DNA from: an uncultured Pseudomonadales bacterium
GTDB taxonomy: Bacteria; Pseudomonadota; Gammaproteobacteria; Pseudomonadales; Azotimanducaceae
Direction: 5' to 3'
DNA: 64,000 bases
Assembly: GCA_938036875.1 (NCBI GenBank)
Contig: CALHVX010000002.1
Coordinates: 1-64,000 of the forward strand
Shown here: piece after piece, positions 1 to 64,000 of the stretch
Layout: every line of letters begins with the position of its first letter
Numbering within the stretch: the first letter of the stretch is position 1
The notes under the pieces: model-generated
Databases searched by the model: none
The model's input: only the letters and a program-made list of their open reading frames with translations
What the model was told of the DNA's origin: nothing
Translations under genes and position numbers: made by a program

Positions 1-779
1 AAACCAGGTCGCGCCCGACCGGCGCGAATCCTACGTAGCCCTTGTTCAACCAATATTCGGTTGTTGTGATCAAGAGGCACCACATCGGCAACGGTGCCTA
101 ACGCCACTAAATCTAAGTAATCGGCTAAATTGGGTTGTGGGAGATTCTCAAACCAGCCGCGTTCGCGCAGCTGTGCACGCATCACTGAGAGCAGATAGTA
201 AGCAACACCTACCCCGGCCAAGGCTTTGCTGGGAAATTCAGAGGCGTTAAGATTGGGGTTCACAATGGCAAGAGCTGCTGGCAACTCGCTGCCTTGCAAG
301 TGATGATCGGTGATGACCACATCGATGCCCATGGCATTTGCTGCAGCTACACCACCGATGCTGGACACACCGTTATCCACCGTCACTATGACCGCCGGAT
401 CTTGACGAGCAGCCAACTCAACAATGGCCTCAGACAACCCATAACCGAACTCAAAACGATTGGGTACTAAATAGCTAAGCTGCTGTGCGCCAAAGGCCTG
501 TAAAACCAATACGCACAAGGCAACACTGGTGGCCCCGTCTGCATCAAAGTCACCAACGATAAGAATTCTTTCATCTTTTGTTATGGCCGTTACTAAGCGT
601 TGTGCCGCCTGAGTAATATCGGGCAATTGGGCCGGAGGGATTAGCGCTGCAAAGCCTAAATCCAATTGCTTGGGATCACTGATATTGCGTGCAGCGTAAG
701 CGCGCAACAACGGCTCGGGCAAAGCTAGCGTTAGCGGCTCATTGGTCAGTGTACGGGTGACAACAACCGGGTCGCTCAC
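1..779 (-). CDS. recJ: Single-stranded-DNA exonuclease RecJ, N-terminal part (runs off the window)
   Basis: This is the first 259 codons of a DHH-family 5'-3' single-strand exonuclease used in recombination and mismatch repair; full-length RecJ is about 570 residues, so more than half lies beyond base 1. The visible part has the phosphoesterase motif GDFDADGAT at about residues 76-84 and the DHH motif at about 158-160. The start is GTG at 779, preceded by TAAGG about 8 bases upstream. It begins 9 bases after the hom stop codon, so it is very likely the last gene of a dsbC-hom-recJ unit. Pairing of recJ with hom and dsbC is common in Gammaproteobacteria. Confidence 0.93.
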   Translation of the reverse strand, partial: MSDPVVVTRTLTNEPLTLALPEPLLRAYAARNISDPKQLDLGFAALIPPAQLPDITQAAQRLVTAITKDERILIVGDFDADGATSVALCVLVLQAFGAQQLSYLVPNRFEFGYGLSEAIVELAARQDPAVIVTVDNGVSSIGGVAAANAMGIDVVITDHHLQGSELPAALAIVNPNLNASEFPSKALAGVGVAYYLLSVMRAQLRERGWFENLPQPNLADYLDLVALGTVADVVPLDHNNRILVEQGLRRIRAGRARPG

Positions 780-788
780 CAACTTACC

Positions 789-2114
789 TTAAGCTTCTAG
801 CGCTTCAACCCGAATGCAGCGAATACGACCGGCGACTTCCGGCAGCGCTTGCAATTGGGTTAATGCTGCTTGCATGGTGCGTTCGGTCACGTCTTGGGTC
901 AGCAAAACGATGGGGACCGTTTCTGCTTCGCCTGCCGGGGTTTTCGCGGCGCTACGGGTATGCTCCCGCTGTACCGCTGCTTCAATGCTGATGCCAAGCT
1001 CACTTAGCGCCGTCGTTAAACGAGCAAACACACCTGACCGATCGTGCACAGGAACACGGAGGTAGTAGCTGGTCACTATGTCTTCAATGCCTAAGTACGC
1101 CATGGGGGCAGCAGCCACTGGTTGACGCACTTGCTGCAAAGCAATGTCGACCAAGTCTGCTACCACAGCACTTGCGGTTGGCTGCATGCCTGCACCCGCG
1201 CCGTAATACAGGGTGGGACCGGCGCCATCGGCGCCAACCATGACGGCGTTCATCACGCCGTCTACTTGAGCCAGTAAATTCTTGGCCGGTACTAGCGCCG
1301 GATGCACGCGCGCTTCAATGCCATTGGCGGTTTGTCGAGCAATACCTAGATGCTTAATCACATAGCCTAACTGAGCGGCATACTCAATATCTTCAACCGT
1401 TACTTCACTAATGCCTTCGGTGAAGACCGCAGGAAAATTCAGCGCGGCGCCAAAAGCTAGCGAGGTTAAGATTGCCAGCTTATGTGCGGCATCTATCCCT
1501 TCAACGTCGAAGGTGGGGTCTGCTTCTGCGTAGCCAAGCTCTTGTGCCTGATCTAGCGCTTCCGCAAAGCTAAGGCTGTTTTTTTGTTTGGCGCTGCCGC
1601 TAGGTTCACCAGCCATGGCGCTTAAGATAAAGTTGGAAGTCCCGTTAATGATACCAGCCAACCATTCGATCTGATTGCCGGCAAGACCTCGGCCAATCGC
1701 ACCAAGCACCGGGATTGCTCCGGCTACCGCCGCTTCATAAGCGATGCTCACCTTGTTTTGGGTGGCAAGCTCATGCAGCTCAACGCCATGGTGGGCAATC
1801 AGCGCTTTGTTTGCGGTGACGACATGCTGACCAGCGGCCAGCGCCGCGCGGCACAAATCTAGCGCCGGTTGCTCACCGCCAAGCAGTTCAACCACCACAT
1901 CGACATCCGCCGCGCCAACCAAGGACATTATGTCCGTACTAAAGCGGGCTCCATGTAAATCCACATCGGGTTTGGCAGAACGCGAGGCGACCGCCGTCAC
2001 GCGTATATCACCGGCGGCACGGCCGGTGATTAAGTTAGCATTACGTTGGAGAGTTTGAACGACACCTTGGGCAACAGTGCCCAGACCAGCAATTCCTACT
2101 TTTAGCGCGCTCAC
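789..2114 (-). CDS. hom: Homoserine dehydrogenase
   Basis: It reduces aspartate semialdehyde to homoserine with NAD(P)H, the branch step to threonine and methionine. The 441-residue length matches monofunctional bacterial enzymes (about 435). The N-terminus has the Rossmann motif GLGTVAQG at residues 10-17, the middle has the catalytic homoserine dehydrogenase domain, and about the last 80 residues form a regulatory ACT domain (SGVFARLTTALSELGISIEA region), so threonine feedback is expected. The start is GTG at 2114 with AAGGGA upstream. Unlike many gammaproteobacterial loci there is no thrC directly after it; recJ follows within 10 bases. Confidence 0.96.
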   Translation of the reverse strand: MSALKVGIAGLGTVAQGVVQTLQRNANLITGRAAGDIRVTAVASRSAKPDVDLHGARFSTDIMSLVGAADVDVVVELLGGEQPALDLCRAALAAGQHVVTANKALIAHHGVELHELATQNKVSIAYEAAVAGAIPVLGAIGRGLAGNQIEWLAGIINGTSNFILSAMAGEPSGSAKQKNSLSFAEALDQAQELGYAEADPTFDVEGIDAAHKLAILTSLAFGAALNFPAVFTEGISEVTVEDIEYAAQLGYVIKHLGIARQTANGIEARVHPALVPAKNLLAQVDGVMNAVMVGADGAGPTLYYGAGAGMQPTASAVVADLVDIALQQVRQPVAAAPMAYLGIEDIVTSYYLRVPVHDRSGVFARLTTALSELGISIEAAVQREHTRSAAKTPAGEAETVPIVLLTQDVTERTMQAALTQLQALPEVAGRIRCIRVEALEA

Positions 2115-2174
2115 TCATATCCCTTATTATTTGAGAGCATTTAATGATGCAAGCGACCACTAAAAGGCTAGCGT

Positions 2175-2927
2175 TTACAAGCCTAGCGTTGCGGCAAGCT
2201 CAGCTGCTGGCAAGTAACCTGGTAGCAACCGACCATCTTCTAAGATGATTGCAGGGGTGCCCGAAATCCCCATCTTCTGCCCCAAATTGTACTGGTCAGC
2301 AACCGTGTTGTCGCTGCACTGTTGGTTCGCAATATTTTGACCGGCCTTTAGCTGGGTTAATGCCTGTTGTGGATTTTTCGCACACCAAGCCGAAACGATC
2401 TTCTTGTAAGAATCGGAGCCTACACCTGCACGTGGGTAGGCAAGATAGCGAACCTCAATGCCCATTGCATTGAGCTGCGGAACCTCTTGGTGCAGCTTAC
2501 GACAGTAGCCGCAATCCACATCCGTGAAAACGCTAATCGACGCCTTCTTGCTAGAGGTTGCCGCAAACACCAAGGCATCTTGGAACAACGGATCACGCAT
2601 CAGCTCTTGACGGGTACTGGTCCGACGTTGCTCAGCCAAATTTACGATTTGCCCACCGGCTATCGAAAACATATCGCCGCTGAACAGATGCTTGCCATCT
2701 TCGCTACCGTACAAGACAGTGCCATCGGATAAGACCACGGCAAGCACGCCAGCCATAGAGGTTTTCTCTACCCGCTCAATGGGAATCCCCGGTTGCGCCT
2801 GGGTCAAATTATCGATGATCAACTGACCCAACACCGCTTCAGCGGCTAGCGCAGGAAGGCTCAGAGTGAAAAGTACGGACAGCCCTAGCAAGGAACGGAG
2901 GGCGGCTCTGAGAAGCGAATAGCGCAT
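2175..2927 (-). CDS. dsbC: Thiol:disulfide isomerase DsbC
   Basis: This is a periplasmic disulfide isomerase of 250 residues. It has a cleavable signal peptide ending ALPALA at about residue 28, an N-terminal dimerisation domain, then a thioredoxin fold with active site CGYC at residues 139-142, a cis-proline SGTPA motif near 225, and the second cysteine pair typical of DsbC (AWCAK and QQCSD). The frame is open upstream to 3125, but the ATG at 2927 is preferred because AGGA lies 8 bases before it and the signal peptide begins there. Its upstream region has a 14-bp tandem repeat. It leads the dsbC-hom-recJ unit. Confidence 0.95.
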   Translation of the reverse strand: MRYSLLRAALRSLLGLSVLFTLSLPALAAEAVLGQLIIDNLTQAQPGIPIERVEKTSMAGVLAVVLSDGTVLYGSEDGKHLFSGDMFSIAGGQIVNLAEQRRTSTRQELMRDPLFQDALVFAATSSKKASISVFTDVDCGYCRKLHQEVPQLNAMGIEVRYLAYPRAGVGSDSYKKIVSAWCAKNPQQALTQLKAGQNIANQQCSDNTVADQYNLGQKMGISGTPAIILEDGRLLPGYLPAAELAATLGL

Positions 2928-2938
2928 AAGTATGTCCT

Positions 2939-2974
2939 GTTGTTGAGATCTTGTTGTTGAGATCTTGTTGTGAT
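2939..2974. repeat. 14-bp tandem repeat in the dsbC leader
   Basis: On the plus strand the unit TGTTGTTGAGATCT occurs twice head to tail and is followed by a decayed third copy (TGTTGTGATCG). It lies about 12-47 bases upstream of the dsbC start, so it is in the 5' leader or promoter of the operon. Function unknown; copy number could change by slippage. Confidence 0.8.
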
Positions 2975-3174
2975 CGTAAATATTGCGGGGTCTGGCACGA
3001 ATGATAAGCAAGTTACGCCCGGCGTTCAGCCTTGTCTGTGTCCTATGGCCATAAACTATGACTGCGGTTTGACCGAACAATTCCCTATCTAGCCCGTATC
3101 CCGATGGGTAGCTGACTACCCGCAAGGGTCTGACAGCAAATCATCTTGCCATGATTGGGTGCAGCCTGGGCTCA

Positions 3175-3197
3175 AAGGTGACCATTTGGGTCACCTT
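3175..3197. promoter_or_regulatory. 9-bp perfect inverted repeat, possible operator or enhancer site
   Basis: AAGGTGACC and its exact complement GGTCACCTT are separated by 5 bases. Neither strand has a T-tract after it, so it does not read as a terminator. It is about 250 bases upstream of dsbC on one side and about 185-207 bases upstream of the predicted sigma-54 start near 3382 on the other, a normal distance for an enhancer-binding-protein site. The bound protein cannot be named. Confidence 0.5.
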
Positions 3198-3199
3198 GT

Positions 3200-3299
3200 G
3201 CGTAAATTCGCAGCTTCGATGCCGCTCAAGTCACTTTGGCTATGCAAGCCAAGGCTCAAAAAAAGTTCCGAAAGCATCACTTCGGCATAGAATTTACGC
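3200..3299. repeat. 10-bp inverted repeat enclosing an 80-base structured segment
   Basis: GCGTAAATTC at 3200-3209 is matched by its exact complement at 3290-3299. Just inside it, ATGCCG and CGGCAT can extend the stem across a 9-base bulge, and the interior has a TTGGCT/AGCCAA hairpin and a CCGAA/TTCGG hairpin. This could be a folded RNA element or a pair of protein sites. It matches no riboswitch I recognise. Confidence 0.45.
3258..3285 (-). terminator. Probable intrinsic terminator, minus strand
   Basis: Reading the minus strand, a CCGAA/TTCGG stem with a short loop is followed by AAC and then seven T. The stem is short (5-6 bp), so strength is uncertain. It would stop transcripts reading through from rplS about 410 bases upstream before they reach dsbC. 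Confidence 0.5.
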
Positions 3300-3354
3300 C
3301 TTAACCTACTGATTTATATAAAAATAAAAATTATTCAGCAGGCAGGCGAAGAAG

Positions 3355-3371
3355 TTGGCACGGGGCCTGCA
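3355..3371 (+). promoter_or_regulatory. Sigma-54 (-24/-12) promoter
   Basis: TTGGCACGGGGCCTGCA matches the sigma-54 pattern TTGGCACG-N4-TTGCA at all but one base. The GG doublet (3357-3358) and the GC doublet (3369-3370) are exactly 10 bases apart, as this sigma factor requires. An A/T-rich tract at 3311-3335 upstream could be an IHF or bending region. The predicted start is about 3382. No protein gene lies downstream; the transcript would be a short non-coding RNA. Confidence 0.7.
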
Positions 3372-3381
3372 TTGAATTAGG

Positions 3382-3530
3382 CAGTCTTCAACGGAGTTCG
3401 CCAGCTGTCCCTCGGTGAGTTGAAGCACCTGTGAAATGAGTGGCCCTCTCTCTCCGCTCGTTTCGCAACCCGGCTCGCTAGGCACCCTCTCTCCCTCTTG
3501 GTCCCTAGCTTAGCGAGCCGGGGCTTTTTT
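3382..3530 (+). ncRNA. Candidate sigma-54-dependent small RNA (about 148 nt)
   Basis: The segment runs from the predicted sigma-54 start to a strong intrinsic terminator. The 5' end folds into a perfect 7-bp stem, CTTCAAC (3386-3392) with GTTGAAG (3419-3425). Two pyrimidine runs, CCCTCTCTCTCC at about 3444-3455 and ACCCTCTCTCCCTC at about 3484-3497, could pair with purine-rich ribosome binding sites. The second run is in the loop of the terminator hairpin. No convincing open reading frame is present. It is not similar in sequence to the 6S RNA, tmRNA or Qrr RNAs I know; the resemblance to CrcZ-type RNAs is only in promoter class. Confidence 0.5.
3469..3530 (+). terminator. Intrinsic terminator of the candidate small RNA
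   Basis: A perfect 12-bp stem, CCCGGCTCGCTA (3469-3480) with TAGCGAGCCGGG (3511-3522), is followed by GC and six T. The T-run is itself part of an 18-base palindrome (3522-3539). There is no gene just upstream on the plus strand that would need a terminator, which supports a transcript from the sigma-54 promoter. Confidence 0.8.
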
Positions 3531-3641
3531 AAAAAAGCCTCAGTCTGGTCGCACTAAACTCTATGTTCTAAAGGTTTTGGGCCTGTCTAGTTGGCCCAAT
3601 CCTTTCGCTCCAACCTGCGGAACCCGGCTCGCGGAGCCAAG

Positions 3642-3662
3642 GTAGCACCCAACCCGTGCTAC
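3642..3662 (-). other. Hairpin downstream of rplS
   Basis: GTAGCAC and GTGCTAC form a 7-bp stem with a 7-base loop about 35 bases after the rplS stop. A second small GGCTC/GAGCC hairpin follows. No T-run follows on the minus strand, so it may protect the 3' end of the mRNA rather than terminate it. The 12-mer AACCCGGCTCGC beside it (3621-3632) is repeated at 3467-3478. Confidence 0.4.
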
Positions 3663-3696
3663 TGATCGATCTTCTAACAGGCAAATCGAAGCCGGC

Positions 3697-4047
3697 TTAA
3701 ACCTTTTCTTTGATTCGCGCCGCACGTCCAGACAATTCGCGCAGGTAGTAGAGCTTGGCCTGGCGAACATCACCCCGACGCTTTACCTCAACACTTTGAA
3801 TCTGCGGCGAATGGGTCTGGAAGCTTCGCTCAACCCCAACACCGTGACTGATCTTACGAACGGTGAAGGCGGAGTTCAGACCACGGTTACGCTTGCCGAT
3901 AACCACGCCTTCATAGGCCTGGACCCGCTCGCGAGTGCCCTCGATAACCTTCACCTGGACCACAACGGTATCGCCTGGACCAAATTCTGGCACATCGGTC
4001 TTCAGCTGAGCCGTTTCCAGCGATTCAATGATTTTGTTCCTACGCAC
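3697..4047 (-). CDS. rplS: 50S ribosomal protein L19
   Basis: This is a 116-residue protein of the large subunit at the interface with the small subunit, the normal length for the family. The N-terminal [25 protein letters not shown] stretch and the C-terminal lysine/arginine-rich end ([21 protein letters not shown] region) are characteristic. It is the last gene of the rpsP-rimM-trmD-rplS operon and starts 43 bases after trmD ends. Confidence 0.98.
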
Positions 4048-4090
4048 TGTGGTGTTCCTCTATGATCGGATCAAACCTGATCCATAATCG

Positions 4091-4894
4091 TCAATCGTTA
4101 ACGTTCTCTTCATGCTGCTCCCCTTCATGACCTTTCTCTTCATGAAGCGTTAGGGCAGCGGTGAGCCAAGCTCGCTCTTGCGTGCTCAGCGTGCGATGCG
4201 CCAAAAGATCTGGCCGCCGCAGCCAAGTACGAAGCAGCGCTTGTTCAGCCTGCCAGCGCTCGATGGCCCCATGGTCCCCACTTACGAGAACCTTAGGCAC
4301 CCGAACGCCGCCGTAAATTTCAGGGCGCGTATATTGAGGGTAATCGAGCAAACCATCAAGGTGTGATTCACATTCAATTGAGGCTCGATTGCCCAAAACC
4401 CCGGGCAAACAGCGTGCAACCGCATCCACCAGGGTCAAAGCGGGCAATTCGCCCCCAGAAACCACGTAATCGCCCACGGAGACCTCAATATCCACCGCCT
4501 CGCGCACCAACCGCTCATCCACCCCTTCGTAGCGTCCACAGAGCAAGATTAGCCCGGCTTTGGTGCTCAATTCCTGGACCAACCCCTGATCCAAAGATCG
4601 TCCCTGAGGGGATAGATAGATGACGGGGACGTCGCTCGCTGCCGGACCAAGCGCCGCGGTCGCGCGCTGGCGAGAATCCGCAATGGCCGCGGCCAATGGA
4701 CCTGGCTGCATGAGCATGCCGGGGCTGCCGCCGTAGGGCTTGGCATCAACGGTCGCGTGCTTGTCTTGGGTAAATTGGCGGGGGTTGATGGCTTCTACGC
4801 TGAGCAAGTTTTGCTCGCTGGCCCGAGCGACTACCCCCCATGACATCACGCTGGCCACAAGCTCTGGAAATAAGGTGACCATGCCAAACCACAT
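4091..4894 (-). CDS. trmD: tRNA (guanine37-N1)-methyltransferase
   Basis: It methylates G37 next to the anticodon in tRNAs with G36, using S-adenosylmethionine, and so prevents +1 frameshifting. The protein has 267 residues (E. coli 255). The trefoil-knot SAM site is visible as [13 protein letters not shown] and [11 protein letters not shown], and the [12 protein letters not shown] and YTRPEIYGG segments are typical. The C-terminus has a family-atypical glutamate/histidine-rich extension ([16 protein letters not shown]). The start [12 protein letters not shown] matches the family. It lies between rimM and rplS. Confidence 0.97.
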
Positions 4895-4975
4895 GCAACC
4901 GCTCCTAACGGGTGGAAAACTGGAATTGATCTTTGGGGTTAAGCTATCGCTTGAATCCCCGGGATCAACCGCAGA

Positions 4976-5563
4976 TCAGTCGAATTCAGACCAATCTACA
5001 ACGAGAAAATTCTCTTTCTTATCAATATCATGCACAAACTCTTTAACAAACGGAACAAGTACTTCAAGTTTGGCTGGGGTGGTGATCACAAGCACATCAT
5101 GAGCCCCGGTTTCGAGTAGCTGAGTGACCTCACCTAGCGCTCGTCCCGCTGGGCAGCGAGCTTGCATACCAATGAGATCACGCCAGTAAAACTCATCGGA
5201 TTCGGTCACCGGCAGTTGGCTGATCGGCACCCGGATATCTTGACCTGCCAATAGCGCCGCTGCATCACGATCATCCACTTGGGCCAGTTGGGCTACAAAA
5301 CCACCCTGATGCGCACGCACTTTGACCGGCTCAAGCTCACGCTCGGCTACCAGCCAGGGCTTGTAGCGCAGCAGATTGTCGATGGGGTCGGTGTAGGAAC
5401 TGACTCTGACCCAGCCACGAACGCCATAAGGAGCGCCAACGCGGCCCACCACAACCCAGTCTTGGGTCGGGTCAGGGCTGTTCGAGCCAGATATAGGTCG
5501 TTTACTGATGACGATACCCGCTAGGGTAAAAGCGAAAGCGTTGAGCGAGCGAACGCCGCTCAA
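4976..5563 (-). CDS. rimM: Ribosome maturation factor RimM
   Basis: This factor binds S19 and helps 30S head maturation. It has an N-terminal RimM barrel beginning WVVVGRVGAPYGVRGWVRV and a C-terminal PRC-barrel-like domain (EFYWRDLIGMQA). Most homologues begin about 35 residues further in, but in this frame there is no ATG or GTG nearer the barrel; the only usable start codon is the TTG at 5563, and it has no clear Shine-Dalgarno sequence. The true start is therefore uncertain. It follows rpsP by 52 bases. Confidence 0.93.
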   Translation of the reverse strand: MSGVRSLNAFAFTLAGIVISKRPISGSNSPDPTQDWVVVGRVGAPYGVRGWVRVSSYTDPIDNLLRYKPWLVAERELEPVKVRAHQGGFVAQLAQVDDRDAAALLAGQDIRVPISQLPVTESDEFYWRDLIGMQARCPAGRALGEVTQLLETGAHDVLVITTPAKLEVLVPFVKEFVHDIDKKENFLVVDWSEFD

Positions 5564-5615
5564 GCGGGATGGGCGCGCTGAGCAAGGCTAGCTCAGCACC
5601 AAACCACAAACCGAG

Positions 5616-5882
5616 TTAAGCCGCTGCGTCAGCCGCTGCTGCTTTGCGTGCTTGCGCAACCAGCTTAGCAACGCGATCAGAAGGCTGTGCGCCATTGCTC
5701 ACCCAATGGTCAACACGGTCGAGATCAACCCTCAGCGCTTGGGCAGAACCGCGCGCCATCGGGTTGAAGTAACCGATACGCTCGATAAAACGGCCATCAC
5801 GGCTCGCGGCGCGATCCGCTACATGGATGTGGTAAAACGGGCTTTTCTTAGAGCCATGACGTGCAAGTCGAATGGTGACCAT
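5616..5882 (-). CDS. rpsP: 30S ribosomal protein S16
   Basis: This is an 88-residue small-subunit protein needed for 30S assembly. The N-terminus [17 protein letters not shown] and the [12 protein letters not shown] segment are diagnostic. The alanine-rich tail is slightly longer than in E. coli. It is the first gene of the rpsP-rimM-trmD-rplS operon, with a sigma-70-type promoter about 80 bases upstream. Confidence 0.98.
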
Positions 5883-5962
5883 TGGCTGGGTAAATTCCTC
5901 AGGGTAATCGCGTCAATGCTGCTGGCAGCTCAAGCCGCCGCAACGATAAATTCAGGCGCCGT

Positions 5963-5990
5963 ATTCTAATGGAACCTGCGTGGTATGCAA
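5963..5990 (-). promoter_or_regulatory. Probable sigma-70 promoter of the rpsP operon
   Basis: On the minus strand TTGCAT (-35, at 5985-5990) and TAGAAT (-10, at 5963-5968) are 16 bases apart. The GC-rich bases after the -10 (ACGGCGCC) resemble the discriminator of stringently controlled ribosomal promoters. It leaves an untranslated leader of about 75 bases before rpsP. Confidence 0.55.
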
Positions 5991-6045
5991 TAGAAGAAAG
6001 GGTACAGGGTTGGACGCTAGGTTCTAGACTCGCGTGGGGGCTGGG

Positions 6046-7413
6046 CTAACGCCCTGGCCCACCCTTCATACCTGGCAGGCCCTGCATGCCGCGCATCATG
6101 CGCTGCATACCGCCTTTTTTGGACACCTTTTTCATCATCTTCTGCATCTGCTTGTGCTGCTTAAGCAGTCGATTGATCTCAGGAATGCCGGTTCCACTAC
6201 CCAACGCGATGCGTTTTTTGCGCGACCCGCTGATCAGGTCCGGGAATTGGCGTTCTTGTATGGTCATCGAATCAATGATCACCGCCATCTTCTTGAATGC
6301 CCCGTCGTCGATTTGTGCTTGCGCTGCCGGCGGCAATTGACCCATTCCGGGCAGTTTGTCCAACATGCTGCTGATGCCACCCATGTTGCTCATTTGCTCT
6401 AGCTGATCGCGAAAATCTTCGAGATCGAACTTCTTGCCCCGAGAGATTTTCTTCGCTAGCCGCTGAGCCTTTTTCTTGTCAACCTTGCGCTCAGCTTCTT
6501 CAATGAGTGATAAGACATCACCCATACCAAGAATACGGGACGCAAGCCGATCCGGATAAAACGCCTCTAAGGCTTCGATCTTTTCGCCCATACCCATAAA
6601 TTTGATGGGCTTGCCGGTGATCGCACGAACCGACAAGGCTGCACCACCGCGAGCGTCGCCGTCTGCTTTAGCCAGGATGACACCCGTAAGCGCCAGCGCA
6701 TCATTGAACGCTTTCGCCGTATTTGCCGCGTCTTGGCCGGTCATGGCATCCACAACAAACAAGGTTTCCGCAGGCTTTAAGAAGTCATGCAGCGAGCGAA
6801 TCTCGCCCATCATCGCCTCGTCCACCGCTAGGCGGCCGGCCGTATCCACGATTAGAACATCAGCAAATTGGGTTTTTGCCGTTTGCACCGCACGCTTGGC
6901 AATGTCGATGGGCTTTTCGTCCGCGCTGGACTCAATAAACAGCGCATCCACCTCTTTGGCCAAGGTTTGTAGCTGCTTGATCGCCGCTGGGCGATAGACG
7001 TCCGCACTAACCACGGCCACCTTCTTGCGGTCGCGCTCTTTCAGCAGCTTGGCAAGCTTGGCTACGGTGGTGGTTTTACCCGCACCCTGTAGGCCGGCCA
7101 TCAATATGACCGCTGGCGGCGCTACCTGAAGGTTCAACCCATCGTTAGAATCGCCCATAACGTGGATCAGCTCTTCCTGAACCACCTTGACGAACTCTTC
7201 GCCTGGATTTAGGGCTGCAGAGACCACCTGCCCCATAGCCCGAGTCTTCACCTGCTCGATGAAGTCTTTGACCACCGGCAGCGCAACATCCGCTTCCAAC
7301 AAGGCAACGCGCACGTCACGAAGGGCCTCGGAGATATTTTCTTCCGACAGGCGCGCCTTGCCGGTAATGCCGCGGAAGGTTTGGGTTAAGCGATCGGAAA
7401 GGCTCTCAAACAT
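6046..7413 (-). CDS. ffh: Signal recognition particle GTPase Ffh
   Basis: Ffh binds signal sequences of nascent membrane proteins together with 4.5S RNA and docks on FtsY. The 455 residues comprise the N domain (1-90), the GTPase domain with P-loop GLQGAGKTT (107-115) and DTAGR (190-194), and the methionine-rich M domain from about 300 with a C-terminal MQKMMKK...GLPGM tail. The guanine-specificity motif reads AKAD (248-251) where most homologues have TKxD. The ATG abuts four tandem 14-base repeats and has no ordinary Shine-Dalgarno sequence. Divergent from ypjD-corB, a common arrangement. Confidence 0.98.
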   Translation of the reverse strand: MFESLSDRLTQTFRGITGKARLSEENISEALRDVRVALLEADVALPVVKDFIEQVKTRAMGQVVSAALNPGEEFVKVVQEELIHVMGDSNDGLNLQVAPPAVILMAGLQGAGKTTTVAKLAKLLKERDRKKVAVVSADVYRPAAIKQLQTLAKEVDALFIESSADEKPIDIAKRAVQTAKTQFADVLIVDTAGRLAVDEAMMGEIRSLHDFLKPAETLFVVDAMTGQDAANTAKAFNDALALTGVILAKADGDARGGAALSVRAITGKPIKFMGMGEKIEALEAFYPDRLASRILGMGDVLSLIEEAERKVDKKKAQRLAKKISRGKKFDLEDFRDQLEQMSNMGGISSMLDKLPGMGQLPPAAQAQIDDGAFKKMAVIIDSMTIQERQFPDLISGSRKKRIALGSGTGIPEINRLLKQHKQMQKMMKKVSKKGGMQRMMRGMQGLPGMKGGPGR

Positions 7414-7469
7414 AATTTCAGGTTCTTCATTCCAGATTCTAAATTTTAGGTTCTACATTTCAGGTTCTT
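7414..7469 (-). repeat. Four tandem 14-bp repeats directly before the ffh start codon
   Basis: On the minus strand the units read AAGAACCTGAAATG, TAGAACCTAAAATT, TAGAATCTGGAATG and AAGAACCTGAAATT, and the next base is the A of the ffh ATG. A fragment of a fifth unit (AAGAACCCAAC) precedes them. The repeats occupy the whole ribosome binding region. The consensus is WAGAACCTGAAATK; none of the units gives a strong Shine-Dalgarno sequence. Confidence 0.9.
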
Positions 7470-7495
7470 GTTGGGTTCTTAAACCCACAGGCCAG

Positions 7496-7501
7496 ATTAT
7501 A
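7496..7501 (-). promoter_or_regulatory. Probable -10 element of ffh
   Basis: A perfect TATAAT on the minus strand lies about 83 bases before the ffh ATG. No good -35 sequence is seen at the normal distance. The 14-bp repeats would form most of the untranslated leader. Confidence 0.45.
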
Positions 7502-7662
7502 GCCCTTCACCGAAGCAAGGCGTTATGCCAAACTTCCGATCACTTAATTGCTTGGTGGGTCGTCTGCCTAACACTGTCGCCAAAATCTGACCAAAACCGT
7601 CACTCAACCGGGTTTCAGGCCAGATATCGGAAATCCTGGGCAGCTATTAGGGCACGAACACT

Positions 7663-8550
7663 ATGACACCGACAATCTACGCCCTTGCGGCTATCGTCCT
7701 ATACCTAGCGGGCGCTTTTTGGCATTGGCAGCGTCTGACCCAGCCGGTCAGCGCGGACCTATCCAAAGGCTTATCCGCAGACACAAGCTCGGCGTCATCA
7801 GCGTCCAGACCCGGCTTGCACCTATTGCTGGGTTTGATTGCAATAGTCCTGCACGGCTTGGTTACCCTGAGCTTGCTGAACAATCCTGCCGGTGCTGACT
7901 TAAGCTTGCTCTCAATGTCTACGTTGGTCGCTCTGGTTGTCACCCTTTTCACCCTTATTGCCAGCCTTCGTTTGCCCATCGCTAACCTGATGCTGATCGT
8001 TTTTCCGCTATCTGCCCTAGCACTAACGGCCGCCCTGCTCAGCGGGCGCTTGGGGAGCGAAGCAGACGGCGCAGCACGCCTCGCCGCGCAAGCCAACCTA
8101 GTGGTGCTATCAAAACCACTACTCAGCCACATTATCATCTCCATCTCGGCTTACAGCATATTGACCATCGCGGCGGCACAGTCTGTGCTGTTAGCGGTGC
8201 AGGAACGCCAGCTGAAGAACCGATCAACCAACGGGCTCACGCGCCTGCTGCCGCCCATGGAAACCATGGAGCGCCTGTTGTTTGCGCTGCTCTGGGTTGG
8301 GCTGGCAACCCTCACCATTGCCATTGGCAGCGGTTTCGCATTTTTGGATGACATGTTTGCGCAGAACATTTCGCACCACACCATCTTGGCCTGCCTAGCT
8401 TGGGTGGTATTTGCGATGCTGTTGTACGGCCATAAAGTACTGGGTTGGCGCGGCTCGACAGCCGTTAGATGGACGCTGGCTGGCTTTGCACTGCTTGTGC
8501 TCGGGTATTTCGGCAGTAAGTTTGTTGCTGAAATAGTACTCGGCAACTAA
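7663..8550 (+). CDS. ypjD: CcsA/YpjD-family inner-membrane protein (cytochrome c assembly family)
   Basis: This is a 295-residue polytopic membrane protein with about eight hydrophobic segments. The C-terminal half carries the family signature: SHHTILACLAWVVFAMLL followed by HKVLGWRG, with conserved histidines as in the heme-handling CcsA family. Its biochemical role is not established; the E. coli homologue ypjD also sits beside ffh and upstream of a CNNM/CorC-type protein. Here the corB-like gene begins 2 bases after its stop, so the two are co-transcribed and possibly translationally coupled. Confidence 0.85.
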   Translation: MTPTIYALAAIVLYLAGAFWHWQRLTQPVSADLSKGLSADTSSASSASRPGLHLLLGLIAIVLHGLVTLSLLNNPAGADLSLLSMSTLVALVVTLFTLIASLRLPIANLMLIVFPLSALALTAALLSGRLGSEADGAARLAAQANLVVLSKPLLSHIIISISAYSILTIAAAQSVLLAVQERQLKNRSTNGLTRLLPPMETMERLLFALLWVGLATLTIAIGSGFAFLDDMFAQNISHHTILACLAWVVFAMLLYGHKVLGWRGSTAVRWTLAGFALLVLGYFGSKFVAEIVLGN

Positions 8551-8552
8551 CG

Positions 8553-9857
8553 ATGTCACTCAACACACTAAGCGTCGACTGGCTGTTTGGCATCATCATT
8601 GTGCTGACCCTTCTGTCCGCCTATTTCTCTAGCTCCGAAACGGCCATGGTGGCGCTCAACCGCTACCGCCTAAGACATCTGGTAAAACAAAAACATGAAG
8701 GCGCCACACGCGCCAACAAACTGCTGCAACGGCCGGACCGATTGCTGGGTGTCATCCTTATCGGTAACAACCTAGTGAATTTTCTTGCGGCCAGCGTAGC
8801 TACAATTCTTGGGTTGCGCCTTTTTGGTGATAGCGGCGTGGTGATAGCACCGGTTGCGCTAACGATTTTCTTTTTGATCTTCGCTGAAGTTGGACCTAAA
8901 ACCATTGCTGCGCAAAGACCCGAGCCCATCGCGTTCCGCTCTGCTTACGTGCTGCAACCATTGCTCAAAATCCTGTATCCCGGTGTCTGGTTTATCAACA
9001 GCATTAGCAATGCGCTGGTCAAACCCTTCGTCTCCAAAGACGCAGACAACGCAAACGATGGCCTAACCTACGATGAGCTGCGTACCGTGGTTACTGACGG
9101 CATGCGCATTCGTGGCCGGCGCCAAGACATGATGGTTGGCATCCTAGATCTAGAGAACGTCACCGTGAACGACATCATGGTGCCTCGTAGCGAAATCTTG
9201 GGCATCGATGTTGAAGACGATATCGATGAAACCTTGGCGCACCTTGCTAACAGCCAACACACGCGCTTACCCATCTACAAAGACAACTACAAATCGATAC
9301 TAGGAATTTTGCATCTCCGTCGGCTGGCAAAATACGTTAGCACCGACAGCATCACCAAAGCGGAGATGCTAGAGCTGAGCGATGAACCCTACTACGTACC
9401 CGAGGCAACGCCTCTTCACACCCAGCTGTTTAACTTTCAAAAAGAAAAGCGCCGCATCGCTTTGGTTGTCGATGAGTATGGGGACGTCCAAGGCATTGTG
9501 ACCTTAGAAGATATCTTGGAAGAGATTGTTGGTGAGTTCACCACCGACTTTGCCACCCACATGAACAACATCGAAACCCTGGGGGGTGGTGAGTACATTA
9601 TTGATGGCAGCGCGCTGCTAAGAGATATCAACCGGGCACTGGAATGGTCACTGCCCACAGACGGTCCAAAGACGTTAAACGGCTTGGTGCTCGAGCACCT
9701 AGAAACCATCCCAGAAAACCATTTGTGCCTAGCCATCGACCAGTATCAGATGGAAACCACCCAACTGGGTGATAACTTGGTGAAACGCGTGAAAATTTCT
9801 CAGCGGAGCGACACTAGCGTCGCCCCGCCGCTCCCTGAAGAACCTAGCGAGAGCTAG
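8553..9857 (+). CDS. corB: CNNM/CorC-family membrane protein (DUF21, two CBS domains, CorC_HlyC domain)
   Basis: The 434 residues comprise an N-terminal DUF21 membrane domain with four hydrophobic segments (signature AYFSSSETAMVALNRYRL at about 23-40), a CBS pair from about 205 (VPRSEILGID and TRLPIYKDN, then RRIALVVDEYGDVQGIVTLEDILEE near 305-330) and a C-terminal CorC_HlyC domain. Homologues of this architecture are linked to magnesium or cobalt efflux and resistance; transport itself is inferred from the family. It follows ypjD directly. It converges on leuA with 4 bases between stops, and CTAG-containing hairpin sequence covers the junction. Confidence 0.9.
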   Translation: MSLNTLSVDWLFGIIIVLTLLSAYFSSSETAMVALNRYRLRHLVKQKHEGATRANKLLQRPDRLLGVILIGNNLVNFLAASVATILGLRLFGDSGVVIAPVALTIFFLIFAEVGPKTIAAQRPEPIAFRSAYVLQPLLKILYPGVWFINSISNALVKPFVSKDADNANDGLTYDELRTVVTDGMRIRGRRQDMMVGILDLENVTVNDIMVPRSEILGIDVEDDIDETLAHLANSQHTRLPIYKDNYKSILGILHLRRLAKYVSTDSITKAEMLELSDEPYYVPEATPLHTQLFNFQKEKRRIALVVDEYGDVQGIVTLEDILEEIVGEFTTDFATHMNNIETLGGGEYIIDGSALLRDINRALEWSLPTDGPKTLNGLVLEHLETIPENHLCLAIDQYQMETTQLGDNLVKRVKISQRSDTSVAPPLPEEPSES

Positions 9858-9861
9858 GCCC

Positions 9862-11583
9862 CTAGCTAGACTTAGGCTCCTGCCAACGTCGGTTCAACGC
9901 TGAGATCACCGCGGCCAAAGACGAGGTAATGGTGTTGCGGGACAGCCCCACCCCAAAGCACCGCTCACCGGACTCGCCATTGTCGATGGCCAGCAAACAG
10001 ATGGCTTTGGCATCTTTGCCTTCGCGCAGTGCATGCTCGTGATACTCCACAATGTTTAACGGCTCGTTTAGGGTTGCAACCGCTGCATTCACAAACGCCT
10101 CAATGGGTCCGGAACCCTCGCCATCAATGGTGACAACCTTGCCGTTCACCTCAAGTCGAGCAACGCAACGCTGATCTGCGTCACGCCCGGTCAGCAGATC
10201 GTAATCAATGAGCTTGTACGGACCTGAGTCCACCACGTACTCGCTAAGCAAGGACTCATAGATTTCGTCGGGCTTAATCTCTCGATCCAAGGACTCGGTG
10301 AGATGCTGCACAATCCCAGAGAATTCAACCAACATCTCGCGCGGCAAGTTCACGCCGTAAAACTCTTCCAGCAAAAAACCGATACCGGCTTTACCCGACT
10401 GGCTGTTTACGCGCACGGTCTCTTTGTATGAAGAACCAACATCCGACGGATCAATGGGTAGGTAAGGCACCTCCCATAGGTCATCTTCTACTTGGTTCAT
10501 GCCTTTGCGAATGGCATCTTGGTGGGAACCAGAAAAAGCCGTAAACACTAAGTCACCCGCATAGGGATGGCGCTCACCTACAGGTAGTTTGTTGATGGCC
10601 TCAACGGTTTTTCGAATACGTGGCATATCCCGAAAGTCCAACTCCGGATCAACCCCCTGGCTGAACATATTCATGGCCATGGTTACCAAATCGCAGTTAC
10701 CCGTGCGCTCGCCGTTGCCAAACAGGGTGCCTTCAACTCGCTGCGCGCCAGCCATAATGCCCAGCTCGGTAGCCGCTACGCCGGTGCCTCGGTCATTGTG
10801 CGTGTGCAGGCTGATGACAATGTTGTCGCGCCGCGGAAAGTGCCGACCAAACCACTCGATCTGATCTGCATAGATATTGGGCGTGGCCATCTCCACAGTC
10901 GATGGCAGGTTGATAATCATCGGTTCTTCCGGGCTGGCGCCCCAAGTCTCTTCTACCGCAGAGCAGATATCCACGGCAAAAGGCAGCTCGGTACCGGTAA
11001 AGGATTCAGGTGAGTACTCAAAGGTAACGTCCGAATCCAGCTTGACAAGACCATCGCGAACAATTTTTGTCCCTTCCACCGCCAAGTTGATAATACCTTT
11101 GGGCTCCATGCCAAACACCACTCGGCGCTGCAGCTCAGAGGTCGAGTTGTATAGATGAAAGATCACGCTGGGTGCACCCTGCAATGCCTCAACCGTACGT
11201 GCGATCAATTCTGGCCGCGCCTGGCAGAGCACCTGAATGCTGACACCATCAGGAATCCTATCTTCTTCGATGATCCGACGGATGAAGTCGAAATCGGGCT
11301 GGGACGCGGCGGGAAAACCCACCTCAATCTCGCCAAACCCAACCTCGAGCAACAAATCGTAAAGACGGAGCTTCTCCTCCACATTCATGGGATCAATAAG
11401 CGCTTGGTTGCCATCCCGCAGATCCACACTGCACCAACGTGGCGGTTCGGTGATCAAACGGCTTGGCCACTGGCGATCCGGCAGATCGACGGGTGGAAAA
11501 GCACGATACTTTTCAAACGGCATTTGCTGCGCGGCACGGCCGGCAGAGCGAGACTTCATTTTGGCTACCTTGTGGGCGGTCAT
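9862..11583 (-). CDS. leuA: 2-isopropylmalate synthase (long, type-2 LeuA)
   Basis: It condenses acetyl-CoA with 2-ketoisovalerate in the first committed step of leucine synthesis. At 573 residues it belongs to the longer LeuA form found in Actinobacteria and many Proteobacteria. The TIM-barrel has SVDLRDGNQALIDPM at about 52-66 and the metal-binding HTHNDRG near 240; the C-terminal LeuA dimer domain (about 435-565) is the leucine-sensing allosteric domain. A strong GAGG site precedes the ATG. A leucine-rich leader peptide is encoded 175 bases upstream. leuB, leuC and leuD are not in this window. Confidence 0.96.
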   Translation of the reverse strand: MTAHKVAKMKSRSAGRAAQQMPFEKYRAFPPVDLPDRQWPSRLITEPPRWCSVDLRDGNQALIDPMNVEEKLRLYDLLLEVGFGEIEVGFPAASQPDFDFIRRIIEEDRIPDGVSIQVLCQARPELIARTVEALQGAPSVIFHLYNSTSELQRRVVFGMEPKGIINLAVEGTKIVRDGLVKLDSDVTFEYSPESFTGTELPFAVDICSAVEETWGASPEEPMIINLPSTVEMATPNIYADQIEWFGRHFPRRDNIVISLHTHNDRGTGVAATELGIMAGAQRVEGTLFGNGERTGNCDLVTMAMNMFSQGVDPELDFRDMPRIRKTVEAINKLPVGERHPYAGDLVFTAFSGSHQDAIRKGMNQVEDDLWEVPYLPIDPSDVGSSYKETVRVNSQSGKAGIGFLLEEFYGVNLPREMLVEFSGIVQHLTESLDREIKPDEIYESLLSEYVVDSGPYKLIDYDLLTGRDADQRCVARLEVNGKVVTIDGEGSGPIEAFVNAAVATLNEPLNIVEYHEHALREGKDAKAICLLAIDNGESGERCFGVGLSRNTITSSLAAVISALNRRWQEPKSS

Positions 11584-11751
11584 AGGTTCCTCAAAGCTGG
11601 GGTATCAGCATTAGATAGAGCTAATTGTGCATCTTGCCACTAAACACCGCTAGTCGGGCATAGGTTGAACCCAGCAAATCGCTAAGCGAGAGGCTTGTGG
11701 CTTGATGGTACGTTTTAGGTTGGGGCGTTTGCCCGCTGTAGGGGATAGATA

Positions 11752-11767
11752 ACTGGCCTAAGCCAGT
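11752..11767 (-). promoter_or_regulatory. Hairpin over the leader-peptide stop codon
   Basis: On the minus strand ACTGGC and GCCAGT form a perfect 6-bp stem with loop TTAG, which contains the stop of the leucine leader. An AGCGGGC downstream can instead pair back with GCCTGCT in the leucine codon run, or with a following GCCC. This looks like switchable pairing. No T-tract follows, so the output is not an ordinary intrinsic terminator. Confidence 0.45.
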
Positions 11768-11907
11768 AGGAGTAGCAGGCTGGAATCGAGGTTTAAGCGC
11801 TGAGCTGCGAGCGAAGACCCGCGGGCCTCTAACGGAGAAGGCTTGCGGCTAGCTGCAACGGTCGATCCGTTGCAAGCTGGGCTAGAGGTAGATGGGAAAA
11901 TACGCAT
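11758..11907 (-). CDS. leuL: Leucine leader peptide (attenuation control of leuA)
   Basis: This is a 49-codon reading frame between purT and leuA on the same strand. It begins ATG at 11907 (GAGAG just upstream) and ends LNLDSSLLLLLA-stop. The last leucines are five consecutive codons (CTG CTA CTC CTA CTG), with four more leucine codons earlier. A run of codons for the pathway's end product just upstream of a biosynthetic gene is the hallmark of ribosome-mediated attenuation, known for leu operons in Gammaproteobacteria and for leuA in Actinobacteria. The exact start could be further in. The following alternative stems fit the model, but a U-rich terminator was not found. Confidence 0.7.
   Translation of the reverse strand: MRIFPSTSSPACNGSTVAASRKPSPLEARGSSLAAQRLNLDSSLLLLLA
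11854..11874. repeat. 8-bp inverted repeat within the leader reading frame
   Basis: TGCAACGG and CCGTTGCA flank a 5-base loop TCGAT. A flanking 8-bp pair, GGGCTAGA (11879-11886) and TCTAGCCC (11919-11926), lies just outside on the promoter side. Both could form stems early in the leuA leader RNA. Confidence 0.5.
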
Positions 11908-11961
11908 CACTCTCTGAGTCTAGCCCTACTCGAACCCGTTGGCCAGAGGCTAAGGTCACAT

Positions 11962-13197
11962 TTAGTCGATGGACAGCTTCACCGCCGCAGCGGCCTGAAC
12001 CGCTTTTTGACGGGCACCGGCCAGGTCCTCGGCTAACGCCAATGCAACACCCAGCCGCCGCTCACCACGAATCTCGGGCTTACCAAACAACCTAAGCTGG
12101 GTATCCGGCTCAGCTAGGGCTTCAGCCGTACCTTTGTAGGTGATGGTATTGCCGGTGCCTTCCCCCAAGATGACCGCAGATGCGGCCGCACCGCGCTGGC
12201 GGATGTTAGGGATTGGCAAACCTAAGATGGCACGAGCATGGAGCGCAAACTCCGTCAGGTCTTGGCTGATCAGAGTCACCATGCCGGTATCGTGGGGGCG
12301 CGGGCTGACCTCGCTAAAGTAAACTTGGTCACCTTTAACAAAGAACTCCACGCCAAACAAACCGTACCCACCCAAGGCTTGGGTGACCCGCGCGCTGATG
12401 TCTTCGCAGGTTGCAAGCGCTGCTGCCGACATCGGTTGCGGCTGCCAAGATTCCTGGTAGTCACCACCCTCCTGCCGGTGACCTATCGGTTCACAAAAGC
12501 TAACCCCATCTCGGTGCTGCACGGTTAGCAACGTGATTTCATAGTCAAAATCCACAAAACCTTCAACAATCACATTGCCAGAATCACCACGTGCACCCGC
12601 TTGGGCGTAATGCCAGGCATCCAACGCAGCGGCGGCGTTGTGAACCGTGGATTGGCCTTTACCAGATGAACTCATGGTGGGCTTCACCACGCATGGGGTG
12701 CCGATACGCGCTACCGCCGCCAAATACTCCTCCTGGGTGCTGGCAAACTCATAAGGCGAGGTTTGCATACCAAGCTCTTGGGCGGCGAGACGCCGAATAC
12801 CCTCGCGATTCATGGTGAGATTGGTTGCCCGCGCGGTTGGCACCACCTTCACACCAGATGCCTCAACTTCAAGCAAGCTTTCCGTGGCAATGGCCTCTAT
12901 CTCGGGCACCACCAAATCGGGTTGTTCACGCGCAATCAAGGCTCGCAAAGCGACTCCATCACGCATGTCTAACACCTGGCTGCGATGTGCAACCTGCATA
13001 GCGGGTGCATTGGCATAACGATCCGCCGCAATCACCTCAACCCCTAAGCGTTGCAGCTCTAATGCCACCTCTTTGCCCAGCTCCCCACTCCCCAACATCA
13101 GCACCTTAGTGGCGTTGGCAGCCCCAGGAGTCCCTAAGCCAGCATCGGCAACGGAGCTGCCCGCATTGCCAGCCGCCGGTTTGTTGCCTTGGGTCAT
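11962..13197 (-). CDS. purT: Formate-dependent GAR transformylase (PurT)
   Basis: It makes formylglycinamide ribonucleotide from GAR, formate and ATP, the folate-independent third step of purine synthesis. The 411 residues form an ATP-grasp enzyme: pre-ATP-grasp [21 protein letters not shown] at about 32-52, SSGKGQST in the ATP lid near 165, and [28 protein letters not shown] near 280-305. The first 30 residues (glycine/alanine-rich) are longer than in E. coli. Its ATG overlaps the TGA of the upstream carbonic anhydrase gene (ATGA), indicating coupling. Confidence 0.96.
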
Positions 13198-13730
13198 ACG
13201 GAATCCGCCTTGGGCTGCGCAACCAACCCCGCAGCAAAGCGCTGGCCATTGTTCACATAATGCTTGGCGCTCATGGTCAGCCCTGCAATCTGTGCCTTAG
13301 AGAGCTGTCGAACCACCTTGCCAGGTGAGCCCATCACCATAGAGTTGTCGGGGATTTCTTTGCCTTCAGTGATCAAAGCGTTGGCGCCTATCAAGCAGTT
13401 TCGCCCTATTTTAGCGCCGTTTAACACCACCGCATTGATACCAATTAGGCTGTTATCCCCAATCTGACAGCCATGCAACATGACCTTATGCCCAATGGTG
13501 ACATTGCTGCCAATGTCCAATGGGTAACCCGGGTCTGTGTGGAGCACGGAGCCATCCTGCACATTGGAATTTTCGCCGATGGTGATGAGCTCAGCGTCCC
13601 CACGTAAAACCGCGTTAAACCAAACGCTGGCATTGGTTTTTAGCAGCACATTACCAACAACAACCGCATTTTCGGCTACAAAGTAGGCCCCTTCAGCACG
13701 CACCCGCGTACCCTCTAGCTCATACAACAA
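13194..13730 (-). CDS. Gamma-class carbonic anhydrase-like hexapeptide-repeat protein
   Basis: This is a left-handed beta-helix protein related to YrdA/CaiE and to gamma carbonic anhydrases. The metal ligands are recognisable: the histidine in GSVLHTDPG and the pair in [13 protein letters not shown]. The frame is open to a TTG at 13784, but the TTG at 13730 (or the adjacent one at 13727), preceded by GAGAGGG, fits the family N-terminus YELEGTRV and gives about 178 residues, the usual length. Zinc-dependent CO2 hydration is possible but not proven for this subgroup. The stop overlaps the start of purT. Confidence 0.88.
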
Positions 13731-13983
13731 AACACCCTCTCCCCATCTAGTTTTTTGACCTAACAACGCCGCAGTTGCAAGCAACCGCCAGCTTCTAACT
13801 CACAAATCCTTTACAGGCTGCGCATACCGAACTGCGGCCCTGCAGGGCATATTGCCTGTCAACAACTCTACCGGTCCAGCCCTTGCCGACCTTAGATGCC
13901 CAGGCCATGTCCCTGAGCGCAGGGTCGAGCTCACCAAACCGCTGAACTGAGTAGTTGAGTCACCTATAGGGGAAACAAGCGCA

Positions 13984-14358
13984 ATGTCCACTCGACTTCC
14001 GGCTTTTGATGTACTGCTAGACCTGGCAAGAAACGACCCAGAAGGATTGGAAGCGTTACGCCAAACCCTAACTTCGTCCATTATCGATGCCGCCCCAAGC
14101 GAAGCCAACCGCCGGCGCCTACGCGGATTACAGTTTCAAGTGGACATGGAAAGAGAGAAAGCCCGTACACCCCTAGCAGCCACAATCCGCATTTCCGAGC
14201 TGATGTGCCAATCACTGGCAGAACTGCACCGAACCATGGTTACCAGCACTGAAATCGAGCTGACTGAGGTCATTGGGCCGGATTTCGACATCGATTTGAA
14301 CGAACCCGTCGATGTGGAGCCTCGCGGGGCAAGGATTTTGCCCTTCCGCCAGTTATAA
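13984..14358 (+). CDS. DUF3135-family protein
   Basis: This is a 124-residue soluble protein. The LPAFDVLLDLARNDPEGLEALR opening, the RRRLRGLQFQVDMEREKARTPLAATIRISELM core and the short helical composition match the uncharacterised DUF3135 family of Gammaproteobacteria. No catalytic motif is evident. It is preceded by GGGGA and followed 45 bases later by a NUDIX gene on the same strand. Function unknown. Confidence 0.8.
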   Translation: MSTRLPAFDVLLDLARNDPEGLEALRQTLTSSIIDAAPSEANRRRLRGLQFQVDMEREKARTPLAATIRISELMCQSLAELHRTMVTSTEIELTEVIGPDFDIDLNEPVDVEPRGARILPFRQL

Positions 14359-14403
14359 TCAGACCGCAAGCCCGATAGGGGCGCAAGATCGGCGAACCGA
14401 CAA

Positions 14404-14946
14404 ATGAAATTTTGCAGCAACTGTGGCGAATCCGTGCAATATCGCATGCCCGCTGATGACAATCGCGAACGCTTCATTTGCGATGCCTGCACCACCATCC
14501 ATTACATCAACCCGAGAATTGTCGCGGGCTGCCTGGTCACCCACGGGGACCAGGTATTGCTGTGCCAACGGGCCATCGAACCGCGTCGAGGCGCCTGGAC
14601 CCTCCCCGCCGGCTTTATGGAAAACGGAGAATCGGTCGAAGAAGGTGCTGCGCGCGAAACCTGGGAAGAGGCCTTAGCCAAGGTGACCGTAGGGGATCTA
14701 TATACGGTGTTCAGCCTGCCCCATATATCCCAGGTATACATGTTCTTTCGCGCCGAGATGGACGATGGCAGCTTCGGCTGCGGGCCAGAATCCCTGGCTT
14801 GCGACCTCTACAGCGAGGCCGATATCCCTTGGGACCAACTCGCCTTCCCGGTTATCACCAACACCTTGAAACACTATTTTCGAGATCGCACCAAAAATCA
14901 ATATCCTCTACGATCAGAAACCATCGTTTTTTCCAGGGCAAAGTAG
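14404..14946 (+). CDS. NUDIX hydrolase with N-terminal zinc ribbon
   Basis: The 180-residue protein starts with a zinc ribbon (CSNCG at 4-8, CDAC near 26-29) and then a NUDIX domain whose box GFMENGESVEEGAARETWEEA carries the expected G-x5-E-x7-REx2EE residues; the usual glycine after EE is alanine. NUDIX enzymes cleave nucleoside diphosphates linked to another moiety. The zinc ribbon recalls NudC-type proteins, but at this length it is a smaller relative and the substrate cannot be assigned. Confidence 0.88.
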   Translation: MKFCSNCGESVQYRMPADDNRERFICDACTTIHYINPRIVAGCLVTHGDQVLLCQRAIEPRRGAWTLPAGFMENGESVEEGAARETWEEALAKVTVGDLYTVFSLPHISQVYMFFRAEMDDGSFGCGPESLACDLYSEADIPWDQLAFPVITNTLKHYFRDRTKNQYPLRSETIVFSRAK

Positions 14947-15038
14947 CTACAATTCCAGCTGGTTATGGTGACTCATCAGCTGTAAAAAACACCTGAATTA
15001 CGAACATACGCTAGAACTTGACAGGGCAAACTCCAGAT

Positions 15039-16571
15039 ATGCAAAACGTAAAGCAAGAACTCCTCGACAGAGAAGCCGCGGCAAGAATGGGTGGCGGTGA
15101 ACGCCGTATCGATGTGCAGCACGCCAAAGGCAAGCTGACCGCCAGAGAACGCCTTGATGTTCTGTTAGATGAAGGCTCCTTCGAAGAGTGGGACATGCTC
15201 GTTGAGCATCGCAACTCCGACTTTGGAATGGAAGAGCAGAAAATTCCCGGTGACGGTGTAGTAACCGGCTATGGCCATATTAACGGCCGCTTAGTCTTTG
15301 TCTTCAGCCACGACTTTACTGTTTTTGGTGGTGGCCTTTCCGAGGCGCACGCAGAAAAAATTTGTAAGATCATGGACCAAGCCATGAAGGTGGGCGCCCC
15401 CGTTATCGGGCTTAATGATTCTGGCGGCGCACGTATCCAAGAAGGTGTTGCTTCCCTAGGTGGCTACGCCGAAATATTTCAGCGCAACGTTTTAGCCAGC
15501 GGCGTTATTCCGCAACTGTCGCTAATCATGGGGCCTTGTGCTGGTGGCGCCGTGTATTCCCCCGCTATGACCGACTTTATCTTTATGGTGCGTGACTCTT
15601 CCTACATGTTTGTCACCGGCCCTGACGTGGTGAAGACGGTTACCCAAGAGGTGGTTTCACCAGAAGAGTTGGGAGGCGCCTCTATTCACAACAGCAAATC
15701 TGGCGTTGCTGACCTTGGCTTAGACAACGATATTGAAACGCTCCTAATGACGCGCCAATTCTTTGGTTACCTACCGAGCAACAACACCGAGCGCCCACCG
15801 GTTCGGCCAACCTCGGACCCCATCGATCGCGAGGAACCTTCATTAGATACCCTAATTCCTAGCGACCCAGCTAAGCCTTACGACATTCGTGAGGTGATCA
15901 TGAAAGTGGCTGACGAGGGAGAGTTTTTCGAAACCCAGCCCGATTACGCTAAAAACATTGTGGTTGGTTACATTCGCATGCAGGGCTCAACCGTAGGTGT
16001 TGTGGCCAACCAACCATTAGTACTGGCCGGCACCTTGGATATCGATTCTTCCAAAAAAGCAGCGCGGTTTGTACGTTTTTGCGATGCCTTCAACATCCCC
16101 ATACTCACCTTGGTTGATGTCCCAGGCTTCATGCCCGGCACCGTGCAGGAGTACGGCGGCATCATTAAGCACGGCGCTAAGCTGCTTTACGCTTACGCTG
16201 AGTGCACCGTGCCCAAGGTCACGCTCATCACCCGCAAAGCCTATGGTGGCGCCTATGACGTTATGGCATCGAAACACCTACGCGGTGACGTAAACCTCGC
16301 TTGGCCAAGCGCTGAGATTGCCGTTATGGGCGCAAAAGGCGCGGTGGAAATTATCTTCCGCAAGGACATTGGTGATGCAGACAAGATTGCCGCTCGCACC
16401 GAAGAGTACCAACAGAAGTTTGCCACGCCTTTTGTTGCTGCAAGCCGCGGGTATATCGACGCCGTTATCGAGCCGCGCACTACTCGCGCCAAGATTTGTC
16501 GGTCTCTCGAGATGTTGGCTGACAAGCAGTTGGAAAACCCATGGCGCAAACATGGGAACATTCCGCTCTAG
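15039..16571 (+). CDS. pccB: Propionyl-CoA carboxylase beta subunit (carboxyltransferase)
   Basis: It transfers the carboxyl group from carboxybiotin to an acyl-CoA. The 510 residues match PccB. Signatures include [17 protein letters not shown], the oxyanion-hole stretches [13 protein letters not shown] and [19 protein letters not shown], and [24 protein letters not shown]. The aspartate of [11 protein letters not shown] lies where PccB-type enzymes carry Asp and acetyl-CoA-preferring ones a hydrophobic residue, which favours propionyl-CoA. A TTG at 15018 is in frame, but the ATG at 15039 gives the family length. It pairs with pccA, and the epimerase and mutase genes lie just beyond. Confidence 0.93.
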
Positions 16572-16676
16572 CCGTTACCAAAAAATCGAACTAGAGAACA
16601 AGAACTAGCACCAGTTACCCAAGCGCTCTGCATAGCTGGCCTAGATAGCTGCAATAAAAATTATAGGAAAGTCCGA

Positions 16677-18650
16677 ATGTTCAAGAAGATATTGATTGCG
16701 AATAGAGGCGAGATTGCCTGCCGCGTGATTCGTACCGCAAAACAAATGGGTATCAAGACGGTTGCCGTCTATTCCGATGCTGATGCCGAGGCCCTTCACG
16801 TAAAACAAGCCGATGAAGCCATCCACATCGGCCCATCGGCTTCCGCCGAAAGCTATCTACGCATTGATAAAATCCTGGATGCTTGCAAGGCAACGGGCGC
16901 TGAAGCTGTGCATCCTGGTTATGGTTTCCTTTCAGAAAACCAAGCTTTTAGCCAAGCGTTGGCTGATGCAGGCATTACCTTTATCGGCCCCAAGGCCCAC
17001 GCCATCGACGTCATGGGCGACAAGATCCAATCGAAAAAGCTGGCCGCAGATGCCGGTGTGAACACCATACCGGGTTACACAGAGGTCATCGAAGGTCCAG
17101 AGCAAGCGGTTAAGATTGCCAAAGATATCGGCTACCCGGTTATGCTGAAGGCTAGTGCCGGCGGCGGCGGTAAAGGCATGCGCGTGGTGTACAACGACGA
17201 AGAGTGCGCCGATGGTTTTGAACGGGCAACCAACGAGGCGGTCACAAGCTTTGGTGATGGGCGTGTCTTTGCCGAAAAGTTTATCGAAGAACCACACCAT
17301 ATTGAGATTCAAATCATTGCTGACACCCATGGCAACACCGTCTACTTGGGTGAACGCGAATGCTCAATTCAACGACGCCATCAAAAAGTTATCGAAGAAG
17401 CACCGAGCCCTTTCTTAGACGAAGCCACTCGCCAAGCTATGGGGGCTCAAGCGGTAGCCTTGGCCGAAGCGGTCGATTACTGCTCCGCTGGCACCGTTGA
17501 GTTTGTGGTAGATGCTAACAAGAACTTCTACTTCTTAGAGATGAACACCCGGTTGCAGGTTGAACATCCGGTTACCGAGTTGATCACAAACCAAGATTTA
17601 GTGGAGCTGATGATCCGCGTGGCAGCAGGCGAAGTGCTGCCGCTGACACAAAGCGATGTAAAGCTCACCGGCTGGGCTATGGAAGCCAGGGTTTACGCGG
17701 AAGACCCGTTCCGAAATTTTCTGCCCAGCATTGGCCGGCTACACAGCTACCAACCACCTCAAGAGAGCGAACATGTGCGGGTAGACTCAGGCATTGTTGA
17801 AGGCAGCGAGGTGTCGATGTTCTACGACCCCATGATTGCAAAGCTTGTGACCTATGCACCAACACGCGACGAAGCGATTGATCATCTACTCCACGCTTTG
17901 GATGCGTATTACATTCGTGGCGTATCACACAACATCAGCTTTTTGAGCGCCTTAGCCGATCACCCAAGGTTTCGCTCTGGCAACCTAACCACCAACTTCA
18001 TCGCCGATGAGTACCCTGATGGCTTCCGCGCTGAAGATGTACCACAAAGCGAGCCGTTGATTCCTGTGGCGGTTGCCACTTATGTTCACTACCGCCAGCA
18101 ACAACGGGCGCTAGAGACCAACGGGCATGCACATCGCACGCCAAACGAATGGGTTGTTGTCACCGGTGATACCCAGTACCCCGTCTACATTGCGCCGGAC
18201 GAAGACGGCTACGCAATCACCCACGAAGATACGGTTTATCGTTTACAGACAGATTGGCAACCAGGAGATGCCTTGGTGCATGCAACCATCAACGGTGCGC
18301 GTGCAACCATCCAGGTGGACCCCTATCGAAGCGGCTACCAGCTGTTCTATCAGGGTCGGTCGCTACCAACCCAAGTATTAACGCCGATTGCTGCAGAATT
18401 GTCAGCGCATATGATCGAAAAAATTGCACCGGACATGAGCAAGTTTCTACTGTCGCCCATGCCAGGGTTGTTGGTAACACTCACCGTTAAACCCGGTGAT
18501 GAGGTCAAAGCCGGTCAAGAGCTTGCCGTGATCGAGGCAATGAAGATGGAAAACAGCTTACGTGCACTGGAAGATGGCGTGGTTGAGTCGGTCAACGCCG
18601 CCGTTGGTGACAGCTTGGACGTTGACCAAATCATTGTTGAGTTTGCCTAG
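16677..18650 (+). CDS. pccA: Propionyl/acetyl-CoA carboxylase alpha subunit (biotin carboxylase and BCCP)
   Basis: The 657-residue protein carries the biotin carboxylase domain (IANRGEIACRVIRTAKQMGIK at 7-27, ATP-grasp lid SAGGGGKGMR near 160-169, EMNTRLQVEHPVTE near 290), a linker BT domain, and a C-terminal biotinyl domain with EAMKMEN, biotin lysine at about 623. It uses ATP and bicarbonate to charge biotin for PccB. A good AGGAAAG site precedes the ATG. It follows pccB after 105 bases and converges on the methylmalonyl-CoA epimerase gene. Confidence 0.95.
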   Translation: MFKKILIANRGEIACRVIRTAKQMGIKTVAVYSDADAEALHVKQADEAIHIGPSASAESYLRIDKILDACKATGAEAVHPGYGFLSENQAFSQALADAGITFIGPKAHAIDVMGDKIQSKKLAADAGVNTIPGYTEVIEGPEQAVKIAKDIGYPVMLKASAGGGGKGMRVVYNDEECADGFERATNEAVTSFGDGRVFAEKFIEEPHHIEIQIIADTHGNTVYLGERECSIQRRHQKVIEEAPSPFLDEATRQAMGAQAVALAEAVDYCSAGTVEFVVDANKNFYFLEMNTRLQVEHPVTELITNQDLVELMIRVAAGEVLPLTQSDVKLTGWAMEARVYAEDPFRNFLPSIGRLHSYQPPQESEHVRVDSGIVEGSEVSMFYDPMIAKLVTYAPTRDEAIDHLLHALDAYYIRGVSHNISFLSALADHPRFRSGNLTTNFIADEYPDGFRAEDVPQSEPLIPVAVATYVHYRQQQRALETNGHAHRTPNEWVVVTGDTQYPVYIAPDEDGYAITHEDTVYRLQTDWQPGDALVHATINGARATIQVDPYRSGYQLFYQGRSLPTQVLTPIAAELSAHMIEKIAPDMSKFLLSPMPGLLVTLTVKPGDEVKAGQELAVIEAMKMENSLRALEDGVVESVNAAVGDSLDVDQIIVEFA

Positions 18651-18658
18651 CTGAAGGC

Positions 18659-19093
18659 TTACATCATGGTGTAGGAGATTTGCGGCTCGCCAATCTCCTC
18701 AAGCTCAACCAAGGTGCCACAGAAGTCTTTGGGATGCAGGAACACTACCGGCAACCCATGGGCACCAATCTTGGATTTACCCCCACCTAGAACCCGCGCC
18801 CCTTTGTCCACCATCTGCTTGATGGCCGCGTCAATGTCTGGCACTTCGTAGCAAACATGATGCATGCCGCCACCCGGATTGTTATTCAAAAAATTCTGGA
18901 CTGCGGAGTCTTCACCCAGTGGGTGCAGCAGTTCAACTTTGCTGTTATCGAGCTCAACAAACACCGTAGTGACACCGTGCTCGGGCATATCAACCGGGTT
19001 CGACACTCGCCCACCCAAAGTCTCTTTGTACAGGTTGGCTGCGGCTGCTAGATCTGGGACAACAATAGCAATATGGTTTAGTTTTCCGATCAT
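18659..19093 (-). CDS. mce: Methylmalonyl-CoA epimerase
   Basis: It interconverts (S)- and (R)-methylmalonyl-CoA. The 144-residue protein has the vicinal-oxygen-chelate fold: LNHIAIVVPDL at the start and GGGMHHVCYEV in the middle supply metal-ligand histidines, and GTLVELEE near the C-terminus the glutamate. The ATG at 19093 with GGAAATTGATT upstream is preferred over a TTG two codons earlier. It lies 36 bases after the mutase gene on the same strand. Confidence 0.95.
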   Translation of the reverse strand: MIGKLNHIAIVVPDLAAAANLYKETLGGRVSNPVDMPEHGVTTVFVELDNSKVELLHPLGEDSAVQNFLNNNPGGGMHHVCYEVPDIDAAIKQMVDKGARVLGGGKSKIGAHGLPVVFLHPKDFCGTLVELEEIGEPQISYTMM

Positions 19094-19135
19094 AATCAAT
19101 TTCCGTTGTGTTAGGAGCGCAACTGGCGGTTACCC

Positions 19136-21301
19136 TTATCGGTTGCGCCCGGGAATAAGCTCTAAGATTTCGCTAGCGGCATTGGGGATATCGCTACCCG
19201 GGCCAAAGATGGCGTGAACACCAGCATCGTACAAGAATTGGTAATCTTGCTGGGGAATGACACCGCCACAAACCACAATCACGTCTTCTGCACCCCGCTG
19301 CTTTAGCTCACCGATGAGTTCCGGCACTAAGGTTTTGTGCCCACCGGCTAAGGTAGATATACCAATAACGTGCATCTTACCTGCCGCGGTCATGTCGGCT
19401 GCTTCGCTTGGCGTCTGAAACAAAGGACCAACACTCACGTCAAAACCAAAGTCACCAAAGGCATTGGCTATCACCTGGGCACCCCGGTCGTGACCGTCTT
19501 GGCCCATCTTCACCACCAAAATGCTTGGCGCCTGGCCTTCAAGGTCGGTAAACACTTTAACGTCATCACGCACCTTGCTGAACTTGACGTCTTCGCCATA
19601 TTCACCGGCGTAAACACCCTTGGTGATTTTAGAGATTGCTTGATGCCGCCCGTACACCACTTCCAACGCATCGGACACTTCACCAACCGTTGCCCGAGTC
19701 CGCACGGCATTGATGCTCAGCTCCAGCAAGTTTCCAGAGCCAGTCTTTGCCGCATCCGTTAACGCCGCTAACGCCTTTTTGGTGCTGGCTTCATCGCGAC
19801 TGGAACGAACCGCCGCTAAACGACGCAGCTGCGCATCGCGCACCTTGGTGTTATCAACCGCCAACACATCAACTGCGTCTTCTTTATCGAGCTGATACTT
19901 GTTCACACCAACAATGGTGTCCTCGCCGCGCTCAACCCGAGCCTGGCGACGCGCTGCCGCCTCTTCGATACGCTGTTTAGGCATACCAGAACCGACCGCC
20001 TTCGTCATACCACCAAGGCCTTCAACTTCTTGGATGATCTTGCGGGCCTCATTCACCATCGATGCAGTCAGGCTCTCCACGTAGTAGCTCCCGGCCAAAG
20101 GGTCAACCGTGCGCGTTATCTGAGACTCTTCGGCAATAATAATTTGGGTGTTTCGGGCAATGCGTGCAGAGAACGGGGTTGGCAACGCAATGGCTTCATC
20201 CAGCGCATTGGTGTGCAAACTTTGAGTACCACCCATAACTCCCGCCATGGCTTCGATTGTGGTGCGGACCACGTTGTTGTAAGGGTCTTGCTCTTGCAGA
20301 GATACACCAGAGGTTTGGCAATGAGTACGCAACATCGACGAAGAGGGGTTCTTGGGATTGAATTGCGCCATCAGCTCGTGCCACAAAATTCGTGCTGCTC
20401 TTAGCTTTGCCACCTCCATAAAGAAGTTCATGCCTAAGCAAAAGAAAAACGACAGCCGCGGCGCAAAATTATCCACGTCTTGACCCGTTGCTATCGCAGC
20501 ACGAACGTACTCCAAACCATCAGCAATGGTAAAGGCCAACTCTTGCACCAAGTTAGCACCCGCCTCTTGCATGTGGTAACCCGAGATAGAGATGGAGTTA
20601 AACCGCGGCATGTTGCTGGCGGTGTAACCGATGATGTCGGCAACAATGCGCATGCTGGGCTCAGGTGGATAGATATAGGTGTTACGCACCATGAACTCTT
20701 TGAGCACATCGTTTTGGATAGTGCCAGCGAGGTCTTTCTGGGCAACCCCTTGCTCTTCACCGGCCACCACATAACCCGCCAGCACGGGTAACACCGCACC
20801 GTTCATGGTCATGGACACGCTCATTTTATCCAGCGGTATGCCATCAAAGAGGATCTTCATGTCTTCAACCGAATCGATGGCAACACCCGCCATCCCCACA
20901 TCACCAGCAACGCGCGGGTGGTCGGAATCAAAACCTCGGTGTGTAGCCAGATCAAATGCGACCGACAGACCTTTTTGCCCTGCTTTCAAATTTTCCCGAT
21001 AGAACGCGTTGGATTCTTCCGCTGTCGAGAAACCCGCGTACTGGCGGATAGTCCAAGGACGGTTGGTGTACATGGTTGCTCTAGGCCCACGCGCAAAAGG
21101 CGCGGTACCAGGCAAGGTATTGAGATGCCCTAAGTCATCTAGGTCCGCCGCGGTATAAAGCGGCTTGATGTCGATGCCTTCCGGGCTGCTCCAGGTGAGG
21201 TCTGCTACAGGCTTACCCCTCAGCTCTTTTTCGGCCAGGGCTTCCCAGACGCTAAGGTTGTCTGAGGTGTCAGATTGTTTGGTAGCCATTGTCGGATCCA
21301 T
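19136..21301 (-). CDS. scpA: Methylmalonyl-CoA mutase, single-subunit, B12-dependent
   Basis: It isomerises (R)-methylmalonyl-CoA to succinyl-CoA with adenosylcobalamin. The 721 residues contain the substrate-binding barrel ([17 protein letters not shown] near 80-96, the tyrosine/arginine motif of true methylmalonyl-CoA mutases) and a C-terminal cobalamin domain with [11 protein letters not shown]. An ATG at 21289 is an alternative start. The single fused polypeptide resembles E. coli Sbm/ScpA. The G-protein chaperone MeaB/ArgK is not adjacent. It follows dinB by 52 bases and precedes the epimerase. Confidence 0.96.
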
Positions 21302-21353
21302 CAGCGATTTCAGCGGATCAGTATATCAAAAGGAGCCCTCAACAATGGGGCGA

Positions 21354-22610
21354 CTAGCTGCCCTCATCGCCCAAATCTTCCATAAAATCTAGATTTGGGG
21401 GCTCTTTTACTAGGGTGTTTGCGCTGAGGTCCCGCGCGCGCTGCATCGCCCCAGTGCCAAACTTCTCGCTCACTTGGTCCAGCACGGCCTCAAGTCGGCG
21501 TGCGGGCCCAGTGGCTGCGAACATATCGAGCTGGGCGCGGCTAGCCTCGGTTTGCAGGCTGTGCGCTGCAAGCCCCACCAGTCGAAACGGGCCAGGCTCA
21601 TCGAAACCCGCCAGCAACTGCAACGCAGCCTGAAGCAGATCATGGGCAGAATCCGTAGGGGTGCAACTACACTGCCGGGTTAGACTGCGAAAATCCGAGG
21701 TCTTTAACTTGACCCGAACGCCACCTGCTAGCCAGCTTTTGCTGCGCAGCCGCCTAGCCAAACGATCAGCAGCTCGGGTCAGGTGAGCCTCAATGTCTTT
21801 GCGGCTGACCACATCCCGGGTCAAAGTACGCTCGGAGCTCATGCTGCCAGAGCGTTCACCGGATGAATCTTGCTCACCGCGCGCTTCACCCCGACCTCGC
21901 ACCGGGCGCGGGTCTTGCGCGTGAGCCAAGGCGTAAAAACGCTCGCCCATGCTACCGAACTGCTCCATCAACTCTGCCAGCGGTGCCGCAGCAATATCTC
22001 CGATGCTGAAGTAACCGGCAGCCTGCAGACGCGATTGGGTTTTCGGACCCGCCCCCCACAAACGCGATACGCTCTGCTTGGCAAGCCATGCCTGGGCTTG
22101 GTCCGGCGGCACCACGGTGATGCCGTTGGGCTTTTGAAAACCACTGCCTACTTTGGCCACGTACTTGGTGTTGGACACACCCACCGAGATGGTCAGCCCG
22201 CCGGTTGCTGCAAAGACCGCTTGACGCAAACGCTCAGCCATTTGTTGGGGCGGACCAAAGATGTGCTCGGTGCCGGTCATATCAAGAAAGGCTTCATCCA
22301 AACTAATGGCTTCAACCCGAGGGGAAAAATCGTAAAAGGTAGCCATCACCTTAGCGGACAGCTCTTGATAGCGCTCAAACCTGGGTGGCACCACCAACAC
22401 TCCAGGGCATTTACGCAGCGCTTGGGCCATGGGCATGGCGCTACCCACGCCGTAAGGGCGGGCTTCGTAGCTAGCGGTCAGCACCACCCCGCGACCACTG
22501 GTTGAACCCACCAACAGGGGCTTACCGCGAAGTTCCGGGTTATCTAGTTGCTCAGCAGAGGCATAAAACGCATCAAGGTCAGCGTGCGCAATAACCTTTG
22601 CCCAAGCCAC
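21354..22610 (-). CDS. dinB: DNA polymerase IV (Y-family)
   Basis: This translesion polymerase of 418 residues has the catalytic acidic residues in IAHADLDAFYASAEQ (7-21) and ISLDEAFLDMTG (near 102-113), the helix-hairpin-helix region VSRLWGAGPKTQSRLQAAG, and the little-finger domain. The 60 C-terminal residues extend beyond the E. coli protein and end without an obvious QL-type beta-clamp motif, although QLDMFA occurs about 50 residues from the end and could serve as one. The start is GTG. It sits 12 bases after purL with no LexA-type box in the gap. Confidence 0.94.
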   Translation of the reverse strand: MAWAKVIAHADLDAFYASAEQLDNPELRGKPLLVGSTSGRGVVLTASYEARPYGVGSAMPMAQALRKCPGVLVVPPRFERYQELSAKVMATFYDFSPRVEAISLDEAFLDMTGTEHIFGPPQQMAERLRQAVFAATGGLTISVGVSNTKYVAKVGSGFQKPNGITVVPPDQAQAWLAKQSVSRLWGAGPKTQSRLQAAGYFSIGDIAAAPLAELMEQFGSMGERFYALAHAQDPRPVRGRGEARGEQDSSGERSGSMSSERTLTRDVVSRKDIEAHLTRAADRLARRLRSKSWLAGGVRVKLKTSDFRSLTRQCSCTPTDSAHDLLQAALQLLAGFDEPGPFRLVGLAAHSLQTEASRAQLDMFAATGPARRLEAVLDQVSEKFGTGAMQRARDLSANTLVKEPPNLDFMEDLGDEGS

Positions 22611-22622
22611 TGCTGAGCCCCG

Positions 22623-25600
22623 CTAGCCGAGCGCCACACGGGCATTTTGGAACAGCCGCAACCAAGGTCCTGCATCTAGCCAGTCATCGCTGCGCCAAGC
22701 ATTTTGATAGGCTCGGAAGACACGCTCTGGATGGGGCATTAGCGCCAGCACCCGTCCGTCTGCAGCGGTGATACCCGCCAACCCTTCTAAAGCACCATTG
22801 GGGTTTGCTGGGTAATCTTGTGTAGCTCGACCGTGGCTATCCACGTATCGCAAAGCAATCTGGCCACCACGGCCTAAGTCCGCCAAGTCTTGGGTCGCGC
22901 TAAACTCGGCCCGCCCTTCTCCGTGAGCAACTGCCACCGGCATCACGCTACCCGCCATACCGGCTAACCAAGGTGAGTTGGATTGAGCAACCTCGAGCAA
23001 CACGGTTCGTGCTTCAAATTGCTCTGAGGCATTGCGCACAAACAGCGGCCATTGCGCAGCATCGGGAATAAGCTCTCGTAGGTTAGCCAACATTTGGCAA
23101 CCGTTGCAGACCCCTAAGACCAACTTATCTCGACTAAAGTAATCGGCAAACTGAGCCTGCAACGCTGTGCTGCTAAGAATACTCTTAGCCCATCCACCAC
23201 CTGCGCCCAATACGTCGCCATAGCTAAAACCGCCACAAGCGACCAGCGCAGCGAAGTCCTGCAGTTGCACACGTTCGCTGAGTAGGTCCGTCATATGTAC
23301 ATCAACCGGATCAAACCCGGCCCGCTCAAAAGCGGCCGCCATCTCTAGCTGGCCGTTGACCCCTTGCTCGCGCAAAACCGCAACGGTTGGACGTGCTCCG
23401 CCAATGTTAAACGGGGCACAAATATCCTCATCTACTGCAAAGGACAATTTGGCAAACAAACCGTTATCTTGTGCTCGAGAATGCTGGATGGTTGCAAGTT
23501 CGGCGTCGGCACACTCGGGGTTATCGCGCAGGCGTTGCATACGATGGCTCAACTCAGCCCAATCGGCCTGCAACTCTGCTCGGGTGCCAGCCAACAACGC
23601 GGTACCTTGTGCATTGGTAAACACAATCCTTTCATCTAGCGCAATGCCGCCGAGCTCCCGCCAGGTTAACCCTGCCTCGGTTAACAACGCCTGTGTTTTC
23701 GCTAGATGTGCTTCGCTAACCTGAACTACCGCCCCTAGCTCTTCAGCAAATAGCTCTGCTAAACAAGCATCCGGCGTGCTACCGGCTAGCGCAATATCCA
23801 ATCCGCAACGACCGGCAAACGCCATCTCTAACAAGCTGACCAACAGACCACCATCGCTGCGATCGTGGTACGCCAGCAACAACCCTTGGCTGTTGAGCCT
23901 TTGCACACAACGGAAGAAATCCCCCAACTGCTGGGCGGAATCAACATCGGGTACCGCACCACCTGCGCGTTGATAACACTGGGCAAGCGCGCTACCGCCC
24001 AACCGGTTTTGACCCTTACCCAAATCGATTAGCAACAGCCGGCTACCCGGCGCATCGGTTCTTAGCTGAGGCGTTAAGGTTTGGCGCACATCTGTGGTAG
24101 GCGCAAAAGCCGACACAATTAGCGTCATAGGTGATACCACCTCGAGTGGCCGCTCACCCTGCTGCCAACGGGTGCGCATGGACAAACTATCTTTGCCAAC
24201 CGGTATCGCAATGCCCAGCGCGGGACACAGCTCCATACCCACTGCCTGCACCGCATCAAACAAGGCTTGCTCTTGGGTATCAGACCCTGCAGCCGCCATC
24301 CAGTTGGCAGACAAGACCACCCGAGAAAGATCAATACCACCGCTTGCACACAGGTTGGTTAAGGCTTCAGCAACCGCTACTCGGGCCGAGGCAGCTGGGT
24401 TGACCTGGGCAATGGGTGCGCGCTCGCCCATGGCATATGCTTCGCCAGCATAAGTTTTGAAACCCGCCATAGTGACCGCTACATCAGCAACCGGCACCTG
24501 CCAAGGTCCAACCATTTGCTCACGAGCCACCAAACCGGTGATGCTGCGATCGCCGATGGTGATAAGGAACTGTTTGCTAGCTACCGCGGGAAATCGCAGT
24601 ACCCGTTGCACGGCTTCCTCTACCTCAATGCCAAGCAATTCGTTGGTTGGCTGCGGGAGCATTTTACGGCTGAAGCTCCGCAACATCTTTGGGGTCTTCC
24701 CTAGTAGCAGCTCTAAAGGGATATCTACCGGATGATTATCAAACTGAGGATCGCTTACTTTCAGCTGACGCTCCGCCGTCGCTGCTCCAACCACCGCGTA
24801 AGGGCAACGTTCTCGCGCGCAAATTTCTTTGAACAGATCAATCGCAGACGCCTCTACCCCCATCACGTAACGCTCTTGCGCTTCGTTTGACCAGATCTCC
24901 ATGGGTGTCATACCCGGATCTGCGTTTGGAATGGCACGTAGGTTCATCTCACCGCCGGTGCCACCATCATCTATCAACTCTGGCAATGCATTGGATAGCC
25001 CACCCGCGCCAACATCGTGAATCAAACGAATGGGGTTGTTGTCTCCTAGCGCCCAACAAGCATCGATCACCTCTTGGCAGCGCCGTTCCATTTCTGGGTT
25101 ATCACGCTGAACCGAAGCAAAATCAAGATCTGCAGAGGCGGTGCCGGAAGCAACGCTTGAAGCGGCGCCCCCACCAAGCCCTATGAGCATCGCCGGACCA
25201 CCAAGCACCACGAGTTGCGTATCCACAACAAACTGCTCAGCCAATACGTGCTCGCTACGAACATTGCCCACACCACCAGCAATCATGATCGGCTTGTGGT
25301 AACCCTGCAGGTCCGCCGTGTTATCTTCGTTTTCTACCTTGGTTTCAAAGGTGCGAAAGTAACCGGCAAGCGCTGGACGACCGTATTCGTTGTTAAAACC
25401 CGCTGCGCCAATCGGGCCTTCCAACATAATGTCTAACGCAGACACCATGTGCTCTGGCACTGGAGTATTAACCTCCCAAGGCTGAGCGTAACCGGGAATG
25501 TTTAGGTGCGAGGTGCTAAACCCCACCAACCCGGCTTTGGGTTTGGAGCCCCGGCCAACCGCCCCTTCATCGCGTATCTCTCCGCCAGAACCCGTTGCTG

Positions 25601-26501
25601 CACCTGCATGCGGCGCAATGCCCGTCGGATGGTTGTGCGTCTCAACTTTCATCAAGATGTGCACGGGTTCATCGCTGTAGCCGTAATGATGGGTCGTTGG
25701 ATCCGCCAACCAGCGTTCTGCCTGGGCACCTTCAATAACAGCCGCATTGTCGGAGTAGGCACTAAGCACGCCAGCGCCGTTGATCTGCGCGTGGGTGTTG
25801 CGAATCATTTGGAACAAAGAACGCGGCTGCGCTTCTCCATCAATCTCCCAATCCGCATTGAATATCTTGTGTCGGCAGTGCTCTGAGTTTGCTTGGGCAA
25901 ACATCATCAGCTCCGCATCTGTTGGGTTACGCGCCAGCGCGCCGTAGGCGTCCGCTAGGTACTCAATTTCATCAGCAGACAATGCCAGACCCAGCTCGAC
26001 GTTAGCTTCGGTGAGCGCTTTAAGGCCCTGCTCCATTAGCAAAATGGTGGTTAGCGGAGCCGGTTCAGGGGTGCTGAAGACCGTGCTTAGGTCTTCGTTT
26101 AGCAACAGTCGCTCGGTCATACGGTCATATAGCGGCGCCAGATCAACCAAAGGAGCATCGGAATACCAACGCACCCCTCGCTCCACTCGTATCACCGCGT
26201 CTAACTGAGCTGTGCGAAAGATATCGGTGGCTTTGCTCGACCAAGGTGAGATGGTGCCGATGCGCGGTGCCACCGTAGCGACCAACACCGGTGCCGGTTC
26301 TGGCCAACCTTGTTGCGGGCCGTAATTGAGCAAACGCTTGGCCTGCTGCTCAGCGATATCCGACAGGGGTTCACGCAAGTGCAAGTAATGTACAAATTCA
26401 GCATACAGCGGTTGGCCGCCTAAGGTTGCACGCAATTTGTCCAGACGAAATGTCGACATGGCTGGCGATCCGGCCCAACTCACCACCTGACCTACGCTCA
26501 T
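22623..26501 (-). CDS. purL: Phosphoribosylformylglycinamidine synthase (large single-chain PurL)
   Basis: It converts FGAR and glutamine to FGAM. The 1292 residues match the gammaproteobacterial single-chain enzyme: an N-terminal PurS-like domain, linker, two AIRS-type ATP domains (KVETHNHPTGIAPHAGAATGSGGEIRDE near 290; GKDSLSM near 790), and a C-terminal class-I glutaminase with CGGFSYGDVLGAGGGWA, the nucleophile in LGVCNGCQML and the MPHPERVFR end. Its ATG overlaps the TGA of tadA. Confidence 0.98.
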   Translation of the reverse strand: MSVGQVVSWAGSPAMSTFRLDKLRATLGGQPLYAEFVHYLHLREPLSDIAEQQAKRLLNYGPQQGWPEPAPVLVATVAPRIGTISPWSSKATDIFRTAQLDAVIRVERGVRWYSDAPLVDLAPLYDRMTERLLLNEDLSTVFSTPEPAPLTTILLMEQGLKALTEANVELGLALSADEIEYLADAYGALARNPTDAELMMFAQANSEHCRHKIFNADWEIDGEAQPRSLFQMIRNTHAQINGAGVLSAYSDNAAVIEGAQAERWLADPTTHHYGYSDEPVHILMKVETHNHPTGIAPHAGAATGSGGEIRDEGAVGRGSKPKAGLVGFSTSHLNIPGYAQPWEVNTPVPEHMVSALDIMLEGPIGAAGFNNEYGRPALAGYFRTFETKVENEDNTADLQGYHKPIMIAGGVGNVRSEHVLAEQFVVDTQLVVLGGPAMLIGLGGGAASSVASGTASADLDFASVQRDNPEMERRCQEVIDACWALGDNNPIRLIHDVGAGGLSNALPELIDDGGTGGEMNLRAIPNADPGMTPMEIWSNEAQERYVMGVEASAIDLFKEICARERCPYAVVGAATAERQLKVSDPQFDNHPVDIPLELLLGKTPKMLRSFSRKMLPQPTNELLGIEVEEAVQRVLRFPAVASKQFLITIGDRSITGLVAREQMVGPWQVPVADVAVTMAGFKTYAGEAYAMGERAPIAQVNPAASARVAVAEALTNLCASGGIDLSRVVLSANWMAAAGSDTQEQALFDAVQAVGMELCPALGIAIPVGKDSLSMRTRWQQGERPLEVVSPMTLIVSAFAPTTDVRQTLTPQLRTDAPGSRLLLIDLGKGQNRLGGSALAQCYQRAGGAVPDVDSAQQLGDFFRCVQRLNSQGLLLAYHDRSDGGLLVSLLEMAFAGRCGLDIALAGSTPDACLAELFAEELGAVVQVSEAHLAKTQALLTEAGLTWRELGGIALDERIVFTNAQGTALLAGTRAELQADWAELSHRMQRLRDNPECADAELATIQHSRAQDNGLFAKLSFAVDEDICAPFNIGGARPTVAVLREQGVNGQLEMAAAFERAGFDPVDVHMTDLLSERVQLQDFAALVACGGFSYGDVLGAGGGWAKSILSSTALQAQFADYFSRDKLVLGVCNGCQMLANLRELIPDAAQWPLFVRNASEQFEARTVLLEVAQSNSPWLAGMAGSVMPVAVAHGEGRAEFSATQDLADLGRGGQIALRYVDSHGRATQDYPANPNGALEGLAGITAADGRVLALMPHPERVFRAYQNAWRSDDWLDAGPWLRLFQNARVALG

Positions 26502-26974
26502 ACTTTGCCTCGCTTCCGTTGGAAAAATTCTTGCAGCAACCTCGCACAGGTTTGCTCTAAAACCCCTGCTGTTACCGCCACACGGTGATTCAAACTTGGA
26601 TTATCTAGTACTTCGGCAGTGCTGTGCACAGCACCGGACTTTTGCTCCGCGGCACCAAACACCAACCGTCCTACGCGCGCATGCACCAATGCTCCTGCAC
26701 ACATAGTGCAAGGTTCTACCGTGACATAGAGGGTAGAACCAGGAAATCTATAGTTACCCACTCGTCGACCAGCATTGCGGAGCACCACAATTTCTGCGTG
26801 CGCACTCGGGTCATCACTAAGGCGCGGCCGATTGTAACCCGCCGCTATCAGCCGGCTATCCTGCACCAACACCGCACCGATTGGCACCTCGTCTAGATCC
26901 GCTGCAAGTTGAGCTTGTTGCAACGCCTGCTGCATCCAATGCTCATCACTTGTTAAAGGCTCAGCACCCGGCAC
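26498..26974 (-). CDS. tadA: tRNA(Arg) adenosine-34 deaminase
   Basis: It converts A34 to inosine in the anticodon wobble position. The 158-residue protein has the zinc-deaminase motifs HAEIVVL (catalytic glutamate) and VEPCTMCAGA, with ARVGRLVFGA following. The start is GTG at 26974, preceded by GGAG located in the end of guaA three bases away. Its stop overlaps the purL start, so guaA-tadA-purL is tightly packed. Confidence 0.96.
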   Translation of the reverse strand: MPGAEPLTSDEHWMQQALQQAQLAADLDEVPIGAVLVQDSRLIAAGYNRPRLSDDPSAHAEIVVLRNAGRRVGNYRFPGSTLYVTVEPCTMCAGALVHARVGRLVFGAAEQKSGAVHSTAEVLDNPSLNHRVAVTAGVLEQTCARLLQEFFQRKRGKV

Positions 26975-26977
26975 CCA

Positions 26978-28567
26978 CTACTCCCATTCAATGGTTGCAG
27001 GGGGCTTTGAAGACACATCGTAGACAACACGGGACACACCGCTGATCTCATTGATGATACGGTTACTCACATGCTCGATAAAATCGTAAGGAAGATGTGC
27101 CCAACGTGCGGTCATAAAATCTATGGTTTCTACTGCGCGCAATGCAATAACGGGCGCATAACGCCGCGCATCGCCAACCACACCAACCGATTTGATTGGC
27201 AAGAACACTGCAAAGGCTTGGCTCACCTTGCTGTACAGATCGGCCGAGCGTAACTCGGTAATGAAAATATGGTCCGCTTCGCGCAACACATCTGCTGAAG
27301 GTTTATTGACCGCACCCAAGATACGCACACCCAAACCGGGTCCAGGAAACGGGTGACGTTGAACCAACTCCGCCGGCAACCCAAGGTGCAAGCCAATCTG
27401 GCGAACCTCATCTTTGAACAGCTCGCGCAGCGGCTCAACCAGCTTAAGATCCATACGCTCGGGCAAACCGCCCACGTTGTGATGGGATTTAATGACATGC
27501 GCTTTACCGTACTTGCTAGCGGCGGATTCGATCACATCTGGGTAAATTGTGCCCTGAGCTAACCACTTAGCGTTTTCAACCTTGTTCGCCTCACGCTCAA
27601 ACACGTCTATAAAGGTGTTACCAATCACCTTGCGCTTGGCTTCCGGGTCTTCAACACCATCAAGCTTAGTTAAAAACTCGTCTTCAGCATCAACCGTGAT
27701 CAAGTTCAGCTGCAACGCATTGCCAATGCTATTGGCTGGCGAAAAGAAACTCTCGACCTCTTGCCGCTCACCTTTCCGGAGCAAACCGTTGTCGACAAAA
27801 ACACAAGTTAACTGGGAACCAACAGCACGAGCCAACAAAGCAGCAACAACCGATGAATCAACCCCGCCCGACAAACCCAGAATCACTTGGTCTTCTCCTA
27901 CCTGGGCTTGCACTGAAGCGATCGCGTCTTCAACAATATTGTCAGCCGTCCACAAGCCGTGGCAGCCACAGATGTCGTGGCAAAACCGCTTTAGCAACGC
28001 AGCACCACAGGGCGTGTGGGTCACCTCCGGATGAAACTGCACCGCATACAGGTTGCGTTGCACATCCTCCATCGCAGCAATGGGCGCGCTGGACGTACTG
28101 GCGCTAACGCTAAAGCCCTCGGGTGTGGCCACCACTTGATCACCATGGCTCATCCACACTGGGAGCGCTCCATCCTTGCCGCCAAGATCAGCGAGCAACT
28201 GGCTGCTGGGGTCAACATCAATCTGAGCATGCCCAAACTCATGCTTAGCAACGCTCTCTACCTTGCCACCCATCTGAGTTGCCATGGTCTGCATGCCGTA
28301 GCAAATGCCCAGCACCGGCACACCTAAGTCAAACAAACAGCTCGCTGCTCTCGGAGTGGTGCCCAATGTAACCGTCTCTGGGCTACCCGACAGAATGATG
28401 CCGTTAAGCGAAAACTCTAGAAATGCATCATCAGGCGCATCCCAGGGCAAAATTTCACAGTACACACCGCACTCACGGACACGGCGCGCAATGAGTTGGG
28501 TATATTGGGAACCGAAATCGACGATGAGCAAACGCTCATCGTGCAGGTTTTTGTTAACCGAGGTCAT
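26978..28567 (-). CDS. guaA: GMP synthase (glutamine-hydrolysing)
   Basis: It aminates XMP to GMP. The 529 residues contain a class-I glutaminase domain (nucleophile in [11 protein letters not shown], with [10 protein letters not shown]), an ATP-pyrophosphatase domain with P-loop [16 protein letters not shown] near 235, and the C-terminal dimerisation domain ending [17 protein letters not shown], which is diagnostic. It lies 59 bases after guaB. Confidence 0.98.
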
Positions 28568-28626
28568 GGAACGGGATTACCTTAGTAGCTGAGTAGGCTG
28601 GCAAGAAACCCGCCACGCAGTCAGGG

Positions 28627-30149
<1,523 letters not shown>

Positions 30150-30307
30150 CCCGGATCTGAGGTTGAAGCCAATTCAATGGGCCGTAAGGCAACTTTTCAC
30201 AAACGAATAAGCCCCCCGAAGGGTAATTGAAGATTAATGATCCCTAGCAGAGTTTGTTAGAGTAGGCCCGCATCTTCCAACCACGACTAAAGGCACCATC
30301 GAAGCCT

Positions 30308-31726
30308 ATGCTCCGCGATAGCCAAAACCACCGGCACAACGAAGAAAAGCAGATCTTAAGTGTCAGCACCCTGGCACGGAATGCTCGAGTGCTGTTGGAG
30401 CAAAAATTCTCCAATGTCTGGGTTGAAGGTGAGATATCCAACTTTGCCCGCCCTCGCTCAGGACACTGGTACTTCACCTTAAAAGACAGCAATGCACAAA
30501 TTCGCTGCGCTATGTTCGCCAATCGTAATCGCGCCATTAAGGCCCCCGTGCGTGAAGGCCTGCAGGTCATGATCCGCGGCCGGGTTAGCCTGTACGAAGG
30601 TCGCGGTGACTTTCAGATCATTGTTGACCACTTAGAACCCGCGGGTGAAGGCGCGTTGCGTGCCGCCTTTGAGGCACTGAAAACCAAACTCGCTGGCCAA
30701 GGCCTGTTTGAAAGTGAACGCAAGCGACCGCTGCCCGCCTTCCCTGCGCACATCGCCATTATCACCTCCGGCACCGGTGCGGCCTTACGTGACGTGCTCA
30801 ACGTGATTGCCCGCCGCTACCCTGCCCTGCAAGTAACCCTCATGCCGGTTGCTGTCCAGGGCCCCGGTGCAGAACCCGATATCTTGGCCGCGTTCCAGCA
30901 ATTGCCACAACTCAACCAATCCCTGCCCATCGACGCCGTGCTGCTCACCCGAGGCGGTGGCTCGCTGGAAGATCTGTGGACCTTTAATCTAGAGTCACTC
31001 GCCAACGTTGTGGCCGCCTGCCCATGGCCCGTGGTTTCTGCGATCGGTCACGAAACCGATTTTTCGATCACCGATTTTGTAGCGGACCTACGCGCTCCAA
31101 CCCCATCAGCAGCGGCTGAACTGCTTACCGCGCAAAGCGAGGAGCTGAACAACCGGTTTGTTACCCAGCAGGCGCGACTATCACGCAGCATCAGCCATGT
31201 GCTGGAAGTGCATGGCCAGCAGGTTAGTCATCTGAGCGCTCGCCTAGTGGACCCCTATAGCCGGCTGCGCCAACAGCAACAGCGTGTTGACGAGCTCGAG
31301 CAACGGCTAGCCCGAGGCTTAGCAGTCCAACAACAGGCCGCGCAACGACAACTCGCCGCACTCGGACACCGCCTCCACCAGGCAAGCCCGGCTACGTCTA
31401 TCGCCACAACCCGACAGCGGCTGGCGACACAACAGCAACGGCTAGCGCAAGCGACCAACAACGCCTTGGCGCAAAAAAAGCAGCAACTGCGCAACGGCGC
31501 GCGAACGCTGGATGTTTTGAATCCATTGCAAACCCTGCATCGGGGTTTTGCCGTGTTGACCCAAGGGGGAGAAGCCGTAGAGCAGATGGCCCAAGTGGAG
31601 GAAGGTGCAGAACTTAAAGCCTATATGCAAGATGGCGCCCTAGGCGTCCGGGTTCTTAGCCGACATCCAGGCGAGCAGCTGCTAGGCCCAGCACTAGACC
31701 CCTCCGCCACCAAACCGAACGCTTAA
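30308..31726 (+). CDS. xseA: Exodeoxyribonuclease VII large subunit
   Basis: This is the catalytic subunit of the single-strand exonuclease ExoVII. The 472 residues have an N-terminal OB fold (VWVEGEISNFARPRSGHWYFTLKD), the catalytic core (IITSGTGAALRDVLNVIARRYP and LLTRGGGSLEDLWTFN, then SAIGHETDFSITDFVADLRAPTPSAAAE) and a long glutamine-rich coiled coil. The small subunit gene xseB is not adjacent. It is divergent from guaB, as in many Gammaproteobacteria. Confidence 0.96.
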   Translation: MLRDSQNHRHNEEKQILSVSTLARNARVLLEQKFSNVWVEGEISNFARPRSGHWYFTLKDSNAQIRCAMFANRNRAIKAPVREGLQVMIRGRVSLYEGRGDFQIIVDHLEPAGEGALRAAFEALKTKLAGQGLFESERKRPLPAFPAHIAIITSGTGAALRDVLNVIARRYPALQVTLMPVAVQGPGAEPDILAAFQQLPQLNQSLPIDAVLLTRGGGSLEDLWTFNLESLANVVAACPWPVVSAIGHETDFSITDFVADLRAPTPSAAAELLTAQSEELNNRFVTQQARLSRSISHVLEVHGQQVSHLSARLVDPYSRLRQQQQRVDELEQRLARGLAVQQQAAQRQLAALGHRLHQASPATSIATTRQRLATQQQRLAQATNNALAQKKQQLRNGARTLDVLNPLQTLHRGFAVLTQGGEAVEQMAQVEEGAELKAYMQDGALGVRVLSRHPGEQLLGPALDPSATKPNA

Positions 31727-31762
31727 TCACTGCGTGGCTACAATCCAGGAGCGAATGAACAG

Positions 31763-32626
31763 ATGAAACCAACCCAGATGCATCGGAGCAACTCGACCAC
31801 CTTGAGCCACCTGTTTGCGCGCCTAGCAATCGGCTGCCTGATCGCGGGTCAAGTGTTTGCCAGCGAACCGGTCCCCGGTGGCATTTATCAATACCATGTG
31901 CCGCCTGGTGTCGCCAAGGTTACCTACAACGGCAAGCCCGTTTTGGTATACGGCCAGCACGCGTTAGTCGGCATCCCAGTGAAAGCCAAACCCGGGCCAA
32001 GCAAGCTCGAGCTAGTCTTTACTGACAACAGTACACTGGAACACAAATTTGAAATAAAACACAAAGACTATCCTGAACAGCACTTAACCATTAAGAACAA
32101 AAAAATGGTTAACCCTGATCCAGAAAACATCGCCCGCATAAACAAAGAAGCACGTACCATGCGCGCTGCGTACGGTGCCTTTAACGCCAGCCAAGGTGAT
32201 CCAAAGCCTTTTGTGCAACCCGTAGACGGTGTCATCACCAGCCCTTTCGGGCGCCGCCGTGTGCTTAATGGACAACCGAGAAGTCCACACAGCGGGCTCG
32301 ACATCGCTGGCGCCACCGGCACCCCCATCCACGCACCAGCCCCTGCAAAAGTAGCGGTCACCGGCGACTTTTACTTCAACGGGAATACCGTTTTGCTGGA
32401 TCACGGCGAAGGCTTGGTCAGCATGTACTGCCATTTGAGCGAGATACAGGTTGCTCCGGGTGAGCGCATTGAACGCGGTGGGCAGATTGGTTTGGTTGGC
32501 GCTACCGGCCGTGTCACCGGCCCTCATCTTCACTGGTCGGTAAGCCTCAACGGCAATCGTGTAGACCCAGCAACCCTGATGGAGATACTAGCAGCCGATG
32601 CTGTCCCCGAGACCAACAGTAACTAG
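31763..32626 (+). CDS. Secreted M23 (LytM/lysostaphin-type) metallopeptidase
   Basis: The 287-residue protein begins with a signal peptide (hydrophobic CLIAGQVFA ending near residue 34). The C-terminal half is an M23 domain with HSGLD and GPHLHW, which supply the zinc ligands, and MYCHLSEI between them, so it is probably an active peptidoglycan endopeptidase. The N-terminal half is a small beta-rich domain. AGGAG lies 11 bases before the ATG. Its TAG stop shares the palindrome CTAG with the stop of the convergent der gene. Confidence 0.9.
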   Translation: MKPTQMHRSNSTTLSHLFARLAIGCLIAGQVFASEPVPGGIYQYHVPPGVAKVTYNGKPVLVYGQHALVGIPVKAKPGPSKLELVFTDNSTLEHKFEIKHKDYPEQHLTIKNKKMVNPDPENIARINKEARTMRAAYGAFNASQGDPKPFVQPVDGVITSPFGRRRVLNGQPRSPHSGLDIAGATGTPIHAPAPAKVAVTGDFYFNGNTVLLDHGEGLVSMYCHLSEIQVAPGERIERGGQIGLVGATGRVTGPHLHWSVSLNGNRVDPATLMEILAADAVPETNSN

Positions 32627-34065
32627 CGTCGGCTTGGTTTTTTGTTCGACTTTTTACGATGGCTGATCATGCGGTCACGACGCGCACGCTGTGTTGGTGT
32701 GAGCTCGTTACGCCCCGCAAAAGGGTTGTCGCCGGTCTTCAAGGTAATGTGTATAGGGTTACCGTGGACCTTCAACGCTTTACGGTAACTGTTCTCAAGA
32801 TAGCGCACGTAGCTCGGCGGCACCGTTTGCGTCTGGTTACCGTAGATAGTGACCCGAGGTGGATGAGAACCCGCCTTATGCGCAAAGCGGAGCTTCACCG
32901 CACGACCGCGCACGGCTGGTGGTGGATGCGCTTGCACCATTGAGGTTAGCAACTTCGTCAGCAGGGTTGTAGACACATCAAACAATCCACCACGATACAC
33001 CTTGTTGATCTCGCTCCACAGCAAACCAACACCAGTGCCGTGCAGCGCGGAGATATAGCGGATGTTTATCCAAGGGGCAAAATCTAACCGCCGGTCCAGC
33101 TCCACCTCAACCCGACGCTTAGCATCTGGTGGCAAACCATCACACTTGTTGATCACCAAAATAATGCCGCAGCCCGCCTCTACCGCGTAACCCAACAAAT
33201 GCAAGTCCTGCTCCACCAACCCTTCTTGAGCATCGACCACCATAAGCACAACCTGCGCGCGAGCCATAGCGTCCAAGGATTTCACTACGGAAAACTTCTC
33301 AACGATGCCGTCGGTCTTACCTTTGCGCCGCACACCGGCGGTGTCGATCAAGACGTAGTCTTTGCCGTTACGCTCTAGCGGAATATCAATGGCATCACGG
33401 GTTGTGCCCGGCGCATCAAACACAACCTGTCGCTCTTCACCCAGCAAGCGATTGGTTAGCGTCGATTTACCAACGTTTGGCCGGCCAATTAGGGCAACTT
33501 TTATCCCTGGGAGCTCTTCAATGCTGGCAAGCGCTGCATTGGGATCCAACTGACCTTGAGCTTGTAATACCTGGGCTACGGCATCCGCCAAGATAGCCAT
33601 ACCTCGATTGTGCTCCGCAGCAACGTAAAGCACTGGATCGATACCTAGGCTTGCAAACTCTGCTTGAGCTTGCGCTTCACTCACCCGATCAATTTTGTTC
33701 ACCACCAATACTACCGGCAAGCTGCGACGCCTAAGCCGCCGCAAGATATCGTGGTCTGCGGGCATCAAGCCCGCTTTGGCATCCACCACCAAGAGCACCA
33801 GGTCGGCTTCCGACAAAGCGGATTCCACCTGAGCTTGCATAGCGCTAGCAATGTCTTCGTCTCCAAACAATCCACCCGTATCCACCAGGTGCACGGATGC
33901 TTCGTGCTCGTCGTTGCCAATAGGTACCGATAGCCTGCCGTACCGGCGATCGCGCGTTAGCCCGGGTATATCGGCGACCAACGCATCGCGACGATGGGTC
34001 AGTTTGTTAAACAGCGTAGATTTGCCAACGTTTGGCCTACCCACTAAGACAACCGTGGGTAACAT
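32623..34065 (-). CDS. der: Ribosome-associated GTPase Der (EngA)
   Basis: This is an essential 50S assembly factor with two tandem GTPase domains. The 480 residues contain P-loop GRPNVGKST twice (about 8-16 and 193-201), DTGG and DTAG switch-II motifs, NKID and NKCD specificity motifs, and a C-terminal KH-like domain, followed by a basic tail. It lies next to bamB, the usual gene order. The stop codon overlaps the convergent M23 gene. Confidence 0.98.
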   Translation of the reverse strand: MLPTVVLVGRPNVGKSTLFNKLTHRRDALVADIPGLTRDRRYGRLSVPIGNDEHEASVHLVDTGGLFGDEDIASAMQAQVESALSEADLVLLVVDAKAGLMPADHDILRRLRRRSLPVVLVVNKIDRVSEAQAQAEFASLGIDPVLYVAAEHNRGMAILADAVAQVLQAQGQLDPNAALASIEELPGIKVALIGRPNVGKSTLTNRLLGEERQVVFDAPGTTRDAIDIPLERNGKDYVLIDTAGVRRKGKTDGIVEKFSVVKSLDAMARAQVVLMVVDAQEGLVEQDLHLLGYAVEAGCGIILVINKCDGLPPDAKRRVEVELDRRLDFAPWINIRYISALHGTGVGLLWSEINKVYRGGLFDVSTTLLTKLLTSMVQAHPPPAVRGRAVKLRFAHKAGSHPPRVTIYGNQTQTVPPSYVRYLENSYRKALKVHGNPIHITLKTGDNPFAGRNELTPTQRARRDRMISHRKKSNKKPSRR

Positions 34066-34067
34066 GA

Positions 34068-35306
34068 TTATTCTGTGAGCAGTTCTAAAGCGGTAAGGCT
34101 GCCGGAATTACCAACGATGTAAACAACAGAGTCGGAGACAACAATTGCGGAGCGTAGACCATCTGCGTCAATGCGCTTACGTGCTAAGAAGCGCCCGTCG
34201 CTTTGCGCCAAGACATGCAGATAACCTTCTTCATCACCAACCAAAACATAGTTGCTAAAGGCCACCGGGCTGGTCAACTTACGTTTAAACAGGTCGGTTT
34301 GCTTCCAGGCTTCATCAGAAGACTCCAGATCAATTGCGGTGACATGATCATCGGCATCAACTACGTAGAGCTGCCCATAACCTTCGGCAAGGTCATGGTA
34401 GGTCGACATCTCGGTTTCCCACAATGGGCTACCATCCGCGCGCCGCAGTGACTTCAAACGACCTTGAAAAGAGCCTGCGTAGATCGCCCCACCAACAACC
34501 AACGGCGTCCCATCCACATCCACCATGCGGTCCAACTCGGAGCGACCTTCAGGCAGCATGATGCGATGCTCCCAAATGGGTTGGCCATTATCCGCGCGTA
34601 CCGCGCTGACTTTGCCGCTTGCAAACCCAGTGTAAACCGCACCATCGGCAACAACCGGCTTGCTCGTTCCACGCAACGTCAGGATAGGCACCTGATTATC
34701 AAAGCTCCAGCGCACCTCGCCGGTCTCTTCTTCCAGCGCTAACAGCCGACCATCAATGGTTTGCACAAAGACCAAGTCTTCAGCCACAACCGGTGCAACC
34801 AATACTTCGCTGCCAACGTTGGCACGCCAGCGTTCGTTACCGTCCGCGATGCCGATAGCAACCACTTCACCACCAGAGGTGCCAAGCAACGCCATGCCGC
34901 CACCAGCACCAACACCGCCAGTAACAAAGCTTGGATCTTTGCGATCCCACAAACCAAAATCAAAGAAACCGCTCTCAACAGCACCAATGCGCACTTGCCA
35001 CAAGCGCTTGCCGCTAAACCGGTCGTGAGACTCAACCAAACCGTATGCATCCGCAGCGATCACCTGATCAGCCACAACCACCGGGGTTAAGGTAAGGTAT
35101 TTGCGTCCGAGGCCCTCACCAACTTTAGAGCGCCATAGCCGCTTAATTTTTATCTCAGCGTCAAACTTCACAAGCTCTGAGGCTTTACCTTCTTCTCGGC
35201 GCTTTTCGCTGCGCGAATCTTTGTCGCCGTCAACAAAGGGTAGCCACGAAAACCAGCTGCACCCACCCAGCAAGAGCAGCGTGGTCAGCGGTAACAATTT
35301 AATCAT
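34068..35306 (-). CDS. bamB: Outer membrane assembly lipoprotein BamB
   Basis: BamB is a subunit of the BAM complex that inserts outer-membrane beta-barrels. The 412-residue precursor has a lipoprotein signal with lipobox LLGGC (cysteine at about 16) and then repeated PQQ-like beta-propeller blades (for example VYTGFASGKVSAVRADNGQPIWEHR, and similar repeats along the chain). It lies 2 bases from der and 15 from yfgM. Confidence 0.96.
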   Translation of the reverse strand: MIKLLPLTTLLLLGGCSWFSWLPFVDGDKDSRSEKRREEGKASELVKFDAEIKIKRLWRSKVGEGLGRKYLTLTPVVVADQVIAADAYGLVESHDRFSGKRLWQVRIGAVESGFFDFGLWDRKDPSFVTGGVGAGGGMALLGTSGGEVVAIGIADGNERWRANVGSEVLVAPVVAEDLVFVQTIDGRLLALEEETGEVRWSFDNQVPILTLRGTSKPVVADGAVYTGFASGKVSAVRADNGQPIWEHRIMLPEGRSELDRMVDVDGTPLVVGGAIYAGSFQGRLKSLRRADGSPLWETEMSTYHDLAEGYGQLYVVDADDHVTAIDLESSDEAWKQTDLFKRKLTSPVAFSNYVLVGDEEGYLHVLAQSDGRFLARKRIDADGLRSAIVVSDSVVYIVGNSGSLTALELLTE

Positions 35307-35321
35307 GAAGTGTTGAGTCCA

Positions 35322-36092
35322 TTAGTTACTTGGCGTGTCGCTTGAAGTGATCGCTTCGGATGCCTCTTCCGAGTTCTCTTGCGATATCTCTTCAACAACT
35401 TTTTGTGCTACCTCTTCGGAAACTTCAGTAGCAACTGAGCCTGCATCAGCTTGTGGCTCTGTCGCTACAGCCGCCACCTGTGTTGAAGTGGCGTTTTCTT
35501 TCATCTTTAATACTGGCCGATCTTCCCCCGACGTGCTCGCCGCAAGCGCAGCAACATAGGCCTCATGAGCACCTGAGCGATCCCCTTGTTGGAGAAGAAT
35601 ATCGCCTTTTAGTTCCGCCACTTGAGCACGAAAACCACTGGTTCGAACCGAAGCCAGTGCAGCAAGTGCTGCATCGGACTTGTCTTGCTGCTGCAACAAT
35701 CGAGCAAGCCGCACGTTGGCCAAATCTGCAATCACATCCTCAGGCTTTCTGGTAAGAACATCCTGGTAGTGCTTAATGGCCTCATCTAGATTGCCCGCGG
35801 TTGTCGCGCGCTTAGCTTGATCCATCAAGGCAAACTGAGCGTAGGTTGAATTCGGATGCTCACCCAACAGGCGGGTCAGGCTGGCACCACGTGAGCTATC
35901 GTCCGCTTCGCTGTAAGTTGTATAAAGATCGGAAGCCGCAGCAATGGCCTGCGCTTGCTGCGCTTGGTACCAACGCCAACCAACAACCGCAGCTATTGCG
36001 AGCACAACGGCAATAATGGTCATCAGACCGTTGGACCGCCACCAACCCTGCAAACGGGCTACTTGCTCTTCATCTGAGAGGTAATCAGACAA
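35322..36092 (-). CDS. yfgM: YfgM-family protein (SecYEG-associated, TPR-like)
   Basis: The 256-residue protein has a short cytoplasmic N-terminus, one membrane segment at about 23-41 (IIAVVLAIAAVVGWRWY) and a periplasmic helical-repeat domain with the SDLYTTYSEA and RLARLLQQQDKSDAALAAL signatures. The family is an ancillary partner of the Sec translocon and of PpiD. The last 55 residues form a low-complexity alanine-, glutamate- and serine-rich tail not found in E. coli YfgM. Confidence 0.92.
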   Translation of the reverse strand: MSDYLSDEEQVARLQGWWRSNGLMTIIAVVLAIAAVVGWRWYQAQQAQAIAAASDLYTTYSEADDSSRGASLTRLLGEHPNSTYAQFALMDQAKRATTAGNLDEAIKHYQDVLTRKPEDVIADLANVRLARLLQQQDKSDAALAALASVRTSGFRAQVAELKGDILLQQGDRSGAHEAYVAALAASTSGEDRPVLKMKENATSTQVAAVATEPQADAGSVATEVSEEVAQKVVEEISQENSEEASEAITSSDTPSN

Positions 36093-36158
36093 CCTGGTTC
36101 TCCTAATCTAAGGTCAACGAACGCTTCGCTGACAGTCATGGGTAAATAGAGTTTCGCT

Positions 36159-37451
36159 TCAGCCCGAATGGGGCTGAGCCATAAATTTGTGCAACCAATC
36201 TGGAAGCTGCGCAACGGCAACCGAGACCTGCTCTCCGCCGCGCAGAGGTTTAACCGCAACTTGCTGGGCGGCCACTTCTGCACTTCCAACAATCAACGCC
36301 CAGTCGGCGCCGCTAAGATCTGCTTTTTTCAGCTGCTTCTGCAATTTTCCGCCGCCACTGTGCAAGCGAATCCTGACCCCTGGCAAGGCCGCGCGAAGCT
36401 GCTGTGCGAGAGACATGGCCCAGCCGGTTTGCTCATCCAACACACAGATGTAGCCCTGCGCCGCCGCTGCCAACGCTTGCTCAGCCACCTTCTCTTGCAA
36501 CAACTGCACGCGCTCTACACCAACTGCAAAGCCGGCCGCTGGCGTTTGTCGACCACCAAGCTGTTCCACCAAGCCATCGTATCGGCCGCCAGCACAGATG
36601 GTTCCTTGAGCACCCAACTCGTTGGTCACCCATTCGAACACGGTGTTGTTGTAATAATCTAAACCGCGCACCAGCCGCTCGTTAACGGTGAACGCAATAC
36701 CCAGCTGTTCTAGCAACGCCTGCAGCTGAGCAAAATGTTGTTGGCTATCGGCGCCAACAAACTCAGAGAGTCGCGGTGCATCTGCTAGCAACGCTTGGGT
36801 GGTTGTGCTTTTGCTATCCAATATACGCAGCGGGTTGCGACTCAACCTAGCTGCGCTATCCGGGTCTAGCTGGTCCGCCAGCGGCTCTAGGTAGGCGGTC
36901 AAGGCCGCACCATAGCTGGCTCGATCGGCACTGCTACCAATGTTATTGATTTGCAGCGATACCCAAGGTGCAATCCCCAAAGCGTGCCAAAAGCAGTGGC
37001 CCATTTGCAACAGCTCTGCATCTAGGTCAGCGCCTGCCAACCCAAACACCTCAACACCAACTTGGTAGAACTCTCGATAGCGGCCCTTTTGCGGACGCTC
37101 GTAGCGAAACATTGGCCCGCTGTAGTAGACGCGTTGAATCTGATTAAAGATCAACCCTTGCTCAAGCAGCATGCGTACACAGCTAGCCGTGCCTTCGGGA
37201 CGCAGAACCTGAACATCATTGCTGCTGCCTTCATCTCGTGATGCCAGGCGAAACATCTCTTTCTCGACGATGTCAGTGGCTTCGCCAACCCCACGGCTAA
37301 ACAGCGCAAGGTTTTCAATCAATGGCAACCGAACGGGCTCGTACGCAAATGCATCCAAAATGCTGAGCAACTCACGCTCCACCGCTTGGACCTTACGTGC
37401 TTGTGCCGGCACCAGATCCTGCATGCCGCGAACCGACTCAACTAGCTTCAT
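36159..37451 (-). CDS. hisS: Histidyl-tRNA synthetase
   Basis: This class-II synthetase of 430 residues charges tRNA(His). Motif 2 (VYYSGPMFRYERPQKGRYREFYQ near 107-129), the histidine-A motif region LVRGLDYYNNTVFEWV and motif 3 (AVGVERV) are present, followed by the anticodon-binding domain. Its ATG overlaps the TGA of rodZ (ATGA). In most Gammaproteobacteria ispG lies between rodZ and hisS; it is absent here. Confidence 0.98.
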   Translation of the reverse strand: MKLVESVRGMQDLVPAQARKVQAVERELLSILDAFAYEPVRLPLIENLALFSRGVGEATDIVEKEMFRLASRDEGSSNDVQVLRPEGTASCVRMLLEQGLIFNQIQRVYYSGPMFRYERPQKGRYREFYQVGVEVFGLAGADLDAELLQMGHCFWHALGIAPWVSLQINNIGSSADRASYGAALTAYLEPLADQLDPDSAARLSRNPLRILDSKSTTTQALLADAPRLSEFVGADSQQHFAQLQALLEQLGIAFTVNERLVRGLDYYNNTVFEWVTNELGAQGTICAGGRYDGLVEQLGGRQTPAAGFAVGVERVQLLQEKVAEQALAAAAQGYICVLDEQTGWAMSLAQQLRAALPGVRIRLHSGGGKLQKQLKKADLSGADWALIVGSAEVAAQQVAVKPLRGGEQVSVAVAQLPDWLHKFMAQPHSG

Positions 37452-38272
37452 TGACCTAAGACCAACGTAGCGACATTGTTGCGAGTGTGTGGCGCTAGCG
37501 CAACCGCCTCACCATTAAACTGCAACTTGGCTGCAGGCGCATAACCCAACAAGATACTGAAGGGCCCAGTACCCGTGAACTTTAATGGGCGGCTAGGCTT
37601 ACCAAGGTCGCTATACAACACTTGGCCATCTGCAGCCCGAACCTCTAGCCAACACTCATCGGTAAATTCAAACAACATGGAACCGTCACCAGCATCCAGG
37701 CGCTGGCTCACCGTGCCATCCGCATCACTGCTCTCAGTGAGGCTACTCACTACCACGCGCTCACCAGCAAGCGTTGCTGACGCCGCATCGATCGGAGCAA
37801 CCGCAGCCGTCGCCGCCTGCGAGGTTGAAGCCGTTGGTGCTGGTGAAGTCTCCGCTGCCTCTGCCTCGGAATCTCCAAGCAGCCACACCAAAAGCATGAC
37901 GAGCAACAACCCACCAACAATGGCACCACCAACAACAACCAATTGCTGCTGTTCCCGCACCAAACGTTGAGCGGTGGCCGCAATCGCTGCAAAGGGAGAA
38001 GGCCGTTCGATGCTCATGCTGTTTTCGGTGACCGCCTGCTCCGCCGGCATCGGAAACTGCTGCACAATTGGATCTGGGTCGAGTTCTAGCAGCTTGGCAT
38101 AAGACCGCACGTAGCCACGCGCAAACACCGGGTTTGGTAGCTGGGCGAAGTCGTTTTCTTCTATGGCTTCGACGATATTGAGCGGTAAATTCAACGCGTC
38201 AGCCACCTCCCGCGGCTCGACATTCATCGCCTGGCGCGCTGCCTTTAGCGTAGGGCCGGGGCCGACGCTCAT
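37448..38272 (-). CDS. rodZ: Cytoskeletal cell-shape protein RodZ
   Basis: RodZ links MreB to the cell-wall elongation machinery. From the ATG at 38272 the protein has 274 residues: an N-terminal helix-turn-helix domain (GPTLKAARQAMNVEPREVADALNL), the FARGYVRSYAKLLELDP signature, one membrane segment near 115-133, an alanine/threonine-rich linker and the periplasmic DUF4115 domain (ECWLEVRAADGQVLY). The ATG at 38272 is chosen because it overlaps the TGA of pilW, in keeping with the rest of the operon. Confidence 0.94.
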   Translation of the reverse strand: MSVGPGPTLKAARQAMNVEPREVADALNLPLNIVEAIEENDFAQLPNPVFARGYVRSYAKLLELDPDPIVQQFPMPAEQAVTENSMSIERPSPFAAIAATAQRLVREQQQLVVVGGAIVGGLLLVMLLVWLLGDSEAEAAETSPAPTASTSQAATAAVAPIDAASATLAGERVVVSSLTESSDADGTVSQRLDAGDGSMLFEFTDECWLEVRAADGQVLYSDLGKPSRPLKFTGTGPFSILLGYAPAAKLQFNGEAVALAPHTRNNVATLVLGQ

Positions 38273-39033
38273 GAGCCTGCTACTGTGCAATCACGCGCCT
38301 GGCGAGATCGAGGGAATAGGTTCTTCAACGCCATGGCTGAACTGGCTTGCACGTCCTCGTCGCCTTGAGCAGCGCCAATCTTCATGCCCAGACACAAACT
38401 GCGAGGCGTTGGTTTTGCGGTCTCGCGAAAGCTTCGGTACATCTTGGCTGCCCCGGCAAACTCACCAGCCTGATATTTGAGATCCGCAAGCTCTAGCGCA
38501 CTACGCGACTGCTCGGCATCAATAGCGATCGCGCGTTCGAAAGCGGCCTGCGCTGCAACGCGATCTTGGCGCGCTAACTCTGCTAGGCCTAGGTACTCAA
38601 ACGCCTGAGCGCGACGATAGTAAGTGTTGTCTTGTACAGCCGTACGCAACAAAGGCAGCGCTTCATCCACCCGATCTTGCCGAATCAAAAAGCCACCGTA
38701 GTTGGTCAGTGCTTGGGCATTTTTTGGATGGTATTTTAGGGCCTTCTTGTAGGTTGCATCCGCCATCTCTAGCTCACCCTCGCCCTGTTCCACCGCAGCC
38801 AAAAGCAGCAAGCCTTCAACCGAGCGGCTGTTCATCTCTAGCGCTCGCTCAATGGGCTCTCGTGCGCGTTCAAAATTGCGGTTGGTCAGGTAGCCACGAC
38901 CCAGGTCCAACTGCGCTTTCAAGCGCAGCTCTTCTGAGGCCGGTTGCGGTAGCGGCCCGCTGTAGCTGCTGATACAGCCTGACAGGCCGATCAGCAAGAA
39001 CATCAGGACGAGCATTCGAGGTGCGTGTAGCAT
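38269..39033 (-). CDS. pilW: Type IV pilus biogenesis lipoprotein PilW/PilF
   Basis: This is an outer-membrane lipoprotein pilotin needed for PilQ secretin assembly. From the ATG at 39033 (GGAG 9 bases upstream) the protein has 254 residues with lipobox LSGC near 19-22 and then a series of TPR repeats (NFERAREPIERALEMN, DATYKKALKYHPKNAQALTNYGGFL). The frame is open to 39090. It lies between rlmN and rodZ, its usual place. Confidence 0.93.
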   Translation of the reverse strand: MLHAPRMLVLMFLLIGLSGCISSYSGPLPQPASEELRLKAQLDLGRGYLTNRNFERAREPIERALEMNSRSVEGLLLLAAVEQGEGELEMADATYKKALKYHPKNAQALTNYGGFLIRQDRVDEALPLLRTAVQDNTYYRRAQAFEYLGLAELARQDRVAAQAAFERAIAIDAEQSRSALELADLKYQAGEFAGAAKMYRSFRETAKPTPRSLCLGMKIGAAQGDEDVQASSAMALKNLFPRSRQARDCTVAGS

Positions 39034-39094
39034 GTAATCGAGCTCCTGCAGTTTCTTAGACTTAGACCCTAAATCTTTGGTAAACAACATAAAA

Positions 39095-40189
39095 TTATGC
39101 GCCTACGCGAGCCAAATAACGTTCCTGCCGCTTGGTGCGGTCCTGCACTTTACCCACCAATTGCCCACAGGCAGCGTTGATGTCGTCGCCACGCGTGGTG
39201 CGCATCATGGTGGCATACCCTGCTTGAAGTAGCAGCGTTTGAAAATTATGTACCCGAGTTGAGCTTGGCCGGGCATACCCGGATGCCGGAAACGGGTTAA
39301 AGGGAATGAGGTTAATCTTGCACCGCAAACCTCGCAGCAATTCGGCCAAAGCTAACGCATGCTCCTCGGAATCGTTCACATCCGCTAGCAAGGTGTACTC
39401 AATGGTGATGGAACGCTTCTCACCCATACCGCTTAGATATTCGTGGCAGGCCGCAAGCAGCTCTGCGATGGGATACTTTCGATTGATCGGGACCAACTCG
39501 TTACGCAGCTCATCAAAGGGCGCGTGCAAAGAGATCGCTAACGACACATCGGTATGCTCGGCTAGCTTGTAGATACCGGGCACCACACCCGCTGTGCTTA
39601 CCGTGACACGGCGCTTGGACAAGCCGAATGCCAGATCGTCCATCATCAACTTAACCGCGGGCAAGATGGCGTCGAAATTCAACAGCGGCTCACCCATGCC
39701 CATCAACACCACATTGGTCACCGCCGTACCACGCTGCGCTAAATCCGAGTTAGCAATCAGTACCTGGCCAATAATTTCTGCGGTGCTTAGATTGCCGTTG
39801 AAGCCCTGCTTGCCAGTAGAGCAAAAGCTGCAATCCAGCATGCAACCCACTTGGCTGGAAACACACAAGGTGTTGCGTCCGCGCTCAGGAATCATGACCG
39901 TTTCAACACAGGACCCACCGGTAACCCGCACTACCCACTTGATGGTGCCGTCTTTGGAGGCTTCACGGCTCACCACTTCAGGCAAATCAAAACTGGTGTT
40001 CGCCGCCAACCAATCGCGCATGGTCTGCGGCAAGTTCGTCATCTGTTGCACGTCGCTTTGATGGTCGTGATAGAACCACTTCATGAACTGACGCGCTCGA
40101 AATGTCTTGCCGCCAAACTGCTCAACAAAAAACGTCTCAAGCGCTTCTCGATCGTAGTTCAGCAGGTTAATCGGGGCCACGTCAGTCAC
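39095..40189 (-). CDS. rlmN: 23S rRNA A2503 / tRNA A37 C2-methyltransferase
   Basis: This radical-SAM enzyme of 364 residues methylates A2503 of 23S rRNA and A37 of some tRNAs. The iron-sulfur cluster motif CMLDCSFC (CxxxCxxC) lies near 111-118, preceded by CVSSQVG, and MGMGEPLLN follows. The conserved catalytic cysteine is in the C-terminal [14 protein letters not shown] segment. It heads the rlmN-pilW-rodZ-hisS-yfgM-bamB-der gene run, 51 bases after ndk. Confidence 0.97.
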
Positions 40190-40240
40190 AGGTTTTACCT
40201 TTGGGCGAACGTTTGAGTTCTAGTTAGTCTGGTTGCCCTG

Positions 40241-40669
40241 TTACGGGCGATCACACAACTCTGATGCGTCGAAGAAAAACGCAATCTCTCGGGCTGCCGC
40301 TTGCTCAGAATCCGAACCGTGCACGGCGTTCGCTTCAACAGACTCGGCGAAGTCCGCACGGATAGTACCGGGGTCAGCATCTGCTGGGTTGGTTGCACCC
40401 ATCAGCTGGCGGTTTTGCGCAATCGCGTTTTCCCCTTCCAGCACTTGCACAACCACCGGACCCGAGGTCATGTAGCTCACCAGGTCACCGTAGAAAGGGC
40501 GCTCGGAATGCTCTGCGTAAAAGCCCTCGGCTTGAGCCGTGGTTAGGCGCAGCATTTTGGAAGCAACAATGCGCAATCCGCCCTTCTCAAAGCGAGCATA
40601 TATCTCACCGATAATATTTCGAGCAACCGCATCGGGTTTCACAATAGAAAAGGTTCGCTGAACTGCCAT
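40241..40669 (-). CDS. ndk: Nucleoside diphosphate kinase
   Basis: It balances nucleoside triphosphate pools using ATP. The 142 residues match the family; the N-terminus is [14 protein letters not shown] and the active-site histidine is in NAVHGSDS (about 117). The C-terminal FFDASELCD is also typical. It leads toward rlmN and has its own TATAAT element upstream. Confidence 0.98.
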
Positions 40670-40775
40670 GGGTGGATCTCCGTACGGCGTAAAAAAAGAA
40701 GTCTTGGCAAGCGCCTAATTAGCGCTAGGCCATTGAATTACAATGGAAAACTAGAGCATTGGCCGACCTTGCGGG

Positions 40776-40790
40776 CGCGTATTATACGCG
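40776..40790 (-). promoter_or_regulatory. -10 element of ndk within a small palindrome
   Basis: A perfect TATAAT on the minus strand (40781-40786) lies inside the near-palindrome CGCGTATAATACGCG. No convincing -35 was found at 16-18 bases. It would give a leader of about 105 bases. The rest of the 265-base gap between ndk and iscS holds only weak hairpins and an unpaired T7 run at about 40692-40698; no gene, and no trace of iscU, is seen. Confidence 0.45.
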
Positions 40791-40934
40791 ATTGCAAGCA
40801 ACTTGATACTGCCCGATTGGGATCATTCTGGGCCTTGGGGTAGAGCCACCGCTTGAGGCTAGAACCCGGTCCTATCAGCGCCCGCGGTTGGCCCTTAAGT
40901 TACCGAACGGGTTAACGGTTAGATTGGCAAATTT

Positions 40935-42125
40935 TTAGGTTGAAACAGCGCTGTTTCTCGCTTGCAAACCACCCACCACATCCGCCACCCGAGAAGCGGC
41001 GTAATCCACCTCCTCCTCGGTGGTGAAGCGTCCAAAGGTGAAGCGCAGAGACGCATGGGCCAAATCTTCAGGCAGACCCAGCGCCAACAACACGTGCGAT
41101 GGACGTACGCTGGTTGAGTTACAGGCGGAACCGTTGGCAGCAGCCACGTCGTCCAGCGCCATGATCAAGGTTTCTCCATCAACCCCGGCAAAACCCACAT
41201 TCAAGTTGCCTTGCAACCTTGGGCTTTCAACACCGTTCAGAACAGTGCCTGGGATTTGCTTGAGGTGAGCCCAAAAGCGGTCCCGAAGCGCCTCGATGCG
41301 CTCTCCGTCTACCGCCATATCGGCAGCACAGAGCGCGCTTGCGCTCCCCAAGCCAACCACCTGATGGGTTGCAATGGTCCCTGAGCGATAGCCCATCTCT
41401 TGACCGCCGCCGTGCATCTGAGCCACCAAAGGAACAGCCGGATCGCGCCGGATGTAGAGCGCGCCAACCCCTTTAGGGCCATAGATTTTATGCCCAGATA
41501 TGGACAGCAAATCCACGGCTTGGGCCTTGACATCGATCGGCACTTTGCCAAAGCTTTGAGCTATATCACTATGAAATATAACGTTATTTTCTCGGCAAAC
41601 TTCACCAATTGCCCCAATATCATTGATCACACCAATCTCATTGTTAGCATGCATGATGCTGACCAGCAGGGTGTCTTCGCGCAGCGCCTCCCGAACCTGC
41701 TCCACGGGCACCAGGCCCTCTCGCTGAGGGGCCAAATAGGTCACTTCAAAGCCTCGGGACTCCAACACAGCACAAGGATCCAAGATCGCTTTGTGCTCTA
41801 TAGCACTGGTGACTATATGCCGACGCTTACCACCTGCGGCTATCTCTGCATCCACCACGCCTTTGAGCGCTAAGTTGTCGGATTCAGTTGCACCCGAAGT
41901 GAAGATCACTTCGCGCGGATCCGCATTGAGCACGCTGGCCACTTGCACCCGGGCCTGCTCAACCGCCTCTTCCGCTTCCCAGCCGTAAGCATGCGTGCGC
42001 GACCCGGAGTTACCGAAGTTGCCCTGAGCCATAAGGCAGCGACTCATCTTTTCAGCCACTCGAGGATCGACCGGCGTAGTTGCACCGTAGTCTAGGTAAA
42101 CTGGCCTACGACGATGCCCGGCCAC
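40935..42125 (-). CDS. iscS: Cysteine desulfurase IscS-type
   Basis: It releases sulfur from cysteine as a persulfide for Fe-S clusters and thiolated tRNAs. The 396-residue PLP enzyme has [18 protein letters not shown] at 10-27, the PLP lysine in [10 protein letters not shown] (about 213) and the catalytic cysteine in NGSACNSTS (about 335). It lacks the last residues of E. coli IscS (404), which include part of the surface that meets IscU. GTG start one base after the iscR stop. No iscU, iscA, hscB, hscA or fdx follows; ndk is next. Confidence 0.94.
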
Positions 42126-42126
42126 C

Positions 42127-42609
42127 TTAAAGGTGCCGCGCCGTAATGAGGTCGAGGGTATGGTCCAAGCCCTGTTGGCCTTTTGCCGTTTGCGGGGTCG
42201 CTTGCCCCTCAGAGCGTTGCACCAGCTTGGCTAAGGTTATGTTGCGCATAAATCCGTTGATCTCCTGGGACAATTCCGCCCATAGGTCGTGGGTGAGGCA
42301 TTTACCGCCGTCTTGGCAATCCGCCGCGCCGTGGCAGCGGGTGGCGTCCACGCCATCCCCAACCGCCTCGATAATATTCGATAGGTTGATCTCTTCTAGT
42401 GAGCGGGTGAGTCGGTAACCACCGCCTGGTCCACGCTCACTACTCAACAGCGCCGCTCGCTTGAGCTTGCTAAATATTTGCTCTAAATAGGAGGCTGAAA
42501 TGCCCTGCCGTGAAGCGATGTCAACCACGCTGATCGCGCCACCGCCTTGATGCAAAGCGATGTCCAACATAGCGGTTACCGCGTAGCGGCCTTTAGATGT
42601 GAGTCGCAA
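42127..42609 (-). CDS. iscR: Fe-S cluster-sensing regulator IscR (Rrf2 family)
   Basis: This is a 160-residue repressor/activator that senses [2Fe-2S]. The winged helix ([34 protein letters not shown]) is followed by the cluster loop with cysteines at 92, 98 and 104 and histidine 107 (CxxxxxCxxxxxC, then LTH), the IscR pattern rather than that of NsrR. It is co-transcribed with iscS and has an IscR-type site over its promoter, so autoregulation is expected. Confidence 0.95.
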
Positions 42610-42665
42610 GATCCGATCGTCCGGTGCGGATGCGCCGGCTGCGCCTCCCGAAAAAGTGGGCCATG

Positions 42666-42698
42666 AGTATGCAATAACCCAGCAAACTGGTCCAGTAT
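42666..42698 (-). promoter_or_regulatory. iscR promoter with overlapping IscR type-1-like site
   Basis: On the minus strand TGGACC (-35, 42689-42694) and CATACT (-10, 42666-42671) are 17 bases apart. A 25-base site at 42674-42698, starting ATACTGGACC and ending GGGTTAT, matches the published type-1 consensus ATASYYGACT...RRSTAT at about 18 of 25 positions and covers the -35, as in E. coli where apo/holo IscR controls its own promoter. Confidence 0.6.
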
Positions 42699-42726
42699 TC
42701 CACCCAACCTACCGGGTTCTCGGCTC

Positions 42727-43455
42727 CTAACCCCCACCCTTTTCGATGGCAGTGGTCAGGTGTCTGACAATTCCCCTTAGCATTTGCACCTCAGTCTCAT
42801 CCGGCTCCACCCGGGTAAACAAACGCCGGAGCCGCACCATGGCTTTGCCCGGGTTGTTTGGATCCAAGAAATCCACGCGCTCCAGCAGCGTCTCCAAACC
42901 CACCAACATGGCTTCGGTTTGCGCTGCCGGTGCCGGTGCTCTATCCCAAACCGCTTCAACCGGGGCCCGGCCTTCGGCTTGGCGATGCAACTCGTAGCAC
43001 ACCACTTGAACCGCCATTGCCAAGTTCAGCGATGGGTAATCGGGGTTTGCCGGGATTTGCAAATGCTGATGGCAGCGCTGTAACTCCTCGTTGCTGAGGC
43101 CGTTGGTCTCACGGCCAAACAAAATCACCACTTGGCTGCTGCTGGGCTGGCGCAGGATGTTGGCTGCCACCTCGTTAACGTCGCCTATCGGCCATGGGAT
43201 GCTCCGCGAACGAGTGCTGGTCCCTACCACCCAATGACAGTCCGCAATGGCTTCATCAACCGTCTCACACACACGCACGTTATCCAGCACATCCTGCGCG
43301 CCTGCAGCACGCCATTGCGCCTGGGGGTCTGGATAACGCTCGGGGTTCACTACCCACAATTCACTTAAGCCCATGGTTTTTAGCGCACGGCAGGCGCCAC
43401 CAATATTGCCCGGATGGCTTGGTTCAACCAGCACAACCCGAATGTTCTCTAACAT
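42727..43455 (-). CDS. trmJ: tRNA (cytidine/uridine-32 2'-O)-methyltransferase TrmJ
   Basis: This is a SPOUT-fold ribose methyltransferase of 242 residues. The three knot motifs are visible: EPSHPGNIGGACRALKTMG (11-29), VVILFGRETNGLSNEE (near 110) and NPDYPSLNLAMAVQVVCYEL (near 138-157). It sits upstream of iscR and divergent from suhB, the same order as in E. coli. Confidence 0.96.
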   Translation of the reverse strand: MLENIRVVLVEPSHPGNIGGACRALKTMGLSELWVVNPERYPDPQAQWRAAGAQDVLDNVRVCETVDEAIADCHWVVGTSTRSRSIPWPIGDVNEVAANILRQPSSSQVVILFGRETNGLSNEELQRCHQHLQIPANPDYPSLNLAMAVQVVCYELHRQAEGRAPVEAVWDRAPAPAAQTEAMLVGLETLLERVDFLDPNNPGKAMVRLRRLFTRVEPDETEVQMLRGIVRHLTTAIEKGGG

Positions 43456-43569
43456 ATCGTCTCAACATTAAATCTAAGCTGCGCGATTGTGCGGCAAACA
43501 CTGGTACTAGCGCTAGCGCCAGGCAACCACGTTGTTACAATAGCGCCCGTTTTCTTCCCAGGTAATCTC

Positions 43570-44361
43570 ATGCACGCCTATGCCAACATGGCGCTGCGCG
43601 CCGCCCGCCGCGCTGGCCAAATCATGGTTCGAGCCATGGATCGTCTCGATGAGCTAACGGTGGAAGAGAAAGCCGCCAACGACCTGGTGTCAAACGTTGA
43701 TCGCCAAGCCGAGCAAGCCATTATTGATGTGCTACACGAAGCTTACCCAGATCACGGCATTCGCGGCGAGGAGCACGGCCAGAGCTACCCCGAAGCTGAG
43801 TACAACTGGATCATCGACCCCTTGGATGGCACGTTAAACTACCTGCAAGGCATTCCACACTTTTGCGTATCCATTGCCTGCATGAAGGGTCGACACATTG
43901 AACACGCGGTTATTTTGGACCCACTGCGCAACGAAGAGTTTGTGGGTACCCGAGGCGGTGGTGCGCAGATGAATGGGCGACGCCTACGTGTCACGCAAAC
44001 CAAATCTTATGATTCTGCCGTGCTCTCCACGGGCATCCCACCCGGGGCAATCAAAAAGCACCTAGAGCCTTACATGGCCGGCTTAACCGAGATCACCGGG
44101 CAAGCACGCGGGGTTAGACGCCTCGGCTCAGCCGCGCTAGACCTGGCTTATGTTGCAGCCGGACGCACGGATGGGTTTTGGGAATACAAGCTCAAACCTT
44201 GGGATATCGCTGCCGGGGTACTGTTGGTGCAGGAAGCGGGTGGTTTTGTCGGTGACCCGGACGGTGGAGATACCTACATGGCAACCGGCAACATTGTTGC
44301 CGCCAACCCAAAGCTCTTTAAGGTCATGGTCCAAACGCTGAAGAAGCACCCGATTCGCTAG
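43570..44361 (+). CDS. suhB: Inositol-1-monophosphatase / Nus-factor SuhB
   Basis: From the ATG at 43570 (AGGTAA just upstream) the protein has 263 residues. It has the metal-site motifs EEHG, WIIDPLDGTLNYLQGIPHF and, near the C-terminus, WEYKLKPWDIAAGVLLVQEAGG. In E. coli SuhB is also part of the rRNA antitermination complex and an RNase III modulator. The reading frame extends to 43489 but the family begins at MHAYANMAL. Confidence 0.95.
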   Translation: MHAYANMALRAARRAGQIMVRAMDRLDELTVEEKAANDLVSNVDRQAEQAIIDVLHEAYPDHGIRGEEHGQSYPEAEYNWIIDPLDGTLNYLQGIPHFCVSIACMKGRHIEHAVILDPLRNEEFVGTRGGGAQMNGRRLRVTQTKSYDSAVLSTGIPPGAIKKHLEPYMAGLTEITGQARGVRRLGSAALDLAYVAAGRTDGFWEYKLKPWDIAAGVLLVQEAGGFVGDPDGGDTYMATGNIVAANPKLFKVMVQTLKKHPIR

Positions 44362-44379
44362 GCCAAGCGAGATGACGTG

Positions 44380-44399
44380 TCTTACCCTTAAGGGTAAGA
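44380..44399. other. 20-base perfect palindrome between suhB and secF
   Basis: TCTTACCC and GGGTAAGA flank the bases TTAA, which include the secF stop codon. It sits between two convergent genes. Neither side is followed by a T-run, so it could be a simple RNA-end stabiliser rather than a terminator. Confidence 0.5.
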
Positions 44400-45317
44400 C
44401 CCATCTTCGTTGCCAGCGTTCTCAGGCTCCGGTACCAGCAAATCTTCGCGTGTGATGTTCAGCCACAACAGAACGTTGGAAGCCACGTAGATCGAAGAGT
44501 AAGTACCCACCAGCACACCAATGGTTAGCGCCAAGGCAAAGCCCCGAATCATCTCCCCACCGGCAAACAACAAGCTAAGCAACACAAATAAGGTGGTCAT
44601 AGACGTCACCAAGGTGCGACCCAAGGTTTGATTTAACGACCGGTTGATCACCTGCTCTGGCGTGGAACGGCGAATCTTACGAAAGTTCTCGCGAATGCGG
44701 TCCGATACCACAATGGTGTCGTTGAGCGAGTATCCAATCACGGCCAAGATGGCGGCTAGTACCGGCAAGTCAAAACTCCATTGGAAGATCGAAAACAGGC
44801 CAACCACAATCAGCACGTCGTGCACCAAGGCCACTACGGCACCCACCGCAAACTGTTTTGTGAAGCGAAACAGTATGTAGATCATTACCATGATCAAAGC
44901 CGACAGCAAGGCTAACCCACCATCGTCACGCAACTCTTCTCCTACCGCTGGACCAACATAGTTAGACTGCAGCATTTTCACATTAGGGAAATTCGTTTTC
45001 AGCGCGGCTAAAACGTTGTCACCCATCTTGGCTTGCTCAACCCCTTCCTGAACGGGCAGGCGTATGCGCATTTCAAGCTCGGTCCCAAAGTTCTGCACAA
45101 AGCCACCGATAAAGCCCTGGCTTTCTAGATAGGTGCGAACCTCTTCGGTATTCACCGGTTGCTGGAAGGCAACCTCAACTTCTGTGCCTTCCGAAAAGTC
45201 TAAGCCTGCGTTGATGCCCTGTACTACTAGGCTGGCGATACCCGCCAAGATCAGCAGGATCGAGATAACGGCGGCAATCTTGCGCTTGCCCATAAAATCA
45301 AAGTCGGGCGTCTTCAT
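44388..45317 (-). CDS. secF: Protein translocase subunit SecF
   Basis: Together with SecD it uses the proton gradient to assist late steps of Sec export. The 309 residues contain six membrane segments, with a periplasmic domain between the first two and the conserved DVLIVVGLFSIFQWSFDLP and LAVIGYSLNDTIVVSDRIREN segments. The start overlaps the end of secD by 4 bases. Confidence 0.97.
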   Translation of the reverse strand: MKTPDFDFMGKRKIAAVISILLILAGIASLVVQGINAGLDFSEGTEVEVAFQQPVNTEEVRTYLESQGFIGGFVQNFGTELEMRIRLPVQEGVEQAKMGDNVLAALKTNFPNVKMLQSNYVGPAVGEELRDDGGLALLSALIMVMIYILFRFTKQFAVGAVVALVHDVLIVVGLFSIFQWSFDLPVLAAILAVIGYSLNDTIVVSDRIRENFRKIRRSTPEQVINRSLNQTLGRTLVTSMTTLFVLLSLLFAGGEMIRGFALALTIGVLVGTYSSIYVASNVLLWLNITREDLLVPEPENAGNEDGSYP

Positions 45318-47230
45318 ATCTTTAGCGACTCCAGCTTGCGACCGCCATACATGAGGTTCACCAACGCTCTGGTGCCCACAATGGCAGTAAATACGGAGGT
45401 AACAATGCCTACCGCTAAAGTGACAGCAAAGCCACGAACCGGCCCGCTACCAACAGAGAACAAAATGATGGCCACAAAGAAGGTTGTGATGTTGGCGTCT
45501 AAAATGGTGGTAAACGCACGATCAAATCCCGCCATAATCGCCTGCTGGGGTTTGCTCACCAACAACTCCTCGCGGATGCGTGAAAAAATCAGCACGTTGG
45601 CATCTACCGCCATACCCACGGTTAGTACCATACCGGCAATACCTGGCAGGGTTAGGGTTGCGCCCAACACCGACATGACCGCAACAATCAGCACTAGGTT
45701 CACAATGAGCGCAATGTTTGCCGCTAACCCAAACCAGCGGTAGTACACCAACATAAACAAAACAATCAACGCAAAACCAAACATCATACTGTTGATGCCT
45801 GCCTTGATATTGTGTTCACCCAAAGAGGCACCAACCGTGCGCTCTTCTACTATGTACATGGGTGCTGCTAGAGCACCTGCACGCAGCAACAACGCGAGGT
45901 CGCGCGCTTCCTGCAAACCCAGACCCGTGATTCGGAAGTTGAAACCTAGCGCTGAGTTGATGTTCGCCACGCTAATCAAGCGCTTGGTTTCTACGGTATA
46001 CGGCTTGCTCACCTCTTTACCGTCTTCGATCACGGTGCGTTCCAGTACCTTCAACTCTTTAAAGATGATCGACATGGGATGCCCCACGTTCTTGCTGGTG
46101 ACCTCGTTCATGCGCTGGCCACCTGCATTATCTAGCGAGATGCTCACCTGGGGCTGCTGGGTCTCTTGGTCGTAGTCCTGCACCGCGTTGGTGACCTGAT
46201 CACCGGTGACGATATTGGCTACTTGGACCCGCTCAATACCACCGCGGTACTCATAGGTTTCCACTTGGGAAGCCCGATCGCTGGTCTTGGCCGACAGGCG
46301 AAAGTCTAAGTTCGCAAACTTATTCAAAATCTCTTTGGCTCGCGCGCTGTCCTGTATACCCGGCAAATCCAACACAATGCGGGTACGCCCCAGACGCTGC
46401 ACTTGAGGCTCAGAAACGCCGAGCTCGTTCACCCGGTTGCGCAGGCTCTGCAAATTTTGCGAGATGGCAAGATCTTCAAGCTCGCGCACGGTAGCTGGTT
46501 CCATACTCAGGCGTAACGCCGGCAGTCCGTCTACCTCTCGCGCCAAGATGGCAAAGCCCTCCATTCGCTGCGTAGCCAACTCAAGGGCTTGGTCACGAGT
46601 GGTCTCATCGCCAAAGGGAATCACCAACTGCTGGCCTTGCACCCAACGCTTGCCCGGCGCATAGCGCAAACCAGCCTCACGAAAGGCGTCCTCTAGTGTT
46701 GCTTGGTTGCTGGCAATCCGATCACCGATGAACTTTTCCATGTCCACCTCAAGCAGAAAGTGAACACCACCGGATAGGTCCAAGCCCAACGACATAGGCT
46801 TGCCGCCTAAGTCACGTAACCATTGCGGGGTAGTAGGCGCTTGGTTCAACGCAATGGTATACACCGCTTTATCAAGCTGGGCCTCGACTAGGTCTTTGGC
46901 CCGTATTTGATCTTCGTTGCCGCCCACCAGGCGAATCAAAGCCGAGCCATCTGGGTTCAGCGTTTTGCTCTTGATACGAATGCTGGCCGCGTTCAGAATT
47001 TCGGCCATTGACTCTAGACTTTCAGCGCTAACCCCTTGATCTTCTTCAATTCCCTTGATCTGTAAGGCCGGATCCGGTTGCCACAAGTTGGGTGCGGCGT
47101 AGAGCGCCCCAATAGCAACAATGGCCAGCACCAACAGATAGCGAAATACCGAATGGGTATTGGGTGGGCGTGAGGTGCTAGGCGTCATACCAAGCAGACT
47201 TTCCCCCACTAGACGGCCTTCGCGTGCCAT
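45314..47230 (-). CDS. secD: Protein translocase subunit SecD
   Basis: The 638-residue partner of SecF has one N-terminal membrane segment, a large periplasmic P1 domain (GLDLSGGVHFLLEVDM, ETYEYRGGIERV) and five C-terminal membrane segments with PGIAGMVLTVGMAVDANVLIFSRIREEL, which is diagnostic. The first 20 residues before the membrane segment are longer than in E. coli. It starts one base after yajC. Confidence 0.97.
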   Translation of the reverse strand: MAREGRLVGESLLGMTPSTSRPPNTHSVFRYLLVLAIVAIGALYAAPNLWQPDPALQIKGIEEDQGVSAESLESMAEILNAASIRIKSKTLNPDGSALIRLVGGNEDQIRAKDLVEAQLDKAVYTIALNQAPTTPQWLRDLGGKPMSLGLDLSGGVHFLLEVDMEKFIGDRIASNQATLEDAFREAGLRYAPGKRWVQGQQLVIPFGDETTRDQALELATQRMEGFAILAREVDGLPALRLSMEPATVRELEDLAISQNLQSLRNRVNELGVSEPQVQRLGRTRIVLDLPGIQDSARAKEILNKFANLDFRLSAKTSDRASQVETYEYRGGIERVQVANIVTGDQVTNAVQDYDQETQQPQVSISLDNAGGQRMNEVTSKNVGHPMSIIFKELKVLERTVIEDGKEVSKPYTVETKRLISVANINSALGFNFRITGLGLQEARDLALLLRAGALAAPMYIVEERTVGASLGEHNIKAGINSMMFGFALIVLFMLVYYRWFGLAANIALIVNLVLIVAVMSVLGATLTLPGIAGMVLTVGMAVDANVLIFSRIREELLVSKPQQAIMAGFDRAFTTILDANITTFFVAIILFSVGSGPVRGFAVTLAVGIVTSVFTAIVGTRALVNLMYGGRKLESLKI

Positions 47231-47231
47231 A

Positions 47232-49748
<2,517 letters not shown>

Positions 49749-49905
49749 ACCTTTAACATTCTTTGGCTTGCTAGGTTGAGGGGGCCAAACGGGCGCGCAT
49801 TCTAGCGACATCCCATTTTATTTACCGTAGTTTCTCAATTCTGAGCCAAAATATCGTTCTCGGCGTTGCCAATTTGCGCGCGTCTGTGCACACTTCGCCT
49901 GCGTT

Positions 49906-49992
49906 GCCTGGGTGGCGAAATTGGTAGACGCGCCAGACTCAAACTCTGGTGGGGTAACACCCGTGCCGGTTCGACTCCGGCTCCAGGTACCA
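49906..49992 (+). tRNA. tRNA-Leu (anticodon CAA)
   Basis: The 87-base gene has a 7-bp acceptor stem (GCCTGGG with TCCAGGT, two G-U pairs), an anticodon arm CCAGA-CTCAAAC-TCTGG with anticodon CAA, a long variable arm TGGGGTAACACCC, a TTCGACTC T-loop and an encoded CCA end. The long variable arm and discriminator A confirm leucine. No strong promoter or T-run terminator was found close by. Confidence 0.96.
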
Positions 49993-50169
49993 ACTGAATT
50001 ATTTCGATCATTGCTTTGATCAACAAACGACGTATAGCCCTAGATTAAGACGTTAGGATCCTTAAACATCATCAACTACCGTCTGCAAAGCTATTCACAG
50101 TTAGCTCCATAGAGTGAGTTCAGCCAAGCAATTTCAACTTCACACTGACAAGCAGAGGACGGCCCAACC

Positions 50170-50403
50170 ATGGACATCATGGATTTTAGCGGCAAGCTCG
50201 AGAACCTCATCGACCGGGCTGAAGCCAGTTACATCGAGCTCATCGGCACACTAGAACTGGCCAAGCAACGGCTCATCCAAGAAGCACTCGTGGATGAAGA
50301 AGATGAGGAAGACGACCTCGAAGAGTACGAAGATGGCGTTGAGTACGAAGATGATGAAGACGATGGCGAGGAAGACGACGAAGACGACGACCGGTTTCGG
50401 TAG
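50170..50403 (+). CDS. Small, extremely acidic protein of unknown function
   Basis: The 77-residue frame has a good AGAGGA site. The first 40 residues could form an amphipathic helix (KLENLIDRAEASYIELIGTLELAK). In the last 37 residues 27 are Asp or Glu. There is no signal peptide. It is not recognised. The alternative is a chance frame through a GA-rich stretch, but the ribosome binding site, the helical N-terminus and the position between a tRNA and a convergent operon favour a real gene. Acidic tails of this type occur in nucleic-acid mimics and chaperones, but no function can be assigned. Confidence 0.6.
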   Translation: MDIMDFSGKLENLIDRAEASYIELIGTLELAKQRLIQEALVDEEDEEDDLEEYEDGVEYEDDEDDGEEDDEDDDRFR

Positions 50404-50475
50404 CGTCGGGGGCAGCCGAGAGCAAAGGCACAAGCCACTATAAACCCTATCGACCAGCCCTGGATTGACCCAGCG

Positions 50476-52686
50476 TTAAACCATCCGCAAGCGTCGCCCT
50501 GGCGCCCTGCGCCCGAAGCGACCGGCCAACCTTGAACGACCATTGACCCAAAAGTAGATTCCTGCGAGCAACAGCAGCATCAACAGGCTGGCCAGTTCGC
50601 TTGGTTCCGGTGTGCCGTAACCCGTAAATGCAGCGGCTGGGTAAGCGCTGTTCGCAACACCAGCAACTCTAGCCAGCGGTACTTGGGCATCCACAGCTAA
50701 GCCCGGCTCAGGGTTGACCAGTGTCTTAGAAACAGCAACAAAAGCCGTCCACTGAGTAACCAGCCGATGCTTCAAACCTAGCTCGGTCACCTGTGCTTGT
50801 AGATCTTCGTCCGTCAGCAGACCGCCAGACTCAGCGCGCTCACGCAGTCTTTGTGGTGCGGTGAATTGGTGCATGGCGGCTTGGACCTTAGCGCGCGCCC
50901 AGGTTTGTCCTAACGCGGGTTTTGCACCGGAACTGGTAAACTCCACCCAACGCTCAAACTGGACCTTCTCGCCACCAGCCGACAGTCCGTGCAACACCAG
51001 GTTGCCTGCTGCTGGCCCAAGGTAACGCCCCTGAATCTGCACGGATTGACCGGCAAACAAATCCGGCAGTTGCGCTGGAAGCACATCGGTTACCGGTAGC
51101 TCCTGCCAATCAATGCTCAGTTGGGTAAGGACAGGATGCTGCAAGCGCGCGGCCAGACTGGTCGCTGCCTCCTCCACATCAGCGGTTGGGTCCATGTACT
51201 GAGAAAACCCTTGCCCAACCCGAGCTAACTCATCCAGCAGGTAACGGTTGACCGAGGTACCCACGCCAAAGGCATAAAGTCGAGCGTCGCCTAAGTTCAT
51301 GGTTACCAACCGAAGTATCTCTTGCTCATTGCCAATGTAGCCGTCCGTTAGGAACACCACTTGCCGAACCTGACCGGATACTGCTGCGCTGGCCAATGCT
51401 TGGTAGACACCGCTACTCATGACCGTACCACCAGAACCCTGCAGCGACTCGGTGTAAGCCAACCCTTTGCTAACATTCACTGGGGTTGCTCGCAGCGGCT
51501 TGGCAGAGAACTCGGTGGCGACATCGCTAAAACGAATGATACGAAAGCTATCCTGTGGCGATAACCCGGCCAGCGCTCGGCGCATAAAAGCTTTGCTAGC
51601 CTCCATCGGCAACCCATACATCGATCCGGAGCAATCCAGCAAAAATACCATCTCCCGAGGCACGCTAGGTCCTGCAGCGGCCCCTAACGGTGGCTCGATC
51701 AACAGGCTGAAATACCCGTTGTCTCCTGCCTCCCAATGACCAACTAGACCGGCGCTTACCTCGGGTTCCGCGAGCGCGTAACGCAACACAAAGTCACGGT
51801 TGGCAATCACCGCCCCCGCTTGAAGCTGCACTCTGCGCTGTCCCGGCAAGGGCTCACTGATAACAACTTGGTGAGTACTGCTCGCGGCACCGCTGATCCG
51901 TTGCCCTGCGTTTATATTGACCTCAAGCGTCAGTTGCGCTGTCGCAGAGGTCTGCGGATTGTCCAAGCTCGCATTAGTCAAACCTGGGACTAGGGGGTAA
52001 GCCGGAAGCGGTTCATCCACAACGCTGCTAGCGGTAACAAGGTTGATGCTCGAAGCAGGTACTCCGGGTTGATAGCGCGGCCCCACTACCGTTGGAATCA
52101 CCAGTTCATACTCACCATCAATTTTTGGTAAGACCTGAACATATTCCAGCTCTACCTCAATCGGCGCACCAGGCATCAAGTTAGCAATACGTTGGGTAAA
52201 CATATTCGGGCGATGCTGACGCAAGATAGCCGCCGCTTTACCCTCAGACTTGGCTTGTTGGTAGGTTTTCTCTGCCTTCTTAATGGTTGCAATCTTTGCT
52301 TCGATCTCTTCGTTACCTACGCGCATACGCATGCGATGGACGGCCGCCGTTTTGTTTAAGGGAAACAAGTAACGCGCATGTACCGGCTCGTTATGTTCAT
52401 TCACAAAGGTTTGGCGAAGTTGCACGTTCGCCACGTTACCGTCGATCTGCACTTGGTAGTTGCTGCTCACCATCGGTAGGGTCTGCAATTGTCCGCCCAC
52501 CTCAAACTCAATGCTCCCACCAGGCGTAACGGGTTCAGCTACCGGCCCATTTGCCAGGGCTTGCACGGCCCCAAACGAGCCCAACAACCACAACGACAAC
52601 CAGCAACCCATCAACGACGAAGGGCAGAACTTGTGGCAGAAAAAATCTTTGGAGAATCGAAAAGACCAGGTTCGAAATAGAGTCAT
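50476..52686 (-). CDS. Secreted VIT and von Willebrand A domain protein with PEP-CTERM-like sorting signal
   Basis: The 736-residue precursor has a long signal peptide (to about residue 46), a VIT domain (about 60-190), and a vWA domain with MIDAS motif DCSGS at 351-355. The C-terminus has PEP at 693-695, a leucine-rich membrane segment and a tail with nine arginines. VIT-vWA proteins of this shape are the cargo of the proteobacterial dedicated sortase system, where the C-terminal signal is LPXTG-like; here it is of the exosortase type. The ATG at 52686 (AAGG 9 bases upstream) is preferred to 52695. It follows the exosortase gene by 72 bases on the same strand. Confidence 0.9.
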   Translation of the reverse strand: MTLFRTWSFRFSKDFFCHKFCPSSLMGCWLSLWLLGSFGAVQALANGPVAEPVTPGGSIEFEVGGQLQTLPMVSSNYQVQIDGNVANVQLRQTFVNEHNEPVHARYLFPLNKTAAVHRMRMRVGNEEIEAKIATIKKAEKTYQQAKSEGKAAAILRQHRPNMFTQRIANLMPGAPIEVELEYVQVLPKIDGEYELVIPTVVGPRYQPGVPASSINLVTASSVVDEPLPAYPLVPGLTNASLDNPQTSATAQLTLEVNINAGQRISGAASSTHQVVISEPLPGQRRVQLQAGAVIANRDFVLRYALAEPEVSAGLVGHWEAGDNGYFSLLIEPPLGAAAGPSVPREMVFLLDCSGSMYGLPMEASKAFMRRALAGLSPQDSFRIIRFSDVATEFSAKPLRATPVNVSKGLAYTESLQGSGGTVMSSGVYQALASAAVSGQVRQVVFLTDGYIGNEQEILRLVTMNLGDARLYAFGVGTSVNRYLLDELARVGQGFSQYMDPTADVEEAATSLAARLQHPVLTQLSIDWQELPVTDVLPAQLPDLFAGQSVQIQGRYLGPAAGNLVLHGLSAGGEKVQFERWVEFTSSGAKPALGQTWARAKVQAAMHQFTAPQRLRERAESGGLLTDEDLQAQVTELGLKHRLVTQWTAFVAVSKTLVNPEPGLAVDAQVPLARVAGVANSAYPAAAFTGYGTPEPSELASLLMLLLLAGIYFWVNGRSRLAGRFGRRAPGRRLRMV

Positions 52687-52758
52687 GGCTAGCATCCTTG
52701 TGGCAGAAAATTAGTTGGCATCAAACGGTTGGTTTGAGCACTTCGGGTTTGGCATGTA

Positions 52759-54354
52759 TCAACTGGGTCCAGTTGGTTTAGGGAGCAATGCACTGATGGA
52801 TATGGGGTTAACGGGGGTGTACAAATTAAACGCGCGGAGCACAGCTTGGTCCCAGTCGGCCGCTGCTGGGGGTATCAAGCGCGACCTTGGCCCACCGGCC
52901 ACAACCGGGCCTTGTGCGGACAACGGCCACGGCACCAAACGCTGCACCATGGTCCAGCGGGTGTTCGGCGAGCGCAGCCAGTGCCAGGCCACTTCAGATA
53001 AGCTGGCGGTTACCTCACCGTTATCGGCCAGGTAGCTCACTCGGACTTGCCAAACCTCACCACTAGCGATGCTTTGGGCTCGGTATACGGCAGTGGGTAC
53101 CGAACTGAGATCCGTACCCATGAGCTCAACCTGATAACCCATACCACCCAAACAAACATCAGGTGCATGTAGGTGTCGAATGGGTGCGCCGGTACGGACT
53201 AACAGCAAACCGTTGGATCCGTAGCTGGCCTTGGTCGCTGCGCCACCATAGGTTTGGTAGTAGTTGAGCTCCTGCTCTGTTAACACAGCCGCGCGACGCG
53301 ATTCACCCGCCAGCACCAAGGGTGCATAAGGTGGCGTCAAGCTAGCCGTGCGATCAAAAGGCTGAGCATCCAGCCGCACAACCACTAGCGCCACCAACAC
53401 AAATGCCGTGGCGCTAGCTAACGCTCGGTAGGGCTTATCGACGCCAGGCTGCATACCCCAAGCTTGGGGCGCCGTAGCCGGAGAAATGCGCAGCTTACGG
53501 GTTCGAGGGTCACTACCGGTAACCGGCGCTCTTCTTGCCCAAGCCAACAGCGCTAGTGCCAACACCGCAAAGCACAGCAACCCAATGGCTGAATGCAATG
53601 GGGGTGACATCACATCAAGCCCCCAAGGCGGGTAAACCAAACCCAAAGCCAACAACGCAATGCGTATTGCGTTCAAGAGCCAAACCAAAAACAAGCTAAG
53701 CGACACGCCAACCAACAACCTAAGCCGTGATGGGGGTGAGACCGCAAAGACCAGGGCAAGCAGCAAACTCGCTCGCACCAACAGCTGCGACCCTGAACAA
53801 GCCAGGTCCACCAATATATCCACGCCTTGCACCGTCAAACGCAGGCCGTGGCAGATCACCTCATCGACCGTGATTGATAACAGGCCACAGGCACCTTGAG
53901 CGCTCAGCCATTGCAACGGCGCACCCAGCAGCCGTTGCAGCCAAGGCTCCAATGGTAAGCAAAAACAAAACACAACGGCCAACCAAAAAGGGGCAACGGC
54001 CCGGCGTCTTGCGCCGGTGCCAAGCAGCAGCGCTATGGCATACACATCTACCGCTAGCACCAAAGCGCCCAACAGGTTGATGTCAGCCAATTGGGCTATC
54101 GCACGGATACAAGCGCTCACCAGCAACAAGCCAAGACCAACCGTCTGTCCTTGTTCGAATTGACCATCAACAAAGACTCGGGAGCTGGTCAGCGCGTAAC
54201 CAAACAGCACTAAGACCAAGGCAAACACCACGGGGCCAGATCGGGGATAACCTGGCAGATACCAAGAACCCCACAACCACAGCACCGGCTCGTAGGCCAA
54301 TAGCAGCGCACCGCTGAGCAGCAAAATTGTGGTTGTTGGGCGTATCCAGTCCAT
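52759..54354 (-). CDS. Exosortase fused to an EpsI-type (DUF3485) domain
   Basis: The first 300 of 531 residues are a polytopic membrane protein with the exosortase triad: cysteine 186 in ACSG, arginine 231 in NAIR and histidine 254. One more membrane segment near 310-327 is followed by a periplasmic EpsI-like domain with LHAPDVCLGGMGYQV at 395-409. Exosortases cleave PEP-CTERM-type signals and probably transfer the protein to another molecule. No exopolysaccharide genes surround it; the VIT/vWA gene just downstream carries the matching signal. ATG at 54354 is chosen over TTG at 54438, since it leaves an intergenic promoter region. Confidence 0.88.
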   Translation of the reverse strand: MDWIRPTTTILLLSGALLLAYEPVLWLWGSWYLPGYPRSGPVVFALVLVLFGYALTSSRVFVDGQFEQGQTVGLGLLLVSACIRAIAQLADINLLGALVLAVDVYAIALLLGTGARRRAVAPFWLAVVFCFCLPLEPWLQRLLGAPLQWLSAQGACGLLSITVDEVICHGLRLTVQGVDILVDLACSGSQLLVRASLLLALVFAVSPPSRLRLLVGVSLSLFLVWLLNAIRIALLALGLVYPPWGLDVMSPPLHSAIGLLCFAVLALALLAWARRAPVTGSDPRTRKLRISPATAPQAWGMQPGVDKPYRALASATAFVLVALVVVRLDAQPFDRTASLTPPYAPLVLAGESRRAAVLTEQELNYYQTYGGAATKASYGSNGLLLVRTGAPIRHLHAPDVCLGGMGYQVELMGTDLSSVPTAVYRAQSIASGEVWQVRVSYLADNGEVTASLSEVAWHWLRSPNTRWTMVQRLVPWPLSAQGPVVAGGPRSRLIPPAAADWDQAVLRAFNLYTPVNPISISALLPKPTGPS

Positions 54355-54477
54355 GTGGGTCAGTGTGCAAGGCCCGATTACCGGAAATCGTCCGTAAGAC
54401 CTGCACTGGCTGCATCTTTTGGTGCAATTTCTGCGCAAGGCCAGGCGGTCAAGCCCAACTGATTGGGCCGGCGCTGC

Positions 54478-54483
54478 TACAAT
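54478..54483 (+). promoter_or_regulatory. Possible -10 element of the response regulator gene
   Basis: TACAAT lies only 6 bases before the ATG at 54490, so a transcript started from it would be leaderless or nearly so. No good -35 is present at the right distance, which would fit an activator-dependent promoter. The 135-base gap to the divergent exosortase gene must hold the promoters for both. Confidence 0.3.
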
Positions 54484-54489
54484 CTGGCC

Positions 54490-55167
54490 ATGCAGACAAT
54501 ACTAGTAGTGGACGACGATCCACACATTCGGGAAGTGGTGTGCTTTGCTCTAGAGCGTGCTGGCTTCAAAACCTTAGAAGCCGAGAACGGTGTGCGCGCA
54601 TTAGCCCAGCACAGCAAACATCAGCCAGACCTGGTCGTACTCGACATCCTCATGCCCGAGACGGACGGGTTAGCCGTTTGCAATCAGCTGCGTTCCCACT
54701 CCGCCGTCCCCATTATCTTTGTTTCCTCCAAGGACGAAGAGGTCGATCGCATCATTGGCTTAGAGATGGGGGGCGACGACTACCTAGCCAAGCCCTTCAG
54801 CCCTCGCGAGTTGGTTGCCCGGGTTAAAGCAAACCTACGTCGCATTGACCTTAGCCGCACAGAGCAACCGGCGCTGCTGAGCGTGGATGAACTGAGTGTC
54901 AACCTAGATACCCTTGAGGCACAGTGGCAGGGCCAACTGATACCGCTAACCCACACCGAGTTTTGCATGCTCGCCACTTTTGCCCGGGCTCCCGACAAAG
55001 TCCTCACCCGAGACGCTCTGATGCAAGGCGCCTACGACAGCCGTCGCGTGGTGAGTGACCGCACCATCGATAGCCACATCCGCCGCTTGCGGGAAAAGCT
55101 AGCAGCCGTTGGCGCCCATAGCATTCGTACCATTCACGGCGTTGGTTACCGGTTGCAAACTGCGTGA
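54490..55167 (+). CDS. OmpR/PhoB-family response regulator
   Basis: The 225-residue regulator has a receiver domain with acidic pocket DDD at 8-10, phosphorylation site D52 in VVLDILMP and lysine 101 in AKPFSP, then a winged-helix DNA-binding domain (TRDALMQGAYDSRRVVSDRT, ending GVGYRLQT). It is translated into the histidine kinase: its TGA overlaps the kinase GTG. It is divergent from the exosortase-VIT/vWA pair. The dedicated sortase systems of Proteobacteria also carry an OmpR-type regulator and kinase in this position, so local control of the sorting locus is likely but inferred. Confidence 0.93.
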   Translation: MQTILVVDDDPHIREVVCFALERAGFKTLEAENGVRALAQHSKHQPDLVVLDILMPETDGLAVCNQLRSHSAVPIIFVSSKDEEVDRIIGLEMGGDDYLAKPFSPRELVARVKANLRRIDLSRTEQPALLSVDELSVNLDTLEAQWQGQLIPLTHTEFCMLATFARAPDKVLTRDALMQGAYDSRRVVSDRTIDSHIRRLREKLAAVGAHSIRTIHGVGYRLQTA

Positions 55168-56759
55168 TAACAAACTGGCGGACTTGGCGCCCCAGGCTGC
55201 GCACGGTTCTCATTTTGGTCAACCTAGTCGTTTTGGGTTTACCGCTAGCCGGCATCCAAGTTTTGCGTTTGTACGAAAGCGCGTTGGTTCGGCAAACCGA
55301 AAGTGCGTTGATTGCCCAAGCCGCCTTTGTTGCCGCTTTTTATCGCGCCATTGTGGTGGATGTTGCGCCTCAGACTTGGCCGTTAGAAAGTCGTGAGTTG
55401 CCACCGCTAGATATCAACGCAGACCCAAGCAACTGGCGCCCGCGACCACCCGAGCTAGATCTTGCATCCTCACCACGACTGCCACCCTTTCCAGATGGCA
55501 TGGCAACCGCTCAACCCAACCCGGTTGCCAAAGCCATTGGTGAGCGTTTACAGCCGGTGCTGCGTGATGCCCAACTCACCACCCTGGCAGGCATTCGCGT
55601 GGTCGACCCTTGGGGCGTCATCGTCGCCAGCACAGGTGATGACGTAGGTAACGCGGTGCCAACTGGTACCGAGTTGGACCAGGCGCTCACCGGGCAGTAC
55701 GCCAGCGTACTACGGCGCCGAGAAGACCCCACCGATCCTTCGGCGTTAGATTCCATTAGTCGCACCAGCGATATTCGGGTCTTTGTTGCCGCCCCCATAG
55801 TGCTTGACGAACGGGTAGTTGGTGCGGTGCTTTTATCGCGAACCCCACCAAACATCGTGCAAGCACTGTACGCCAAGCGACTGTTGTTGCTGCAAGGCCT
55901 AGCCGCCTTATTGGTGTTGGTTGTTTTAATGTCCATTGTCACCTCACGTTTGGTTGCCCGCCCGATAACACGCTTGGCCCGAGGCGCCGAAGAGGTAGCG
56001 TCTGGACGGGCTGCAGCGCTAGCGGTACAAAAATCTCCCAGAACCTACGAGATGGCGCAACTACAAAGCAGCGTTGCAGCGATGGCAGCAACCCTAGAGC
56101 AGCGCGCTGACTACCTCCAAGAGTTTGCGCGGCACGTGTCCCACGAATTCAAAACACCCATCACCGGAATCCAAGGTGCGGTGGAAGTACTACGCGACCA
56201 TGCGCAAAGCATGAGCACGGAGCAATACGACCGCTTCTTAAGCAACATCGATGCGGATGCAGATCGACTGCGACGCTTAACCACTCGCCTGCTGGACTTA
56301 ACCCGCGCCGATATGGCTACCGCTCAGCTTGAAACTTTAGATGCCAACCTGTTGCTCAAAAATGTGGTTGTTAAACATCAAAGCGACAACTTTCAGGTCC
56401 TCGCCATTACTCGCGATGACCCATTGACGCTGCGTACCAATGCATCCTTTGTTGAAGCAGTGCTCGACACCTTGATCGAAAATGCCCAACAGCAACAGGC
56501 CAACGAGGTCAGGCTCAGGCTGGTAGCAAATCCAAGCCAAGTGGTCTTTGAAGTGGCCGATAACGGTAGGGGCATTTCGGCTGCGAACCGGGAAAAAATC
56601 TTTGAGCCTTTCTTTACCACTAACCGGGAAGCGGGTGGCACGGGTTTGGGGCTAACCATTGCCGCCAAGCTGGTTGAGAGCTTGAACGGCCAACTAGAGC
56701 TTGCACCCATCACCGAACAGAGCACCAACACCCTGTTTCGCCTGGTGTTACCTCGCTAA
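55164..56759 (+). CDS. Sensor histidine kinase of the sorting locus
   Basis: The 531-residue protein has membrane segments at about 14-33 and 238-260 enclosing a periplasmic sensor domain of about 200 residues, which contains a PAS-like stretch (AGIRVVDPWGVIVASTGDD). A HAMP domain (about 262-312), a HisKA domain with phosphoacceptor H327 in ARHVSHEFKTP, and a HATPase domain with N, G1 and G2 boxes (DNGRGIS, GTGLGLT) follow. The GTG start overlaps the TGA of the regulator. It shares features with CreC and with the kinases of dedicated sortase systems; the signal is unknown. Confidence 0.92.
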   Translation: MITNWRTWRPRLRTVLILVNLVVLGLPLAGIQVLRLYESALVRQTESALIAQAAFVAAFYRAIVVDVAPQTWPLESRELPPLDINADPSNWRPRPPELDLASSPRLPPFPDGMATAQPNPVAKAIGERLQPVLRDAQLTTLAGIRVVDPWGVIVASTGDDVGNAVPTGTELDQALTGQYASVLRRREDPTDPSALDSISRTSDIRVFVAAPIVLDERVVGAVLLSRTPPNIVQALYAKRLLLLQGLAALLVLVVLMSIVTSRLVARPITRLARGAEEVASGRAAALAVQKSPRTYEMAQLQSSVAAMAATLEQRADYLQEFARHVSHEFKTPITGIQGAVEVLRDHAQSMSTEQYDRFLSNIDADADRLRRLTTRLLDLTRADMATAQLETLDANLLLKNVVVKHQSDNFQVLAITRDDPLTLRTNASFVEAVLDTLIENAQQQQANEVRLRLVANPSQVVFEVADNGRGISAANREKIFEPFFTTNREAGGTGLGLTIAAKLVESLNGQLELAPITEQSTNTLFRLVLPR

Positions 56760-56794
56760 GTGCTCCTGGTCGGCGGAATAGGGTTCAAACAAAA

Positions 56795-56828
56795 CCAAAA
56801 AAGCCAGCGGTTATCCGCTGGCTTTTCT
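56795..56828. terminator. Bidirectional intrinsic terminator
   Basis: AAGCCAGCGG and CCGCTGGCTT form a 10-bp stem with loop TTAT. T-runs occur on the exit side of both strands (TTTT on plus, TTTTTTGG on minus). It lies between the histidine kinase gene and the convergent basic-protein gene and can serve both. Confidence 0.9.
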
Positions 56829-56863
56829 GCTTACCCTAGCGCTAGCTAAAAGCCTAGCTAGGT

Positions 56864-57490
56864 CTAGTGGCGACCTGATCTGTGGCCACGACGGTTACGA
56901 TCAACACCAGCGAAGTAAGCCTGCTCATGACCATGGCGATAGTGCTTACGATACTTCTTCAAGTAACGCTGATAAAGACGCGGGGTCACGTACCGCTCGT
57001 CGTGCGTTAGTCGCCATTGGTGCCGACTCCAACGCTTAAAGCTCATGGGGCGGTACAAGGGATCCGCATATAGCGGGTTCGCATAACGCGCGTTGCGCTG
57101 CTGACGGTAAACCCTATCCCATCGACGTTCTGCCCGGCGATCTGCGCGGCGCTGCGCGCGGCGATGATCACGACGATAATCCCGGCGGTCATAACGGTCC
57201 GAACGATATCGGTCATGGCGATCTCGATGGGATACCGGTTGCAAGGCATCGAGGTCACGAGCGACCTTACGCACCACCCGGTTGAGCTTCCGCTCGACAA
57301 CACGCCCAGGATGAGCGTGCGCATTGCTCACATGAAAACTCACCTTGCTATCGGCCAAAGCAGGCGTTGCCATCCCAAACAGCATGGCGGCACCCAGTAT
57401 AGGCAGAGTTCGTGAGCCGGCCTTGCGCCAGCGACTTACGCCGCTAGTGGCTTTTCGATTTTGGGCGGTTTTTTGGTTGCTATGTTTCAT
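56864..57490 (-). CDS. Secreted arginine-, tyrosine- and histidine-rich protein of unknown function
   Basis: The 208-residue precursor has a basic N-region and a signal peptide ending TPALA at about residue 46. The mature part is strongly basic: residues 85-135 are mostly arginine, aspartate, histidine and tyrosine in irregular RRxxRR repeats, and the C-terminus is rich in arginine and histidine. No family was recognised. A strong AAGGAG site precedes the ATG, and an 11-bp-phased direct-repeat array lies 50-95 bases upstream. It converges on the sensor kinase of the sorting locus and may be its regulatory target. Confidence 0.75.
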   Translation of the reverse strand: MKHSNQKTAQNRKATSGVSRWRKAGSRTLPILGAAMLFGMATPALADSKVSFHVSNAHAHPGRVVERKLNRVVRKVARDLDALQPVSHRDRHDRYRSDRYDRRDYRRDHRRAQRRADRRAERRWDRVYRQQRNARYANPLYADPLYRPMSFKRWSRHQWRLTHDERYVTPRLYQRYLKKYRKHYRHGHEQAYFAGVDRNRRGHRSGRH

Positions 57491-57541
57491 GATCTGACTC
57501 CTTACATCACATCGCTACTCAGTGATCACCACTCTACGCGA

Positions 57542-57585
57542 GGCCCTTGAACGCGCCCTGAACCCAATCTGTCTGGTACCTGAAC
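57542..57585 (-). promoter_or_regulatory. Direct-repeat array, probable OmpR/PhoB-type binding site
   Basis: On the minus strand three 11-base units read GTTCAGGTACC, GTTCAGGGCGC and GTTCAAGGGCC. The first and second starts are 22 bases apart and the second and third 11, so all lie on one helical face. A TAGAGT follows the third unit at the place expected for a -10, with the array over the -35. This is the layout of promoters activated by OmpR/PhoB-family regulators. Confidence 0.6.
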
Positions 57586-57673
57586 GTCACTTTCGCCATA
57601 ATTCGCCCCTCCGCGCGAAAAACGGCTCTAAACGCCTGACCTTGCGCCCCATTGCAGACGTAAAGAGGTTCAC

Positions 57674-59785
57674 ATGAAAGGCACTGTGCATTACGAGACT
57701 CGCGGCAACATCGCGCTTATGACCATCGACAACCCCCCGGTGAACCCACTATCTAGCGGCGTACGCCAGGGGCTACATGACGGCATTACGGCTGCCCTAG
57801 GGGATGCTGCGATACAAGCCGTAGTACTCACCGGCGCTGGTCGCGCCTTTATCGCTGGGGCAGACATCTCCGAATTTGGCGCAGCCGCTAGCTCCGGACC
57901 GGGTTTAGGTGAATGCCTAACCCTCATGGAAAACAGCACCAAACCTATAGTTGCTGCCATCAACGGCACCGCCTTCGGTGGCGGCCTGGAAGTGGCGCTT
58001 TGCTGCGACTATCGTGTTGCATCACCCACCGCCCCAGTAGGTTTACCCGAAGTTAAGCTGGGCCTTCTGCCCGGCGCTGGTGGCACCCAACGCTTGCCTC
58101 GTTTGATCGGTGCAGAGAAAGCCCTTGGCTTTATTCTGAGCGGCGACCCTATTGCCGCTCCAGCGGCAAAAGCGTTGGGCATTGTTGATGAAGTTATCGA
58201 CGGTGACATCGTGGCTGGTGCCATCGCTTTTGCTGAGCAGGTGGTCGCCAATGGCAGCGCCACCCGCAAGATTCGCAACGAGACCGCCAAGGTCGAAGCA
58301 GATCGAGGCAATAGCGAGATCTTCGATGCAGCTCGCAAAACGGCCGCGCGCCGCATGCGCGGTCGCTTTGCCCCAGAGATGATCATCCAGTGTGTTGAAG
58401 CCGCTGTGAACAACAACGATTTCGATGCCGGCATGAAGGTTGAGCAAGAGTGCTTCCGCAAGTGTATGGAGCACCCTCAGCGTGCCGCTTTGATCCACAT
58501 GTTCTTCAGCGAACGCGAGGTGGCAAAAATCCCAGATGTGCCCCGGGACACCGAAACCAAGCCCATCAAGCAAGCGGCCGTGATCGGTTGCGGCACCATG
58601 GGTGGTGGCATCTCCATGTGCTTCGCCAACGTCGGCATCCCCGTCACCATCCTTGAGATGAACGACGAAGCCTTAGAGCGCGGCTTAGGCGTTATTCAAC
58701 GCAACTACGACATCCAACAACAACGCGGTCGCATGACCCAAGCGGAAGTCGATACCCGCATGAGCCTGCTCACCGGCACCACGGATTACAGCAAGTTAAG
58801 CACCGCGGACGTTATCGTTGAAGCGGTCTACGAAAATCTGGATGTCAAAGTAGAAACCTTCAAGAAGATTGAAGAAGTGGCCAAAGCCGGCGCAATCTTA
58901 GCCAGCAACACCTCGGGGCTAGACGTTGACGCCATTGCTGCGGCAACCACGCGTCCTGAAGACGTTATTGGCCTGCACTTCTTTAGCCCGGCTAACATCA
59001 TGCGCCTGCTCGAAGTGGTTCGTGGCGGCAAGACCAGCAAAAGCACCATCGCTACCGCCATGCAGCTCGGCAAAAAGCTCAACAAAATTGCCGTGCTCTC
59101 TGGTAACGCGCCAGGCTTCATTGGCAACCGCATGTTGGGCCAGTACACCCGCCAGGCGGGTGAGATCATCCTGCAAGGGGCAACCCCTTACCAAGTGGAT
59201 GCCGTGATGAACAAGTTCGGCATGCCCATGGGTCCGTTCCAAATGAACGACCTGGTTGGTTTGGACTTAGGCTGGCGCGCACGTCAGCTCGCGGGTGTGA
59301 AACCTGAAGATGTCCCTATAACGGCACGGGTAGCAGACAAGCTGTGCGATAAAGAACGCTTCGGTCAAAAAACCGCTCGCGGCTTCTACATCTACCCAGA
59401 AGGAAGCCGTGCTGGTCAGCCTGACCCTGAAGTCATAGCAATAGTCGAAGAAACCTCGGCGGAGCTTGGCATTGAACGCCGGGAGATCGCGGATGATGAA
59501 GTGTTGAAGCGTTGCTTGTACCCGCTGATCAATGAAGGCGCTCGCATATTGGAAGAAGGCATTGCCTTGCGACCTTGCGATATCGACATTGTGTACGCCA
59601 ACGGTTATGGCTTTCCCGAAGTCACCGGCGGCCCCATGTTTTGGGCAGACCAGCAAGGGTTGGACAACGTCTTGGCTGACATCAAGCGTTTCCAAGAGAT
59701 CTACGGCGGCCCAGCTTGGGAACCTGCTCCACTGCTAGAAAAGCTGGTGGCCGAAGGTAAAGGGTTCGCAAGCCTCCAAGGCTAG
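57674..59785 (+). CDS. Bifunctional enoyl-CoA hydratase / 3-hydroxyacyl-CoA dehydrogenase
   Basis: The 703-residue beta-oxidation enzyme has an N-terminal crotonase domain (GRAFIAGADISEFG near 57-70, GTAFGGGLEVALCCDYRVA near 97-115, VGLPEVKLGLLPGAGGTQRLPRL) and a C-terminal 3-hydroxyacyl-CoA dehydrogenase with NAD motif AAVIGCGTMGGGISMCFA near 303 and two HCDH_C domains (NTSGLDVDAIA, HFFSPANIMRLLEVV). The length and order are those of the FadJ / peroxisomal-type enzyme. AGAGG precedes the ATG. A thiolase-like gene follows after 40 bases. Confidence 0.94.
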   Translation: MKGTVHYETRGNIALMTIDNPPVNPLSSGVRQGLHDGITAALGDAAIQAVVLTGAGRAFIAGADISEFGAAASSGPGLGECLTLMENSTKPIVAAINGTAFGGGLEVALCCDYRVASPTAPVGLPEVKLGLLPGAGGTQRLPRLIGAEKALGFILSGDPIAAPAAKALGIVDEVIDGDIVAGAIAFAEQVVANGSATRKIRNETAKVEADRGNSEIFDAARKTAARRMRGRFAPEMIIQCVEAAVNNNDFDAGMKVEQECFRKCMEHPQRAALIHMFFSEREVAKIPDVPRDTETKPIKQAAVIGCGTMGGGISMCFANVGIPVTILEMNDEALERGLGVIQRNYDIQQQRGRMTQAEVDTRMSLLTGTTDYSKLSTADVIVEAVYENLDVKVETFKKIEEVAKAGAILASNTSGLDVDAIAAATTRPEDVIGLHFFSPANIMRLLEVVRGGKTSKSTIATAMQLGKKLNKIAVLSGNAPGFIGNRMLGQYTRQAGEIILQGATPYQVDAVMNKFGMPMGPFQMNDLVGLDLGWRARQLAGVKPEDVPITARVADKLCDKERFGQKTARGFYIYPEGSRAGQPDPEVIAIVEETSAELGIERREIADDEVLKRCLYPLINEGARILEEGIALRPCDIDIVYANGYGFPEVTGGPMFWADQQGLDNVLADIKRFQEIYGGPAWEPAPLLEKLVAEGKGFASLQG

Positions 59786-59825
59786 CGTTGACCATCAACC
59801 CAAACCAACAGTAGAGACAGATTCC

Positions 59826-61280
59826 ATGGAAACACCCGTACTAGTTGGCGTTGCTCATTTGGAGCAACGCATCACGCAAGCAGGCACCGGCAAAGAGCCC
59901 ATCCAATTGATGATCGATGCAGTGCAGCAGGCGGCGCTGGATGCCCAATGCCCTGAACTTGGAGCCGCAGCAAACTCGGTGCGGGTAATCCGCGGAATCT
60001 GGCCCTATCAAAACCCCGCTAAAGCCGTGGCATCCGCCATTGGCTGCGCTAACGCAGAAACCACCTTGACACCTTATGGTGGCAACTACGTCCAAACAAC
60101 GCTGAATCAGTCCGCGTTAGATATTCAACAAGGTCGTGCAGATGTCATTGTGATGACCGGTGCCGAGTGTGGCTACAGCCAAGCCAAAGCAGCAAAAGCA
60201 AAGCTGGACCTAAGTTGGCAAGAATTGCCTGGCACGCCAGACCGAATGATTGGCGAAGAAAAAGCCATGCGCAACGACATCGAAGCGCAAATGCATCTTG
60301 GCCGCCCTATCCAGATGTACCCTTTGTTCGAGATAGCCCGTCGACACCACTTACAAGAAACACCCACCGAGCACATCCATCGAGTCTCCCAGCTTTGGGC
60401 CGGTTTTAGTGCGGTTGCTGCACAAAACCCAGATGCTTGGATCAAACAACAATACAGCGCACAAGAGATTCGAACACCTAGCGCCAGCAATCGGCCCGTG
60501 TCCTTTCCCTATCCCAAGCTGATGAACTCCAACAACAACGTAGACCAAGCTTCAGCGCTCATCTTGTGCTCTACGCGCAAAGCAAAAGCCTTGGGCATAC
60601 CAGAATCGCTTTGGGTATACCCGCACACGGGTACGGATGCCCACGACCACCTATACGTGTCTAATCGCGACAACTTGTACAGCTCACCCGGTATTCGCAT
60701 CGCCGGCAATCGAGCACTGGAGTTGGCAGGCTTAAGCATTGGTGATATCGACAAAGTAGACGTTTACAGCTGCTTCCCCATTGCTGTCCAAGTGGCGGCA
60801 GCAGAGTTGGGGCTAGATATGGCAAAACCGCTAACGGTCACCGGCGGCTTGACCTTCGGTGGCGGCCCGCTGAACAACTACGTGATGCATTCCATTGCGC
60901 GCATGGCCACCCTGCTTAGAGAACAACCTGGTGAGAAAGGGTTAATCACCGCAAACGGGGGCCTGCTCACCAAACACGCGTTTGGCGTTTACTCCACAAC
61001 ACCACCAGCAAAGCCATTCCAACACCAAGATGTTCAAGCTGAAGTGGATGCAACTCCAAAACGAGAGGTTGTGGCGGACCACACTGGTAATGCAACGGTT
61101 GAAAGTTACGTTGTTATGTATGACGGCAGCGCCCCAAAAACGGCGCATCTTGCTTGCTTACGCGACGACGGCGTACGCACTTGGGCTAACTGCGAAGATC
61201 CAGACACTCTGCAGGCTATGCTGCAAGAAGAGTTCTGTGGCCGGCAAGTGCGCTTAGCAGACAACGTAGCAGCCTTCTAG
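59826..61280 (+). CDS. Thiolase-superfamily protein (annotated acetyl-CoA acetyltransferase type), nucleophile not conserved
   Basis: The 484-residue protein has the thiolase fold signatures of the SCP-x-like branch: GEEKAMRNDIEAQ in the middle and GGLTFGGGPLNNYVMHSIA near 338-356, then NGGLLTKHAFGVYST with the histidine of the HxxG motif. In the N-terminal half, where thiolases have a nucleophilic cysteine followed by SG, this protein reads YGGNYVQTTLN without cysteine. It follows the multifunctional beta-oxidation enzyme and could work on a special acyl-CoA, but classical thiolytic cleavage is doubtful. Confidence 0.8.
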   Translation: METPVLVGVAHLEQRITQAGTGKEPIQLMIDAVQQAALDAQCPELGAAANSVRVIRGIWPYQNPAKAVASAIGCANAETTLTPYGGNYVQTTLNQSALDIQQGRADVIVMTGAECGYSQAKAAKAKLDLSWQELPGTPDRMIGEEKAMRNDIEAQMHLGRPIQMYPLFEIARRHHLQETPTEHIHRVSQLWAGFSAVAAQNPDAWIKQQYSAQEIRTPSASNRPVSFPYPKLMNSNNNVDQASALILCSTRKAKALGIPESLWVYPHTGTDAHDHLYVSNRDNLYSSPGIRIAGNRALELAGLSIGDIDKVDVYSCFPIAVQVAAAELGLDMAKPLTVTGGLTFGGGPLNNYVMHSIARMATLLREQPGEKGLITANGGLLTKHAFGVYSTTPPAKPFQHQDVQAEVDATPKREVVADHTGNATVESYVVMYDGSAPKTAHLACLRDDGVRTWANCEDPDTLQAMLQEEFCGRQVRLADNVAAF

Positions 61281-61281
61281 G

Positions 61282-61719
61282 GTGCCCTCTTCTGAAGCCC
61301 CCCCAAGTAAACCCGCCGGGTTTGGTCGACGCCTCGGGGCTATGCTTTACGATTCGTTGCTGGTAATCGCCATCTTAGCGGTCACCGGTTACGTTGCCAC
61401 CGCGCTCAATGGGTTTAAGCCCGTGCATGGGGCTTTATGGCAGAGCTTGCTCTTTGTTGAAGCCTTTGCTTACTTTGCTTGGTCTTGGTGCACCACTGGG
61501 CAAACCATTGGCATGATGGCCTGGCGGTTACGCGCGGTTTCCACCAAACCCAAGCTCACGCTTGACGAAGCAAGCTACCGAGTCATGGCTGCGCTGGTTA
61601 GCTTCTTGTGTTTTGGCCTTGGTTTTTTCTGGATGTTTTTCGACAAGCAGAACCGGACTTGGTCAGATCTGATGTCGAACACCAAGATTCTGCACGAGCC
61701 AAAGGTAGCTACCGCTTAG
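61282..61719 (+). CDS. RDD-family membrane protein
   Basis: This is a 145-residue protein with about three membrane segments. The RDD motif appears as GRRLGAMLYDSLLV near 15-28, and GQTIGMMAWRLRAV and WSDLMSNTKIL are also typical. The function of the family is unknown. The start is GTG, one base after the thiolase-like gene ends. Its TAG overlaps the TAA of the convergent lptG by two bases, leaving no spacer; RDD genes next to lptFG are common in Gammaproteobacteria. Confidence 0.88.
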   Translation: MPSSEAPPSKPAGFGRRLGAMLYDSLLVIAILAVTGYVATALNGFKPVHGALWQSLLFVEAFAYFAWSWCTTGQTIGMMAWRLRAVSTKPKLTLDEASYRVMAALVSFLCFGLGFFWMFFDKQNRTWSDLMSNTKILHEPKVATA

Positions 61720-62852
61720 CTAGCGCGCCGCAAGGCAATCATCGCAATCACCCAACAGAGCAAAATGGGGATAGCCACTGCAATCACCGGCGGTAGCCCA
61801 TAGACCAAGCTCATGGGGGCAAACAAATCTTGCAGGTACTTGAAGGTGAGCCCTACCAACACCCCAGCACTAACCCGCAGACCAATGCTGACCTGACGCA
61901 GCGGCCCCAACACAAAGGCCATGGCCAGCAGTGCCAGCCCTAACACGGCCAAGGGTTGTTGAATGCGGGTCCAAAAGGCTAGCTCGTAACTGGTCACGCT
62001 GAGCTTCTCTCGACGCATGTAGTTGATTTGGTAGTACAAGTCCGAGATGGACAGCCGGTTCTCGTCTACCAACAGACGCGCGCTGAGCAAGCGAGGGTCA
62101 GCTTGACCAAGCCAGGTGACCTCAGCATTGCGCCGAACCCCCAGTCTGGCTTTGGGGTCCGTAAGCTCTGACGCTTCGCGCAATGGATTGCTTATGGCAC
62201 GCAGGCTTTTCGGCGCGGGCGGAAATTGGGTGCTGACCACATCCCGCAGCGACCAGGACCCACTGTGTTGATCCCAAATTGCAGTCTCAGCGCGACGGGT
62301 CTGCATTAGGTTTTTGTGGTCATCGTAGAAAAACTGGCGCGCGCCGCTAACGCCGCCACCTTCAAGCAGGCCATCGACATTCATGAACAAATTGCCTTCG
62401 CGGTACCAATAGCCTCCGGCCACCGAGACCGTCTCGCTACCCTGCAAGCGCTGCTCCTTAAACAGCTCAGCCCGCTCCTCAGCCGCTGGCGCCAACCACT
62501 CACCTAAGCCAAAGCCTAACGCCATGAGCAACAGCGCAGGGGCAGCAACACCACGAAACATCTGGCTGGGTGACATACCTGCCGCCCGCACCACCGTCAG
62601 CTCAGAATGCTCTGCTAGGCTACCCAATCCAACCAAGGTCCCCAGAAACACGGCGTAAGGTAAAATTTCTAGCGCACGGCGCGGTAAGCTGAGGCCGCAG
62701 TAAATCAACGCATCAACAAATCGATAGGCCTCATTGGCATCACGCAGTTCATCCATCAAGGCAAACAGGGCCATGAGCGCAAGCATGGCAAACAGCACGG
62801 CCAGCGAGGTTAGCAGCAAGGTCCCAGCAACGTGTCGGTGAAAGGTTGTCAT
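61716..62852 (-). CDS. lptG: LPS export ABC permease LptG
   Basis: LptG is one of the two membrane subunits of the LptB2FG transporter that extracts lipopolysaccharide from the inner membrane. The 378 residues have six membrane segments, three on each side of a large periplasmic beta-jellyroll domain, with the conserved ILPYAVFLGTLVGLGSLAEHSELTVVRAAGMS near 62-94. It follows lptF by 27 bases. Confidence 0.96.
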   Translation of the reverse strand: MTTFHRHVAGTLLLTSLAVLFAMLALMALFALMDELRDANEAYRFVDALIYCGLSLPRRALEILPYAVFLGTLVGLGSLAEHSELTVVRAAGMSPSQMFRGVAAPALLLMALGFGLGEWLAPAAEERAELFKEQRLQGSETVSVAGGYWYREGNLFMNVDGLLEGGGVSGARQFFYDDHKNLMQTRRAETAIWDQHSGSWSLRDVVSTQFPPAPKSLRAISNPLREASELTDPKARLGVRRNAEVTWLGQADPRLLSARLLVDENRLSISDLYYQINYMRREKLSVTSYELAFWTRIQQPLAVLGLALLAMAFVLGPLRQVSIGLRVSAGVLVGLTFKYLQDLFAPMSLVYGLPPVIAVAIPILLCWVIAMIALRRAS

Positions 62853-62879
62853 GCTATGGACCGACCCTGATATATGGGT

Positions 62880-63953
62880 TTAGGCATGTTGAGGCATCCC
62901 AAAACGCCGCAGCAGCCAAACCATCAAACCGACGTACAACAGGTGTACGGGCCACATACCAAGCCAAGCGGGAAGCTGTTCGTTCTTCAGCAGATTTTGC
63001 GCCAAGGTCAGCATTAAGTAGTAGCTCACAAAAACACCTACCGCCGGAAGAACCCGGGCAAACCGACCCTGACGAGGCTTTACCCGTGCCAGGCCCACCG
63101 CCAAAAGTGCAGTAATCAGGGTAAACACTGGCAGGCTGAGCCGCCGATGCCACTCTGCATTGGCAATTGGATGTGCATCGCTGTAGAGCTTGGCACTAGG
63201 TATAGAACCGATGCGATCACCGCGGCGGCGTATCGGCTCTTGCTCAACACGTTGGCCCAGCTGCCCAAATCGAATAATCCGGTACTCGGGAGAGCCAATC
63301 TTGCCTTCATATCGAGTGCCCCGCTCTAGCAACAGGTAGCGGCTGCCCGATTGGTCATCCACATATTGGGTCGCTTGTTCCGCTCGCACGGTGACCGCAT
63401 CCACAGCGCTCTGACGCTCAGCCATGAACACTTCGATCAAGGTTTTGCGGTCCGCACTAACCTCGTCGGCGTAGGTCACCCGATTGCCTTTGGCATAGCT
63501 GAAAAAGACCCCAGGCGTGATGCTCCCGAAGTCCTGGCGATTACGTTGCTCCGTTGTGAGGTCACCTAACGCCTGAGCACTGGAGGGGCCTAGCCCAAAG
63601 CTCAACCAACCCACCAGGACCATTAACCCGATCACCAGTGGCGCCAACCAGACCAGCAACCGTTGCAGGTTTGCCCCACCGCCAAACAGAACCACCATCT
63701 CTTGCTCAGCATACAAACGCCCTAAACTGAAGAGCAGCCCTAAAAACAGCGCAAACGGGAGCAGTAGCTGGAGGAATTCGGGCATTCTAAGGCCAACCAG
63801 CATCCATAGGGCATCTGCCGAGTACTTTCCCATTGCCGCCTGCTGTAGATAGCCCACAAATCGCCCACCAACGGCCACGACCAACAGAATAATCAGCACC
63901 ACCAGCGAGGTGGCAATGATTTCTCGGTTGATATAGCGCGCGGCTATGGACAT
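62880..63953 (-). CDS. lptF: LPS export ABC permease LptF
   Basis: LptF is the partner of LptG. The 357 residues have the family start (YINREIIATSLVVLIILLVVAVGGRFVGYL) and the coupling-helix segment PFALFLGLLFSLGRLYAEQEMVVLFGGGAN, a periplasmic jellyroll, and three C-terminal membrane segments. The last 47 bases of the window upstream of it hold no recognisable gene. Confidence 0.96.
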   Translation of the reverse strand: MSIAARYINREIIATSLVVLIILLVVAVGGRFVGYLQQAAMGKYSADALWMLVGLRMPEFLQLLLPFALFLGLLFSLGRLYAEQEMVVLFGGGANLQRLLVWLAPLVIGLMVLVGWLSFGLGPSSAQALGDLTTEQRNRQDFGSITPGVFFSYAKGNRVTYADEVSADRKTLIEVFMAERQSAVDAVTVRAEQATQYVDDQSGSRYLLLERGTRYEGKIGSPEYRIIRFGQLGQRVEQEPIRRRGDRIGSIPSAKLYSDAHPIANAEWHRRLSLPVFTLITALLAVGLARVKPRQGRFARVLPAVGVFVSYYLMLTLAQNLLKNEQLPAWLGMWPVHLLYVGLMVWLLRRFGMPQHA

Positions 63954-64000
63954 ATCTGGGCGTTCCCTAGGGCTTTGTTGCCGGTGGCCGGTTTAATTTA

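Follow-up and report, generated by a model that had tools for sequence, protein, structure and literature searches.

According to PMC3237569, a genome that has PEP-CTERM proteins often encodes twenty targets or more, and because of such numbers the substrates of exosortases and the signals that switch these enzymes on are poorly known. The DNA analysed here (64,000 nucleotides from an uncultured Pseudomonadales bacterium, hereafter the window) carries an exosortase gene beside the gene of one secreted VIT-vWA protein and a two-component pair, and raises the question of whether an exosortase can serve a single cargo under regulators of its own. Our answer, given with good confidence, is that these genes form a dedicated exosortase-T system with its own VIT-vWA cargo, regulators and putative operator. 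With one enzyme, one substrate and a predicted operator, such a module makes the cleavage site, the acceptor and the regulation directly testable, and it is present in the cultured isolates Stappia sediminis and Methyloglobulus morosus. The locus shows, too, that the same cargo has been combined in parallel with transpeptidases and regulators that are not related to each other.

Gene content and the exosortase

The four genes of the original prediction, encoding a VIT-vWA protein, an exosortase, an OmpR-type regulator and a histidine kinase at 50476–56759, are all intact. The exosortase gene is followed by the VIT-vWA gene on the minus strand, and the response regulator and kinase genes diverge from them on the plus strand (Table 1). 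Pfam scores are far above cut-off for VIT (104 bits), VWA_3 (58 bits) and Exosortase_EpsH (67 bits), as they are for the Response_reg and Trans_reg_C domains of the regulator and the HisKA and HATPase domains of the kinase. The exosortase reading frame can be followed back to TTG 54438 and that of the regulator is open from TTG 54463, but the likely starts are ATG 54354 and ATG 54490, which leave a divergent intergenic region of 135 bp. The regulator and kinase genes overlap by 4 bp, and a scan for a sigma-70 promoter found none. Because the same arrangement was found again in about 40 other genomes, it is not a product of chance.

Table 1. Positions of the genes and predicted elements of the locus in the window.
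Feature	Position	Strand	Basis
VIT-vWA protein, secreted, 739 aa, putative sole exosortase substrate	50476..52695	-	Pfam VIT and VWA; TIGR03788; tree clade
C-terminal sorting signal AFTGYGTPEP, hydrophobic helix and basic residues	50527..50631	-	tail alignment, tail-model match
Exosortase T (XrtT), 531 aa from ATG 54354	52759..54354	-	NF033770; alignment; AlphaFold model
Putative operator TGCGCAGAAATTGCAC, TGCAC-N6-TGCAC direct repeat with one mismatch	54422..54437	-	divergent intergenic region
OmpR-type response regulator	54490..55167	+	Pfam Response_reg and Trans_reg_C; clade of exosortase-linked regulators
Membrane sensor histidine kinase, HAMP, HisKA and HATPase	55164..56759	+	Pfam domains, tree
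Terminator-like hairpin, 15 pairs, past the kinase gene and before the next convergent gene	56796..56829	-	

Around the locus, the interval from queA to the VIT gene holds a tRNA gene (49906–49989, Rfam tRNA) and, at 50170–50404, a small ORF whose product has a long Asp/Glu tail, and a gene convergent to that of the kinase (56864–57490) encodes a secreted 208-aa protein, very rich in Arg, Asp, Tyr and His and without a family match.

The enzyme belongs to exosortase T, with 462.9 bits against the curated cut-off of 250 of NCBIfam model NF033770. Its type is therefore already catalogued, and on this point the original prediction went too far. Cysteine, arginine and histidine are the residues expected in an exosortase active site, and Cys186, Arg231 and His254 (window numbering) are invariant in an alignment of 32 exosortase-T sequences. 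The protein combines a transmembrane catalytic part with an EpsI-like C-terminal domain; its AlphaFold model is confident (pLDDT 86.6), and a fold search with this model against the PDB gave no meaningful match (best E 0.08). Against the XrtN model TIGR04476 it reached 34.8 bits, under the cut-off of 200. With an exosortase-T alignment as query, 40 named loci were gathered besides the window. Most of their hosts are Gammaproteobacteria (Competibacteraceae, Methylococcales, Thiotrichaceae) or Alphaproteobacteria (Stappia, Roseibium, Rhodobacteraceae, Azospirillaceae); contamination may account for the loci in one Nitrospina and one Vampirovibrio bin.

Cargo and sorting signal

A VIT gene, or a piece of one, adjoins exosortase T in 37 of the 40 other named loci. 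Among the three exceptions, one locus lies at a contig end, one is a fragment and one has regulators in that place instead. The VIT gene is also adjacent in the four genomes of the class with an exosortase T over cut-off. The distance matrices of enzyme and cargo are correlated (Mantel r 0.96, 0/2000 permutations), a result that shared ancestry alone would equally produce. Other neighbour families that recur in exosortase-T loci are mostly antisense shadows. The gene of a DUF4153 membrane protein recurs just 3′ of the VIT gene in L125, L130, L132, L140 and L155, with fragments in L120, L134 and L154, and is absent from the window.

The tail of the window VIT protein, ...AFTGYGTPEPSELASLLMLLLLAGIYFWVNGRSRL, has the layout of motif, helix and basic residues, and its motif reads FTGYGTPEP, which is not LPXTG-like. 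The signature [FLM]xGxxxPEP, followed by a helix and basic residues, occurs in 29 of 32 intact exosortase-T VIT tails; the VIT protein of L151 (which is G038) is without PEP and has APAAG. A tail model gave one strong match per genome in 11 genomes, always the VIT protein, and the VIT tail was also the best match in the window's genome (E 5.9e-11). Since this model was built in part from exosortase-T VIT tails of the searched genomes, its informative part is the absence of further matches. Five genomes have no exosortase besides exosortase T, and in them PF07589 detects no PEP-CTERM protein except, in one, the VIT itself. Exosortase T and its VIT protein thus stand as one enzyme with one target, the pattern by which sorting is called dedicated in PMC3237569.

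A two-component pair and a direct repeat

The original prediction held that the regulators had been kept from the dedicated sortase system. This did not hold: against the models TIGR03787 and TIGR03785 of that system the regulator scored 164 and the kinase 104.5, far under the cut-offs of 335.7 and 612.2, and these scores together with the trees rule out membership in the dedicated-sortase pair. In the regulator and kinase trees, all 21 exosortase-T pairs, two XrtQ-like pairs and three orphan pairs form one clade (support 95 and 99), set apart from the sortase-linked pairs in both trees. The best NCBIfam matches are CreB for the regulator and CreC for the kinase, both below cut-off, and E. coli CreBC groups away from the window proteins in both trees. 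Regulator or kinase was found, near or in trans, in 32 of 38 exosortase-T genomes tested by combined searches. The sensor region of the kinase is extracytoplasmic and PAS/Cache-like; its model resembles the sensor domains of WalK and CitA (best E 3.6e-5), matches too weak for a ligand to be named.

Exosortase T is closely preceded by a direct repeat, TGCAC-N6-TGCAC, that has the orientation of the gene. The stretches around the exosortase-T ORF start, taken from 250 bp before it to 200 bp after it, contain 23 exact sites and 13 with one mismatch, against no exact and 16 one-mismatch sites in the remaining 1.05 Mb of the same loci on both strands. When all 5-mers with gaps of 3–8 were ranked, it was the commonest direct repeat, present in 23 loci compared with at most five in 200 control draws, although P values overstate independence because the loci are phylogenetically related. 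On this sequence evidence the repeat is likely an operator. A clear operator is missing in about nine of the 41 loci. The exact repeat also stands in front of the VIT gene in two XrtQ-like loci of the same regulator clade; in the sortase loci, none was seen ahead of the target genes.

Repeat and kinase tend to be present or absent together. Five Thiotrichaceae genomes without the repeat all lack the kinase (0/5), and 10 of 11 searched genomes outside that family without an adjacent kinase have one elsewhere; nine of these ten carry the repeat within one mismatch and the tenth (L124) has a weaker version. The repeat is present and the kinase absent in G389/L158, where the gene is fragmentary. 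This concordance amounts essentially to one loss in one family, and since related genomes are not independent it is strong support for the link and not a clean statistical test.

The direct repeat of CreBC is TTCAC-N6-TTCAC. It has the same spacing as the window repeat, and the strict CreB box (TTCAC repeat) was not found in the divergent regions scanned. A one-mismatch TGCAC repeat was also observed at L170:7743 in G001, a genome without exosortase, between lgt and a regulator of the window's clade.

Known systems and competing readings

The marine, proteobacterial dedicated sortase system (TIGR03784, TIGR03785, TIGR03787, TIGR03788) likewise has a homologous VIT-vWA cargo, one transpeptidase and one two-component pair, but it uses a sortase and LPXTG, whereas the window locus has an exosortase and FxGxxxPEP, with a regulator pair of another clade and below the model cut-offs. 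The locus thus falls outside that system by its sortase, target and regulator criteria alike, and no sortase was detected in the window's genome (no PF04203 match at E 1). The original prediction is borne out in so far as it described a dedicated system of VIT-vWA protein, transpeptidase and two-component pair in which exosortase and PEP-type signal take the place of sortase and LPXTG. Exosortase N with its system VIT (TIGR04476, TIGR04477) and XrtQ (NF012182) also pair an exosortase with a VIT protein, but belong to other exosortase subfamilies and have a six-helix VIT cargo. In L037:2056–5712 and L041:8075–11819, XrtQ-like exosortases adjoin a six-helix, XrtN-system-like VIT with an IPEP tail, and both loci have a two-component pair of the window's clade with an exact TGCAC-N6-TGCAC between the pair and the exosortase/VIT genes. 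In L036:2960–9926 an exosortase over the XrtQ cut-off lies directly 3′ of a VIT-vWA gene with a TPEP tail, with a CreBC-type regulator pair and all genes on one strand.

The VIT-vWA family carries GlyGly-CTERM, LPXTG or PEP-CTERM tails, and this exchange of sorting tags was published in 2011; the PEP-CTERM case in the accessible part of that paper is a single example, Verrucomicrobium spinosum (PMC3237569). A PEP-CTERM tail on this family is accordingly not new, and the exosortase T family has already been named. The accessible part of the same paper covers TIGR03784 and describes no exosortase-T system, its regulators or operator, a literature search on XrtT, TIGR03788 and NF033770 returned nothing relevant, and the NF033770 model names the enzyme only. 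The searched literature makes no mention of XrtT, so that no description seems to exist there of its cargo, its tail signature, its regulators or its operator. As far as could be searched, the conserved exosortase-T/VIT/two-component module, the tail signature, the predicted operator and the regulator-clade link to a second exosortase/VIT system are new. The VIT proteins of L098–L101 and L104 form a further VIT-vWA group with GlyGly-CTERM-like glycine-rich tails, matching those described for rhombosortase targets in PMC3237569.

Could the locus be an ordinary exosortase locus, its VIT protein one of about 20 PEP-CTERM substrates that either exosortase processes? The original prediction had expected few other PEP-CTERM proteins and had counted many of them as evidence of just this. 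The expectation fails for the window's genome, where 20 PEP-CTERM proteins match over cut-off and a polysaccharide cluster contains a second exosortase, which is closest to XrtA but under its cut-off (185 against 208); it holds in other genomes, where exosortase T occurs alone with the VIT only. Yet the FxG signature is found in none of the 18 other PEP-CTERM tails of the window's genome, which has the XrtA-like enzyme besides, and PF07589 misses the VIT tail there even at E 1, despite its PEP. We regard an ordinary locus as most improbable. In this genome the VIT tail may also be acted on by the XrtA-like enzyme. Also improbable, if slightly less so, is the convergent replacement first proposed, by which an ancestral dedicated sortase locus kept cargo and regulators while an exosortase replaced the sortase. 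The four-part architecture is identical in the sortase system, and the cargo is homologous over nearly its full length to the sortase target (477.8 bits with TIGR03788, below the cut-off of 551.65). Moreover, CreBC-type regulators, grouping with E. coli CreBC, are common to the sortase loci L115 and L117 and the XrtQ locus of G311, so that one type of regulator can accompany different types of enzyme. However, the exosortase-T regulators form a clade apart from both sortase-linked types. The tree of VIT-vWA proteins (62 sequences) separates the cargos without intermixing, the 33 of exosortase T in one clade (SH-aLRT 100) and the 14 of sortases in another (99), so the cargo is no recent swap.

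The pair might instead be a general envelope regulator that happens to be a neighbour, with the exosortase operon one of many targets; this we consider rather unlikely. Close kinases do occur in G001, G305 and G074, not beside any exosortase, in genomes where a search for one found none, and the window's genome holds six exact repeats elsewhere. Most of these lie inside genes, only C30:30282 being between divergent genes, and the idea of a wider regulon there was dropped. Further, a kinase at E 1e-45 is present in only nine of 369 genomes of the class, and six of the nine have an exosortase-VIT system (all four exosortase-T genomes, and two with an XrtQ-like exosortase beside a six-helix VIT). 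The repeat, too, clusters in front of exosortase T.

For the dedicated exosortase-T system, the proposed mechanism builds on what can be read from the sequence: the gene identities, their conserved adjacency, the tail signature with one such tail per genome, the conserved repeat and the invariant catalytic residues. We infer the signal, the direction in which the regulator acts, the cutting and transfer of the tail, the acceptor and what the cargo does; for sensing, cleavage, acceptor and cargo function we draw on family knowledge. The kinase would sense an envelope signal through its extracytoplasmic PAS-like domain and phosphorylate the OmpR-type regulator, which would bind TGCAC-N6-TGCAC between the divergent genes and control the exosortase-VIT operon, and probably its own gene. 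The VIT-vWA protein would leave the cytoplasm through Sec and stay in the inner membrane, anchored by its C-terminal helix. Exosortase T, with Cys186, Arg231 and His254 as catalytic residues, would then recognise the FxGxxxPEP tail, cut near PEP and probably attach the newly formed C-terminus to an acceptor in the envelope, so that a metal-binding vWA protein would be displayed at the cell surface. Somewhat short of even confidence, we suggest that this distinct two-component family and its repeat may be a shared controller of VIT-vWA surface proteins across exosortase subfamilies (T, and XrtQ-like with six-helix VIT), in which case the module would be defined by its regulator and type of cargo rather than by its enzyme, and the version with a sortase would have been assembled in parallel with different regulators.
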